Shown here: piece after piece, positions 1 to 64,000 of the stretch | Numbering within the stretch: the first letter of the stretch is position 1 | How the letters are laid out: each line of letters opens with the position of its first letter | From: Lunularia cruciata | Taxonomy: Eukaryota > Streptophyta > Marchantiopsida > Lunulariales > Lunulariaceae | Reading direction: 5' to 3' | NCBI GenBank assembly: GCA_948567375.1 | Contig: OX419758.1 | Coordinates: 46,639,473-46,703,472 of the forward strand | DNA length: 64,000 nt | Made by a program: the position numbers and the translations under genes | The notes under the pieces: generated by a model | The model's input: the letters and a program-made list of their open reading frames with translations, nothing else | The model's database searches: none | Told to the model about the DNA's origin: nothing

Positions 1-625
1 TTCTCTAAGTGAGAGACTCATTGAAGTGGGTGTTTCAGCTGATCTGATTGGTGCTATCTCTAGACTCTATGAGAAAGTGATTGTGAAACTTTCATCTTTG
101 AGCTCTCAAGATGTCCTTAGCACAATGGGTGTGATCCAAGGCTGCTCTCTGTCTCCAACTCTGTTCGGAATCTTCATCGATGATCTAGAGAGTCTACTCA
201 TGGAAGCTGGAGCTACAGCTGTACAGGTTGGCTCTTTGATGATACATGCACTCCTTTATGCAGATGATGTAGTGCTTCTCTCCACAAATCCACAGAGTTT
301 ACAGAAGCTGTTGGATTCTCTACTTTGCTTTTGCAATCAAACAAAGATGGAGGTGAACCTTGACAAGTCCAAGGTCATTGTGGTGGGTTCTAAAGGTGTC
401 ACACCTTTCTTTTTTGATGGACAGCAATTGGAGCAGGTTTCTTCTTATAAGTACTTGGGCCTTGAGTTTTCTCATGACTATAGTTGGTCTACTTGTGTGA
501 AGATGAGAATCAATGCACGCTTTAGAGCTTTGTATTCACTCATGAACCGCAGTAGACTTGCTCACCTCACCACATGGGAGTTGAAGAAGGTGCTGTTCAG
601 ATCTCTTGTGCAGCCGGTGGTTCTC
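1..625 (+). mobile_element. LINE ORF2 fragment (reverse-transcriptase core)
   Basis: The window opens inside an element. The open frame runs from SLSERLIEVGV through RT motif B (GVIQGCSLSPTLFGIFIDDL), the catalytic YADD box and motif E (YKYLGLEFSHD) to the thumb segment ending QPVVL. At about 625 it stops abruptly and meets the 3' end of copy A in the opposite orientation. No 3' UTR or tail follows, so this piece was cut by a rearrangement or deletion. It is family 1/2-type sequence with no start codon of its own. It is a dead fragment, not an independent gene. Confidence 0.9.
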
Positions 626-3383
626 CCAAAGAGTCAAAAGGCTGGAAACACAATACAAAACACATGAAATGTGAGCCTAGGCAAGGGCCTAGGGCATCGG
701 ACCAATTTGTAACAAATTGGTCCGATGTAAAGTAACTTCTGTCATGTACTTCCCTAATGCTAAAGCTTCAACCTGTAAGAGAGTTGAGAAGTCACTGCAA
801 GTAATCTGATGTCTAACTCTAATCTGCATGTAACAAGGGCAATCAACAAACACATGATGCTCATCCTCAACTTTGCTCATAATACACAATTTGCAAAGTC
901 GCATGGAGTGCTCTATCTGCTGCCAACGTCCTTGTTCTACTTCTAATCTATGAGAACTAGTTCTATATTGAGCGATAACATGTCTCAATGAAGTAGAAAT
1001 CCTAGCCAAGAGATAATCTTGCTCACAATACACCAACATAGGATTAACAAACTGCTGATAGAACACCATCTTGGTACCGGGTTGCTGCCATAAGCGAAGT
1101 AAGAACTGCTCCTTGATCACCTCTCGAAGTGCAATAGGCTCCAATCTCCAGTGTCGCTCAGAAACATTCCACCTTGTGGCCCATGCAATCAGATCTGTAT
1201 ACCAACCAATAGATAGAGTGGCACAAAAAGCTTGGTAGGGAAGTCTCTCATGCTCCATGGACCTCACCTTAGTGGCATATGTGAGAGCCAAGAACAAAGC
1301 TTCAGCCTCAAGCGGTAAAAACCCTGTTTCAGCAAGCAACAATACATAAGGAGTTTGAGTCCTCACTCCAAGTTCATCACACAAAAACAATTTCTGAACT
1401 TTCTCCACCTTTTGCCACCATGTCTTCTTAGTACCTGGATCCCAAATCTGAGCACCATAGAGAACCACTGGCTGCACAAGAGATCTGAACAACACCTTCT
1501 TCAACTCCCATGTGGTAAGGTGAGCAAGTCTAGAGCGGTTCATGAGTGAATACAAAGCTCTAAAGCCTGCATTGATTCTCATCTTCACACAAGTGGACCA
1601 ACTATAGTCATGAGAAAACTCAAGACCCAAGTACTTGTAAGAAGAAACCTGCTCCAATTGCTGTCCATCAAAAAAGAAAGGTGTGACACCTTTAGAACCC
1701 ACCACAATCACCTTGGACTTGTCAAGGTTCACCTCCATCTTTGTTTGATTGCAAAACAAGAGAAGAGAATCCAACAACTTCTGTAAACTTTGTGGATTGG
1801 TAGAGAGGAGCACTACATCATCCGCATATAGTAGTGCATGTATCATCAAGGAGCCAACCTGTACACCTGTAGCTCCAGCTTCCATCAGCACCCTCTCTAG
1901 ATCATCGATGAAGATTCCAAACAATGTTGGAGATAGAGAGCAACCTTGGATCACACCCATTGTGCTAAGGATATCTTGAGAGCTCAAAGATGAAAGTTTC
2001 ACAACCACCTTCTCATAGAGTCTAGAGATAGCACCAATCAGATCAGCTGAAACACCAACTTGAGTGAGTCTCTCACTTAGAGATTTCCTAAGCACCTTAT
2101 CAAAGGCCTTCCTAAAATCAATAAATGCAACATAGAGAGCTCTCCCAACACCTTTAGATTTCCACCACAAAACATGGAGTACCAGTAGATGATCCAAAGT
2201 ACTAAAGCCTGATCTGAAACCTGCTTGGCACTTAGCTCAAATTTTGTGCTTTTCAGCCCAAGTACTCAACCTAGACTCCAAAATTCGACCGTACAACTTG
2301 GCAAAGATACTACCCACTAGAATGGTACGGTAATTGGTGACAATATCTCTCTGAACAGACTTGTGAATAGGAACTACCTTCTTGATGCACCATCTATCAG
2401 GAAAGCCACACCTGATGGCCTCATTCAAGAGAGAAGTGAGTACTGAAATCAGATGGCTACCACCCCACTTAAGTAGTTCAACACATAGTCCATCAAGGTC
2501 TTCGGCCTTACCATTGGCCAACTTCTTCAATTGGTACTGGACATCAGCTTCAGAGATGGTGAGAGCAGATCCAAGGCAAGGTGCCATGCTTGGAGCATCT
2601 GGGTAAAAGTACAGATCCTTCACATATTCACAAAGCTCATTCACGTCCAGCGATGGAGATGGAGATCTGATGGTTACCTTCTGCCAAAAAGCCTTGGGAT
2701 TGCTCCTCAATTCAACGCTCAACTCAACCCCCTTGAGTCTCAAGAACGCTCGCTTCTTGCACTTCACCAACTTTCTATAAGAGACAAAAGCTTGATTTTC
2801 TGCAATCTGATCAAGAGACCTATCCATAGCTTTGATCCTTGCCATTTTACAGTCAGCATCAAACCACCTATTGCAAGGGAGACCAAGTCTCTTCCTGTGA
2901 GAACCTCGTGGAAATAGAGTTGTTGATGTAGATTAAAGAAGTTCAACCAACTGATCACTGCGTTGTTGAAAATCAGAACTCCACTCCATAGAGCTCAATT
3001 TCTCATGGATAGCTTGTTGATACAAATCTCGCTTGTGAAAATCAAGACGGAGTTTCCCTCTAAAGGCATAGTCAATAGGTAATATGGTTCTATTGAGGCA
3101 AGAAAGAAGGATGACACAAGATAAAGGTGCATGGTCAGATTCAGGTTGAGGATCTAAAACAACAAAATCTGAGACAATGTGTATATCACTTGGTGAGGTG
3201 AGCATATAATCTACAGTGCTGGATCCATCAGAAGCAAAGCATGTGCTCTTACAAGTTTCTGGAAATTGAGAAAGGCCATTCAAGATCTTCAAGCTACAAT
3301 TGGTACCAAAGCTCAAAAAGTGCTCACTCATGGAGTTGGATATGAGATCTTTGGAAGAGCGGGACCAAGCACTAGAATGATCT

Positions 3384-4255
3384 GCTCAGATTGCTCAGAT
3401 TTGGGGTCCAGGTACTAAGAAGACATGGTGGCAAAAGGTGGAGAAAGTTCAGAAATTGTTTTTGTGTGATGAACTTGGGGTGAGGACTCAAACTCCTTAT
3501 GTATTCCTGCTTGCTGAAACAGGATTTTTACCTCTTGAGGCTGAAGCTTTGTTTTTAGCTATCACATATGCCACTAAGGTGAGGTCCATGGAGCATGAGA
3601 GACTTCCCTACCAAGCTTTTTGTGCCACTCTATCTGTCGGTTGGTATACAGATCTGATTGCATGGGCCACAAAGTGGAATGTTTCTGAGCGACATTGGAG
3701 ATTGGAGCCTATTGCACTTCGAGAGGTGATCAAGGAGCAGTTTTTACTTCGCTTATGGCAGCAACCCGGTACCAAGATGGTGTTCTATCAGCAGTTTGTA
3801 AATCCTATGTTGGTGTATTGTGAGCAAGATTATCTCTTGGCTAGGATTTCTACTTCATTGAGACATGTTATCGCTCAATATAGAACTAGTTCTCATAGAC
3901 TAGAAGTAGAACAAGGACGTTGGCAGCAGATAGAGCACTCCATGCGACTTTGCAAATTGTGTATTATGAGCAAAGTTGAGGATGAGCATCATGTGTTTGT
4001 TGATTGCCCTTGTTACATGCAGATTAGAGTAAGACATCAGATTACTTGCAGTGACTTCTCAACTCTCTTACAGGTTGAAGCTTTAGCATTAGGGAAGTAC
4101 ATGACAGAAGTTACTTTACATCGGACCAATTTGTTACAAATTGGTCCGATGCCCTAGGCCCTTGCCTAGGCTCACATTTCATGTGTTTTGTATTGTGTTT
4201 CCAGCCTTTTGACTCTTTGGGTCTTTCGGGCTTTATATTTCATTGTTCATTGTTC
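3384..4255 (+). mobile_element. 5'-truncated LINE nested in copy A
   Basis: This 5'-truncated copy begins in the ORF2 thumb (QIWGPGTKKTWWQ). It carries the rest of ORF2 open to the natural stop (4157), the 3' hairpins, the 3' UTR and two to three TTCATTG tail units. Target sequence ATCT is present on both sides (3380-3383 and 4256-4259). Joining the flanks restores the endonuclease frame of copy A, so this insertion is younger than A. The first bases repeat GCTCAGATT, a small duplication at the 5' junction. Its ORF cannot be translated as a functional enzyme. Confidence 0.9.
4105..4167 (+). promoter_or_regulatory. LINE 3' hairpins (representative copy)
   Basis: The palindrome CATCGGACCAATTTGT-T-ACAAATTGGTCCGATG (about 4119-4151) covers the last ORF2 codons (HRTNLLQIGPM). 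It is followed at once by CCTAGGC-CCTT-GCCTAGG, which includes the stop codon TAG. Copies with IGQMP keep most of the RNA pairing through G-U pairs, with one mismatch. It probably serves as the recognition structure for the element's own reverse transcriptase; this is inferred from stringent-type LINEs. Confidence 0.8.
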
Positions 4256-4798
4256 ATCTATCAAGCTATGGAAAGGGTCATTCTCAAGGTCACTAAACTC
4301 AGGAATCTGAGAGGTTTGGATCCTAGCATTGAAATCACCAAGGATAAATACTGCACCTTTACTTTGAAATTCCAACACATCCTTTGTCAAGGAGTGGAAA
4401 GGCTGCATGGTGTTGAGAGATCCGCTTGAATAGATTGGTGATGTCAATGGGGCAAAGTAACAAACAGCAAGGAAGCAAGGTGTAGCAACTCCTCCAATCC
4501 TCAGCCATTGGTATTGTCCACTTGAGTCTTGACCTATCAAAGAGACTGATTTTTCAAAACCAAATCTGACGTAAGTAGCAATACCTCCAAAGCCCCTTCC
4601 TCTGTGCTGCCTCCGATTGTTCCAAGTTGAACCAACAAGAATGAAACCTTCAATGTCTTGAATGGTGTTTCCTTCATGTTCCCATGTCTCCACAAGATTG
4701 ATCAGATCAGCATCATCCCACACAGGTTTAGCACTTGAGTACTTGGTATGTGTGAGACCATGAACATTCCAAAACAACACTCTAAGGGTCTGGAATTG

Positions 4799-5638
4799 CT
4801 ATGCGGTAGTTGACAACTTCCTTTGGGTGATCACAGCTCTATTGTCTCTCAAGAATGCAACAAAACCTGCTTGTTGAGCCTCCTTCACTTTTGCTAATTC
4901 TCCCTTCTTTGCTTGCCATTGGAGAGGTGTGAGATCAGGGTCCAACCAAATACGCCGCCCCTTCAATATAGCCTTGTTATCCATCACTGCATTCCTCCGA
5001 GTTTCTGAGCCAAACCTCACCAAAATGCTTCTTGGTTGTGCACCTTGTTGTCCCAATCTATATGCTTGCAAAATCTGAGGATCATGGACTCTCAAAGAAT
5101 CAGCAATAAACTCACACACTATGGCCTTGGTGTCTTCCTTCTCAGTCTCTGGCAAACCTGAAATTCTCAAGTTCTTCATCCTGACCAATTGGTTCTCCTT
5201 CTCAACCTCATGCTCTTGCAAGCAAGAGATTTGAGCCACCTTAGTAGCTTCAGCATAAGACTTCATCTTCACTTCTAGTGTGTCCACAATCTGTTGGAGA
5301 CCTCCGCCTTGTGTAGCAATATCGTTGGCTTGTGCTCCCAAGGAAGCAACTTTCTCGGTAGCATCAACTATCCCCTTGGTTGATGTTAACAAAGAAATAG
5401 AACTCTTCTTGAGGTCTTGAATCTCTTGGTTGACTAGGTTCAAAGACTCTTTGACACTACTGATCTCAACCTTTACAAATTCCATATCAGTCATGAGAGT
5501 ACTCATGCACTGGGACATAGGTGCCATGAAGCTTCTAAGGTCCTTGTGGAAATCATTTGCTTTCCTATACATTTCAGCTAATTGTTGTTGCTTCATGGCT
5601 ATATCAGCAATGTCTTTCACCATCTTGGAATCCTCCAT
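4799..5638 (-). CDS. LINE ORF1 protein of copy A (coiled coil, RRM, CTD)
   Basis: An intact frame of 279 residues from an ATG in good context (A at -3, G at +4). By analogy with L1 ORF1p it would be an RNA-binding, trimer-forming nucleocapsid protein of the retrotransposon particle. A heptad-like helix runs over about residues 50-150 (KVEISSVKESLNLVNQEIQD). An RRM-like domain starts at about 156 with NLRISGLPE and includes AYRLG and PRSILVRF (about 192-209). A C-terminal domain (about 233-275) holds LDPDLTPLQW and FLRDNRAVI. There is no CCHC zinc knuckle, unlike many plant LINE ORF1s. The frame ends in TAG and continues in the same phase into ORF2. Confidence 0.88.
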   Translation of the reverse strand: MEDSKMVKDIADIAMKQQQLAEMYRKANDFHKDLRSFMAPMSQCMSTLMTDMEFVKVEISSVKESLNLVNQEIQDLKKSSISLLTSTKGIVDATEKVASLGAQANDIATQGGGLQQIVDTLEVKMKSYAEATKVAQISCLQEHEVEKENQLVRMKNLRISGLPETEKEDTKAIVCEFIADSLRVHDPQILQAYRLGQQGAQPRSILVRFGSETRRNAVMDNKAILKGRRIWLDPDLTPLQWQAKKGELAKVKEAQQAGFVAFLRDNRAVITQRKLSTTA

Positions 5639-5650
5639 TGTGACAATCAC

Positions 5651-7143
5651 TTATCACTCACAGTCAATCTGGAAGTTTTACTTCCAACACCAAAAATTTA
5701 GGATTTTCAAGTAGGTAGCACTATTGTTTTACAATTGTAAGCACTACTAGGCTGGTGTTGAAGTAAAGACCTTGAAAAGCTGATTCTAATGAGATAAGAA
5801 TCATCTCATTTGAATATGTGAGTGCAAAGATACTCTCTTTCAAATTGGCAGTGCACAGAGATACCAAAGGCTGCGAAAATTTGAGGTACTTAGAGCTTCT
5901 AATCTGTGACCTAACCTGTAGTAATCAATTTTCAGTCTCAAGGTCTGAGGGAGCTGATTCTTAATACACAAAGATCACTTCATTTGGATCATTGAGTACA
6001 AAGATACAATAGCTTGAATTTGCACTTCACAATGTTATGATGTCCAAAGAGTCACAGATTTCAAACTGTCACAACTTCCTTATCTGACCTTCAATGTCTA
6101 CAAATCAGACCTCAATAGAAACCTTGCACAATGCTCGTTCTATTGCCACAAAAACCACTTGATTTGGACCTATATATATATATAGAAATCCTCCTTCACA
6201 TGTGCAGATTCTAACACCAAGTAGTTGCAAGTGCTACAGTGAAACAAATGGTCATATCATCTGCGTTGGATATCCAAATCTTTCAAGTATGGACTCAATA
6301 GAAAGCTTATGACCATGTGGTTCTTATGATACAAGAATCACCTGAATTGGATCTATGACTGAGGATAACTTGCACTGCAAAGTTGGTACTCCAAACACCA
6401 AGATGCACGAGATGTGACAGAATGAAAATTACCACCACTGCTTGCTCAGACCTCCATGTGCTGCGAGCTTGGCCTTGTAACAGAGCTTGTAACTCACAGA
6501 TTCTGATGCAGTAATTTTCACTGGATTTGCACTTGTGACCATAGAGCAATAGCCTTCCCAATTCTCGCACAATAACAAGGACTACTCAAAATTGTCTCAA
6601 AATTGAAAAATTCAGATCTCCCTGAGTATTGATCCAAACTGGACAAGCTTTACCTTGAAGGAAAGCTCTCAGTATAGAGGTTCCAATGAAACTCCAATCA
6701 CTCCATTTGCCCAAGTGTTGGCAGAGATACAGTCAATCGAATTTATAGTCCAAACCCTAAAATCTACCAAAGATGACAGAATTCGAATCCTTGTAACTCT
6801 CTGCCCAGATCTTGGTTTTTAGCATGCTTGCTATCAATCGAAAGAGCTCTTCAAGGCGCATCCATTGACACAGAAATCACTCCATTTGGACTCCTGATTA
6901 TCAAGAAACGATCTCTTAAGTATTGAACCTCTGTCAGAAAATTCAAGCACTCATAACTTTCGCCACAAAGCTCAAAATGGTGCAATCTTGGTGTCCATAG
7001 AAAGCTCTTGGCAAGGCGATCCAAACAAGACCAAAATAAAAAGATTTGGATGAGCAAGTGCTGAGATATGACTATCTGAATTTTCGGGAAAATCTCCTCT
7101 CTCAAACTTTCGAAAATCTCACTTCTCACTTCTCACTTCTCAA
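5651..7143 (-). repeat. Monomeric 5' UTR of copy A (~180-bp units)
   Basis: This stretch is about 1.5 kb upstream of ORF1. It contains repeated degenerate blocks of the form TCCAAATGGAGTGATTTTTG, then roughly TGTCATTAGAA, then AAGAGCTTTCTATTGA, in element orientation and about every 180 bp. It matches the 5' UTR of copy B almost base for base. The likely role is promoter or leader, as for monomers in mouse L1; that role is inferred. No protein is supported here. Confidence 0.8.
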
Positions 7144-7263
7144 TCACTTTCTCATAGAGTCTAGAGATAGCACCAATCAGATCAGCTGAAACACCCACTT
7201 CAATGAGTCTCTCACTTAGAGATTTCCTCAACACCTTATCAAAGGCCTTCCTGAAGTCAATAA

Positions 7264-7708
7264 TTATTGTGAGCAAGATTATCTCTTGGCTAGGATTTCT
7301 ACTTCATTGAGACATGTTATCGCTCAATATAGAACTAGTTCTCATAGACTAGAAGTAGAACAAGGACGTTGGCAGTAGATAGAGCACTCCATGCGACTTT
7401 GCAAATTGTGTATTATAAGCAAAGTTGAGGATGAGCATCATGTGTTTGTTGATTGCCCTTGTTACATGCAGATTAGAGTTAAACATCAGATTACTTGTAG
7501 TGACTTCTCAACTCTCTTACAGGTTGAAGCTTTAGCATTAGGGAAGTACATGAAAGAAGTTACTTTACATCGGACCAATTTGTTACAGATTGGTCCGATG
7601 CCCTAGGCCCTTGCCTAGGGTCACATTTCATATGTTTTGTATTGTGTTTCCAGCCTTTTGACTCTTTGGGTCTTTCGGGCTTTATATTTCATTGTTTCAT
7701 TGTTTCAT
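7264..7708 (+). mobile_element. Short 5'-truncated LINE inserted in copy D
   Basis: It starts within the ORF2 C-terminal region (YCEQDYLLARIST) and runs through the zinc knuckle, stop codon, hairpins, 3' UTR and (TTTCATTG)n tail. A TAG interrupts the frame at 7376-7378. The bases ATAA occur at both edges, and removing the insert restores D (FIDFRKAF). The element is about 445 bp and non-functional. Confidence 0.88.
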
Positions 7709-8940
7709 AAAGGCAAAATAGAGAGCTCTCCCAGGACCCTTGGATTTCCACCACAAAACATGAAGTACCAATAGGTGGTCCAAAGTACTAAAGCCTGATC
7801 TGAAACCAGCTTGGCACTTAGCTCAAATTTTGTGCTTTTCGGCCCAAGTGCTCAACCTTGACTCCAAAATTTGCCCATACAACTTGGCAAAGATACAACC
7901 AACAAGTATGGTACGGTAATTGGTGACAATACCTCTCTGGCCAGACTTGTGAAGAGGAATTACATTCTTGAAGCACCATCTATCCGGAAAGCCACACTTG
8001 ATTGCCTCATTCAAATGAGAAGTGAGTACTGAAATCAGATGGCTACCGCCCTACTTCAGAAGTTCAACACATAGTCCATCAAGGTCTTCAGCCTTACCAT
8101 TGGCCAACTTCTTCAATTGGTACTTGACATCAGCTTCAGAGATAGTGAGAGCAGATCCAAGGCAAGGTGCCATGCTTGGAGCATTTGGGAAAAAGTACAA
8201 ATCCTTCACATAGTCACAAAGCTCATTCAGGTCCAGCAATGGAGATGGAGATCTGATGGTTACCTTCTTCCAGAAAGCCTTGGGATTGCTCCTCAATTCA
8301 GTGCTCAACTCAACTCCTTTGAGTCTCAGAAATGCACGCTTTTTACACTTCACCAACTTTCTATATGAAACAAAGGCTTGATTTTGTGCAATCTGATCAA
8401 GAGACCTATCCAAAGCTTTGATCCTTGCCATTTTGCAATCAACATCATACCACCTATTGCAAGGGAGACCAAGCCTCTTCCTGTGGGAGCCTCTTGGAAA
8501 CAAAGAAGTAGATGTAGATTGAAGAAGTTCAACCAATTGATCACTACGTTGTTGAAAATCAGAACTCCACTCCATAGAACTCAATTTCTCTTGGAGAGCT
8601 TGTTGGTACAAGTCTCTCTTGTGAAAATCTAGACAAAGTTTGCCTCAAAGCATGGTCAATAGGTAATGTGGTTTTATTGAGGCAAGGAGAAGGATGGTAC
8701 AAGATAGAGGTGCATGGTCTGATTCTGGTTGAGGATCTAAAATAGCAAAATCTGAGACAAGATGGATATCATTAGCTGAAGTGATTTTATAATCTATGGT
8801 GCTTGATCCACCTGAGACAAAGCATGTGCTTTTACAAGTTTCTGGAAATTGAGAAAGGCCATTCAAGTTCTTCAAGCTACAATTGGCACCAAAGCTCAAA
8901 AAGTACTCACTCATGGAATTGGACATATGATCTTTGGAAG

Positions 8941-11860
8941 AAACAATGAAACAATGAAATAAAAAGCCCGAAAGACCCAAAGAGTCAAAAGGCTGGAAAC
9001 ACAATACAAAACACATGAAATGTGAGCCTAGGCAAGGGCCTAGGGCATCGGACCAATTTGTAACAAATTGGTCCGATGTAAAGTAACTTCTGTCATGTAC
9101 TTCCCTAATGCTAAAGCTTCAACCTGTAAGAGAGTTGAGAAGTCACTGCAAGTAATCTGATGTCTAACTCTAATCTGCATGTAACAAGGGCAATCAACAA
9201 ACACATGATGCTCATCCTCAACTTTGCTCATAATACACAATTTGCAAAGTCGCATGGAGTGCTCTATCTACTGCCAACGTCCTTGTTCTACTTCTAATCT
9301 ATGAGAACTAGTTCTATATTGAGCGATAACATGTCTCAATGAAGTAGAAATCCTAGCCAAGAGATAATCTTGCTCACAATACACCAACATAGGATTTACA
9401 AACTGCTGATAGAACACAATCTTGGTACCGGGTTGCTGCCATAAGCGAACTAAAAACTGCTCCTTGATCACCTCTCGAAGTGCAATAGGCTCCAATCTCC
9501 AATGTCGCTCAGAAACATTCCACCTTGTGGCCCATGCAATCAGATCTGTATACCAACCGACAGATAGAGTGGCACAAAAAGCTTGGTAGGGAAGTCTCTC
9601 ATGCTCCATGGACCTCACCTTAGTGGCATATGTGATAGCTAAAAACAAAGCTTCAGCCTCAAGAGATAAAAATCCTGTTTCAGCAAGCAGGAATACATAA
9701 GGAGTTTGAGTCCTCACCCCAAGTTCATCACACAAAAACAATTTCTGAACTTTCTCCACCTTTTGCCACCATGTCTTCTTAGTACCTGGACCCCAAATCT
9801 GAGCACCATAGAGAACCACCGGCTGCACAAGAGATCTGAACAACATCTTCTTCAACTCCCATGTGGTGAGGTGAGCAAGTCTACTGCGGTTCATGAGTGA
9901 ATACAAAGCTCTAAAGCCTGCATTGATTCTCATCTTCACACAAGTAGACCAACTATAGTCATGAGAAAACTCAAGGCCCAAGTACTTATAAGAAGAAACT
10001 TGCTCCAATTGCTGTCCATCAAAAAAGAAAGGTGTGACACCTTTAGAACCCACCACAATCACCTTGGACTTGTCAAGGTTCACCTCCATCTTTGTTTGAT
10101 TGCAAAAGCAGAGTAGAGAATCCAACAGCTTTTGTAAACTTTGTGGATTTGTGGAGAGAAGCACTACATCATCTGCATAAAGGAGTGCATGTATCATCAA
10201 AGAGCCAACCTGTACAGCTGTAGCTCCAGCTTCCATGAGTAGACTCTCTAGATCATCGATGAAGATTCCGAACAGAGTTGGAGACAGAGAGCAGCCTTGG
10301 ATCACACCCATTGTGCTAAGGACATCTTGAGAGCTCAAAGATGAAAGTTTCACAATCACTTTCTCATAGAGTCTAGAGATAGCACCAATCAGATCAGCTG
10401 AAACACCCACTTCAATGAGTCTCTCACTTAGAGATTTCCTGAGCACCTTATCAAAGGCCTTCCTGAAATCAATAAAGGCAACATAGAGAGCTCTCCCAAC
10501 CCCCTTGGATTTGCACCACAAAACATGAAGTACCAATAGGTGGTCCAAAGTACTAAAGCCTAATCTGAAACCAGCTTGGCACTTAGCTCGAATTTTGTGC
10601 TTTTCAGCCCAAGTGCTCAACCTTGACTCCAAAATTCGACCATACAACTTGGCAAAGACACTACCAACAAGTATGGTATGGTAATTGGTGACAACATCTC
10701 TTTGGCCAGACTTGTGAATAGGAACTACCTTCTTGAAGCACCATCTATCCGGAAAGCCACACTTGATTGCCTCATTCAAATGAGAAGTGAGTATTGAAAT
10801 CAGTTGGCTACCGCCCCACTTCAGAAGTTCAACACATAGTCCATCAAGGTCTTCAGCCTTACCATTGGCCAACTTCTTCAATTGGTACTTGACATCAGCT
10901 TCAGAGATGGTGAGAGCAGATCCAAGGCAAGGTGCCATGCTTGGAGCATTTGGGAAAAAGTACAAATCCTTCACATAGTCACAAAGCTCATTCAGGTCCA
11001 GCGATGGAGATGGAGATCTGATGGTTACTTTCTTCCAGAAAGCCTTGGGATTGCTCCTCAATTCAGTGCTCAACTCAACTCCTTTGAGTCTTAGAAATGC
11101 CCGCTTTTTGCACTTCACCAACTTTCTGTATAAAACAAAAGCTTGATTTTGTGCAATCTGATCAAGAGATCTATCCATAGCTTTGATCCTTGCCATTTTG
11201 CAATCAGCATCATACCATCTATTGCAAGGGAGACCAAGTCTCTTCCTGTGGGAGCCTCTTGGAAACAAAGAAGTTGATGTAGATTGAAGAAGTTCAATCA
11301 ATTGATCACTACGTTGTTGAAAATCAGAACTCCACTCCATAGAACTCAATTTCTCTTGGATAGCTTGTTGGTACAAGTCTCTCTTGTGAAAATCTAGACG
11401 AAGTTTGCCTCTAAAAGCATGGTCTATAGGTAATGTGGTTCTATTGAGGCAAGGAAAAAGGATGGTACAGGATAGAGGTGCATGGTCTGATTCTGGTTGA
11501 GGATCTAAAACAGCAAAATCTGAGACAAGATGGATATCATTAGCTGAAGTGAGCATATAATCTATGGTGCTTGATCCACCTGAGGCAAAGCATGTGCTTT
11601 TACAAGTTTCTGGAAATTGAGAAAGGCCATTCAAGATCTTCAAGCTACAATTGGCACCAAAGCTCAAAAAGTGCTCACTCATGGAATTGGACATAGGATC
11701 TTTGGAAGAGCGTGACCAAGCACTGGAATGGTCTATCAAGCTGTGGAAAGGATCATTCTCAAGGTCGCTCAAGTCAGGGATCTGAGAAGCTTGGATCCTA
11801 GCATTGAAATCACCAAGAACAAGGACTGCACCTTTACTTTGAAACTCTAACACATCCTTT
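8941..11860 (-). mobile_element. LINE copy F, 5'-truncated, nested in copy D
   Basis: It begins with the minus-strand tail (TTTCATTG units) at 8941 and extends through the 3' UTR, the hairpins and ORF2 up to the endonuclease residues KDVLEFQSKGA, where it is 5'-truncated. ORF2 is open for about 870 codons apart from a TAG for Gln at 9268-9270. A target duplication of 6-9 bp, (TTT)GGAAGA, flanks it at 8932-8941 and 11858-11866. It keeps intact Trp and Arg codons at the two positions that are mutated in D. Confidence 0.9.
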
Positions 11861-12430
11861 GGAAGAGCGTGACCAAGCACTAGAATGGTCTATCAAGCTG
11901 TGGAAAGGATCATTCTCAAGGTCGCTCAAGTCAAGGATCTGAGAGGCTTGGATCCTAGCATTGAAATCACCAAGAACAAGGACTGCACCTTTACTTTGAA
12001 ACTCTAACACATCCTTTGTCAAGGAATAGAAAGGCTGCATGGTGTTGACAACTCCACTTGAATAGATTGGTGATGTCAACGGGGCAAAGTAACAAACAGC
12101 AATGAAGCAAGGTGTGGCAACTCCTCCAATCCTCAGCCATTGGTATTGTCCACTTGAATCTTGACCTATCAAAGAGACTGATTTCTCAAAGCCAAATCTG
12201 ACGTAAGTAGCAATACCTCCAAAGCCCCTTCATTTGTGTTGTCTCCGCTTGTTCCAGGTTGAACCAACAAGAGTGAATCCTTCAATGTCTTGAATGGTGT
12301 TTCCTTCATGTTCCCATGTCTCCACAAGATTGATCAGATCAGCATCATCCCACAAAGGCTTAGCGCTGGAGTACTTGGTATGTGTGAGCCCATGAACATT
12401 CCAAAACAGTACTCTAAAGGTCTGGAATTG

Positions 12431-15400
12431 CTATGTAGTAGCTGATAATTTCTTTTGAGTAATCACAGCTCTATTATCTCTCAAGAATGCAACAAAACCT
12501 GCTTGTTGAACCTCGTTCACTTTTGCTAATTCCCCCTTCTTTGCTTGCCATTGGAGAGGTGTGAGATCAGGGTCCAACCAGATATGCCGCCCCTTTAGTA
12601 TAGCTTTGTTCCCCATCACTACATTCCTTTGAGTTTCTGAGCCAAACCTCACCAAAATGCTTCTTGGTTGTGCACCTTGTTGTCGCAATCTATATGCTTG
12701 CAAAATCGAAGGATCATGGACTCTCAAAGAATCAGCAATAAACTCACACACTATGGCCTTGGTGTCTTCCTTCTCAATCTCAGGTAAACCTGAAATCCTC
12801 AAGTTCTTCATTCTGACCAATTGGTTCTCCTTCTCAACCTCATGCTCTTGCAAGTAATGAAACAATGAAACAATGAAATATAAAGCCCGAAAGACCCAAA
12901 GAGTCAAAAGGCTGGAAACACAATACAAAACACATGAAATGTGAGCCTAGGCAAGGGCCTAGGGCATCGGACCAATTTGTAACAAATTGGTCCGATGTAA
13001 AGTAACTTCTGTCATGTACTTCCCTAATGCTAAAGCTTCAACCTGTAAGAGAGTTGAGAAGTCACTGCAAGTAATCTGATGTCTAACTCTAATCTGCATG
13101 TAACAAGGGCAATCAACAAACACATGATGCTCATCCTCAACTTTGCTCATAATACACAATTTGCAAAGTCGCATGGAGTGCTCTATCTGCTGCCAACGTC
13201 CTTGTTCTACTTCTAATCTATGAGAACTAGTTCTATATTGAGCGATAACATGTCTCAATGAAGTAGAAATCCTAGCCAAGAGATAATCTTGCTCACAATA
13301 CACCAACATAGGATTTACAAACTGCTGATAGGACACCATCTTGGTACCGGGTTGCTGCCATAAGCGAACTAAAAACTGCTCCTTGATCACCTCTCGAAGT
13401 GCAATAGGCTCCAATCTCCAATGTCGCTCAGAAACATTCCACCTTGTGGCCCATGCAATCAGATCTGTATACCAACCGACAGATAGAGTGGCACAAAAAG
13501 CTTGGTAGGGAAGTCTCTCATGCTCCATGGACCTCACCTTAGTGGCATATGTGATAGCTAAAAACAAAGCTTCAGCCTCAAGAGATAAAAATCCTGTTTT
13601 AGCAAGCAGGAATACATAAGGAGTTTGAGTCCTCACCCCAAGTTCATCACACAAAAACAATTCCTGAACTTTCTCCACCTTTTGCCACCATGTCTTCTTA
13701 GTACCTGGACCCCAAATCTGAGCACCATAGAGAACCACCGGCTGCACAAGAGATCTGAACAGCACCTTCTTCAACTCCCATGTGGTGAGGTGAGCAAGTC
13801 TACTGCGGTGCATGAGTGAATACAAAGCTCTAAAGCCTGCATTGATTCTCATCTTCACACAAGTAGACCAACTATAGTCATGAGAAAACTCAAGGCCCAA
13901 GTACTTGTAAGAAGAAACCTGCTCCAATTGCTGTCCATCAAAAAAGAAAGGTGTGACACCTTTAGAACCCACCACAATCACCTTGGACTTGTCAAGGTTC
14001 ACCTCCATCTTTGTTTGATTGCAAAAGTAAAGTAGAGAATCCAACAGCTTCTGTAAACTCTGTGGATTTGTGGAGAGAAGCACTACATCATCTGCATAAA
14101 GGAGTGCATGTATCATCAAAGAGCCAACCTGTACAGCTGTAGCTCCAGCTTCCATGAGTAGACTCTCTAGATCATCGATGAAGATTCCGAACAGAGTTGG
14201 AGATAGAGAGCAGCCTTGGATCACACCCATTGTGCTAAGGACATCTTGAGAGCTCAAAGATGAAAGTTTCACAATCACTTTCTCATAGAGTCTAGAGATA
14301 GCACCAATCAGATCAGCTGAAACACCCACTTCAATGAGTCTCTCACTTAGAGATTTCCTGAGCACCTTATCAAAGGCCTTCCTGAAATCAATAAAGGCAA
14401 CATAGAGAGCTCTCCCAACCCCCTTGGATTTGCACCACAAAACATGAAGTACCAATAGGTGGTCCAAAGTACTAAAGCCTAATCTGAAACCAGCTTGGCA
14501 CTTAGCTCGAATTTTGTGCTTTTCAGCCCAAGTGCTCAACCTTGACTCCAAAATTCGACCATACAACTTGGCAAAGACACTACCAACAAGTATGGTACGG
14601 TAATTGGTGACAACATCTCTTTGGCCAGACTTGTGAATAGGAACTACCTTCTTGAAGCACCATCTATCCGGAAAGCCACACTTGATTGCCTCATTCAAAT
14701 GAGAAGTGAGTATTGAAATCAGTTGGCTACCGCCCTACTTCAGAAGTTCAACACATAGTCCATCAAGGTCTTCAGCCTTACCATTGGCCAACTTCTTCAA
14801 TTGGTACTTGACATCAGCTTCAGAGATGGTGAGAGCAGATCCAAGGCAAGGTGCCATGCTTGGAGCATTTGGGAAAAAGTACAAATCCTTCACATAGTCA
14901 CAAAGCTCATTCAGGTCCAGCGATGGAGATGGAGATCTGATGGTTACTTTCTTCCAGAAAGCCTTGGGATTGCTCCTCAATTCAGTGCTCAACTCAACTC
15001 CTTTGAGTCTTAGAAATGCCCGCTTTTTGCACTTCACCAACTTTCTGTATAAAACAAAAGCTTGATTTTGTGCAATCTGATCAAGAGATCTATCCATAGC
15101 TTTGATCCTTGCCATTTTGCAATCAGCATCATACCATCTATTGCAAGGGAGACCAAGTCTCTTCCTGTGGGAGCCTCTTGGAAACAAAGAAGTTGATGTA
15201 GATTGAAGAAGTTCAATCAATTGATCACTACGTTGTTGAAAATCAGAACTCCACTCCATAGAACTCAATTTCTCTTGGATAGCTTGTTGGTACAAGTCTC
15301 TCTTGTGAAAATCTAGACGAAGTTTGCCTCTAAAAGCATGGTCTATAGGTAATGTGGTTCTATTGAGGCAAGGAAAAAGGATGGTACAGGATAGAGGTGC

Positions 15401-16275
15401 ATGGTCTGATTCTGGTTGAGGATCTAAAACAGCAAAATCTGAGACAAGATGGATATCATTAGCTGAAGTGAGCATATAATCTATGGTGCTTGATCCACCT
15501 GAGGCAAAGCATGTGCTTTTACAAGTTTCTGGAAATTGAGAAAGGCCATTCAAGATCTTCAAGCTACAATTGGCACCAAAGCTCAAAAAGTGCTCACTCA
15601 TGGAATTGGACATAGGATGTTTGGAAGAGCGTGACCAAGCACTGGAATGGTCTATCAAGCTGTGGAAAGGATCATTCTCAAGGTTGCTCAAGTCAGGGAT
15701 CTGAGAGGCTTGGATCCTAGCATTGAAATCACCAAGAACAAGGACTGCACCTTTACTTTGAAACTCTAACACATCCTTCGTCAAGGAATGGAAAGGCTGC
15801 ATGGTGTTGAGAAGTCCACTTGAATAGATTGGTGATGTCAACGGGGCAAAGTAACAAAGTAAGAGATTTGAGCCACCTTCGTAGCTTCAGCATATGATTT
15901 CATCTTGACCTCTAATGTGTCAACCATCTCTTGCAGCCCTCCATTTTGTGAAGCAATGTTGGTGGCTTGTGCTCCCAAGGAAGCAACCTTCTCAGTAGCA
16001 TCCACCATACCCTTGGTGGAGTCTAACATCAAATTGCTACTCTTCTTGAGTTCTTGGATATCTACGATGATTGAATTCAGAGATTCTTTCACAGTCAAGA
16101 CATCAGCTCTAACGGTTTGAAAATCTGCCATAAGAGTGTTCATGCATTGAGACATGGGGGCAAAAAAGCTCCTGAGTTCCTTGTGGAAGTCATTTGCTTT
16201 TCTATACATTTCAGCAAGCTGTTGCTATTTTGAAGCTATCTCAGCAATGTCTTGCATCATCTTAGAAGCTTCCAT
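12431..16275 (-). pseudogene. LINE ORF1 of copy D, split by copy G
   Basis: The C-terminal part lies at 12431-12857 (QEHEVEKENQLVRMKNLRI through the CTD) and the N-terminal part at 15857-16275 (coiled coil). Both halves join at ISYLQEHE when G is removed. An in-frame TAG replaces a Gln codon in the N-terminal KQQQLAEM segment. The stop codon context TAG-CAA-TTC before ORF2 is kept (about 12428-12433). Confidence 0.85.
12858..15856 (-). mobile_element. LINE copy G, 5'-truncated, nested in copy D
   Basis: A (TTTCATTG)n tail at 12858 is followed (minus direction reversed) by the 3' UTR, hairpins and ORF2 up to VCYFAPLTSPIY in the endonuclease, where it is truncated. ORF2 is open from 14698 to the natural stop at 12959 and from 15841 down to one TAG for Trp at 14735-14737. 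The target duplication is (A)AGTAA (12852-12857 and 15857-15862). The host here is ORF1 of D. G and F are nearly identical over most of their length, so they come from the same recent burst. Confidence 0.9.
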
Positions 16276-17312
16276 TCTAAAAGTTCTAACAGATACTATG
16301 AGAATGTATCCTCTGGTTCACTCACACTCTGTGAACACCAATAGCTCTACACCAAAAATCAACTCCTTTGGACTTGTAAATCAAAAGTTACAAACTTTTG
16401 AATTTGAGTTTTTCTTACATGAAAATTTTGAAATCCTACAGATTTCGAAAATTCATAACCATGGCTACAGTACTTCAAAATCTACAAGTGATGACTCAAT
16501 CAAAAGCTCTTGAGAAATTCTATCCAATGAACTAAAAATGAACTCATTTGAGCCAATAGACATGAAGTTATGGCCTCTAGAGTTATCTATGGTAAACTTC
16601 TAAATCTCATTGAATCACAGAATTCAAATGCTCATAACTTCAAGCAAAAAGCTTCAAATTATATGAAATGAAAGCTCTTGACAAGATGCTTCTAATGAGT
16701 CCAAGATCACCTCATTTGAAGATGTGAGTCCAAAGTTCCAGCCTCTGAAAATTGCAGATTTGAGCACCACCAACCGCACAAGAATACAGATTGATGAATT
16801 TCAAAACTTCTTCCACAGAACTCCAACTTCAGCAAGCAGGTATTCAAAAGAAAGGCCTCTCACAGCTGTTTCCAATGAGTCCAAGATTGAAAGATTTGGA
16901 CATGGAACCAAAAAGTTACAAAGTGTTGAAAATTGAGCTGAAACCCTAAAATCTCCGAGAGATGACAGAATTCGAATCTTCATAACTTTCTTTGTGTATG
17001 TGCACTGCAAGCGAGCCTAGTATCAATCGAAAGAGCTTCCAGAGGTGCTTCCAATGCCACAAAAATCACTCCATTTGGACACCATATGATGAAGATTCGA
17101 ACTCTCAAGTCTAGCTCTTGTGTCAGAAATTTCAATCACTCATAACGTTTCGCACAAAGCTCAAAATGATACAATCTTGGTGGCTATGGAAAGGTCTTGG
17201 CAAGGCGCTTCGAACTAAACCAAAAGCGCAACGTTTTGACATGTATGTAGCGAGATATGGCTTCTTAAACTTTAGGGACTCCTCTCCTCTCAAACTTTCG
17301 CAACTCATCTCC
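16276..17312 (-). repeat. Monomeric 5' UTR of copy D (family 2)
   Basis: Degenerate core blocks, read in element orientation, begin at about 17239, 17079, 16900, 16720, 16552 and 16372. That is a spacing of about 160-180 bp, as in family 1, although the sequences of the two families have diverged strongly. The core reads TCCAAATGGAGTGATTTTTG in the best unit (17079) and decays in the others. Confidence 0.8.
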
Positions 17313-17666
17313 TAACTCCTCCTTGATCACCTCTCAAAGTGCAATAGGCTCCAATCTCCAATGTCGCTCGCAAACATTCCACCTTGTGGCCCATGTAATC
17401 AGATATGTATACCAACCAATAGATAGAGTGGCACAAAAAGCTTGGTAGGGAAGTTTCTCATGCTCCATGGACCTCACCTTAGTGGCATATGTGAGAACCA
17501 AGAACAAAGCTTAGCCTCAAGAGACAAAAACCCAATTTCAACAACCAACAATACATAAGGAGTTTGAGTCCTCACTCCAAGTTCATCACACAAAAACAGT
17601 TTTTGAATTTTCTCCACCTTTTGCCTTCTTAGTCTTCTTAGTACCTGGATCCCAAATCTGAATACC

Positions 17667-17876
17667 AATGAACAATGATCAATGAACAATGAAATATAAA
17701 GCCCGAAAGACCCAAAGAGTCAAAAGGCTGGAAACACAATACAAAACACATGAAATGTGAGTCTAGGCAAGGGCCTAGGGCATCTGACCAATCTATAACA
17801 AATTGGTCCGATGTAAACTAACCTCGGTCATGTATTTCCCTAATGCTAAAGCTTCAACCTGTAAGAGAGTAGAGAA
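17667..17876 (-). mobile_element. Solo LINE 3' end nested in copy I
   Basis: About 210 bp: (TTCATTG)n-type tail with one variant unit, 3' UTR, hairpins and the last 20 or so codons of ORF2. It interrupts the ORF2 of copy I between QIW and LYGA-type codons. The target duplication is too short to define. Confidence 0.8.
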
Positions 17877-20447
17877 ATAGAGAACCACCGGCTGCACAAG
17901 AGATCTGAACAACACCTTCTTCAACTCCCATGTGGTAAGATGAGCAAGTCTAGAGCAATTCATGAGTGAATACAAAGCTCTAAAGCCTGCATTGATTCTC
18001 AGCTTCACACAAGTAGACCAACTATAGTCATGAGAAAACTCAAGGCCCAAGTACTCATAAGAAGAAACTTGCTGCAATTGCTGTCCATAAAAAAAGAAAG
18101 GTGTGGCACCTTTAGAGCCCACCACAATCACCTTGGACTTGTCAAGGTTCACCTCCATCTTTGTTTGATTGCAAAAGCAAAGTAGAGAATCCAATAACTT
18201 TTGTAAACTCTATGGATTTGTGGAGAGAAGCACAACATCATCTGCATAAAGGAGTGCGCGTATCATCAAATAGCCAACCTGTACACCTGTAGCCCCAGCT
18301 TCCATGAGTAGACCCTCTAGATCATCGATGAAGATTCCGAATAGAGTTGGAGATAAAGAGCAGCCTTGGATCACACCCATTTTGCTAAGGACATCTTGAG
18401 AGCTCAAAGATGAAAGTTTCACAATCATTTCTTATAGAGTCTAGAGATAGCACCAATCAGATCAACTGAAACACCCACTTCAATGAGTCTCTCACTTAGA
18501 GATTTCCTGAGCACCTTATCAAAGGCCTTCCTGAAATCAATAAAGGCAACATAGAGAGCTCTCCCAAGACCCTTGGATTTCCACCACAAAACATGGAGTA
18601 CCAATAGGTGGTCCAAAGTACTAAAGCTTGATCTGAAACCAGCTTGGCACTTAGCTCTAATTTTGTGCTTTTCAGCCCAAGTGCTCAACCTTGACTCCAA
18701 AATTTGACCATACAACTTGGCAAAGACACTACCATCAAGTATGGAACGGTAATTGGTGACAACATCTCTCTGGCCAGACTTGTGAATAGGAACTACCTTC
18801 TTGAAGCACAATCTATCAAGAAAGCCACACTTGATTGCCTCATTCAAATGAGAAGTGAGTACTGAAATCAGTTAGCTACTGCCCTACTTCAGAAGTTCAA
18901 CGCATAGTCCATCAAGGTCTTTAGCCTTACCATTGGCCAACTTCTTCAATTGGTACTTGACATCAGCTTCAGAGATGGTGAGACCAGATCCAAGGCAAGG
19001 TGCTATGCTTGGAGCATTAGGGAAAAAGTACAGATCCTTCACATAGTCACAACGCTCATTCAGGTCCAGCGATGGAGATGGAGATCTGATGGTTACCTTC
19101 TTCCAAAAAGCCTTGGGATTGCTCTTCAGTTCAATGCTCAACTCAACCCCCTTGAGTCTCAAAAATGCTCACTTTTTGCACTTCACCAACTTTTTATATG
19201 AAAGAAAGGCCTGATTTTGTGCAATCTGATCAAGAGACCTATCCATAGCTTTGATCCTTGCCATTTTGCAATCAACATCATACCACCTATTGCAAGGGAG
19301 ACCAAGTCTCTCTTTGTGGGAGCCTCTTGGAAACAAAGAAGTTGATATAGATTGAAGAAGTTCAACCAATTGATCACTACGTTGTTGAAAATCAGAACTC
19401 TATTCCATAGAACTCAATTTCTCGGATAGCTTGTTGGTACAAGTCTCTCTTGTGAAAATCTAGATGAAGTTTTCCTTTAAAGGCATGGTCAATAGGTAAT
19501 GTGGTTCTATTGAGGCAAGGAATAAGGATGGTACAAGATAGAGGTGCATGGTCAGATTCCGGTTGAAGATCTAAAACAACAAAATCTGAGACAATGTGTA
19601 TATCATTGGGTGAGGTGAGCATATAATCTATAGTGCTGGATCCACCAAAGGCAAAGCATGTGCTTTCACAAGTTTCTAGAAATTGAGAAAGGCCATTCAA
19701 GATCTTCAAGCTACAATTGGCACCAAAGCTCAAAAAATGCTCACTCATGGAGTTGGACATAGGATCTTTGGAAGAGAGTGACCAAGCACTAGAATGGTCT
19801 ATCAAACTGTGGAAAGGATCATTCTCAAGGTCAATCAAGTCAGGGATCTGAGAGGTTTGGATCCTAGCATTGAAATCACCAAGAACGAGGACTACACCTT
19901 TACTTTGAAACTCTAACACATCCTTCGTCAAGGAATGGAAAGGCTACATGGTGTTGAGAAGTCCACTTGAATAGATTGGTGATGTTAACAGGGCAAAGTA
20001 ACAAATAGCAATGAAGCAAGGTGAGGCATCTCCTCCAATCCTCAGCCATTGGTATTGTCCACTTGAATCTTGACCTATCAAAGAGACTGATTTCTCAAAG
20101 CCAAATCTGACATAAATAGCGATGAAAATTTTGAAATCCTACAAATTTCAAAAATTCACAACCTTGGCTACAGTACTTCAAAATCTACAACTGATGACTT
20201 AATCACAATCTCTTGAGAAATTATATCCAATGAACCAAAAATGAACTCATTTGAGCCAATATACATGGAGTTATGGCCTCTAGAGTTATTTATGGTAAAC
20301 TTCTAAACCTCATTGAGTCACAAAATTTAAATGCTCATAACTTCAAGCACAAAGCTTCAAATTCTATTAAAACAATTTCAATCAATAGCTCTTGACAAGA
20401 TGCTTCTAGTGAGACCAAGATCACCTCATTTGAAGATGTGAGTCCAA

Positions 20448-20511
20448 AAAAAGCGACAGCCTGTAAATCTGCTGAAGGTTTTCTACGTAGGTTCGAATCC
20501 TGCCTCTCCCA
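20448..20511 (+). pseudogene. trnY-GUA: Partial mitochondrial-type trnY(GUA)
   Basis: From AAAAGCGACAG to the discriminator base after CCTCTCCC. Visible parts are an anticodon stem around CTGTAAATC (anticodon GUA), a long class II variable arm, and a T arm with GTTCGAATCC. The acceptor 5' strand and D arm are missing, so no functional tRNA can form. The match to the plant mitochondrial tRNA-Tyr is from recognition and should be confirmed by alignment. Confidence 0.72.
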
Positions 20512-20585
20512 AGTATACTTCGTATTTTTCAAATAGAGGCGAAGCACCTATTTGTGTGCTTAACCCTTCATGCAATTAAATAGAT
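20448..20585 (+). other. Mitochondrial DNA insertion (NUMT) in a LINE 5' UTR
   Basis: The LINE 5' UTR reads ...GAGTCCAAA to 20447 and resumes with AGTTCTAGCC at about 20586, matching the uninterrupted unit near 16732. The 138 bp between do not belong to the LINE. The first 64 bp match the anticodon arm, variable arm and T arm of plant mitochondrial tRNA-Tyr, and the rest looks like its 3' flank. The likely mechanism is filler capture during break repair. Confidence 0.7.
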
Positions 20586-21189
20586 AGTTCTAGCCTTTGA
20601 AAGTTGCAGATTTGAGCACCATCAACCGCACAAGAACCCAGATTGATGAAATTTGAAACTTCTCCCACAGAACTCCAACTTCAACAAGCAGGTATTCATA
20701 AGAAAGCACTTTCACAGGTGTTTCCAAGGAGTCCAAGATTGAAAGATTTGGACATAGAACCAAAAAGTTACAAAGTGTTGAAAATTGAGCTCAAACCCTA
20801 AAATCTCTAAGAGATTGTAGAATTTGAATCTTCATAAATTTAGGTGTGTATGTGCTCTGAAATTGAGCCTGGTATCAATCAAAAGAGCTCCCAAAGGCGC
20901 TATTGATGCCACAAAAATCACTCCATTTGGACACCATATGATGAAGATTCGAACTCTCAAGTTTGGCTTCTCTATCAGAAATTTCAATCACTCATAACGT
21001 TTGGCACAAAGCTCAGAATGATGCAATCTTGGAAGCTTTAGAAAGCTTGTGGCAAGGCGCTTCGAAAAAGACCAAAACCGCAACGTTTGGACATGTATCT
21101 AGGGAGATATGGCTTCTCAAACTTTTGGGACTCCTCTCCTCTCAAACTTTCGAAACTCCACTCCTAATCATCGAATAGAAAGTTGGTGA

Positions 21190-21462
21190 GAAAGCTCCTA
21201 ATAAGCAAAGTAAGAACTGCTCCTTGAGCACCTTTTGAAGTGCAATAGGCTCCAATCTCCAATGTCGCTCACAAACATTCCACCTTGTGGCCCATGCAAT
21301 CAGATCTGTATACCAACCAATAGATAGAGTGGTACAGAAAGCTTGGTAGGGAAGTCTCTCATGCTCCATGGACCTCACCTTAGTGGCATATGTGAGAGCC
21401 AAGAACAAAGCTTAAGCCTCAAGAGGAAAAAACCCAGTTTCAACAAGTAGCAATACATACCC
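21190..21462 (-). mobile_element. LINE ORF2 fragment
   Basis: Minus-strand codons for FLALTYATKVRSMEHERLPYQ through the IALQKVLKEQ region, with no 3' end. It lies between the 5' UTR of copy I and the endonuclease fragment of copy E. It is a remnant from rearrangement, too short and broken to be functional. Confidence 0.75.
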
Positions 21463-21873
21463 ATACAAGTAATGCACCTTTACTTTGAAACTCCAACACA
21501 TCCTTTGTCAAAGAGTGGAAAGGTTGCATGGTTGTTTAGAACTCCACTTGAATAGATTGGTGATGTCAACGGGGCAAAGTAACAAACAGTAATGAAGCAA
21601 GGTGTGGCAACTCCTCCAATCCTCAGCCATTGGTATTGTCCACTTGAATCTTGACCTATCAAAAAGACTGATTTCTCGAAGCCAAATCTAATGTAAGTAG
21701 CAATACCTCCAAAGCCCTTTCCTTTGTGTTGCCTCCGCTTGTTCCAGGTTTACCCAACAAGAGTGAAACCTTCAATGTCTTGAATGGTATTTCCTTCATG
21801 TTCCCATGTTTCCACAAGATTGATCAGATCAGCATCATCCCACAAAGGCTTAGCGTTGGAGTACTTGGTATGT

Positions 21874-22244
21874 TTCTCATAGACTAGAAGTAGAACAAGG
21901 ATGTTGGCAGCAGGTAGAGCACTCCATGCGACTTTGCAAATTGTGTATTATGAGCAAAGTTGAGGATGAGCATCATGTGTTTGTTGATTGCCCTTGTTAT
22001 ATGCAGATTAGAGTTAGACATCAGATTACTTGTAGTGACTTCTCAACTCTCTTACAAGTTGAAGCTTTAGCGTTAGGGAAGTACATGACCGAGGTTACTT
22101 TACATCAGACCAATTTGTTACAGATTAGTCAGATGCCCTAGGCCCTTGCCTAGGCTCACATTTCATGTGTTTTATATTGTGTTTCCAGCCTTTTGACTCT
22201 TTGGGTCTTTCGGGCTTTATATTTCATTGTTCATTGTTGTTCAT
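21874..22244 (+). mobile_element. Short 5'-truncated LINE inserted in copy E
   Basis: It starts at the SHRLEVEQG codons, includes the zinc-knuckle region (CKLCIMSKVEDEHHVFVDC), the natural stop (TAG at 22139-22141), the 3' UTR and an irregular TTCATTG/TTGTTCATTG tail. The 3' palindrome is degraded (LLQISQMP). Removing it restores ACTTGGTATGTGTGAGGCC of copy E. Confidence 0.86.
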
Positions 22245-22809
22245 TGTGTGAGGCCATGAACATTCCAAAACAACACTCTAAGGGTCTGGAATTTCTATGC
22301 AATAGTTGACAATTTCTTTTGAGTAATCATCGCTCTATTATCTTTCAAGAATGCAATGAAACCTGCTTGTTGAGCCTACTTCACTCTTGCTAATTCGTCC
22401 TTCTTTGCTTGCCATTGGAGAGATGTGAGATCAAGATCTAACCTGATGCGCCGCCCCTTCAATACAACCTTGTTTGCCATCACTAAATTCCTTTGAGTTT
22501 TTGAGCCAAACCTCACCAAAATGCTTCTTGGTTGTGCACCTTGCTGTCCCAATCTATATGCTTGCACAATTTGAGGATCATGGACTCTCAAAGAATCAGT
22601 AATAAACTCGCACACTATGGCCTTGGTATCTTCATTCTCAATCTCTGGCAAACTTGAAATCCTCCAGTTCTTCATTCTCACCAGTTGGTTCTCCTTTTCA
22701 ACCTCATGCTCTTGCAAGTAAGAGATTTAAGCCACCTTAGTAGCTTCAGCACAAGACTTCATCTTCACTTCTAATGTGTCCACAATCTGTTGGAGCCCTC
22801 CGCTTTGTG

Positions 22810-24295
22810 AGAGGTGAGATTTTCGAAAGTTTGAGAGAGGAGATTTTCCCGAAAATTCAGATAGGCATATCTCAGCACTTGCTCATCCAAATCTTTTGAT
22901 TTTGGTCTTGTTTGGATCGCCGTGCCAAGAGCTTTCTATGGACACCAAGATTGCACCATTCTGAGCTTTGTGGCGAAAGTTATGAGTGCTTGAATTTTCT
23001 GACAGAGGTTCAATACTTAAGAGATCGTTTCTTCATCATCAGGAGTCCAAATGGAGTGATTTCTATGTCAATGGATGCGCCTTGAAGAGCTCTTTCGATT
23101 GATAGCAAGCATGCTAAAAACCCAGATCTGTGCAGAGAGTTACAAGGATTCGAACTCTGTCATCTTTGGCAAATTTTAGGGTTTGGACTATAAATTCGAT
23201 TGACTGTATCTCTGCCAACACTTTGGCAAATGGAGTGATTGGAGTCTCATTGGAACCTCTATACTGAGAGCTTTCCTTCAAGGTAAAGCTTGTCCAGTTT
23301 GGATCAATACTCAGGGAGATCTGAATTTTTCAATTCTGAGACAATTTTGAGTAGTCCTTGTTATTGTGCGAGAATTGGGAAGGCTATTGCTCTATGGTCA
23401 CAAGTGCAAATCCAGTGAAAATTACTGCATCAGAATCTGTGAGTTACAAGCTCTGTTTCAAGGCCAAGCTCGCAGCACATGGAGGTCTGAGCAAGCAGTG
23501 GTGGTAATTTTCATTCTGTCACATCTCGTGCATCTTGGTGTTTGGAGTACCAACTTTGCAGTGCAAGTTATCCTCAGTCATAGATCCAATTCAGGTGATT
23601 CTTGTATCATAAGAACCACATGGTCATAAGCTTTCTATTGAGTTCATACTTGAAAGATTTGGATATCCAACGCAGATGATATGACCATTTGTTTCACTGT
23701 AGCACTTGCAACTACTTGGTGTTAGTATCTGCACATGTGAAGGAGGATTTCTCTGTACTTATAGGTCCAAATCAAGTGGTTTTTGTGGCAATAGAATGAG
23801 CATTGTGCAAGGTTTCTATTGAGGTCTGATTTGTAGACATTGAAGGTCAGATAAGGAAGTTGTGATAGTTTGAAATCTGTGACTCTTTGGACATCATAAC
23901 ATTGTGAAGTGCAAATTCAAGCTATTGTATCTTTGTACTCAATGATCCAAATGAAGTGATCTTTGTGTATTAAGAATCAGCTCCCTCAGACCTTGAGACT
24001 GAAAATTGATTACTACAGGTTAGGTCACAGATTAGAAGCTCTAAGTACCTCAAATTTTTGCAGCCTTTGGTATCTCTGTGCACTGCCAATTTGAAAGAGA
24101 GTATCTTTGCACTCACATATTCAAATGAGATGATTCTTATCTCATTAGAATCAGCTTTTCAAGGTCTTTACTTCAACACCAGCCTAGTAGTGCTTACAAT
24201 TGTAAAACAATAGTGCTACCTACTTGAAAATCCTAAATTTTTGGTGTTGGAAGTAAAACTTCCAGATTGACTGTGAGTGATAAGTGATTGTCACA
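22810..24295 (+). repeat. Monomeric 5' UTR of copy B: eight ~180-bp units
   Basis: Core blocks begin at 22886, 23046, 23226, 23406, 23585, 23766, 23946 and 24120. Spacings are 160, 180, 180, 179, 181, 180 and 174 bp. Each core resembles TCCAAATGGAGTGATTTTTG followed by a TCATTAGAA-like box and an AAGAGCTTTCTATTGA-like box. The units have diverged too far to be an obvious tandem repeat, but the periodicity is strict. The inferred role is a multi-unit promoter or leader. Confidence 0.85.
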
Positions 24296-25135
24296 ATGGA
24301 GGATTCCAAGATGGTGAAAGACATTGCTGATATAGCCATGAAGCAACAACAATTAGCTGAAATGTATAGGAAAGCAAATGATTTCCACAAGGACCTTAGA
24401 AGCTTCATGGCACCTATGTCCCAGTGCATGAGTACTCTCATGACTGATATGGAATTTGTAAAGGTTGAGATCAGTAGTGTCAAAGAGTCTTTGAACCTAG
24501 TCAACCAAGAGATTCAAGACCTCAAGAAGAGTTCTATTTCTTTGTTAACATCAACCAAGGGGATAGTTGATGCTACCGAGAAAGTTGCTTCCTTGGGAGC
24601 ACAAGCCAACGATATTGCTACACAAGGCGGAGGTCTCCAACAGATTGTGGACACACTAGAAGTGAAGATGAAGTCTTATGCTGAAGCTACTAAGGTGGCT
24701 CAAATCTCTTGCTTGCAAGAGCATGAGGTTGAGAAGGAGAACCAATTGGTCAGGATGAAGAACTTGAGAATTTCAGGTTTGCCAGAGACTGAGAAGGAAG
24801 ACACCAAGGCCATAGTGTGTGAGTTTATTGCTGATTCCTTGAGAGTCCATGATCCTCAAATTTTGCAAGCATATAGATTGGGACAACAAGGTGCACAACC
24901 AAGAAGCATTTTGGTGAGGTTTGGCTCAGAAACTCAGAGGAATGCAGTGATGGATAACAAGGCTATACTGAAGGGGCGGCGTATTTGGTTGGACCCTGAT
25001 CTCACACCTCTCCAATGGCAAGCAAAGAAGGGAGAATTAGCAAAAGTGAAGGAGGCTCAACAAGCAGGTTTTGTTGCATTCTTGAGAGACAATAGAGCTG
25101 TGATCACCCAAAGCAAGTTGTCAACTACCGCATAG
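24296..25135 (+). CDS. LINE ORF1 protein of copy B
   Basis: An intact 279-residue frame from ATG (MEDSKMVKDIADI) to TAG at 25133-25135. It is almost identical to ORF1 of copy A. An upstream in-frame GTG exists, but the ATG has the better context (ACAATGG). Predicted N-terminal helix, coiled coil (about 50-150), RRM (about 156-232) and basic C-terminal domain; a chaperone and RNA-binding role is inferred from the L1 ORF1p family. The codon after the stop is CAA and the frame stays open into ORF2. Confidence 0.9.
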   Translation: MEDSKMVKDIADIAMKQQQLAEMYRKANDFHKDLRSFMAPMSQCMSTLMTDMEFVKVEISSVKESLNLVNQEIQDLKKSSISLLTSTKGIVDATEKVASLGAQANDIATQGGGLQQIVDTLEVKMKSYAEATKVAQISCLQEHEVEKENQLVRMKNLRISGLPETEKEDTKAIVCEFIADSLRVHDPQILQAYRLGQQGAQPRSILVRFGSETQRNAVMDNKAILKGRRIWLDPDLTPLQWQAKKGELAKVKEAQQAGFVAFLRDNRAVITQSKLSTTA

Positions 25136-28100
25136 CAATTCCAGACCCTTAGAGTGTTGTTTTGGAATGTTCATGGTCTCACACATACCAAGTACTCAAG
25201 TGCTAAACCTGTGTGGGATGATGCTGATCTGATCAATCTTGTGGAGACATGGGAACATGAAGGAAACACCATTCAAGACATTGAAGGTTTCATTCTTGTT
25301 GGTTCAACTTGGAACAATCGGAGGCAGCACAGAGGAAGGGGCTTTGGAGGTATTGCTACTTACGTCAGATTTGGTTTTGAAAAATCAGTCTCTTTGATAG
25401 GTCAAGACTCAAGTGGACAATACTAATGGCTGAGGATTGGAGGAGTTGCTACACCTTGCTTCCTTGCTGTTTGTTACTTTGCCCCATTGACATCACCAAT
25501 CTATTCAAGCGGATCTCTCAACACCATGCAGCCTTTCCACTCCTTGACAAAGGATGTGTTGGAATTTCAAAGTAAAGGTGCAGTATTTATCCTTGGTGAT
25601 TTCAATGCTAGGATCCAAACCTCTCAGATTCCTGAGTTTAGTGACCTTGAGAATGACCCTTTCCATAGCTTGATAGATCATTCTAGTGCTTGGTCCCGCT
25701 CTTCCAAAGATCTCATATCCAACTCCATGAGTGAGCACTTTTTGAGCTTTGGTACCAATTGTAGCTTGAAGATCTTGAATGACCTTTCTCAATTTCCAGA
25801 AACTTGTAAGAGCACATGCTTTGCTTCTGGTGGATCCAGCACTGTAGATTATATGCTCACCTCACCAAGTGATATACACATTGTCTCAGATTTTGTTGTT
25901 TTAGATCCTCAACCTGAATCTGACCATGCACCTTTATCTTGTGTCATCCTTCTTTCTTGCCTCAATAGAACCATATTACCTATTGACCATGCCTTTAGAG
26001 GGAAATTCCGTCTTGATTTTCACAAGCAAGATTTGTATCAACAAGCTATCCATGAGAAATTGAGCTCTATGGAGTGGAGTTCTGATTTTCAACAACGCAG
26101 TGATCAGTTGGTTGAACTTCTTCAATCTACATCAACAACTCTATTTCCACGAGGTTCTCATAGGAAGAGACTTGGTCTCCCTTGCAATAGGTGGTTTGAT
26201 GCTGACTGTAAAATGGCAAGGATCAAAGCTATAGATAGGTCTCTTGATCAGATTGCACAAAATCAAGCTTTTGTCTCTTATAGAAAGTTGGTGAAGTGCA
26301 AGAAGCGAGCGTTCTTGAGACTCAAGGGGGTTGAGTTGAGCGTTGAATTGAGGAGCAATCCCAAGGCTTTTTGGCAGAAGGTAACCATCAGATCTCCATC
26401 TCTATCGCTGGACGTGAATGAGCTTTGTGAATATGTGAAGGATCTGTACTTTTACCCAGATGCTCCAAGCATGGCACCTTGCCTTGGATCTGCTCTCACC
26501 ATCTCTGAAGCTGATGTCCAGTACCAATTGAAGAAGTTGGCCAATGGTAAGGCCGAAGACCTTGATGGACTATGTGTTGAACTACTTAAGTGGGGTGGTA
26601 GCCATCTGATTTCAGTACTCACTTCTCTCTTGAATGAGGCCATCAGGTGTGGCTTTCCTGATAGATGGTGCTTCAAGAAGGTAGTTCCTATTCACAAGTT
26701 TGGTCAGAGAGATATTGTCACCAATTACCGTACCATTCTAGTGGGTAGTATCTTTGCCAAGTTGTACGGTCGAATTTTGGAGTCTAGGTTGAGTACTTGG
26801 GCTGAAAAGCAAAAAATTCGAGCTAAGTGCCAAGCGGGTTTCAGATCAGGCTTTAGTACTTTGGATCATCTATTGGTACTCCATGTTTTGTGATGGAAAT
26901 CTAAAGGTGTTGGGAGAGCTCTCTATGTTGCATTTATTGATTTTAGGAAGGCCTTTGATAAGGTGCTTAGGAAATCTCTAAGTGAGAGACTCACTCAAGT
27001 TGGTGTTTCAGCTGATCTGATTGGTGCTATCTCTAGACTCTATGAGAAGGTGGTTGTGAAACTTTCATCTTTGAGCTCTCAAGATATCCTTAGCACAATG
27101 GGTGTGATCCAAGGTTGCTCTCTATCTCCAACATTGTTTGGAATCTTCATCGATGATCTAGAGAGGGTGCTGATGGAAGCTGGAGCTACAGGTGTACAGG
27201 TTGGCTCCTTGATGATACATGCACTACTATATGCGGATGATGTAGTGCTCCTCTCACCCAATCCACAAAGTTTACAGAAGTTGTTGGATTCTCTTCTCTT
27301 GTTTTGCAATCAAACAAAGATGGAGGTGAACCTTGACAAGTCCAAGGTGATTGTGGTGGGTTCTAAAGGTGTCACACCTTTCTTTTTTGGTGGACAGCAA
27401 TTGGAGCAGGTTTCTTCTTACAAGTACTTGGGTCTTGAGTTTTCTCATGACTATAGTTGGTCCAATTGTGTGAAGATGAGAATCAATGCAGGCTTTAGAG
27501 CTTTGTATTCACTCATGAACCGCTCTAGACTTGCTCACCTTACCACATGGGAGTTGAAGAAGGTGTTGTTCAGATCTCTTGTGCAGCCGGTGGTTCTCTA
27601 TGGTGCTCAGATTTGGGGTCCAGGTACTAAGAAGACATGGTGGCAAAAGGTGGAGAAAGTTCAGAAATTGTTTTTGTGTGATGAACTTGGAGTGAGGACT
27701 CAAACTCCTTATGTATTGTTGCTTGCTGAAACAGGGTTTTTACCGCTTGAGGCTGAAGCTTTGTTCTTGGCTCTCACATATGCCACTAAGGTGAGGTCCA
27801 TGGAGCATGAGAGACTTCCCTACCAAGCTTTTTGTGCCACTCTATCTGTCGGTTGGTATACAGATCTGATTGCATGGGCCACAAGGTGGAATGTTTCTGA
27901 GCGACATTGGAGATTGGAGCCTATTGCACTTCGAGAGGTGATCAAGGAGCAGTTCTTACTTCGCTTATGGCAGCAACCCGGTACCAAGATGGTGTTCTAT
28001 CAGCAGTTTGTAAATCCTATGTTGGTGTATTGTGAGCAAGATTATCTCTTGGCTAGGATTTCTACTTCATTGAGACATGTTATCGCTCAATATAGAACTA

Positions 28101-28369
28101 GTTCTCATAGACTAGAAGTAGAACAAGGACGTTGGCAGCAGATAGAGCACTCCATGCGACTTTGCAAATTGTGTATTATGAGCAAAGTTGAGGATGAACA
28201 TCATGTGTTTGTTGATTGCCCTTGTTACATGCAGATTAGAGTTAAACATCAGATTACTTGTAGTGACTTCTCAACTCTCTTACAAGTTGAAGCTTTAGCG
28301 TTAGGGAAGTACATGACAGAAGTTAGTTTACATCGGACTAATTTGTTACAGATTGGTCAGATGCCCTAG
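25136..28369 (+). pseudogene. LINE ORF2 of copy B (two nonsense codons)
   Basis: The frame runs in phase from the ORF1 stop: six linker codons, then V-L-F-W-N-V-H-G of the endonuclease. Endonuclease motifs are followed by RT motifs (FIDFRKAFDKVL near 26936, YADD near 27230) and the knuckle CX2CX9HX4C near 28160. Stops at 25424-25426 (CAA to TAA) and 26891-26893 (TGG to TGA) break it; otherwise it is open to the natural TAG. The first ATG lies after the endonuclease Asn and Glu, which argues against independent AUG initiation. Confidence 0.9.
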
Positions 28370-30299
28370 GCCCTTGCCTAGGCTCACATTTCATATGTTT
28401 TGTATTGTGTTTCCAGCCTTTTGACTCTTTGGGTCTTTCGGGCTTTATATTTCATTGTTTCATTGTTTCATTGTTTCATTGTGTAGCAATGACATTGGCT
28501 TGTGCTCCCAAAGATGCAACCTTCTCGGTAGCATCCACCATCCTCTTGGTTGATGTTAACAGCAAGATAGTACTCTTCTTTAGGTCTTGAATCTCTTGGT
28601 TGACCAGGTTCAATGACTCTTTTATAGTGCTGATCTCAACCTTTACAACTTCCATATTAGTCATGAGAGTACTCATGCATTGGGACATAGGTGCAAAGAA
28701 GCTTCTAAGCTCTTTGTGAAAGTCACTAGATTTCCTATACATTTCAGCTAATTGTTGTTGCTTCAAGGCTATATTTGCAATGTCTTTCACCATCTTGGAC
28801 TCCTCCATTATGCAAATCACTAATCATTCACAATCAATCTAGAAGGCTTACTTCCAACACCAAAACTTGAAGATTTTCAAGTAAGAATAGCTGTTGTTTT
28901 ACATCACTAAGTACTACTAGCTAGGTATTCAAATAAGGAATTGAAGCTGGTTCTAATGAGATAAGAATCACCTTATTTGGACATGTGAATGTAAAGATAT
29001 TACATTCCAAATCAGTAGTGCACAAAGCTACCAAAGGCTGCAAAAATTGGGGTACCCAGAGCTCCAAATCTATCCTCTAAACTCTATCAATAGTTTTTCA
29101 ATGTAAAGGTATGAGTGAACTGATTCTAATGACACAAAGATCACTTCATTTGGATCATTGAGTACAAAGATACAATGGTTTGAATTTGCACTTCACAATG
29201 TTGTGATGTCCAAAGAGTCACAGATTTCAAATTTTCACAACTTCCTTGGCTGACCTCCAATTGCAACAACTAAAACCTCAATAGAAACCTTGAAGAGTGC
29301 TCGTTCTATTGCCACAAAAACCACTTGATTTGGACCTATGAGTACAGAGAAATCCTACTTCACATGTGCAGATTTTAACACCTGGTACTTGGAAGTATTA
29401 CAGTGAAGCAAATGGTCATATTATCTACTTTGAATACCCAAATTTTTCAGATGGATTCAATAGAAAGCCTATGACAATTTGGTTCTTATGACACAAGAAT
29501 CACCTGGATTGGGTCTGTAAGTGAGGAGAACTGGCCCTGCAAAGTTGGAACTCCAAACACCAAGATGCATGAAATGTGACAGAATGAGAATTTCCACCAC
29601 TGCTTGCTCACACCTCCATGTGCTGCGAATTTGGACTTGAAACAGAGCTTGTAACTCACAGATTTTGATGCCAAAATTTTCACTGGATTTGCATTTTTGA
29701 ATGTAGAGCAATACTCTTCACAATTCTTGCACACTCACATAGATTGCTCAAAGCTTCCTCAGAATTGAAAAATCCAGAACTCTCTGTGCACTGCTCCAAA
29801 CTGGACAAGCTTTACCTTGAAAGAAAGCTCTCAGCATAAAACTTTGAATTAGATCTCAATCACTCCATTTTCTCGGGTATTGGCAGAGATACAATCATAA
29901 AATTGCAGCTCAAACCCTAAAATCTGCCAAAGATGATAGAATTTGAACCCTTGTAACTTTCTGCCCATATGTGGTATTTGAACATGCTTGATATCAATCA
30001 AAATAGCTGGTCAAGGCGAATCCATTGTCACAAAAATCACTCAATTTGGACTCTTGATGATGAAGAAACAAACTCTCAAATGTTGATCCTCTATTAGAAA
30101 ATTCAATCACTCATAACTTTCTACACACAGCTCAAAATGTTGCAATTGTGATGGCCATGGAAAGCTCTTGACAAGGCGTTCTAACAAGACAAAAATCTCA
30201 AATATATGATAATCCAAATTTTTGGGAAATCTCCTCTCTCAAAATTTTGAAATCTCCTTCAATCCTCCTTCAAACTTGATTCACTTAATGAGTGCAAAG

Positions 30300-33200
30300 A
30301 TGCAAGCTTAAAGCTACCAAGGTGGCTCAAATTTCTTACTTGCAAGAGCATTAGGTTGAGAACCAACTGGTGAGAATGAAGAACTTGAGAATTTCAGGTT
30401 TACCATAGATAAAGAAGAAAGATACAAAGCCATAGTGTGTGAGTTTATTGCTGATTCTTTGAGAGTCCATGATCCTCAAATTGTGCAAGCATATAGATTG
30501 GGACAGAATGGTGCATAACCAAGAAGCATTTTGGTGAGATTTGGCTCAAAAATCTAGAGGAATTTAGTGATGGAAAACAAGGTTATACTCAAGGGGCAGC
30601 GCATCTAGTTGGCACTCATCTCACATCTCTCCAGTGGCAAGCAAAGAATGGAGAATTAGCAGAAGTGAAGGAGGCTCAACAAGTAGGTTTTGTTGCATTC
30701 AAGAGAGATAATAGAGTTGTGATTACTAAAAAGAAATTGTCAGCTATTGCATAGCAATTCCAAACCCTTAGAGTTTTGTTTTGGAATGTTCATGGCCTCA
30801 CACATGCCAAGTACTCCAATGCTAAGCCTTTGTGGGATAATATTGATCTTATCAATCTTGTGGAGACATTGGAACATGAAAGAAACACCATTCAAGACAT
30901 TGAAGATTTCACTCTTGTCTGTTCAACATGGAACAAGCGGAAGCAACACAAAGGAAGTGGCTTTGGAGGTATTGCTACTTATGTTAGATTTGGCTTTGAG
31001 AAATCAGTCTCTTTGATAGGCCAAGACTCAAGTGGACCATACTAATGGTTGAAGATTGGAGGAGTTGTAACACCTTGCTTCCTTGTTGTGTGTTATTTTG
31101 CTCCATTGACATCACCAATCTACTCAAGTGGAGCTCTCAACACCATGCAGCCTTTCCACTCCTTGACAAAGGATGTGTTGGAGTTTCAAAGTAAAGGTGT
31201 AGTACTTGTTCTTGGTTATTTCAATGCTAGGATCCAAGCCTGTCAGATCCCTGAGTTGAGTGACCTTGAGAATGACCTTTTCCATAGCTTGATAGACCAT
31301 TCTTGTTCTTGGTCCCGCTCTTCCAAAGATCCTATGTCCAACCACATGAGTGAGCACTTTTTGAGCTTTGGTACCAATTGTAGCTTGAAGATCTTGAATG
31401 GCCTTTCTCAATTTCTAGAAACTTGTAAGATCACATGCTTTACTTTAGGCGGATCAAGCACTGTAGATTATATGCTCACTTCAGCTAATGACATGGTGGC
31501 AAAAGGTGGAGAAAGTTCAAAAATTGTTTTTGTGTGATGAACTTGGGGCGAGGACTCAAACTCCTTATGTATTGTTGCTTGCTGAAATAGGGTTTTTGCT
31601 TCTTGAGGCTGAAGCTTTGTTTTTAGTTATCACATATGCCACTAAGGTGAGGTCCATGAAGCATGAGAGACTTCCCTACCAAGCTTTTTGTGCCACTCTA
31701 TCTGTCGGTTGGTATACAGGTCTGATTGCATGGGCCACCAGGTGGAATGTTTCTGAGCGACATTGGAGATTGGAGCCTATTGCACTACAAGAAGTGATCA
31801 AGGAGCAGTTCTTACTACGCCTATGGCAGCAGCCCGGTACCAAGATGGTGTTTTATCAGCAGTTTGTAAATCCTATGTTGGTGTATTGTGAGCAAGATTA
31901 TCTCTTGGCTAGGATTTCTACTTCACTTAGACATGTTATCACTCAGTATAGAACTAGTTCTCATAGACTAGAAGTAGAACAAGGACATTGGCAGCAGATA
32001 GAGCTCTCCATGCGACTTTGCAAATTGTATATTATGAGCAAAGTTGAGGATGAGCATCATGTGTTTATTGATTGCACTTGTTACATGCTGATCAGAGTTA
32101 GAAATCAGATTACTTGTAGTGATTTCTCAACTCTCTTACAGGTTGAAGCTTTAGCGTTAGGGAAATACATGACTGAGGTTAGTTTACATCGGACCAATTT
32201 GTTACAGATTGGTCAGATGCCCTAGGTCCTTGCCTAGGCTCACATTTCATGTGTTTTGTATTGTGTTTCTAGCCTTTTGACTCTTTGGGTCTTTCGGGCT
32301 TTATATTTCATTGTTTCATTGATATCCATTTTGTCTCAGATTTTGTTGTTTTAGATCATCAACTAGAATTTGACCATGCATCTCTATCTTGTGCCATCCT
32401 TCTTCCTTGCCTCAATAGAACCATATTACCTATTGATCATGCTTTTAGAGGGAAATTTTATCTATATTTTCACAAGAGAGATTTGTACCAACAAGCTATC
32501 CAAGAGAAATTAAGCTCTATGGAGTGGAGTTTTGATTTTTGACAACGTAGTGATCAATTGGTTGAACTTCTTCAATCTACATCAACTACTTTGTTTCCAA
32601 GAGGTTACCACATGAAAATACTTGGTCTCCCTTGCAATAGGTGGTATGATGTTGATTGTAAAATGGAAAGGATCAAAGCTATGGATAGGTCTTTTGATAA
32701 GATTGTACAAAATCAGGCCTTTGGTTTGTACAAAGTTGGTGAAGTGTAAAAAGCAGGCATTTTTGAGACTCAAGGAGGTTGAGCACTGAACTGAGGAGCA
32801 ATCCCAAGGCTTTATGGAAGAAGATAACCATCAGATCTCCATCTCTATCATTGGACCTAAACTAGGTTTGTAACTATGTGAAGGATCTGTATTTTTTCTC
32901 TAATGCTCCAACCATGGCACCTAACCTTGGATATGCTATCACCATCTTTGAAGTTGATGTCAAGTATCAACTCAAGAAGTTGGCCAATGGTAAGGCCGAA
33001 GACCTTGATGGACTATGTGTTGAACTACTTGAAGGTGTTGTTCAGATCTCTTATGCAACCGGTGGTTCTCTATGGTGCTCAGTTTTGGGGTCCAGGTACT
33101 AAGAAGACATGGTGGCAGAGGTGGAGAAAGTTTAGAAATTGTTTGTGTGTGATGAACTTGGAGTGAGGACCCAAAATCCTTATGTAATGTTGCTTGCTAA

Positions 33201-33935
33201 AACAACCTTCTTACCTCTTGAGGCTGAAGCTTTGTTTTTAGCTGTCACATATGCTACTAAGGTGAGGTCCATGGAGCATGAGAGACTTCCCTACCAAGCA
33301 TTTTGTGTCACTCTATTGATTGGTTGGTATTCAGATCTGATTGGAAGGGGCACAAGGTGGAATTTTTCTAAACGACATTAGAGATTGGAGCCTATTGCAC
33401 TACGAGAGGTGATCAAAGAGTAGTTTTTACTTCATTCATGGCAAGTACCCGATACCAAGATGGTGTTCTATCAGCAATTTGTAAATCCTATGTTGGTGTA
33501 TTGTGAGCAAGATTATCTCTTAGCTAGGATTTTTACTTCACTTAGACATGTTATTGCTCAATGTAGAACTAGCTCTCATAGACTAGAAGTAGAACAAGGA
33601 CGTTGACGGCAGATAGAGCACTCCATGTGATTTTGCATATTGTGTACTATGAGCAAAGTTGAGGATGAGGACCATGTGTTTGTTGATTGCCCTTGTTATC
33701 AACAGATCAAAGATAAACATCAGATTAGTTGTAATGATTTCTCAACTCTCTTACAAGTTGAAACTTTAGCATTAGGGAAATATATGATTGAGATTAGTTT
33801 ACATCGGACCAATTTATTATAGATTGGTCAAATATCCTAGGTTCTTGCCTTGGCTCACATTTCATATGCTTTGTATTGTGTTTTCAACCTTTTAACTCTT
33901 TGGGTCTTTCGGGCTTTATATTTCATTATTTCAAT
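30300..33935 (+). mobile_element. LINE copy J, old and internally deleted
   Basis: A decayed copy: ORF1 C-terminus (30330-30754, with frameshifts and stops), TAG-CAA-TTC, endonuclease (30755-31491 and 32320-32560), linker and start of RT. At about 33030 LCVELL is joined to the thumb segment KVLFRSLMQPVV, deleting about 1 kb including motifs A to E. The frame then continues to the C-terminus, 3' UTR and a degenerate TTCATT-like tail near 33935. Copy K (31492-32319) is nested in the endonuclease. J is the most diverged long copy in the left block. Confidence 0.8.
31492..32319 (+). mobile_element. 5'-truncated LINE (K) nested in copy J, same strand
   Basis: It begins at TWWQKVEKVQKLF and is open to the natural stop (TAG at 32223-32225), with 3' UTR and a short TTTCATTG tail. 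The flanks of J (YMLTSAND and DIHFVSDF) rejoin when it is removed, with TGA repeated at both edges. The same orientation makes it look like a frame fusion of endonuclease to C-terminus, but it is an insertion. Confidence 0.82.
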
Positions 33936-35092
33936 TTATTGTTGTTTTATACTTTGCTACTCTTACAAAGGGATGTAAATCCAAAGAGGATTGATATTAT
34001 CAATGGTAGAATAACAATTTGAACACAAGAAGTAAATCAAAACACAAAAAAGAAGAAATTCTCAACACCAAAGTAATAGAAGTTATTACAGTTTTCAATT
34101 TGGGAATTCTTTTAAATTGAAAAGTATAGATATGGAAGGTAGTTTCTCTACACTTCCAAGTTCAAATGAAGTATTTAAAGGACTCATTAGACATAGCTAA
34201 ACTAAAATATGTGTGCAAACATTGCAAATAAACACCAAATGAAGATACCACTAATATTTACTTACCATATTGCTATTGAGAAAAGTTTACTAAGTACTTC
34301 ATATTTTAAGAAACAACAAAGTAAGGAGAATAGATTTAACCAAGTCTGAAGATTGCTTTTTATTTGACATAAAAGGTTTATGTTTGCATTTGTCGCATTC
34401 ATAAAAACATCCATATACCAATTTTTCAATATCAAATTCTAAAAATGGTAAATATAAAACATGAAAGACATAATCAAGAAATTCTTCGATTTCAACATTC
34501 ACTTTTATAATGATAGTAAATAATCCATTCAGTCGTAAAACTTCTTTCTTCTTCAAATCGATGGTTCGTTCCTCCACATCTTTCTTAACGTCCTTCATAT
34601 ATATAGATTTTAATGATGGGTTCCACCCAAATTGCCCGGAGCCGGCTCATCAGTGTATAGTGGTATAGTCGCACCCCTTCCTGATGGTCTTGTGTACCAT
34701 TATCTTACACATACATGGTATATTGTACTACTCCAAATATATATGTTTCGGACATATACACTAGAATAAATCAAATCAAATTTCCTAAGGAGGTCAGACA
34801 TGCAGGCAATTTCCTGTCCATGTCCATGTTTGGGTCTCTATGGAAGGTGGCCATCGCGTATATACATTGAATCCAAGATTCACGGGTTATTTGCCTGCGA
34901 GGAGATAAGAACGGGTATTTTTCTGTCCATGTAGAAACTAACTGAAAGGTGGCCAGTATATATATTTAGTGCAAATGAATTATGTAGTGATTCAAATGCA
35001 CAAAAGAACTGGAAGTATCTGACACCGATTCAAAGTTATGCGCCTTAGCAGTAGTGGTGTGCAGCCTGCTGTCAGTAGGTACCGTATATATA
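33936..35092. other. AT-rich intergenic DNA
   Basis: No LINE sequence and no convincing gene. One minus-strand frame of 99 codons (34299-34598) has no recognisable domain or splice context. A slightly GC-richer patch (about 34616-34720) has no clear identity. Confidence 0.5.
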
Positions 35093-35190
35093 GAATAATA
35101 AAACAATGAAATATAAAATCCAGAAGACCCAAAAATTTGAAAAATTGAAAACACAATATAAATTACATCCAATACAAACCTAGGAGAAAT
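35093..35190 (-). mobile_element. Decayed solo LINE 3' end
   Basis: On the minus strand the tail TTTCATTG, then the TTTATATTTCATTG-like end, GGGTCTT-like, ACACAATA-like and CCTAGG blocks, are recognisable with many substitutions. This is the oldest LINE relic in the window and the only one close to the NRAMP gene. Confidence 0.7.
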
Positions 35191-36000
35191 CAGAGGAAAC
35201 TTGACCAAATATGGACTTATGCATTTATATCGAATCATCCCTCTCCTGTCTAGTCAAAATAGGTTCCCATGGTATAGTAAAAATAGGTTCCCATGGTATA
35301 GTACACTTCTTTAAATAACTCTATTCCGTCTAGAGGCTCAAGAGACTTTACACTCCTTGGTTATCATGGTAAAAGTCAGTTAAGGACAACTCACTTGAGA
35401 TGGTAGAATGTATCAACTTCTGCAGTCGCGGCGACTCCAAAGTGGACTGGCGATTACTAATCGCAAGTGTGAAGTCCAAGTTGTGAAGCCTTTGTTAACC
35501 TTGAACACGGAAAGAAATTGGTATTCCCAAAACACATACATCCTGCTCATGGAATAATGTGTACACCTCTTCACAGGATAGGATGATCATCCTGTCGATG
35601 GATGTACCTACGTCAAGAGAAGTCTAGTGTCACGAGCAACATGTCTTTTCTAAGTCGCCTCATACACCGCAAACTTCAACTGCGTTCACCATAGGCCTAG
35701 CTGTAGTCCGTCATGTCATGTCAGTCATGAATGACCCTAGAAAACCTGCAGAACTAATCTCGATAGCTGATACTTAACTTGTACAAGGTGGCTATCGAGT
35801 TTATCGACTACTGTTATCAACCATGAAGCCGGCACAAGTAGGCCTCATAAGTAAACGTCTACGTTGAAAATGCTATGAAGAACATCCACAGCTTCAATCA
35901 TACGAAGTAGAACCGCCACTAAGTGAAGGACAACACTAGCTAATTATCCTGAGAAAATTGAGTTAGTGGCACTCTCTAACCATCCAGTCTAGACAGCAAT
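35191..36000. other. Region downstream of the NRAMP gene
   Basis: It contains a 24-bp direct duplication (35256-35279 and 35280-35302) and otherwise unique sequence that probably includes the NRAMP 3' UTR. I see no clear AATAAA signal on the minus strand within the first few hundred bases and no other gene. Confidence 0.4.
35256..35302. repeat. 24-bp tandem duplication
   Basis: AAAATAGGTTCCCATGGTAT plus AGTA occurs twice in tandem. No function is apparent. Confidence 0.85.
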
Positions 36001-39000
36001 TTACTGCCGCTGGCCAGTTAGTGACAACTGCGGTTGTCCAGCATCTTTAAAATCAAAACTGTCTAACAACCCGTGTAGCTCTAAATCAGCTGAATCTCTA
36101 GACACTTCGGCTGCACCTGTATCAACTCCTTCTAGTTCATCTCCACTTTCTGAAAAGAGATAAGTCAGTTCTCTATCCCGGCGTATCGCTAGATACAGAA
36201 TTGCTCCTAAATACAAAAGGATGCCTAGGGCTCCACTTGATCCTAAAAGCACCAAGCTTATAGTGGAAAAGCTACTGTGCAAAATCCAGTCCCAGAGAGC
36301 ACTTGATACGAAGTAAATATTGATCAACATGACACCAAAACCGATAATCCAAGTAACGGATGTCACCTGCAATCAGTGGTGATGTAGTGTTTTGTTAGAA
36401 CACTTCACGGTATTAGCATACCAGAAAAATCATACGAAACATAAAAATCTCTCCAAGAATGTTTCTCGAACTTCTCGACACGGATAGACTCTTGGAGAGG
36501 CATAGCACTTGAGAAACTTCAAGGGTTGAGAACTTCACCACCGTAGAGTTCGCATATGGACCCATCTTCATTGTGCTACTTGTGAACTTCAACAAAGGAA
36601 TCAGTGCGAACGGAAGTTCAAAAGACAGAATCATCTGTGCACATTACAAGTAAGAAGATAAACATCCCCTCAAACCCGCAGAAGCTGAAATATACGGAAG
36701 CAAAAATAGGTCAATAGAAGAGTGCGAAGACTAAGTGGCCTCGCACGGTCACTGCCACCATATAATAGAAGTATCTGTTTCGCAAAATGAAATTAAGAAC
36801 ACCGTAAGGGGCCAAAATGGACAACGTCAATAGAAGCAACAATCTTCACTACTGTAGAAAACCATGTAATGTTTTTGCTGTAATTTGAAATTGATTTGTA
36901 AATCACACAGTTATTAACCCCCTTCCCCAGAATTACGTCTTTTTAGGTACCTCTCAACCTGATTGCTACCATCTTAGTGAAGCTGACCAGGTTCGGAAAA
37001 CAACAAAGAACTTCCACAACCGATATGCTTACCCGCACTGGTACCATGCCTGATAAGAATGATCAGGTTTTAAGGGACTGATATGTTTACCGATGAAATT
37101 ATGATCAGCTTTCCAGCTCCAGCGGATCCTCCAATCAGTGCAACAATTAGACTTGGTACAATGGCCACGCTGCGAGTCAATAGATTCCGAAGCCATGGCT
37201 GAAATTGTAGATTAAGGAAGCCCTACAGAAGAGAAGCCAAACTCAAAGTTAGAAACTGTTTCCTGTGACTATCGAACCATATCTTCACCGTACCTGATCA
37301 ATACATGACAATGAACCAATTTGAGGGAGAAGGGACATGTATTGAGGGCAGAAAGCAACACGGCCAAAGAACCTAGTTCGTTTGCCTACATACGTGCGTG
37401 GGTAACCAGCAGATTCTTTCCTATAAGCTTATGTTGAAAGGTAAACCAGGATGGTGATGAATGGAAAGGACAAGCAGATCTCATAGAACTTGCATCATAT
37501 TGGAGAAAAGAATCACTAAGAAAATGTATACCTGCATCACGTACTGTCCAGCATATGTTCCCGTAATGGTTGAACTCTGACCCGAAGCCAAGAGAGCAAT
37601 CGCAAAAAGCTGAAAGCTCCACTTACCAAGTACATTCTGTGCCGAGAAAGAAAGTTATGATCTTGACCGACATTCTAACAGAACAAAAGCACAATGAAAA
37701 TATAGAAAAACCCGTTCATTAGAACAAGGTTCATACCCACTTAAGACTAATGGACAAGACATGGCACTGAGATCTAAGTGTGAGAAGGAAATCGCAATTG
37801 ACTGACATTCTGACAGAAGACCAGTACATTGCTGCCTGGCAGGGTCCGCAAATTCCCATATTAAGTATTGAGTGTTAACTATTGTACTTGTTAGATGTAA
37901 CCATGGTAGTAGAATTACCTACTCGAAGTAAAAATGACGCCCGGTTGAGGTCCAAGTTGCTACAACTGTCGTGATTTTCATCCGACAAGCTCTTGCTACT
38001 GCATACTGCTCCGCTCACAGAAATTACACATACATTGATCAAAAAGGATAAGAAAAGAGCAAACCCACTTTCCACCAGGTAGTATCTGCATGCGTCCTGT
38101 ACAGAAACAATGACAATTAGTAAGTAGATTAACTACAAGGAAGAAGCTGAGCACTAGAGCAGCTGCCCATGAAGCTCTCTTAAAAGGATAGATTCCCCAA
38201 ACGGCAGAGATTTGGAATATTCAGACTCGACATCCAATACCATAATGCTGGGACCTGTTCTTGGAATTCTTCTTGTCAAAACAAGAGCGGAGTGTAGGAA
38301 AAGATTGTGTCTGCAAGCACGATTACAATTCTGTTAACTTTGAGTTTTCGTCACCGTCAGAAGCAAGGTTATCATGTAAAGATGGTCGGAGTTTAGGGGT
38401 CTCTAGACAAATTTGGCCGATGACCAGAGTGAAGTTTAGAACGAGAAAATAACTGATAAGCATGATATTGAAGTAAGAATGCAATGAAGAGTAAACGAGA
38501 ATGAGACTGAGCATATACTGCAGGTACTGTGCAGTCAATAGTACAGTAGGAAAACTTTTGTTTTTGGCAATTTGTCTTGAGAAGTATCTGACAATGAGTG
38601 GTGCTAATGAGAAGTTTCACAATATCTGGTGAAGGGAGAGGGTATCACTACTTCTCCCTTTCCCGAACTGGACATCAATTTACATTTTGATTAAAAAGAG
38701 AGTCAAGCTACAACCGCGGGCTAAGAGACATCAAAGAACCCCGCTCACTGATAAACATAGGGCATTGATAAGGGAAACATGATCCAAAATTCCCAATATC
38801 AGGAAAGAACGAAGATGGCCGACTTACGGCATAACCATGGCCCCGAGCAGAGAAATGGCAAGCCCTGTCGCTCCCGGACCTTCAAGTTTGGGAACAATCA
38901 GGCCAGTCACCATGTCACCAAGAGGGGGTGAAGCATACCCCAACTCCACAAAGAAGCAAGCTGCCATTGTAAAAACCAAAAACGCAATCAATAACTCCAG

Positions 39001-41367
39001 CTTCCGAACCTGTGATCCCACATCCAAACAAGAGAAGTGTCCACCCGTTCAGCATTTCGTAAACGGAAATATAAAGACCTTCGCGTCGTGAATAGATCAT
39101 ACGTTATCTAGAAAGGAGGAAGGAAGCAAGGGAGTGCTCGTTCGTCCTTAAAATCCACTGAGACAGTAGCCGAGAGGTTAGAGCGATGATCATTACCCCG
39201 TACTGTTGTAAGGCAAGGAGCATTAAGGTACTGCAACCCGTAAGTAGTACACCAGCCCATACGGGAACACTGAAGAGCATATTGAGAGCATAGGCAGAAC
39301 CAATGACTGCACATAAAGAGTCACAAATTTGCATTAATGGAACAACACAGACCAGAAATTATTATCTCGGTCTCAAGGATATTCATCTTGAGAAGGAATG
39401 AGTCCAAACCCCAGATTTCCTACGTAGACAAACGCGCGGAAGGAGGTTTATACGCCTACAAAGGAGACTAATGACCTCGTTGAAGCACTGGCGTTCTAGC
39501 CTCTGGTGTTCTTCAGAACAATACCTTCTGGGATATCGCTTGCAACAATGGCAAGCTCGGCAAGTAACCATAAGCCCAAGTTGGTATATCTCGGATATTC
39601 CGTCCGGCAGTGCTCTGAAAGGTGTTTTTCTGCAAGAGACATGCTATAACCCTAAGAGACATGTATGCAAAACAGGAAGAGCTCTCGCACGCGAAGCAGA
39701 CTTTCCCAGTACTGCACATGATAATAGCCATTAGCATGTTGAGGGCAGGCAGAACTGTATGGCGTGCAGACATGTGAATGAGAAGCTTGTTCATGCAAAG
39801 ACGAAGAGTGAGGTCATAACTGTGATGGTATGTAATCCCGACCACATACCACGGTGGGCATTTGCGTGCTTACCAGTTACTACCCCCAAATTCGCTGCTA
39901 AAGACTGGATGATCAGTGCGAAACAAGAAGCAAGGAGAATAACCCACAGGAGCTGCAAAGGTGACACCAGAATCCATGAGATTGAGGAAGCAATAAAGAC
40001 ATCATTAAAGAGCCGGGTTTGTTTCGAGAGATGCTAACAAGTCCCCTGATGACAAGATTTAAGTACTCAGCTTTAAAATATTCTGCGCTCAAATCAACCG
40101 GCCCATAACTTTAAAGAAAAGTACGAGGCCAAGTGGTGAGACAGTCGATTTCAACAGGATAGCCGCCCCAGAGTTACTATCTGACTGTCCACTTAATATA
40201 TACCATTCAAATTCAGCGCTTCCCTCCGCACATACAAATGGAGTACGAAAAATGCTGGCCAAGAGTAAAATGTAATTCAAGACCTAGTCCTGATCTGAAA
40301 ATCGGCCAGCTGCTGATTCGTTCTTCGACAGGGCCAACATATGCTCAAGTGCCGGCAAATGGAGCGAGAAACGTTTAAGCAACAAACCTGATACTGGTAA
40401 CGCGCTCCTGCTTGTAGATCACTTTCAACTTCACAGCACCAATTTCAGATGTTAGATGAAGATTCTAGGCAAAAGCAATCAAAACGCAGAATAGCGTAAA
40501 GTTTTGAATGCTTACAATTTCCGGGATCGATGTAGGCTATGGACACCAAGAACCCGGGACCGACATACGCCATTAACTTGCGCCATCCTCGTCTCTGCAG
40601 TAGCAATGACCAGCGTTCAGCTATATTGCCGTCGTCATTTCCTGTTACAGAAGTAGCAACAACAGTAGGCTTCGCGAAAAATGCCAACATCCTTCTATCT
40701 GAGAGCTGCAGCCTGAATATTTGAAGAGAAATGCAGATTACTGCATGTCTGTCGGCTCGTAAAAGAGGACATGCATCTTCTACCATGCAATATACACGCG
40801 ATCGATAAACATATCAAGTTAATTTGGGTGCAAGAATGGTTAACCGTTTCTCTAATTTCCTGCTCTCTACAGGCGTCACAAAGAGGAGATCCTTATCGAA
40901 CCAATTCCAGGTTCCACTTCGACTGTTCATATGTCCACTGAGGGATAATCTCTCAAATGGTAAGCGGCATGGAAGAGTTGGTGAGTACAGCAAGATAGCC
41001 ATCTTCCGCTTCAGTCCAGATTTTCATCGTTTCATTGAGTATTGTCAACAAAAGATTCACCAGTTCGGGCCAGTTGAACATGTACATACATTTTTCTCGA
41101 CATTCCATTGAAATTCAGCCAATCAGCCTGAGACATGTAGCTAGCTGGCAAGCGTAAACCTAAAATTGAATCGCAATTTGAACGAAGAGCAGGGAATGGA
41201 GGGAATTTCGTTCGTACATCTGGGACGTGCACTTCATCGACCTTAACCCCTCTGTCAGGACGAGCGAAGGAAGCCTCCACCGATTTACCAGTGCCTGAGT
41301 GGTCAAAATTCGGGGAAGCATTTGCAGATTCATAACGATGATGATGCGCCTCCGAATCTGGAGCCAT
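36001..41367 (-). CDS. NRAMP: NRAMP family divalent metal transporter (13 exons)
   Basis: Proton-coupled importer of Mn2+/Fe2+-type metals, a multi-pass membrane protein. Exons, each with GT-AG borders and matching phases: 41367-41090, 40712-40516, 40428-40388, 39952-39874, 39629-39525, 39306-39197, 39009-38828, 38310-38241, 38096-37923, 37636-37532, 37222-37091, 36634-36539, 36366-36001. The protein has 644 residues; an internal ATG at 40690 would give 544, close to the usual family length of about 530. The metal-site motifs are intact: DPGN in the first helix (split after GN by intron 2) and MPH in the sixth (split by intron 7). Also present are [50 protein letters not shown] and [12 protein letters not shown]. 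It is closest to the AtNRAMP1/6 type. Odd points: the usual VVTGKH is VVTEKH across the exon 4/5 border, and exon 1 encodes a His/Ser-rich extension of about 100 residues. Exon 1 is the least certain part. Confidence 0.93.
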
Positions 41368-41628
41368 AGCTACTTACCAGTCCAGAAACGTGAACAACGT
41401 TGAATTTTTAGATGTAAGACATGGAAGTCCCTGAAATATTTCGGCCCAGGGCCATACCGATTTTGAACAAGCACAAATATCCGCGACGTGATTTCTTGAC
41501 TCGGCTCCTGAAGACCACCTGGATCGAATAGAGAGTAAACAATCGAGACTCAGCCACAACTGGTGAAGCCAGGACTGAGGTCAAAACCTGGCAAGGCTGC
41601 AGAGATTGACAAAGAGAGGATGAGACTG

Positions 41629-41638
41629 TATTTTTATA
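41629..41638 (-). promoter_or_regulatory. Putative TATA box of the NRAMP gene
   Basis: TATAAAAATA on the minus strand, about 260 bp upstream of the first ATG (41367). It would put the start site near 41600 and give a 5' UTR of about 230 bp. The assignment rests on the motif and its position only. Confidence 0.35.
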
Positions 41639-41639
41639 C

Positions 41640-44574
41640 CGATCAACATCAACGGAGAAAGAGGACAGAACACAGACGCAAGCACCGCGCTGCTAAATCC
41701 ACCAACAGGCCTGTAAACGGTGAGGAAGATCACGAAACGGAGATAATTGTACGAGAGACTCGGGAAGCAATCTAAGCTTGTATGGGTTCAAGTTACGCGA
41801 TCCTTCTCTAATCGTTCTTCTGTCCCTTCATGAATAAGATTAACCAGCGAGATGAAGAGCCACAGTTCCGTACTGTGGCCCATAGACCATCGCGAAATGC
41901 AGAAATGCATCAAACCCGAAACGTATCGCGAAACTGTGCTGTTCTACTGGTCTCGTCTTCATCATCTCCTTGCTGTCTCATTATGTGTCTCGTGTGCAGA
42001 GCAGGCATGCCGCAAACACAGGCCAGCACCGCTCCGTCGTCCGTCACCGTCGTCTTGCCAACGTCTTCGCCCATTATATTTCCTCTTCCACTGTACCGCG
42101 CGTTTAATTTCTTAAATCTGGGAATCGTGTTCTTCGGTTTGCTTTGACTTTGCAGTATTATCAGGCTTTCTCCTAATCAAAGAATAGCAATTCATTTTCG
42201 CATTTTAAAAGCTCCTACCTCGAAAACTCGTTCTAAAACAATAAAAGATTCTGAATAGAAGAATTTTCCAAAATGCATTATTTAAAAATTTATTTTTTAA
42301 AATGCTTAAAGCCGGAAATTATTACCAGAATTTACCAGAATCCCCTCCTCGCACGACCGTTCCAACTCACGATGCTCCACAACAATATCTCTGCCAAATA
42401 TGAAGATTTCAAATGAAAATGGATCATTTCGGAGAATACTTTTCTATACGTGGAGTATTTTGGAAAATTCTCCTTCTAAATAAGTTGTCAGTTAATGGCA
42501 TGCGAAAAGTGCCCTATAGAGCAAGAGACTGAGAAGCTAACGAAGTGTGCACATCTAAGGCTCATCAAAGTTTGAAAATGAAAATTTTCCTTTCTTTGCT
42601 GATTATTTTCCACGTATACAAACTTGAAGTAGTCTAAGTTTACTTCATTGCACAAAAAGAACACACGTCCATGCTCGCGATCTTGGTCAAGATATCCATG
42701 TGCACAAACCTGAATTAATGCATCCATGCCCACTGCTTCGTTATTTCAATATATTTATTTGTGATAAGCCTAGAGCACAAATCTGAATTAATGAATCCCT
42801 GCCCACTAGTTTGTCGTTTCAAAATATTTATTTGTTATAAGCCTAGAGAGATCCACTTAAGAGGAGCGTATCTTTTTAATAAGTATAAATATCTATCTTA
42901 TGATGGGTCGTTCCACTTTATCGGTTTTGTCTGAAAATATTTTGTGAAAATTTTCATCGGGTCAAATTTTACACATAATGTAAAAGAGTTTCTCAATGTT
43001 CACTTATGTCCTACCAATAGTACAGAATTTTTTGTCCCTCATCATTGATATGGAATATGATTCCTACAAAAAGTACAAAAAATTTGTGTAATATCATTAA
43101 TAAGGATCATTTAGAAAATATAAACCTACTTAAAATTCCTCACAACTCAAGAAAAATTGAATTATTAAGGATTCTTATAATTATTATAATAGTATATCTG
43201 AATTTTGATTTTTTTAATAAATTCTCTAAAACAAGCAGGTTTTCTTATTAATAATTTCTTTTAACAATAAGAAAAATACAATGAGCAAAATAAGTGAGTA
43301 GTGGATAAAGATCCGTAATCAAGTTTATTGATGAAATAATAAAATATTCATAATTATACTATCTTTGGCCAAAATCTTTGCAAACCACCATCATAGTTAT
43401 TCTCAAGGGGGGATGAGTAGTATTTTGGTAAGACTTTAGTTTTTCATCCCTATAAGCAAACGCAAATATATAAGGTCAAGGAAAGTCAGGAAGTATAATT
43501 CATTCTTTTTGAGAGATAAATAAGCTATGATATTTATTGGAGATCGTCTCATTTAAAGTACCAAAGCTAGTTTGCTATGATGCTTTGATGTTTAATTTAG
43601 TGATCATAATTGTTTTATTAACCGTTCATAAATGCTTAGTGATGTCCATTTATATATCATTTTTTATTTATACAATTGGAATTACCATTCTTAATAGTAT
43701 TAATTCCAATGGATGAGTCCTTAGTTTTGACTCCTTGGAGAGATTAAGGAAGTGTATACTTTGAAATGGAGAGCTCACTCCTTCCATATTGAGCCTCTTT
43801 GCCATTATAGATACAACGTGCAAGCATAACTTGAATCCTCTATGCTAGAGTTAGTTATGCTTCATGAGTGTAATCAGGTGTTTATTGTTATAATATATAG
43901 AGATTTGTGCTTATTGAAAAAAAAAGTGAGATTGAAATTCAAGTGCAAAATTTTCAATCTCGAGTGTGAGCATTATGGTATCTTTGATGTGATTGATAGT
44001 ATTTTTTATCACCAGAATTTGTTGCCAATATTTGTTAGATATATTTTCAATTGGTGTGGATTGTGAGGAGTTGTTGTAAAATTTTACAAAATAGTTATCA
44101 ATTGCTTAGATTATGTATGAAAGTATTATTAGATTTTATGGACTAGATTATGAAATGATAAAATTGAAGTAGTAGCATTGTACAAAGTATGGTAAAAATA
44201 GCAATTGATTTACTAATTTAGAAAATGAAATAAAGGATTTGTGTTCAATGGAAAATTTTGTTGGTTTATATTTTATCAGATTTTTAATTTAGAAGAGCCT
44301 AAATTTTGAGATTGAGATTTTGGAGTTAGCATTGAATCCCATAGTGTGTTTGATTGGAGATACAAATCTTCTAAAGTTAGAGGTTTGAAATTGGTAGATT
44401 TGGAGGTATTGATCCTCTCAAATTAGAGATTTTAATTTAGCTTAGGTCAAAATTGAAAGCTCCTATCTACTCATCTACTACAACTAAGAAAGATATACCT
44501 CCTTAAATCCAGCCTCAATGTGGATCCATTATGAGTAAATTTTTTAAATGTTAAAATGTTCCTCTAAGTTAAAA
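41640..44574. other. Upstream and AT-rich intergenic DNA
   Basis: 41640-42120 is of normal base composition and may hold NRAMP promoter sequence. From about 42180 to 44570 the DNA becomes very AT-rich with short random frames. I recognise no gene, RNA or LINE copy here. Confidence 0.5.
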
Positions 44575-44992
44575 AATTCTAGAAAAGAAGTCTCAAAGAT
44601 GGTGCAAGACATTGCTGATATAGTCTCAAACAGCAACAACTTGCTGAAATGTAGAAAAAAATGAATGATTGACTCAAGGAATTTAAGAGCTTCTTGCCCC
44701 TATGTCTCAATGCATGAACACTCTTATGGTAGATTTAGAAACCATAAGAGAGGAGGTCATGACTGTGAAAGAGACTTTGAATTTGATAACCCAATATATC
44801 CATGATGCAAGAGGAGCAACAGTTTATTGTTAGACTCCACCAAGTGTATGGTGGAGTCTACTAAGAAGGTTGCTTCTTTGGGAGCACAAGCCACCAACAT
44901 TGCTTCACATAAGAGATCTTTACCAGCAAGCGATCCAAGAGAAATTGAGCTCTATGGAGTGGAGTTTTGATTTTCAATAGCCAATTGATCAA
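44575..44992 (+). mobile_element. Degenerate LINE ORF1/ORF2 chimera
   Basis: 44575-44910 is family 2-like ORF1 (KMVQDIADI, LAEM, MSQCMNTLMVDLE, VKETLN, KVASLGAQATNIAS) with many frame breaks. At about 44911 it is joined to the ORF2 segment RDLYQQAIQEKLSSMEWSFDFQ. It is a deletion derivative lacking the ORF1 C-terminus and the endonuclease. Confidence 0.75.
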
Positions 44993-45583
44993 TTTAGTAA
45001 CTTCATGGTTCGAGAGATTTTGAAATTTTGAGAGGAGAGATTTCCCAAAACTTTGGCATATTATACATTAGCACCTACTGGTCCAAAACTTGCAATTTGG
45101 TCTTGTTAGAAGCACATTGCAAAGAGGTTTCTATGACCACCAAGATTGCACCGTTCTGAGCTTTGTGCCAAAAGCTATGAGTGATTGAATTTTCTAACTA
45201 AGGATCCATATTTGAGAGTTTTTTCTTCATCATTAGAAGTCCCAATGGAATGATTTTTGTGGCATTGGATGCACCTTGAATAGTTCTTTCAATTGATATG
45301 AATCAAACTCAAAGACCACATCTATTCAAAAAGTTACAAGGATTCGAATTTTGTCATCCTTGGCAAATTTTAGGGTTTGAAGTGCAATTTTGAATGACTC
45401 TATCGCAACCAATATTGTAGCAAATGGAGTGATTGTGGTCTCATTAGAAGACCCATGCTAAGAGATTTCTTTCAAAGTTAAGCTTTTGCATTTTGGAGTA
45501 GTACACAGAGAGTTCTAGATTTTTGAATTTTGAGGAAGCTTTGAGGAGTCTATGTGATTATGCAAGAACTTGGAGGAGTATTG

Positions 45584-46089
45584 AAACAATGAAACAATGA
45601 AATATAAAGCCCATAAGACCCAAAGAGTCAAAAGGCTAGAAACACAATACAAAACACATGAAATGTGAGCCTAGGCCAAAGCCTATGGCATCTGACCAAT
45701 CTGTAACAAATTGGTCCGATGTAAACTAATCTCTGTCATATACTTCCCTAATGCTAAAGCTTCAACTTGTAAGAGAGTTGAGAAATCACTACAAGTAATC
45801 TTATGTCTAACTCTAATCTGCATGTAACAAGGGCAATCAACAAACACATTGTGCTCATCCTCAACTTTGCTCATAGTACACAATTTGCAAAGTCGCATGG
45901 AGTGCTCTATCTGCTGCCAACGTCCTTGTTCTACTTCTAGTCTATGAGAACTAGTTCTATATTGAGCAATAACATGTCTAAGTGAAGTAGAAATCCTAGC
46001 CAAGAGATAATCTTGCTCACAATACATCAACATAGGATTTACAAATTGCTGATAGAACACCATCTTTGTATTGGGTTGCTGCCATAAGT
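45584..46089 (-). mobile_element. 5'-truncated LINE (L) in a LINE 5' UTR
   Basis: It has a (TTTCATTG)n tail, 3' UTR, hairpin region with the variant TNLLQIGQMP, zinc knuckle (CKLCTMSKVEDEHNVFVDC) and ORF2 back to WQQPNTKMVFYQQ. Open over about 135 codons but 5'-truncated and non-functional. Confidence 0.85.
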
Positions 46090-46168
46090 GCCATCTCTCT
46101 ACAATCACAAGTGCAGATCCAATGAAGATTAATGCATCAGAATTTGTGACTTACAAGCTCTCTTTCAA

Positions 46169-47553
46169 GGCCAAGCTCGCAGCATATGAAGGTCTGAGCA
46201 AGCAATGGTGACAATTCTCATTCTCATCTATTCTTTTGGATGGTTCTTGATTTTGGAGTTTTGGTGGCAGATACTCAGATGCTTGTATCTCTTCCAATAC
46301 TTTATAAAATAGAGTCATTAGGGTCTCATTAGAAGGACCATTCCAAGAGCTTTCTTTCAAGGTAAAGTTTGTGCAGTTTGGAGCAGCATACAAAGAGTTG
46401 TAGATTTCTGAATTCTCTAGAAGTTTTGAGAACTCCATGTGATAGGGCTAAAATTTAGAGAGGTATTGCTTTGTGGTCACAAATGAAAATCCATTGATTA
46501 TTGTTGCATCAAAACGTGTGACTTACAAGCTATGTTTCAAGTTCAAGCTCACAGCATATGGAGCTCTGAGAAAGTAGTGGTGACAATTCTCATTCTGTCA
46601 CAACTCTTGGATCTTGGTGTTTGGAGTGCCAACTTTGGAGGGCCAATTCTCTTCACTACAAACCCAGTTCAAGTCATTCTTGTGTCATAAGAACCACATA
46701 GTCATAAGCTTTTATTGAATCTATATTTGAGGAATTTGACTATTTAGGGCAGATGATATGACCAATTGATTCACTCTTATACTTCCAAGTACTTTGTGTT
46801 AAGATCTACTCATGTGAAGTAGGATTGCTTTGTACTTATCAGTCCAAATCAAGTGATTTTTGTACCAATAGAACAAGTATTGCACAAAGTTTCTATTGAC
46901 GTCTGAGCTGGGTTTGTAGTGAAGAGAATTGGCCCTCCAAAGTTGGCACTCCAAACACCAAGATCCAAGAGTTGTGACAGAATGAGAATTGTCACCACTA
47001 CTTTCTCAGAGCTCCATACGCTGTGAGCTTGAACTTGAAACATAGCTTGTAAGTCACACGTTCTGATGCAACAATGAACAATGAACAATGAACAATGAAA
47101 TATAAAGCCCAAAAGACCCAAAGAGTCAAAAGGCTGGAAACACAATACAAAACACATGAAATGTGAGCTAATGGATTTTGATTTGTGGATTTCCAATGGA
47201 TTTTCATTGTGAGCCAATGGATAATCAATGGATTTTCATTTGTGACCACAAAGCAATACCTCTCTAAAATTTAGCCCTATCACATGGAGTTCTCAAAACT
47301 TCTAGAGAATTCAGAAATCCACAACTCTTTGTATGCTGCTCCAAATTGCACAAACTTTACCTTGAAAGAAAGCTCCTTGAATGGTCCTTCTAATGAGACC
47401 CTAATGAATCTATTTTATAAAGTATTGGAAGAGATACAAGCATCTGAGTATCTGCCACCAAAACTCCAAAATCAAGAACCATCCAAAAGAATAGATGAGA
47501 ATGAGAATTGTCACCACTGCTTGCTCAGACCTTCATATGCTGCGAGCTTGGCC
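46169..47553. repeat. Large inverted repeat (foldback) of LINE 5' UTR sequence
   Basis: Arm 1 is 46169-46667. Arm 2, its near-identical reverse complement, is 46908-47553 and contains a nested solo LINE 3' end (47071-47168) and a small local expansion (about 47169-47225). The spacer is about 240 bp. The arms differ by only a few substitutions over roughly 500 bp. Any transcript through here would form a long hairpin. Confidence 0.85.
47071..47168 (-). mobile_element. Solo LINE 3' UTR
   Basis: About 98 bp: four TTCATTG-type tail units and the 3' UTR up to the CTCACATTTCAT block, with no ORF2 codons. It interrupts arm 2 of the inverted repeat and is absent from arm 1, so it inserted after the duplication. 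Confidence 0.85.
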
Positions 47554-48000
47554 AGACAAGGAAGTTGTGATAGTTTGAAATCTATGACTCCTTGTACATC
47601 ATGGCATTGTGAAGTGTAGATTCAAGTTATTCTATCCTTGTACTCAATGATCCAAATGAAGTGATCTTTGTGTCATTAGAATAAACTCACTCAGTCCTTT
47701 ACATTGAAAGTTGATTGCTAGAGGTTAGGGGACAGGTTAGAAGCTCTTGGTACCTCAAATTTTGCAGCCTTTGGTATCTCTTTGCAGTATAGATTTGGAA
47801 GATAATATCTTTGCACTCACATATTCAAATGAGATGATTCTTATCTCATTAGAACCAGCTTCTCAAGGTCCTTACTTCAAAACCTTCCAAGAAGTGCTTA
47901 GAGTTGTAAAAAAAAAGCAATGCTTACTTGAAAATCTTGAAGTTTTGGTGTTGGAAGTAAAACTTCTAGATTGACTGTGAGTGATAAGTGATTGGCACAA

Positions 48001-48906
48001 TGAAATAATGAAACAATGAAATACAAAACCCGGAAGAACCAAAGAGTCAAAAGGCTAAAAAAAATACAAAATACATGAAACATGAGCCTAGGGCATGTGA
48101 CCAATGTGTAACAAACTGGTCTTGGAAAACATGGAATCTAGGGAAGTACATGATCGAGGTTAGTTTACATTGGACCCAATTGAATCACACCCCTTGTGCT
48201 AAGGACATCTTGAGAGCTCAAAGATGAAAGTCTCAAAACCAATTTCTCATAGAATTTGGAGATAACATCAATCAGATCCACTAAAACACCAACTTCAGTG
48301 AGTCTCTCACTTAGAGATTTCCTAAGCACCTTATCAAAGGTCTTCTTGAAATCAATAAATGCAACATAGAGAGCTCTCTCAACACCCTTAGATTTCCACC
48401 ACAAAACATGGAGTACCAATAGGTGGTGCAAAGTACTAAGCCCGATCTGAAACCTGCTTGGCACTTAGCTCAAATTTTGTACTTTTTAGCCCAAGTACTC
48501 AACCTAGACTCCAAAATTTGACCATACAACTTGGCAAATATACTACCAACTAGTATGATATGGTAATTGGTGACAAAATCTCTCTGGCCAGACTTGTGAA
48601 TATGAATTACCTTCTTTAAGCACCATCTATCTGGAAAGCCACACTTGATTGCCTCATTCAAGAGAGAAGTGAGTACGGGAATGAGATGGCTACCGCCCCA
48701 CTTCAAAAGTTCAACATATAGTGCATCAAGGTCTTCAACCTTACCATTGGCCAAATTCTTCAATTGGTACTTGACATCAGCTTCAGAGATGGTGAGAGTA
48801 GATCCAAGGCAAGGTTCCATGCTTGGAGCATCAAGGAAAAAGTACAAATCCTTCACATAATCACAAAGTTTGTTCAGGTCTAGCGATGGAGATGGGGATC
48901 TGATGG
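48001..48906 (-). mobile_element. Mosaic of LINE pieces, mostly minus strand
   Basis: 48001-48120 is a 3' UTR with tail; 48135-48178 is a plus-strand piece of the ORF2 end (GKYMIEVSLHW-like); 48179-48906 is minus-strand ORF2 from the RT core (LSSQDVLST) back to the linker (LTIRSPSPSLDLNKL). A TGA for Arg occurs at 48470-48472. At 48907 the strand switches again. The order does not match simple nested insertion. Confidence 0.7.
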
Positions 48907-49168
48907 TCAGTAGCAACCCGATACCAAGATGGTGTTCTATCAACAGTTTGTAAATCCTATGTTGGTGTATTGTGAGCAAGATTATCTCTAGGCTAGGAAT
49001 TTTTACTTCACTTAGACATGTTATTACTCAATATAGAACTAGTTCTCATAGACTAGAAGTAGAACAAGGGCGTTGGCAACAGATAGAGCACTCCATGTGA
49101 CTTTGCAAATTGTGTACTCTGAGCAAAGTTGAGGATGAGCACCATGTGTTTGTTGATTGCCCTTGTTA
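48907..49168 (+). mobile_element. LINE ORF2 C-terminal fragment
   Basis: Plus-strand codons from QQPDTKMVFYQQ to the knuckle (CTLSKVEDEHHVFVDCPC), with stops. It joins the linker segment of the next ORF2 piece directly at about 49169, so it is a deletion or rearrangement product. Confidence 0.75.
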
Positions 49169-51158
49169 GACACTACCAACAAGCTATCCAAGAGACATTC
49201 AGTTCTATGGAGTGGAGTTCTGATTTTCAACAATGTAGTGATCAATTGGTTGAACTTCTTCAATCCACATCTACTTCTTTGTTTCCAAGAGGCTCTCACA
49301 GGAAGAGACTTGGTCTCCCTTGCAATAGGTGGTATGATGCTGATTGCAAAATGGCAAGGATCAAAGCTATGGATAGGTCTCTTGATCAGATTGCACAAAA
49401 TCAGGCCTTTGTTTCATACAAAAAGTTGGTGAAGTGCAAAAAGCAAGCATTTTTGAGACTCAAGGAGGTTGAGTTGAGCACTAAACTGAGGAGCAATCCC
49501 AAGGCTTTTTGGAAGAAGGTAACCATCAGATCTCCATCTCCATTGCTGGACCTGAATGAGCTTTGTGACTATGTGAAGGATCTGTACTTTTTCCCTAATG
49601 CTCCAAGCATGGCACCTTGCCTTGGATCTGCTCTCACCATCTCTGAAGCTGATGTCAAGTACCAACTGAAGAAGTTGGCTAATGGTAAGGCTGAAGACCT
49701 TGATGGACTTTGTGTTGAACTTCTGAAGTGGGGTGGTAGCCAACTGATTTCAGTACTCACTTCTCATTTGAATGAGGCAATCAAGTGTGGCTTTCCAGAT
49801 AGATGGTGCTTCAAGAAGGTAGTTCCTATTCACAAGTCTGGCCAGAGAGATGTTGTCACCAATTACTGTACCATACTTGTTGGTAGTGTCTTTGCCAAGT
49901 TGTATGATCAAATTTTGGAGTCAATGTTGAGCACTTGGGCTGAAAAGCACAAAATTTGAGCTAAGTGGCAAGCTGGTTTCAGATCAGGCTTTAGTACTTT
50001 GGACCACCTATTGGTACTCCATGTTTTGTGGTGGAAATCCAAGGGTGTTGGGAGAGCTCTCTATGTTGCCTTTATTGATTTCAGGAAGGCCTTTGATAAG
50101 GTGCTGAGGAAATCTCTAAGTGAGAGACTCATTGAAGTGGGTGTTTCAGTTGATCTGATTGGTGCTATCTCTAGACTTTATGAGAAAGTGATTGTGAAAC
50201 TTTCATCTTTGAGCTCTCAAGATGTCCTTAGCACAATGGGTGTGATTCAAGGCTGCTCTTTATCTCCAACTTTGTTCGGAATCTTCATCAATGATCTAGA
50301 GAGTCTACTCATGGAAGCTGGAGCTACAGGTGTACAGGTTGGCTCTTTGATGATACATGCACTCCTTTATGCAGATGATGTAGTGCTTCTCTCCACAAAT
50401 CCATAGAGTTTATAGAAGCTGTTGGATTCTCTACTTTGCTTTTGCAATCAAACAAAGATGGAAGTGAACCTTGACAAGTCCAAGGTGATTGTGGTGGGTT
50501 CTAAAGGTGTCACACCTTTTTGATGGATAGCAATTGGAGCAGGTTTCTTCTTATAAGTACTTGGGCCTTGAGTTTTCTCATGACTAGAGTTTGTCTACTT
50601 GTGTGAAGATGAGAATCAATGCAGGCTTTAGAGCTTTGTATTCACTCATGAATCGCTCTAGACTTGCTCATCTTACCACATGGGAGTTGAAGAAGGTGCT
50701 GTTCAGATCTCTTGTGCAGCCGGTGGTTCTTTATGATACTTGATTTGGGGTCCGGTAACTAAGAAGACATGGTGGCAAAAGGTGGAGAAAATTCAGAAAC
50801 TATTTTTGTGTGATGAACTTGGAGTGAGGACTCAAACTCCTTATGTATTGGTGCTTGCTGAAACTGGGGTTTTGCCTCTTGAGGCTGAAGCTTTGTTCTT
50901 GGCTCTCACATATGCCACTAAGTGAGGTCCATGGAGCATGAGAGACTTCTCTACCAAGCTTTTTGTGCCACTCTATCTATTGGTTGGTATATAGATCTGA
51001 TTGCATGGGCCACAAGGTGGAATGTTTGTGAGCGACATTGGAGATTGGAGTTTATTGCACTTTGAGAAGTGATCAAGGAGCAGTTCTTACTTCACTTATG
51101 GTAGCAACCCGGTACCAAGATGGTGTTCTATCAGCAGTTTGTAAATCCTATGTTGGTG
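49169..51158 (+). mobile_element. LINE ORF2 remnant (linker, RT and thumb)
   Basis: It runs from YQQAIQETFSSMEWSS through the RT core (YADD near 50375) and thumb to FYQQFVNPMLV, where it meets a 5' UTR at about 51159. TGA for Arg at 49957-49959, further stops near 50403 and 50412, and several small indels around 50515-50750 inactivate it. Confidence 0.82.
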
Positions 51159-52137
51159 TGAGTGAGGATTTTTTGAGAGATTGAGAGAGAAGAGATTTCC
51201 CGAAGGTTCGGCATGTCATTTCTCAACACCTACCAGTCCAAACCTTGCGATCTAGGGGTTGTTAGGAGCATCTTGCCAAGGGCTTTCTATGACCACCAAG
51301 ATTGCAACATTCTGAGTTCTCTATCAAAAGTTATGGCCAATTGAATTTTTTGACATATGATCCATATTTGAGAGTTCATTTCTTCCTCATTATGAGTCCA
51401 AATGAAATGATTTTTAAAGCAGTGGATGCGCCTTGACCAGGGCTTTTGATTGATTTTAAGCAGGCTTGAAGATCACATCTCTACAAGAAGTTACAAGGAT
51501 TCAAATTCTGTCTTCTTTGGTAGATTTTAGGGTTTGAACTGAAATTTCGAATGACTGTATCTCTGCCAATACTTTTGCAAATGGAGTAATTAGGGATTCA
51601 ATAGAAGCTTCATGATGAGTGCTCTCGTTCAAGGTAAAGCTTGTGCAGTTTGGAACAATACCCAAAGAGTTTTTGAATTTTGAATCCTGAGGAAGCCATG
51701 AGGAGTTTATGTGATTGTGCAAAAATTTGGAGGGGTATTGCTCTACAGTCACAAGTGGAGATCCAGTGAAGATTGTTGCATCAGCATCTGTGCCTTACAA
51801 GCTCTCTTTCAAGGCCAAGCTTGCAGCATCTGGAGGTCTAAGCAAGTAGTGGTGACAATTCTAATTCTCATCTATTCTTCATGAAGGGTTTTTGATTTTG
51901 GAGTTTCTTTTGCAGACACTCAGATGCTTGTATCCTTTCCAATACTTGAGAAAATGGAGTAATTAGTTTCTCATTGGAAGCACCATTCCAAGAGCTTTGT
52001 TTCAAGCCAAATTTTGTGTAGTTTGGAGCAGTATACAAGGAGTTGTGGATTTTTGAATTCTCTGGAAGTTTTGAGAACTCCATGTGATAGGTCGAAAATT
52101 TGGAGAGGTATTGCTCTGCGGTCACAAGTGCAAATCC

Positions 52138-53162
52138 AATGAACAATGAACAATGAAATATAAAGCCCAAAAGACCCAAAGAGTCAAAAGGCTAGAAACA
52201 CAATACAAAACACATGAAATGTGAACCTAGGCAAGGGCCTAGGGCATCTGACCAATCTGTAACAAATTGGTCCGATGTAAACTAACCTCGGTCATGTATT
52301 TCCCTAACGCTAAAGCTTCAACCTGTAAGAGAGTTGAGAAATCACTACAAGTAATCTGATGTCTAATTATGATCAGCATGTAACAAGGGCAATCAATAAA
52401 CACATGATGCTCATCCTCAACTTTGCTCATAATACACAATTTGTAAAGTCGCATGGAGTGCTCTATTTGCTACCAACGTCCTTGTTCTACTTCTAGTCTA
52501 TGAGAACTAGTTCTATATTGAGCAATAACATGTCTAAGTGAAGTAGAAATCCTAGCCAAGAGATAATCTTGCTCACAATACACCAACATAGGATTTACAA
52601 ACTGCTGATAAAACACCATCTTGGTACCGGGCTGCTGCCATAGGCGTAGTAAGAACTGCTCCTTGATCACTTCTTGTAGTGCAATAGGCTCCAATCTCCA
52701 ATGTTGCTCAGAAACATTCCACCTTGTGGCCCATGCAATCAGATCTGTATACCAACCGACAGATACAATGGCACAAAAAGCTTGGTAGGGAAGTCTCTCA
52801 TGCTCCATGGACCTCACCTTAGTGGCATATGTGATAGCTAAAAACAAAGCTTCAGCCTCAAGAGGCAAAAACCCAATTTCAGCAAGCAGGAATACATAGG
52901 GAATACATAGGGAGTTTGAGTCCTCGCCCCAAGTTCATCACACAAAAACAATTTTTGAACTTTCTCCATCTTTTGCCACCATGTCTTCTAAGTACTTGGA
53001 CCCCAAATCTGAGCACCATAGAGAACCACCGGCTGCACAAGAGATCTGAACAACACCTTCTTCAACTCCCATGTGGTAAGGTGAGTAAGTCTAGAGTGGT
53101 TCATCAGTGAATACAAAGCTCTAAAGCATGCATTGATTCTCATCTTCACACAAGTAGACCAA
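52138..53162 (-). mobile_element. 5'-truncated LINE (N) in the 5' UTR of copy P
   Basis: It has a (TTCATTG)n tail, 3' UTR, hairpins (IGQMP form) and ORF2 back to the thumb (GWSTCVKMRINA region). A TAG for Gln occurs at 52470-52472 and a small duplication sits near 52905. Its 5' end is joined to a 100-bp GC-rich stretch that is not LINE sequence. Confidence 0.85.
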
Positions 53163-53262
53163 CCTTCACGACGCTCCCCACTAGGCCTTACGTAAACTTG
53201 ACTTTGCAGCCGGGCCGCCTCCTCGGGAGCACGTCTTGTTGAGCCCCTAGAGGACTCGACAA
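53163..53262. other. GC-rich filler DNA at the 5' junction of copy N
   Basis: 100 bp, much richer in G+C than anything nearby, between truncated copy N and the resumed 5' UTR of copy P. It ends in a short inverted repeat (CTTGTTGAG and CTCGACAAG, 53235-53263). It is not LINE sequence. Organellar or other captured DNA is possible, but I do not recognise it. Confidence 0.65.
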
Positions 53263-55114
53263 GTGATTATTGATGCATTAGAACCTATGACTTACAAGCT
53301 CTATTTCAAGTCAAAACTCGCAGCATATGGAAGTCTGAGCAAATAGTGGTGACAATTCTCATTCTATCACAACTCCCGAATCTTGGTGAGATTAGTAGTG
53401 TAAAAGAGTCCTTGAACCTAGTCAACCAAGAGATTCAAGACCTGAAGAAGAGTACTATCTCACTGTTAACATCAACCAAGGGGATGGTTGATGCTACCAA
53501 GAAAGTTGCTTCCTTGGGAACACAAGCCAGTGACATTGCTACATAAAGCGGAGGGCTCCAACAGATTGTGGACACATTAGAAGTGAAGATGAGGTCATAT
53601 GCTGAAGCTACTAAGGTGGCTCAAATCTCTTACTTGCAAGAGCATGAGGTTGAAAAGGAGAACCAACAGGTCAGATTGAAGAACTTGAGGATATCTGGTT
53701 TGCCAAAGACTGAGAAGGAAGACACCAAGGCCAAAGTGTGTGAGTTTCTTACTGATTCTTTGAGAGTCCATGATCCTCAGATTTTGCAAGCATATAGATT
53801 GGGACAACAAGGTGCACAACCAAGAAGCATTTTGGTGAGGTTGGCTCAAAAACTCAAAGGAATTCAGTGATGGCAAACAAGGCTATACAGAAGGGGCGGC
53901 GTATCCGGTTGGATCCTGATCTCACATCTCTCCAATGGCAAGCAAAGAAAGGAGAATTAGCAAAAGTGAAGGAGGCTCAACAAGAAGGTTTTGTTGCATT
54001 CTTGAGAGACAATAGAGCTGTGATCACCCAAAGGAAGTTGTCAACTACCGCATAGCAATTCCAGACCCTTAGAGTGTTGTTTTGGAATGTTCATGGTTTC
54101 ACACATACCAAGTACTCAAGCGCTTAACCTATGTGGGAAGATGCTGATCTGATCAATCTTGTGGAGACATGGGAACATGAAGGAAACACCATTCAAGACA
54201 TTGAAGGTTTCACTCTTGTCAGTTCAACTTGGAACAAGTGGAGGCAACACAAAGGAAGGGGCTCTGGAGGTATTGCTACATACATCAGATTTGGCTTTGA
54301 AAAATCAGTCTCTTTGATAGGCCAAGATTCAAGTGGACAATACCAATGGCTGAGGATTGGAGGATTTGCTACACCTTGCTTCCTTGCTGTTTGTTACTTT
54401 GCCCCATTGACATCACCAATCTACTCAAGCGGATCTCTCAACACCATGCAGACTTTCCATTCCTTAACAAAGGATGTGTTGGAATTTCAAAGTAAAGGTG
54501 CAGTACTTGTTCTTGGTGATTTCAATGTTAGGATCCAAGCCTCTCAGATCCCTGAGTTTAGTGACCTTGAGAATGTCCCTTTCCATAGCTTGATAGATCA
54601 TTCTAGTGCTTGGTCCCACTCTTCCAAAGATCTCATATCCAACTCCATGAGTGAGCACTTTTTGAGCTTTGGTACCAATTGTAGCTTGAAGATCTTGAAT
54701 GGCTTTTCTCAATTTCCAGAAACTTGTAAAAGCACACGCTTTGCTTCTGGTGGATCCAACATTGTAGATTATATGCTCACCTCACCCAATGATATACACA
54801 TTGTCTCAGATTTTGTTGTTTTAGATCCCCAACCGCAATCTGAGCATGCACCTCTATCTTGTGCCATCCTTCTTTCTTGCCTCAATAGAACCACATTACC
54901 TATTGACCATGCCCTTAGAGGAAAACTTCGTCTAGATTTTCACAAGAGAGACTTGTACCAACAAGCTATCCAAGAGAAATTGAGTTCTATGGAGTAGAGT
55001 TCTGATTTTCAACAATGAACAATGAACAATGAAATATAAAGCCTGAAAGACCCAAAGAGTCAAAAGGCTAGAAACACAATACAAAACACATGAAATGTGA
55101 GCCTAGGCAAGGGC

Positions 55115-58100
55115 CTAGGGCATCTGACCAATCTGTAACAAATTGGTCCGATGTAAACTAACTTCTGTCATGTACTTCCCTAACGCTAAAGCTTCAACCT
55201 GTAAGAGAGTAGAGAAATCACGACAAATAATCTGATGTCTAACTCTGATCAGCATGTAACTAGGGCAATCAATAAACACATGATGCTCATCCTCAACTTT
55301 GCTCATAATACACAATTTGCAAAGTTGCATGGAGTGCTCTATCTGCTACCAACGTCCTTGTTCTACTTCTAGTATATGAGAACTAGTTCTATATTGAGCA
55401 ATAACATGTTTAAGTGAAGTAGAAATCCTAGCCAAGAGATAATCTTGCTCACAATACACCAACATAGGATTTACAAATTGCTGATAGAACACCATCTTGG
55501 TACCGGGTTGCTGCCATAGGCGAAGTAAGAACTGCTCCTTGATCACTTCTCGTAGTGCAATAGGCTCCAATCTCCAATGTCGCTCAGAAACATTCCACCT
55601 AATGGCCCATGCAATCAGATCTGTATACCAACCGACAGATAGAGTGGCACAAAAAGCTTGGTAGGGAAGTCTCTCATGGTCCATGGACCTCACCTTAGTG
55701 GCATATGTGATAGCTAAAAACAAAGCTTCAGCCTCAAGAGGCAAAAACCCTGTTTCAGCAAGCAACAATACATAAGGAGTTTGAGTCCTCACCCCAAGTT
55801 CATCACACAAAAACAATTTCTGAACTTTCTCCACCTTTTGCCACCATGTCTTCTTAGTACCTGGACCCCAAATCTGAGCACCATAGAGAACCACCGGCTG
55901 CACAAGAGATCTGAACAGCACCTTCTTCAACTCCCATGTGGTAAGGTGAGCAAGTCTAGAGCGATTCATGAGTGAATACAAAGCTCTAAAGCCTGCATTG
56001 ATTCTCATCTTCACACAAGTAGACCAACTATAGTCATGAGAAAACTCAAGGCCCAAGTACTTGTAAGAAGAAACCTGCTCCAATTGCTGTCCGTCAAAAA
56101 AGATAGGTGTGACACCTTTAGAACCCACCACAATCACCTTGGACTTGTCAAGGTTCACTTCCATCTTTGTTTCATTGCAAAACAAGAGAAGAGAATCCAA
56201 TAGCTTCTGTAAACTCTGTGGGTTGGTGGAGAGAAGCACTACATCATCTGCATAAAGGAGTGCATGTATCATCAGAGAGCCAATCTGTACACCTGTAGCT
56301 CCAGCTTCCATGAGTAGACTCTCCAGATCATCGATGAAGATTCCAAATAGAGTGGGAGATAGAGAGCAGCCTTGAATCACACCCATTGTGCTAAGGACAT
56401 CTTGAGAGCTCAAAGATGAAAGTTTCACAATCATTTTCTCATAGAGTCTAGAGATAGCACCAATCAGATCAGCTGAAACACCAACTAGAGTGAGTCTCTC
56501 ACTTAGACATTTCCTAAGCACCTTATCAAAGGCCTTCCTGAAATCAATAAAGGCAACATAGAGAGCTCTCCCAACACCCTTGGATTTCCACCACAAAACA
56601 TGGAGTACCAATAAGTGATCCAAGGTGCTAAAGCCCGATCTGAAACCCGCTTGGCACTTAGCTCGAACATTGTACTTTTCAGCCCAAGTGCTCAACCTAG
56701 ACTCCAAAATTCCACCATACAACTTGGCAAAGACACTACCAACAAGTATGGTACGGTAATTGGTGACAACATCTCTCTGGCCAGACTTGTGAATAGGAAC
56801 AACCTTCTTGAAGCACCATCTATCCGGAAAGCCACACTTGATTGCCTCATTCAAATGAGAAGTGAGTACTGAAATCAGATGGCTACCGCCCCACTTCAGA
56901 AGTTCAACACATAGTCCATCAAGGTCTTCAGCCTTACCATTGGCCAACTTCTTCAATTGGTACTTGACATCAGCTTCAGAGATGGTGAGAGCAGATCCAA
57001 GGCAAGGTGCCATGCTTGGAGCATCAGGGAAAAAGTACAGATCTTTCACATAGTCACAAAGCTTGTTTAGGTCCAGCAATGGAGATGGAGATCTGATGGT
57101 TACCTTCTTCCAAAAAGCCTTAGGATTGCTCCTCAGTTCAGTGCTCAACTCAACCCCCTTGAGTCTCAAAAATGCTCGCTTTTTGCACTTCACCAACTTT
57201 CTGTATGAAACAAAGGCCTGATTTTGTGCAATCTGATCAAGAGACCTATCCATAGCTTTGATCCTTGCTATTTTGCAATCAGCATCATACCACCTATTGC
57301 AAGGGAGACCAAGTCTCTTCCTGTGGGAGCCTCTTGGAAAGAAAGTAGTTGATATAGATTGAAGAAGCTCAACCAACTGATCACTACGTTGTTGAAAATC
57401 AGAACTCCACTCCATAGAACTCAATTTCTCTTGGATAGCTTGTTGGTACAAGTCTCTCTTGTGAAAGTCTAGATGAAGTTTTCCTCTAAAGGCATGGTCA
57501 ATAGGTAATGTGGTTCTATTGAGGCAAGGAAGAAGGATGGCACAAGATAGAGGTGCATGGTCTGATTCTGGTTGAGGATCTAAAACAATAAAATCTGAGA
57601 CAAAGTGGATATCATTAGCTGAAGTGAGCATATAATCTATGGTGCTTGATCCACCAGAGGCAAAGCATGTGCTTTTACAAGTTTCTGGAAATTGAGAAAT
57701 GCCATTCAAGATCTTCAAGCTACAATTGGTACCAAAGCTCAAAAAGTGCTCACTCATGGGGTTGGACATAAGATCTTTGGAAGAGCGGGACCAAGCACTA
57801 GAATGATCTATCAAACTATGGAGAGGATCATTCTCAAGGTCACTCAAGTCAGGGATCTGAGAGGCTTGGATCCTAGCATTGAAATCACCAAGAACAAGTA
57901 TTGCACCTTTACTTTGAAACTCTAACACATCCTTTGTCAAGGAATGGAAAGGCTGCATGGTGTTGAGAACTCCACTTGAATAGATTGGTGATGTCAATGG
58001 GGCAAAGTAGCAAACAGCAATGAAGCAAGGTGTGGTAACTCCTCCAATCCTTAACCATTGGTATTGTCCATTTGAATCTTGACCTATCAAAGAGATTGAT

Positions 58101-58348
58101 TTCTCAAAGCCAAATCTGACGTAAGTAGCAATACCTCCAAAGCCCCTTCCTTTGTGTTGCCTCCGCTTGTTCCAAGTTGACCCAATAAGAGTGAAACCTT
58201 CAATGTCTTGAATGGTGTTTCCTTCATGTTCCCATGTCTCCACAAGATTGATCAGATCAGCATCATCCCACAAAGGCTTAGCGCTGGAGTACTTGGTTTG
58301 TGTGAGCCCATGTACATTCCAAAACAACACTCTAAGGGTCTGGAATTG
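55115..58348 (-). pseudogene. LINE ORF2 of copy C (endonuclease-RT), one nonsense codon
   Basis: About 1077 codons counted from the codon after the ORF1 stop. Domain order: AP endonuclease (about 1-245; FWNVHGL, LVETWEHEG, LGDFNARIQ, IDYMLTS, SDHAPLSC); linker; RT (about 480-780; KAEDLDGL, FIDFRKAFDKV, GVIQGCSLSP, HALLYADDVVLLS, KMEVNLDKSKV, YKYLGLEFS); thumb (QPVVLYGAQIWG); and zinc knuckle (CKLCIMSKVEDEHHVFIDC, about 1010). No RNase H domain is seen. The first Met codon lies after the endonuclease Asn and Glu. The only premature stop is at 55346-55348, so the endonuclease and RT domains are intact. Confidence 0.9.
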
Positions 58349-59188
58349 CTATGCAACAGCTGACAATTTCTTTTGAGTAATCACAGCTCTATTATCTCTC
58401 AAGAATGCAACAAAGCCTGCTTGTTGAGCCTCCTTCACTTTTGCTAATTCTCCCTTCTTTGCTTGCCATTGGAGAGATGTGAGATCAGGATCTAACCAGA
58501 TGCGCCGCCCCTTCAATACAGCTTTGTTTGCCATCACTAAATTCCTTTGAGTTTCTGAGCCAAACCTCACCAAAATGCTTCTTGGTTGTGCACCTTGCTG
58601 TCCCAATCTATATGCTTGCACAATTTGAGGATCATGGACTCTCAGAGAATCAGCAATAAATTCACACACTATGGCCTTGGTATCTTCCTTCTCAATCTCT
58701 GGCAAACCTGAAATCCTCAAGTTTTTCATTTTCACCAGTTGGTTCTCCTTTTCAACCTCATGCTCTTGCAAGTAAGAGATTTGAGCCACCTTAGTAGCTT
58801 TAGCATAAGACTTCATCTTCACTTCTAATGTGTCCACAATCTGTTGGAGCCCTCCGCTTTGTGTAGCAATGTCGTTGGCTTGTACTCCCAAAGATGCAAC
58901 CTTCTCAGTAGCATCCACCATCCCCTTGGTTGATGTTAACAGCGAGATAGTACTCTTCTTTAGGTCTTGAATCTCTTGGTTGACCAAGTTCAATGACTCT
59001 TTTATAGTGCTGATCTCAACCTTTACAACATCCATATCAGTCATGAGAGTACTCATGCACTGGGACATAGGTGCAAAGAAACTTCTAAGCTCTTTGTGGA
59101 AATCATTAGATTTCCTGTACATTTCAGCTAATTGTTGTTGCTTCAAGGCTATATCTGCAATGTCTTTCACCATCTTGGACTCCTCCAT
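58349..59188 (-). CDS. LINE ORF1 protein of copy C
   Basis: An intact 279-residue frame from ATG (MEESKMVKDIADIALKQQQ). It has the same domain order as copies A and B: N-terminal helix, coiled coil, RRM starting NLRISGLPEIEKED and C-terminal domain ending near DNRAVITQ. It differs from A/B at scattered positions (for example DVVKVEISTIKES), so it is a separate lineage within family 1. The stop is TAG at 58349-58351, followed in frame by CAA TTC. Confidence 0.9.
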   Translation of the reverse strand: MEESKMVKDIADIALKQQQLAEMYRKSNDFHKELRSFFAPMSQCMSTLMTDMDVVKVEISTIKESLNLVNQEIQDLKKSTISLLTSTKGMVDATEKVASLGVQANDIATQSGGLQQIVDTLEVKMKSYAKATKVAQISYLQEHEVEKENQLVKMKNLRISGLPEIEKEDTKAIVCEFIADSLRVHDPQIVQAYRLGQQGAQPRSILVRFGSETQRNLVMANKAVLKGRRIWLDPDLTSLQWQAKKGELAKVKEAQQAGFVAFLRDNRAVITQKKLSAVA

Positions 59189-60660
59189 TATGCCAATCAC
59201 TAATCACTCACAATAAATCTAGAAGTTTTACTTCCAACACCAAAACTTCAAGATTTTCAAGGTAGCTTAGCTGTGATTTTACATCACTAAGTACTACTAG
59301 CTAGGTATTGAAAGAAGGAACTGGAGAAGTTGGTTCTAATGAGATAATAATCACCTCAAATGGACATGTGAATGTAAAGCTATTACATTCCAAATCAGTG
59401 GTGCACAAAGCTACCAAAGGCTGCGAAAATTGGGGTACCCAGAGCTCCAAATCTATCCTCTAAACTCTGTCAATAATTTTTCAATGTAAAGGCTTGACTG
59501 AGCTGATTCTAATGACACAAAGATCACTTCATTTGGATCATTGAGTACAAAGATACAATGGTCTGAATTTGCACTTCACAATGTTGTGATGTACAAAGAG
59601 TCACAGATCTCAAATTGTCACAACTTCCTTGTCTGATCTCCAATTGCAACAAATCAAAGCTCAAAAGAAACCTTGCATAGTGCTTGTTCTATTGCCACAA
59701 AAACCACTTGATTTGGACCTATAAGTACAGCGCAATCCTACTTCACATGTGTAGAATTTAACACCAAGTACTTGGAAGTATTGCAATGAAGCAAATGGTC
59801 ATATCATCAGCTTTGAATATCCAAATTCTTCAAATATGAAGTCAATAGAAAGCCTATGACAATGTGGTTCTTATGACACAAGAATCACCTGGATTGGGTT
59901 TGTGAGTGAGGAGAACTGGCCCTGCAAAGTTGGAACTCTAAACACCAAGATGCATGAAATGTAACAGAATGGGAATTGCCACCACTGCTTGCTCAGACCT
60001 CCATATGCTACGAATTTGAACTTGAAACAGAGCTTGTAACTCACCGATTCTGATGCCGCAATTTTCACTGGATTTGCACTTTTGACTGCAGAGCAATCCT
60101 CTCCCAATTCTCGCACATTCACATAGATTACCGAGAGCTTCCTCAGAATTGAAAAATCCATAACTCTCTGTGTACTCCTCCAAACTGGACAAGCTTGACC
60201 TTGAAATAAAGCTCTCAGCATAAGGGTCCAAATGAGATTCAAATCACTCCATTTGCTCGTGTATTCGCAGAGGTACAATCATTTGAAATTGCAGCTCAAA
60301 CCCTAAAATCTGCCAAAGAGAACAGAATTCGAACCCTTGTAACTTTCTGCACAAAACTGGTCTTCAAACGCGCTTGATATCAATCGAAACAGCAGGTCAA
60401 GGCGCATCCAATGCCACAAAAATCACTCCATTTGGACTTTTGATGATGAAGAAACAAACTCTCAAATGTGGATCCTCTGTCAGAATATTCAATCACTCAT
60501 AACTCTCTGCACAAAGCTCAGAATGTAACAATCTTGATGGCCATGGAAAGATATTGGCAAGGCGCTTCTAACAAAATCAAAATCACAAGGTTTAGACATG
60601 TATCGGTTGAGATATGACACTTCAAACTTTCGGGAAATCTACTCTCTCTTCTCCTTCGAA
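59189..60660 (-). repeat. Monomeric 5' UTR of copy C
   Basis: Core blocks equivalent to those of copy B recur about every 180 bp; the clearest lie near 60436, 60257, 59717 and 59537 in element orientation. No coding capacity. Confidence 0.78.
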
Positions 60661-60724
60661 TCTTAGTGACCCTTAGTGACCCTTGGACCCAATGGTGTTT
60701 CTTGGTGACCTTAGTGACCCTTAG
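60661..60724. repeat. TTAGTGACCC-type short repeat at the 5' junction of copy C
   Basis: Four or more imperfect units containing AGTGACC separate the 5' end of copy C from ORF2 of copy Q. The origin is unknown; filler synthesis at the 5' end of the insertion is possible. Confidence 0.6.
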
Positions 60725-60832
60725 TTGACCATACAACTCGGCAAAGACACTACCAACAAGTATGGTACGGTAATTGGTGACAACATCTCTCTGGCCAGAC
60801 TTGTGAATAGGAACTACCTTCTTGAAGCACCA

Positions 60833-60928
60833 CTTTGCCTAGGCTCACATTTCATGTGTTTTGTATTGTGTTTCCAGCCTTTTGACTCTTTGGGTCTTTT
60901 GGGCTTTATATTTCATTGTTCATTGTTC
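60833..60928 (+). mobile_element. Solo LINE 3' UTR in ORF2 of copy Q
   Basis: About 96 bp: TTTGCCTAGGCTCACATTTC, the 3' UTR and two to three TTCATTG units. The Q codons for the segment DRWCFKKVV rejoin when it is removed. It lacks the palindrome and all ORF2 codons. The 3' flank (ATCTATC) is the same as at the 3384-4255 insertion. Confidence 0.87.
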
Positions 60929-62259
60929 ATCTATCCGGAAAGCCACACTTGATTGCCTCATTCAAATGAGAAGTGAGTACTGAAATCAGTTGGCTACCGC
61001 CCCACTTCAGAAGTTCAACACATAGTCCATCAAGGTCTTCAGCCTTACCATTGGCCAACTTCTTCAATTGGTACTTGACATCAGCTTCAGAGATGGTGAG
61101 AGCAGATCCAAGGCAAGGTGCCATGCTTGGAGCATTAGGGAAAAAGTACAAATCCTTCACATAGTCACAAAGCTCATTCAGGTCCAGTGATGGAGATGGA
61201 GATCTGATGGTTACCTTCTTCCAAAAAGCCTTGGGATTGCTCCTTAGTTCAGTGCTCAACTCAACCCCTTTGAGTCTCAAAAATGCCCGCTTTTTGCACT
61301 TCACCAACTTTCTGTATGAAAGAAAGGCTTGATTTTGTGCAATCTGATCAAGAGACCTATCCATAGCTTTGATCCTTGCCATTTTGCAATCAGCATCATA
61401 CCACCTATTGCAAGGGAGACCAAGTCTCTTCATGTGGGAGCCTCTTGGAAACAAAGAAGTTGATGTGGATTGAAGAAGTTCAACCAATTGATCATTACGT
61501 TGTTGAAAATCAGAACTCCACTCCATAGAACTCAATTTCTCTTGGATAGCTTGTTGGTACAAGTCTCTCTTGTGAAAATCTAGATGAAGTTTTCCTCGAA
61601 ACGCATGGTCAATAGGTAATGTGGTTCTATTGAGGCAAGGAAGAAGGATGGTACAAGATAGAGGTGCATGGTCTGATTCTGGTTGAAGATCTAAAACAGC
61701 AAAATCTGAGACAAGATGAATATCGTAAGCTGAAGTGAGCATATAATCTATGGTGCTTGATCCACCTAAGGCAAAGCATGTGCTTTTACAAGTTTCTAGA
61801 AATTGAGAAAGGCCATTCAAGATCTTCAAGCTACAATTGGCACCAAAGCTCAAAAAGTACTCACTCATGGAGTTGGACATAGGATCTTTGGAAGAGCATG
61901 ACCAAGCACTAGAATGGTCTATCAAGCTGTGGAAAGGATCATTCTCAAGGTCACTCAAGTCAGGGATCTGAGAGGCTTGGATCCTAGCATTGAAATCACC
62001 AAGAACAAGGACTGCACCTTTACTTTGAAACTCTAACACATCCTTTGTCAAGGAATGGAAAGGCTGCATGATGTTGAGAACTCCACTTGAATAGATTGGT
62101 GATGTCAACGGGACAAAGTAACAAACAACAATGAAGCAAGGTGTGGCAACTCCTCCAATCCTCAGCCATTGGTATTGTCCACTTGAATCTTGATCTATCA
62201 AAGAGACTGATTTCTCAAAGCCAAATCTGACGTAAGTAGCAATACCTCCAAAGCCCCTT

Positions 62260-62852
62260 CCTTTGTGGTGTCTCTGACTCTCAAAGAATCAGCAATAAAC
62301 TCACACACTTTGGCCTTGGTGTCTTCCTTCTCAGTCTCTGGCAAACCGGAAATCCTCAAGTTCTTCATTCTCACCAATTGGTTCTCCTTCTCAACCTCAT
62401 GCTCTTGCAAGTAAGAGATTTGAGCCACCTTCGTAGCTTCGGCATATGACTTCATCTTGACCTCTAATGTGTCAACCATCTCTTGCAGCCCTCCATTTTG
62501 TGAAGCAATGTTGGTGGCTTGTGCTCCCAAGGAAGCAAACTTCTCAGTAGCATCCACCATACCCTTGGTGGAGTCTTACATCAAATTGCTACTCTGAATT
62601 TGATCACCGTAGATATCCAAGAACTCATTCTTGGATATCTACGGTGATCGAATTCAGAGATTCTTTCACAGTCAAGACATCAGCTCTTACGGTTTGCAAA
62701 TCTGCCATAAGAGTGTTCATGCATTGAGACATGGGGGCAAAAAAGCTCTTGAGTTCCTTGTGGAAGTCATTTGCTTTTCTATACATTTCAGCAAGCTGTT
62801 GCTGTTTTGAAGCTATCTCACTAATGTCTTGCATCATCTTGGAAGCTTCCAT
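62260..62852 (-). pseudogene. Family 2 LINE ORF1 N-terminal part (copy Q)
   Basis: It starts MEASKMMQDISEIASKQQQL at 62852, with the coiled-coil region ADLQTVRADVLTVKESLNS. It is broken at 62594-62657 by a palindromic insertion and lost after NLRISGLPETEKED...SLRVR at the internal deletion. It defines the second ORF1 subfamily together with copy D. Confidence 0.83.
62594..62657. repeat. 30-bp-arm palindrome (snap-back) in ORF1 of copy Q
   Basis: Arms 62594-62623 and 62628-62657 are reverse complements at 29 of 30 positions with a 4-base loop. Copy D has only one arm at the same place (near 16054-16082). Confidence 0.9.
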
Positions 62853-63824
62853 TCTAAAAGTTCTAACAGATACTATGAGAATGTATCCTCTGGTTCACTT
62901 TGGCTCTGTGAACACCAATAGCTCTACAATAAAATTTTCTCATGAACCAAAAATCTACTCCTTTGGACTTGTAAATCAAAAGTTTCAAACTTTTGAATTT
63001 GAGTTTTTTCCTGCATGAAAATTTTGAAATCATACAGATTTCGAAAATTCATAACCTTGGCTACAATACTTCAAAATCTACAAGTGATGACTCAATCAAA
63101 AGCTCTTGAGAAATTCTATCCAATGAACCAAAGATGAACTCATTTGAGCCAATAGACATGAAGTTATGGCCTCTAGTGTTATCTATGGTAAACTTCCAAA
63201 CCTCATTGAGTCACAGAATTCAAATGCTTATAACCTCAAGCACAAAGCTTCAAATTCTATGAAATCAACTTCAATCAATAGCACTTGACAAGATGATACT
63301 AATGAGACCAAGATCACCTCATTTGAAGATGTGAGTCCCAAGTTCCAGCCTCTGAAAGTTGCAGATTTGAGCACCACAAACCGCACAAGAACACAGATTG
63401 ATGAATTTCGAAACTTCTTCCACAGAACTCCAACTTCAGCAAGCAGGTATTCATAAGAAAGCCCTTTCATAGCTGTTTCCAATGAGGCCAAGATTGAAAG
63501 ATTTGGACATGGAACCAAAAAGTTACAAGGTGTTGAAAATTGAGCTCAAACCCTAAAATCTCCAAGAGATGGCAGAATTCGAATCTTGATAACTTTCTGT
63601 GTGAATGTGCTCTGCAAGCGCACCTGATTTCAATCAAAAGAGCTCCCAATGCGACAAAAATCACTCCATTTGGACACCATATGATGAAGATTCGAACTCT
63701 CAAGTCTAGGTCCTGTGTCAGAAATGTCAATCACTCATAACGTTTTTGCACAAGGCTTAGAATGATACAATCTTGGTGGCTATGGAAAGGTCTTGGCAAG
63801 GCGCTTCGAACAAGACCAAAACCG

Positions 63825-63930
63825 TTTTCATTTGCAACTATCTCTCTCTCGTTGAGTTCTCTAGTGAGCAATATCTTCAGTCTTGGAGTGTATTTCTGAA
63901 TGAAGTGGAGTGGAGTGGAGTGGAGTGGAG
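63825..63930. repeat. Spacer with (GTGGA)n microsatellite between divergent LINE 5' ends
   Basis: 63825-63904 is unrecognised sequence. 63905-63930 is a five-unit GTGGA repeat directly before a plus-strand LINE 5' end. It separates Q (minus) from the next element (plus), which are oriented away from each other. Confidence 0.75.
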
Positions 63931-64000
63931 TTTCGAAAGTTTGAGAGGAGAGGAATCCCGAAAGTTTGAGAAGCCATATCTCCCTACATACATGTCCAAA
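63931..64000 (+). mobile_element. Start of a plus-strand LINE 5' UTR, runs off the window
   Basis: It begins TTTCGAAAGTTTGAGAGGAG and matches the reverse complement of the 5' end of copy D (about 17235-17312). Only 70 bp are visible. Confidence 0.8.

Follow-up and report, generated by a model that had tools for sequence, protein, structure and literature searches.

An L1-like LINE family of a probable liverwort whose ORF1 and ORF2 share a frame around a single UAG, a candidate for stop-codon readthrough

Described systems and the junctions in the window

The mode of ORF2 expression has been worked out in few LINEs. Mammalian LINE-1 resembles the family analyzed here in having two ORFs and in its type of ORF1p, but it has a 63-nt spacer between the ORFs, and an unconventional reinitiation was proposed for it (PMC5972666). 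Silkworm SART1 is likewise a non-LTR element with two ORFs, and differs in using an overlapping stop-restart (PMC5972666). In Zorro3 of Candida albicans, a LINE of the L1 superfamily, the ORFs do not overlap either; its inter-ORF region, however, contains several stops and the ATG of ORF2 is needed. ORF1 and ORF2 do lie in one frame in the group 3 LINEs of Paramecium, for which readthrough of the ORF1 stop was proposed (PMC5405496), although these belong to a ciliate, were described as part of a distinct clade, and their readthrough is also only predicted.

In-frame stops are also described in LTR elements and plant viruses. SIRE1, a Sirevirus of soybean, has a single in-frame stop between two ORFs, and its second ORF was reported to be expressed through suppression of this stop (PMC2194720, PMC2829016); it shares with our LINE the plant host and the in-frame stop, but it is an LTR element and the stop lies at the pol-env junction. 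In Tca2, an LTR element of Candida albicans, an in-frame UGA separates gag and pol, and pol is translated from the gag-pol RNA, yet 300 nt of the flanking sequence gave no readthrough in yeast (PMC2194720), a warning that a stop lying in frame may prove tight when placed in a reporter. The context of tobacco mosaic virus (TMV) gave about 6-10% readthrough in stable Arabidopsis lines, and tyrosine was inserted in N. benthamiana (PMC2754532). Among titles and abstracts of open-access papers we found no plant LINE with ORF1 and ORF2 arranged around an in-frame stop, subscription papers being mostly outside this search. The first-pass annotation of this DNA had called such an arrangement unusual for a LINE; this holds, but it is less unprecedented than was claimed, given the proposal for Paramecium group 3 and the stop suppression in SIRE1.

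The window, by which we mean the whole analyzed stretch of 64,000 nucleotides, lies on contig C7 of an assembly of 74 contigs (565.8 Mb), and is a nest of a single LINE family with no intact copy. Its ORF1-ORF2 junctions are:

4799-4801, minus strand: junction TAG of copy A
12431-12433, minus strand: junction TAG of copy D, with GTA-CTG in place of GTG-TTG
22295-22297, minus strand: junction of copy E, which reads TAG-AAA-TTC
25133-25135, plus strand: junction TAG of copy B, of the same young type as copy A but with other flanks
30752-30754, plus strand: junction TAG of copy J, with GTT-TTG in place of GTG-TTG
54053-54055, plus strand: junction TAG of copy P, of the A type
58349-58351, minus strand: junction UAG of copy C, in frame between ORF1 and ORF2, context GCA-UAG-CAA-UUC

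The other parts of copy C are:

59201-60640, minus strand: 5' UTR region with a degenerate 51-nt motif at a spacing of about 180 nt; the outer end is approximate, a by-eye estimate from the 5' end common to copies A and B
58352-59188, minus strand: ORF1, 279 codons from the ATG, a putative L1 ORF1p-like RNA-binding protein (profile match)
58331-58348, minus strand: six-codon spacer CAA TTC CAG ACC CTT AGA, then GTG, in frame with both ORFs
55349-58348, minus strand: open part of ORF2, 1000 codons, predicted APE endonuclease and reverse transcriptase (Pfam)
55346-55348, minus strand: in-frame TAG at ORF2 codon 1001
55115-55345, minus strand: rest of the ORF2 frame with a zinc-finger-like end, closing in the conserved final TAG (55115-55117), which is followed by GCC

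All seven junctions have TAG and a single frame, and at the three named junctions A, B and C the frame runs unbroken from ORF1 through TAG into the endonuclease. The positions first given for the TAG that ends ORF1 in these three copies proved correct. So did the six in-phase codons leading to GTG TTG TTT TGG in each of them, the presence of TAG-CAA-TTC in copies D, J and P, and the deviating triplet of copy E. Copies A and B are nearly identical (98.6-98.8%) and their flanks differ. Because their similarity does not extend beyond either end of the element, they are two insertions of one young type, and the idea that they are one (inverted) duplicated segment with a common flank was rejected.

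We then consider the junctions around the window and in the genome. A local sample of 263,472 contiguous bases around the window was searched with probes on either side of the junction, which omitted the stop and included the following CAA. All 33 junctions found there had TAG, and 32 had TAG-CAA-TTC; one decayed copy (C7:46528843) has a single extra nucleotide in ORF1, just upstream of the stop. Genome-wide, a pattern of the flanks that left the six bases TAGCAA free matched 367 places, and its reversed control matched none. TAG-CAA was exact at 352 of these places, and among the 100 matches listed the stop position read TAG in 98, TAA in one and AAG in one. When up to three mismatches were allowed, 585 places matched; the 100 listed, all of them mismatch-free, had TAG in 97 and AAG in three. 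The one AAG copy that was read (L029) is a decayed fragment.

Identity, selection and open frames

ORF2, translated from the GTG, matched the Pfam families PF00078 (E = 1e-27) and PF03372 (E = 9.5e-11), and its best matches among solved structures were R2 elements; for the endonuclease, the solved structures gave no sequence match. The ORF1 profile matched the LINE-1 ORF1p structures 2ykp/2yko (E = 6.8e-05) and 2ldy (E = 3.4e-04), while its best E-value was obtained with 7rdr, an unrelated-looking repeat protein (2.7e-07, no stretch passing alone). On sequence grounds, ORF1 is predicted to be of the L1 ORF1p type (RRM) and the element to be an L1-like APE non-LTR retrotransposon, and its host is probably a liverwort.

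Substitution rates were compared without gaps, and for this 7 ORF1s and 4 ORF2s were selected from collinear copies among the 33. Between A- and C-type copies of the window, ORF1 showed a dS of 0.324 and a dN of 0.048, and ORF2 a dS of 0.218 and a dN of 0.035. D-type ORF1s differed from A and C with a dS of 0.44-0.55 and a dN/dS of 0.17-0.22, and the ORF2s of one D-type and one C-type copy differed with a dS of 0.144 and a dN/dS of 0.19. The dN/dS between A-, C- and D-type copies was thus about 0.13-0.23 in both ORFs. Very close pairs gave high or undefined values (e.g. 1.05, 1.84 and 0.74), as is expected of copies that decay after insertion, and ORF2 comparisons with L033 (0.46-0.84) were set aside because this copy seems to carry an indel. 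The low dN/dS between subfamilies shows that purifying selection acted on both proteins during the diversification of the family, throughout which the TAG was present. Between C- and D-type copies, the dS of about 0.5 in ORF1 exceeded that of about 0.15 in ORF2, mainly through the N-terminal part of ORF1, and the two types are probably recombinant subfamilies. On this account, the divergence relevant to the junction is nearer to 0.15-0.25.

Of the 33 copies in the local sample, 10 have the full ORF1 frame open and two the full ORF2 of 1077 codons, and none has both. A genome search with a Riccia protein, however, returned places resembling the window family, of which 50 were scored out of 1784 candidates. 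A joint open frame of 1361 codons was found at 27 of these 50 places and one of 1371 codons at 11; many of the 50 resemble one another and are probably tandem duplicates. At all four loci that were fetched, the joint-frame figure was consistent with ORF1 plus TAG plus ORF2, and all four junctions read TAG-CAA-TTC. The whole sum is visible in L032 (193 codons, TAG and 586 codons, 780 together). L034, which is copy C, has 284 codons, TAG and 1000 codons. L033 and L035 are open for 282 and 293 codons back from the junction, and past it their ORF2 stays open as far as the fetched stretch reaches, which is 988 codons or more; the start ATG of ORF1 is kept in L035 and changed in L033. There are thus elements in which ORF1 and ORF2 are both open on their side of the TAG and, given also the low dN/dS, the arrangement is not random decay.

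Constraint at the junction was assessed by comparing three copies, one of each of the A, C and D types, with their fourfold sites. In this comparison with neutral sites, of a kind that the first-pass annotation had called for, the invariance of the TAG alone is uninformative, the test having no statistical power for it (P = 0.48-0.50). The TAG and the 18-nt spacer taken as one stretch had 1 variable site in 21, against 104 in 476 fourfold sites, which is borderline (P = 0.04-0.05), and 40% of coding windows of equal length vary as little. This comparison hints weakly that the spacer is translated. Taken together, the common frame, the lack of an early AUG (see below) and the low dN/dS on both sides are not due to chance.

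How ORF2 may be translated

We consider that leaky readthrough of UAG-CAA, giving an ORF1-ORF2 fusion, is the best explanation of these observations and a probable one. ORF1 (RNA-binding and gag-like) and ORF2 (endonuclease-reverse transcriptase) would then be one frame with a single leaky UAG. Most ribosomes would terminate at the UAG and release ORF1p, and a minority would decode it, in its CAA-UUC context, with a near-cognate tRNA and produce a fusion of about 1357 residues. Such readthrough would set a gag:pol-like ratio and would bring the enzyme to its own coding RNA. If a LINE does make such a covalent fusion, cis-preference and the ratio of the two proteins would both be accounted for. 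What the sequences show is the common frame, the UAG, the lack of a start codon, purifying selection on both ORFs and elements that are open on either side of the UAG; readthrough, its level, the inserted amino acid and the fusion protein are what we infer.

Readthrough is favored by the prevalence of TAG-CAA at the junctions, the low dN/dS of both ORFs, the joint open frames, the late first ATG of long ORF2s and the GTA-CTA subfamily (see below for the last two). Further observations also favor it: the variation of the spacer does not exceed that of coding sequence, complete ORF1s of Marchantia end at the same alignment column, and the stop of ORF2 itself lies in a different context from the junction, UAG-G instead of UAG-CAA (of the 12 3' ends in the window, 8 have GCC after this UAG and three have a different codon that begins with G), which offers a useful internal control. 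The readthrough signal of type I in plant viruses is UAG-CARYYA (PMC5382211), and this consensus was described as essential in TMV (PMC2754532). At the junction, UAG is followed by CAR, and the second codon, UUC, supplies YY without the final A; the replicase of the tobamovirus TMV thus shares with the LINE the UAG, the CAA and the UU, but its consensus ends in A where the LINE has C. The match of five bases in six that had been pointed out earlier is therefore correct, and a match of at least this quality is expected by chance in about 2.5% of cases (by arithmetic, with equal base frequencies).

Against readthrough stand the missing final A, the uninformative invariance of the TAG, the borderline spacer test, the failure of the Tca2 flanks in yeast, and the lack of a stimulatory structure. 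Twenty folds, four stretches around the junction in each of five copies, gave z values from -1.35 to 1.67, and we therefore claim neither a stimulator nor a TURBS-like element. All five folded copies have an 8-bp hairpin two bases past the stop, which is no more stable than in shuffled sequences. It lies too near the stop for a classical stimulator. Readthrough as originally proposed remains the best-supported reading, then, with these marks against it and with a weak GUG rival.

An unlikely alternative, but the one that survives best, is a termination-reinitiation of the kind proposed for mammalian LINE-1, in which ribosomes restart at or next to the stop, independently of the codon and without an AUG, and make a separate ORF2p. 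Caliciviruses reinitiate at non-cognate codons, and the mechanism proposed for mammalian L1 is unconventional (PMC5972666). The zero distance between ORF1 and ORF2 would suit such a restart. It needs no common frame, however, which would then arise by chance in one case of three, and it does not predict the (borderline) coding-like behavior of the six spacer codons; nor is there an unusually stable structure on either side of the junction.

Reinitiation at a fixed codon depends on which start codons are present. The residues Asn11 and Glu37 of ORF2 are, we presume, catalytic in the endonuclease, and it had been claimed for copies A, B and C that no ATG precedes them and that the first lies more than 100 codons in. 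Wherever ORF2 is long, codon 131 is indeed the first ATG in frame. The same codon is the first ATG in 23 of the 33 copies; in the 10 others, mostly broken, the first lies at codons 21-125, though never before Asn11. An AUG that overlaps or adjoins the junction stop, like the UAAUG of SART1, is absent.

The first-pass annotation had taken reinitiation at GUG as the main alternative to readthrough. In this reading, ribosomes would restart six codons past the UAG, at GUG or a neighboring near-cognate codon, which we scored as any codon one base from ATG within ORF2 codons 1-10 of the 33 junctions. GTG-TTG at codons 7-8 is the only such site in 16 junctions, and two more have GTG together with AAG at codon 3, which is what speaks for this reading. 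The GTG is not conserved, however, and variants with GTA-CTG, GTA-CTA and GTT-TTG occur. In the 15 junctions without GTG, the only near-cognate is CTG (codon 8) in 10, TTG in one and ATC (codon 4) in one, and three have none. Genome-wide, CTA stands at codon 8 in 30 exact TAG-CAA matches, made up of 12 with GTG-CTA and 18 with GTA-CTA, the latter spread over 8 contigs, with at least one pair among them a tandem duplicate. Codons 1-10 of the GTA-CTA subfamily contain no near-cognate start. By the listed positions, a site of this subfamily on contig C6 adjoins a joint open frame of 1371 codons and another adjoins one of 1368 codons; the GTA-CTA copy that was fetched (L030) has an open ORF1 and two stops in ORF2. 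The replacement of GTG by GTA in an amplified subfamily shows that the design includes no fixed GUG start, and we consider this rival, much weakened, very improbable. The loss of GTG bears on a GUG start and not on a reinitiation that needs no particular codon.

Slightly less probable still is a transcript that lacks the stop through splicing or some other shortening, as is assumed by two gene models of Riccia sorocarpa (P0005 and P0019) that join ORF1 to the endonuclease and leave the junction out. In the window element, the endonuclease starts directly after the UAG, and the Riccia models also lose conserved coding sequence next to the junction, on one side of it or on both, and for this reason they look like annotation artefacts around the stop. 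Annotated liverwort gene models such as these two may hide such junctions behind false introns.

Least probable of all, and hardly to be entertained, is that UAG is a sense codon in the host, which the open frame across it would allow, or that the junction is dead, with ORF2p provided in trans. Against the first, the frame of copy C contains 73 CAA/CAG codons and TAG only twice, at the junction and at codon 1001, and 11 of the 12 window 3' ends close ORF2 with a TAG at one common position, after 1077 codons; against the second, dN/dS is well below 1 in both ORFs.

Relatives, genomic setting and element ends

Six proteins of Marchantia polymorpha match ORF1 with 40-58% identity. In four of them, and in three further proteins, the end falls in the alignment column where the window ORF1 stops; of the remaining two models, one is truncated and one deviates. 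The probable liverwort host is based on these matches and on those in Riccia. Among 6581 candidates for naturally fused relatives there was one protein, a Riccia model that bridges the junction by omitting it. No relatives turned up in collections of viral contigs and of genome contigs, by ORF2 or by the ORF1 profile. A LINE family was described as flanking the centromeres of M. polymorpha (PMC12885004), a species that also has the ORF1 relatives. We tentatively suggest a broader reading, which is possible though open to real doubt: that a liverwort L1-like LINE makes a gag-pol-like fusion through UAG-CAA, that this arrangement goes back to the ancestor of the pericentromeric LINEs found in thalloid liverworts, Marchantia among them, and that it converges with the pol expression of viruses and LTR elements. 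Because M. polymorpha is a laboratory plant, its ORF1 relatives, among them Mp_8g05040 and Mp_8g06530, make the readthrough question directly testable.

Among the matches listed, contig C1 has 35 of its 36 junctions between 46.15 and 47.40 Mb, and contig C2 has 52 of its 53 between 33.18 and 34.73 Mb. One block per large contig (on C1, on C2, and around the window on C7) suggests that the LINE family is pericentromeric. At 46.28-46.31 Mb of C1, LINE-bearing units repeat at exactly 10,598 bp, and on the small contig C4 such units recur at a partly regular spacing; these are LINEs that have been turned into higher-order tandem arrays. When 41 sequences, namely the 33 near the window and eight further loci whose choice was biased because the pattern that picked them contained TAG, were compared over 603 nt, they formed 24 clusters at 1.5%. 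Some clusters are tandem duplicates, for example the 10,598-bp repeat on C1 and one further pair, and other clusters may be young insertions.

Six matches of the degenerate 51-nt motif, at a spacing of about 180 nt, lie at 59335-60457 in the 5' UTR region of copy C. The monomeric promoters of rodent L1 are a parallel to such a spaced motif.

Toward the other end of the element, ORF2 codon 1001 is CAG in 8 of the 12 window 3' ends, TAG in two, CAA in one and CGG in one, and two others have TAG at codon 1002 (the four sites are 55346-55348, 52470-52472, 7376-7378 and 9268-9270). These TAGs are a recurrent change from CAG to TAG. A second readthrough site in ORF2 of copy C, at the TAG-CAG before the zinc finger, was considered and rejected, and the TAG at codon 1001 was treated as a mutation because only two of the 12 3' ends have it.

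L1-like LINEs usually end in a poly-A tail, although this does not strictly define them. The present element lacks one and ends, at about 55010-55040 and at its other 3' ends, in a short TTTCATTG/TTCATTG repeat, which is unusual for an L1-like LINE. In two decayed fragments, L004 and L007 (at 1506), sequence without ORF1 is fused to TTGCATAGCAATTC, with the break just before the stop.
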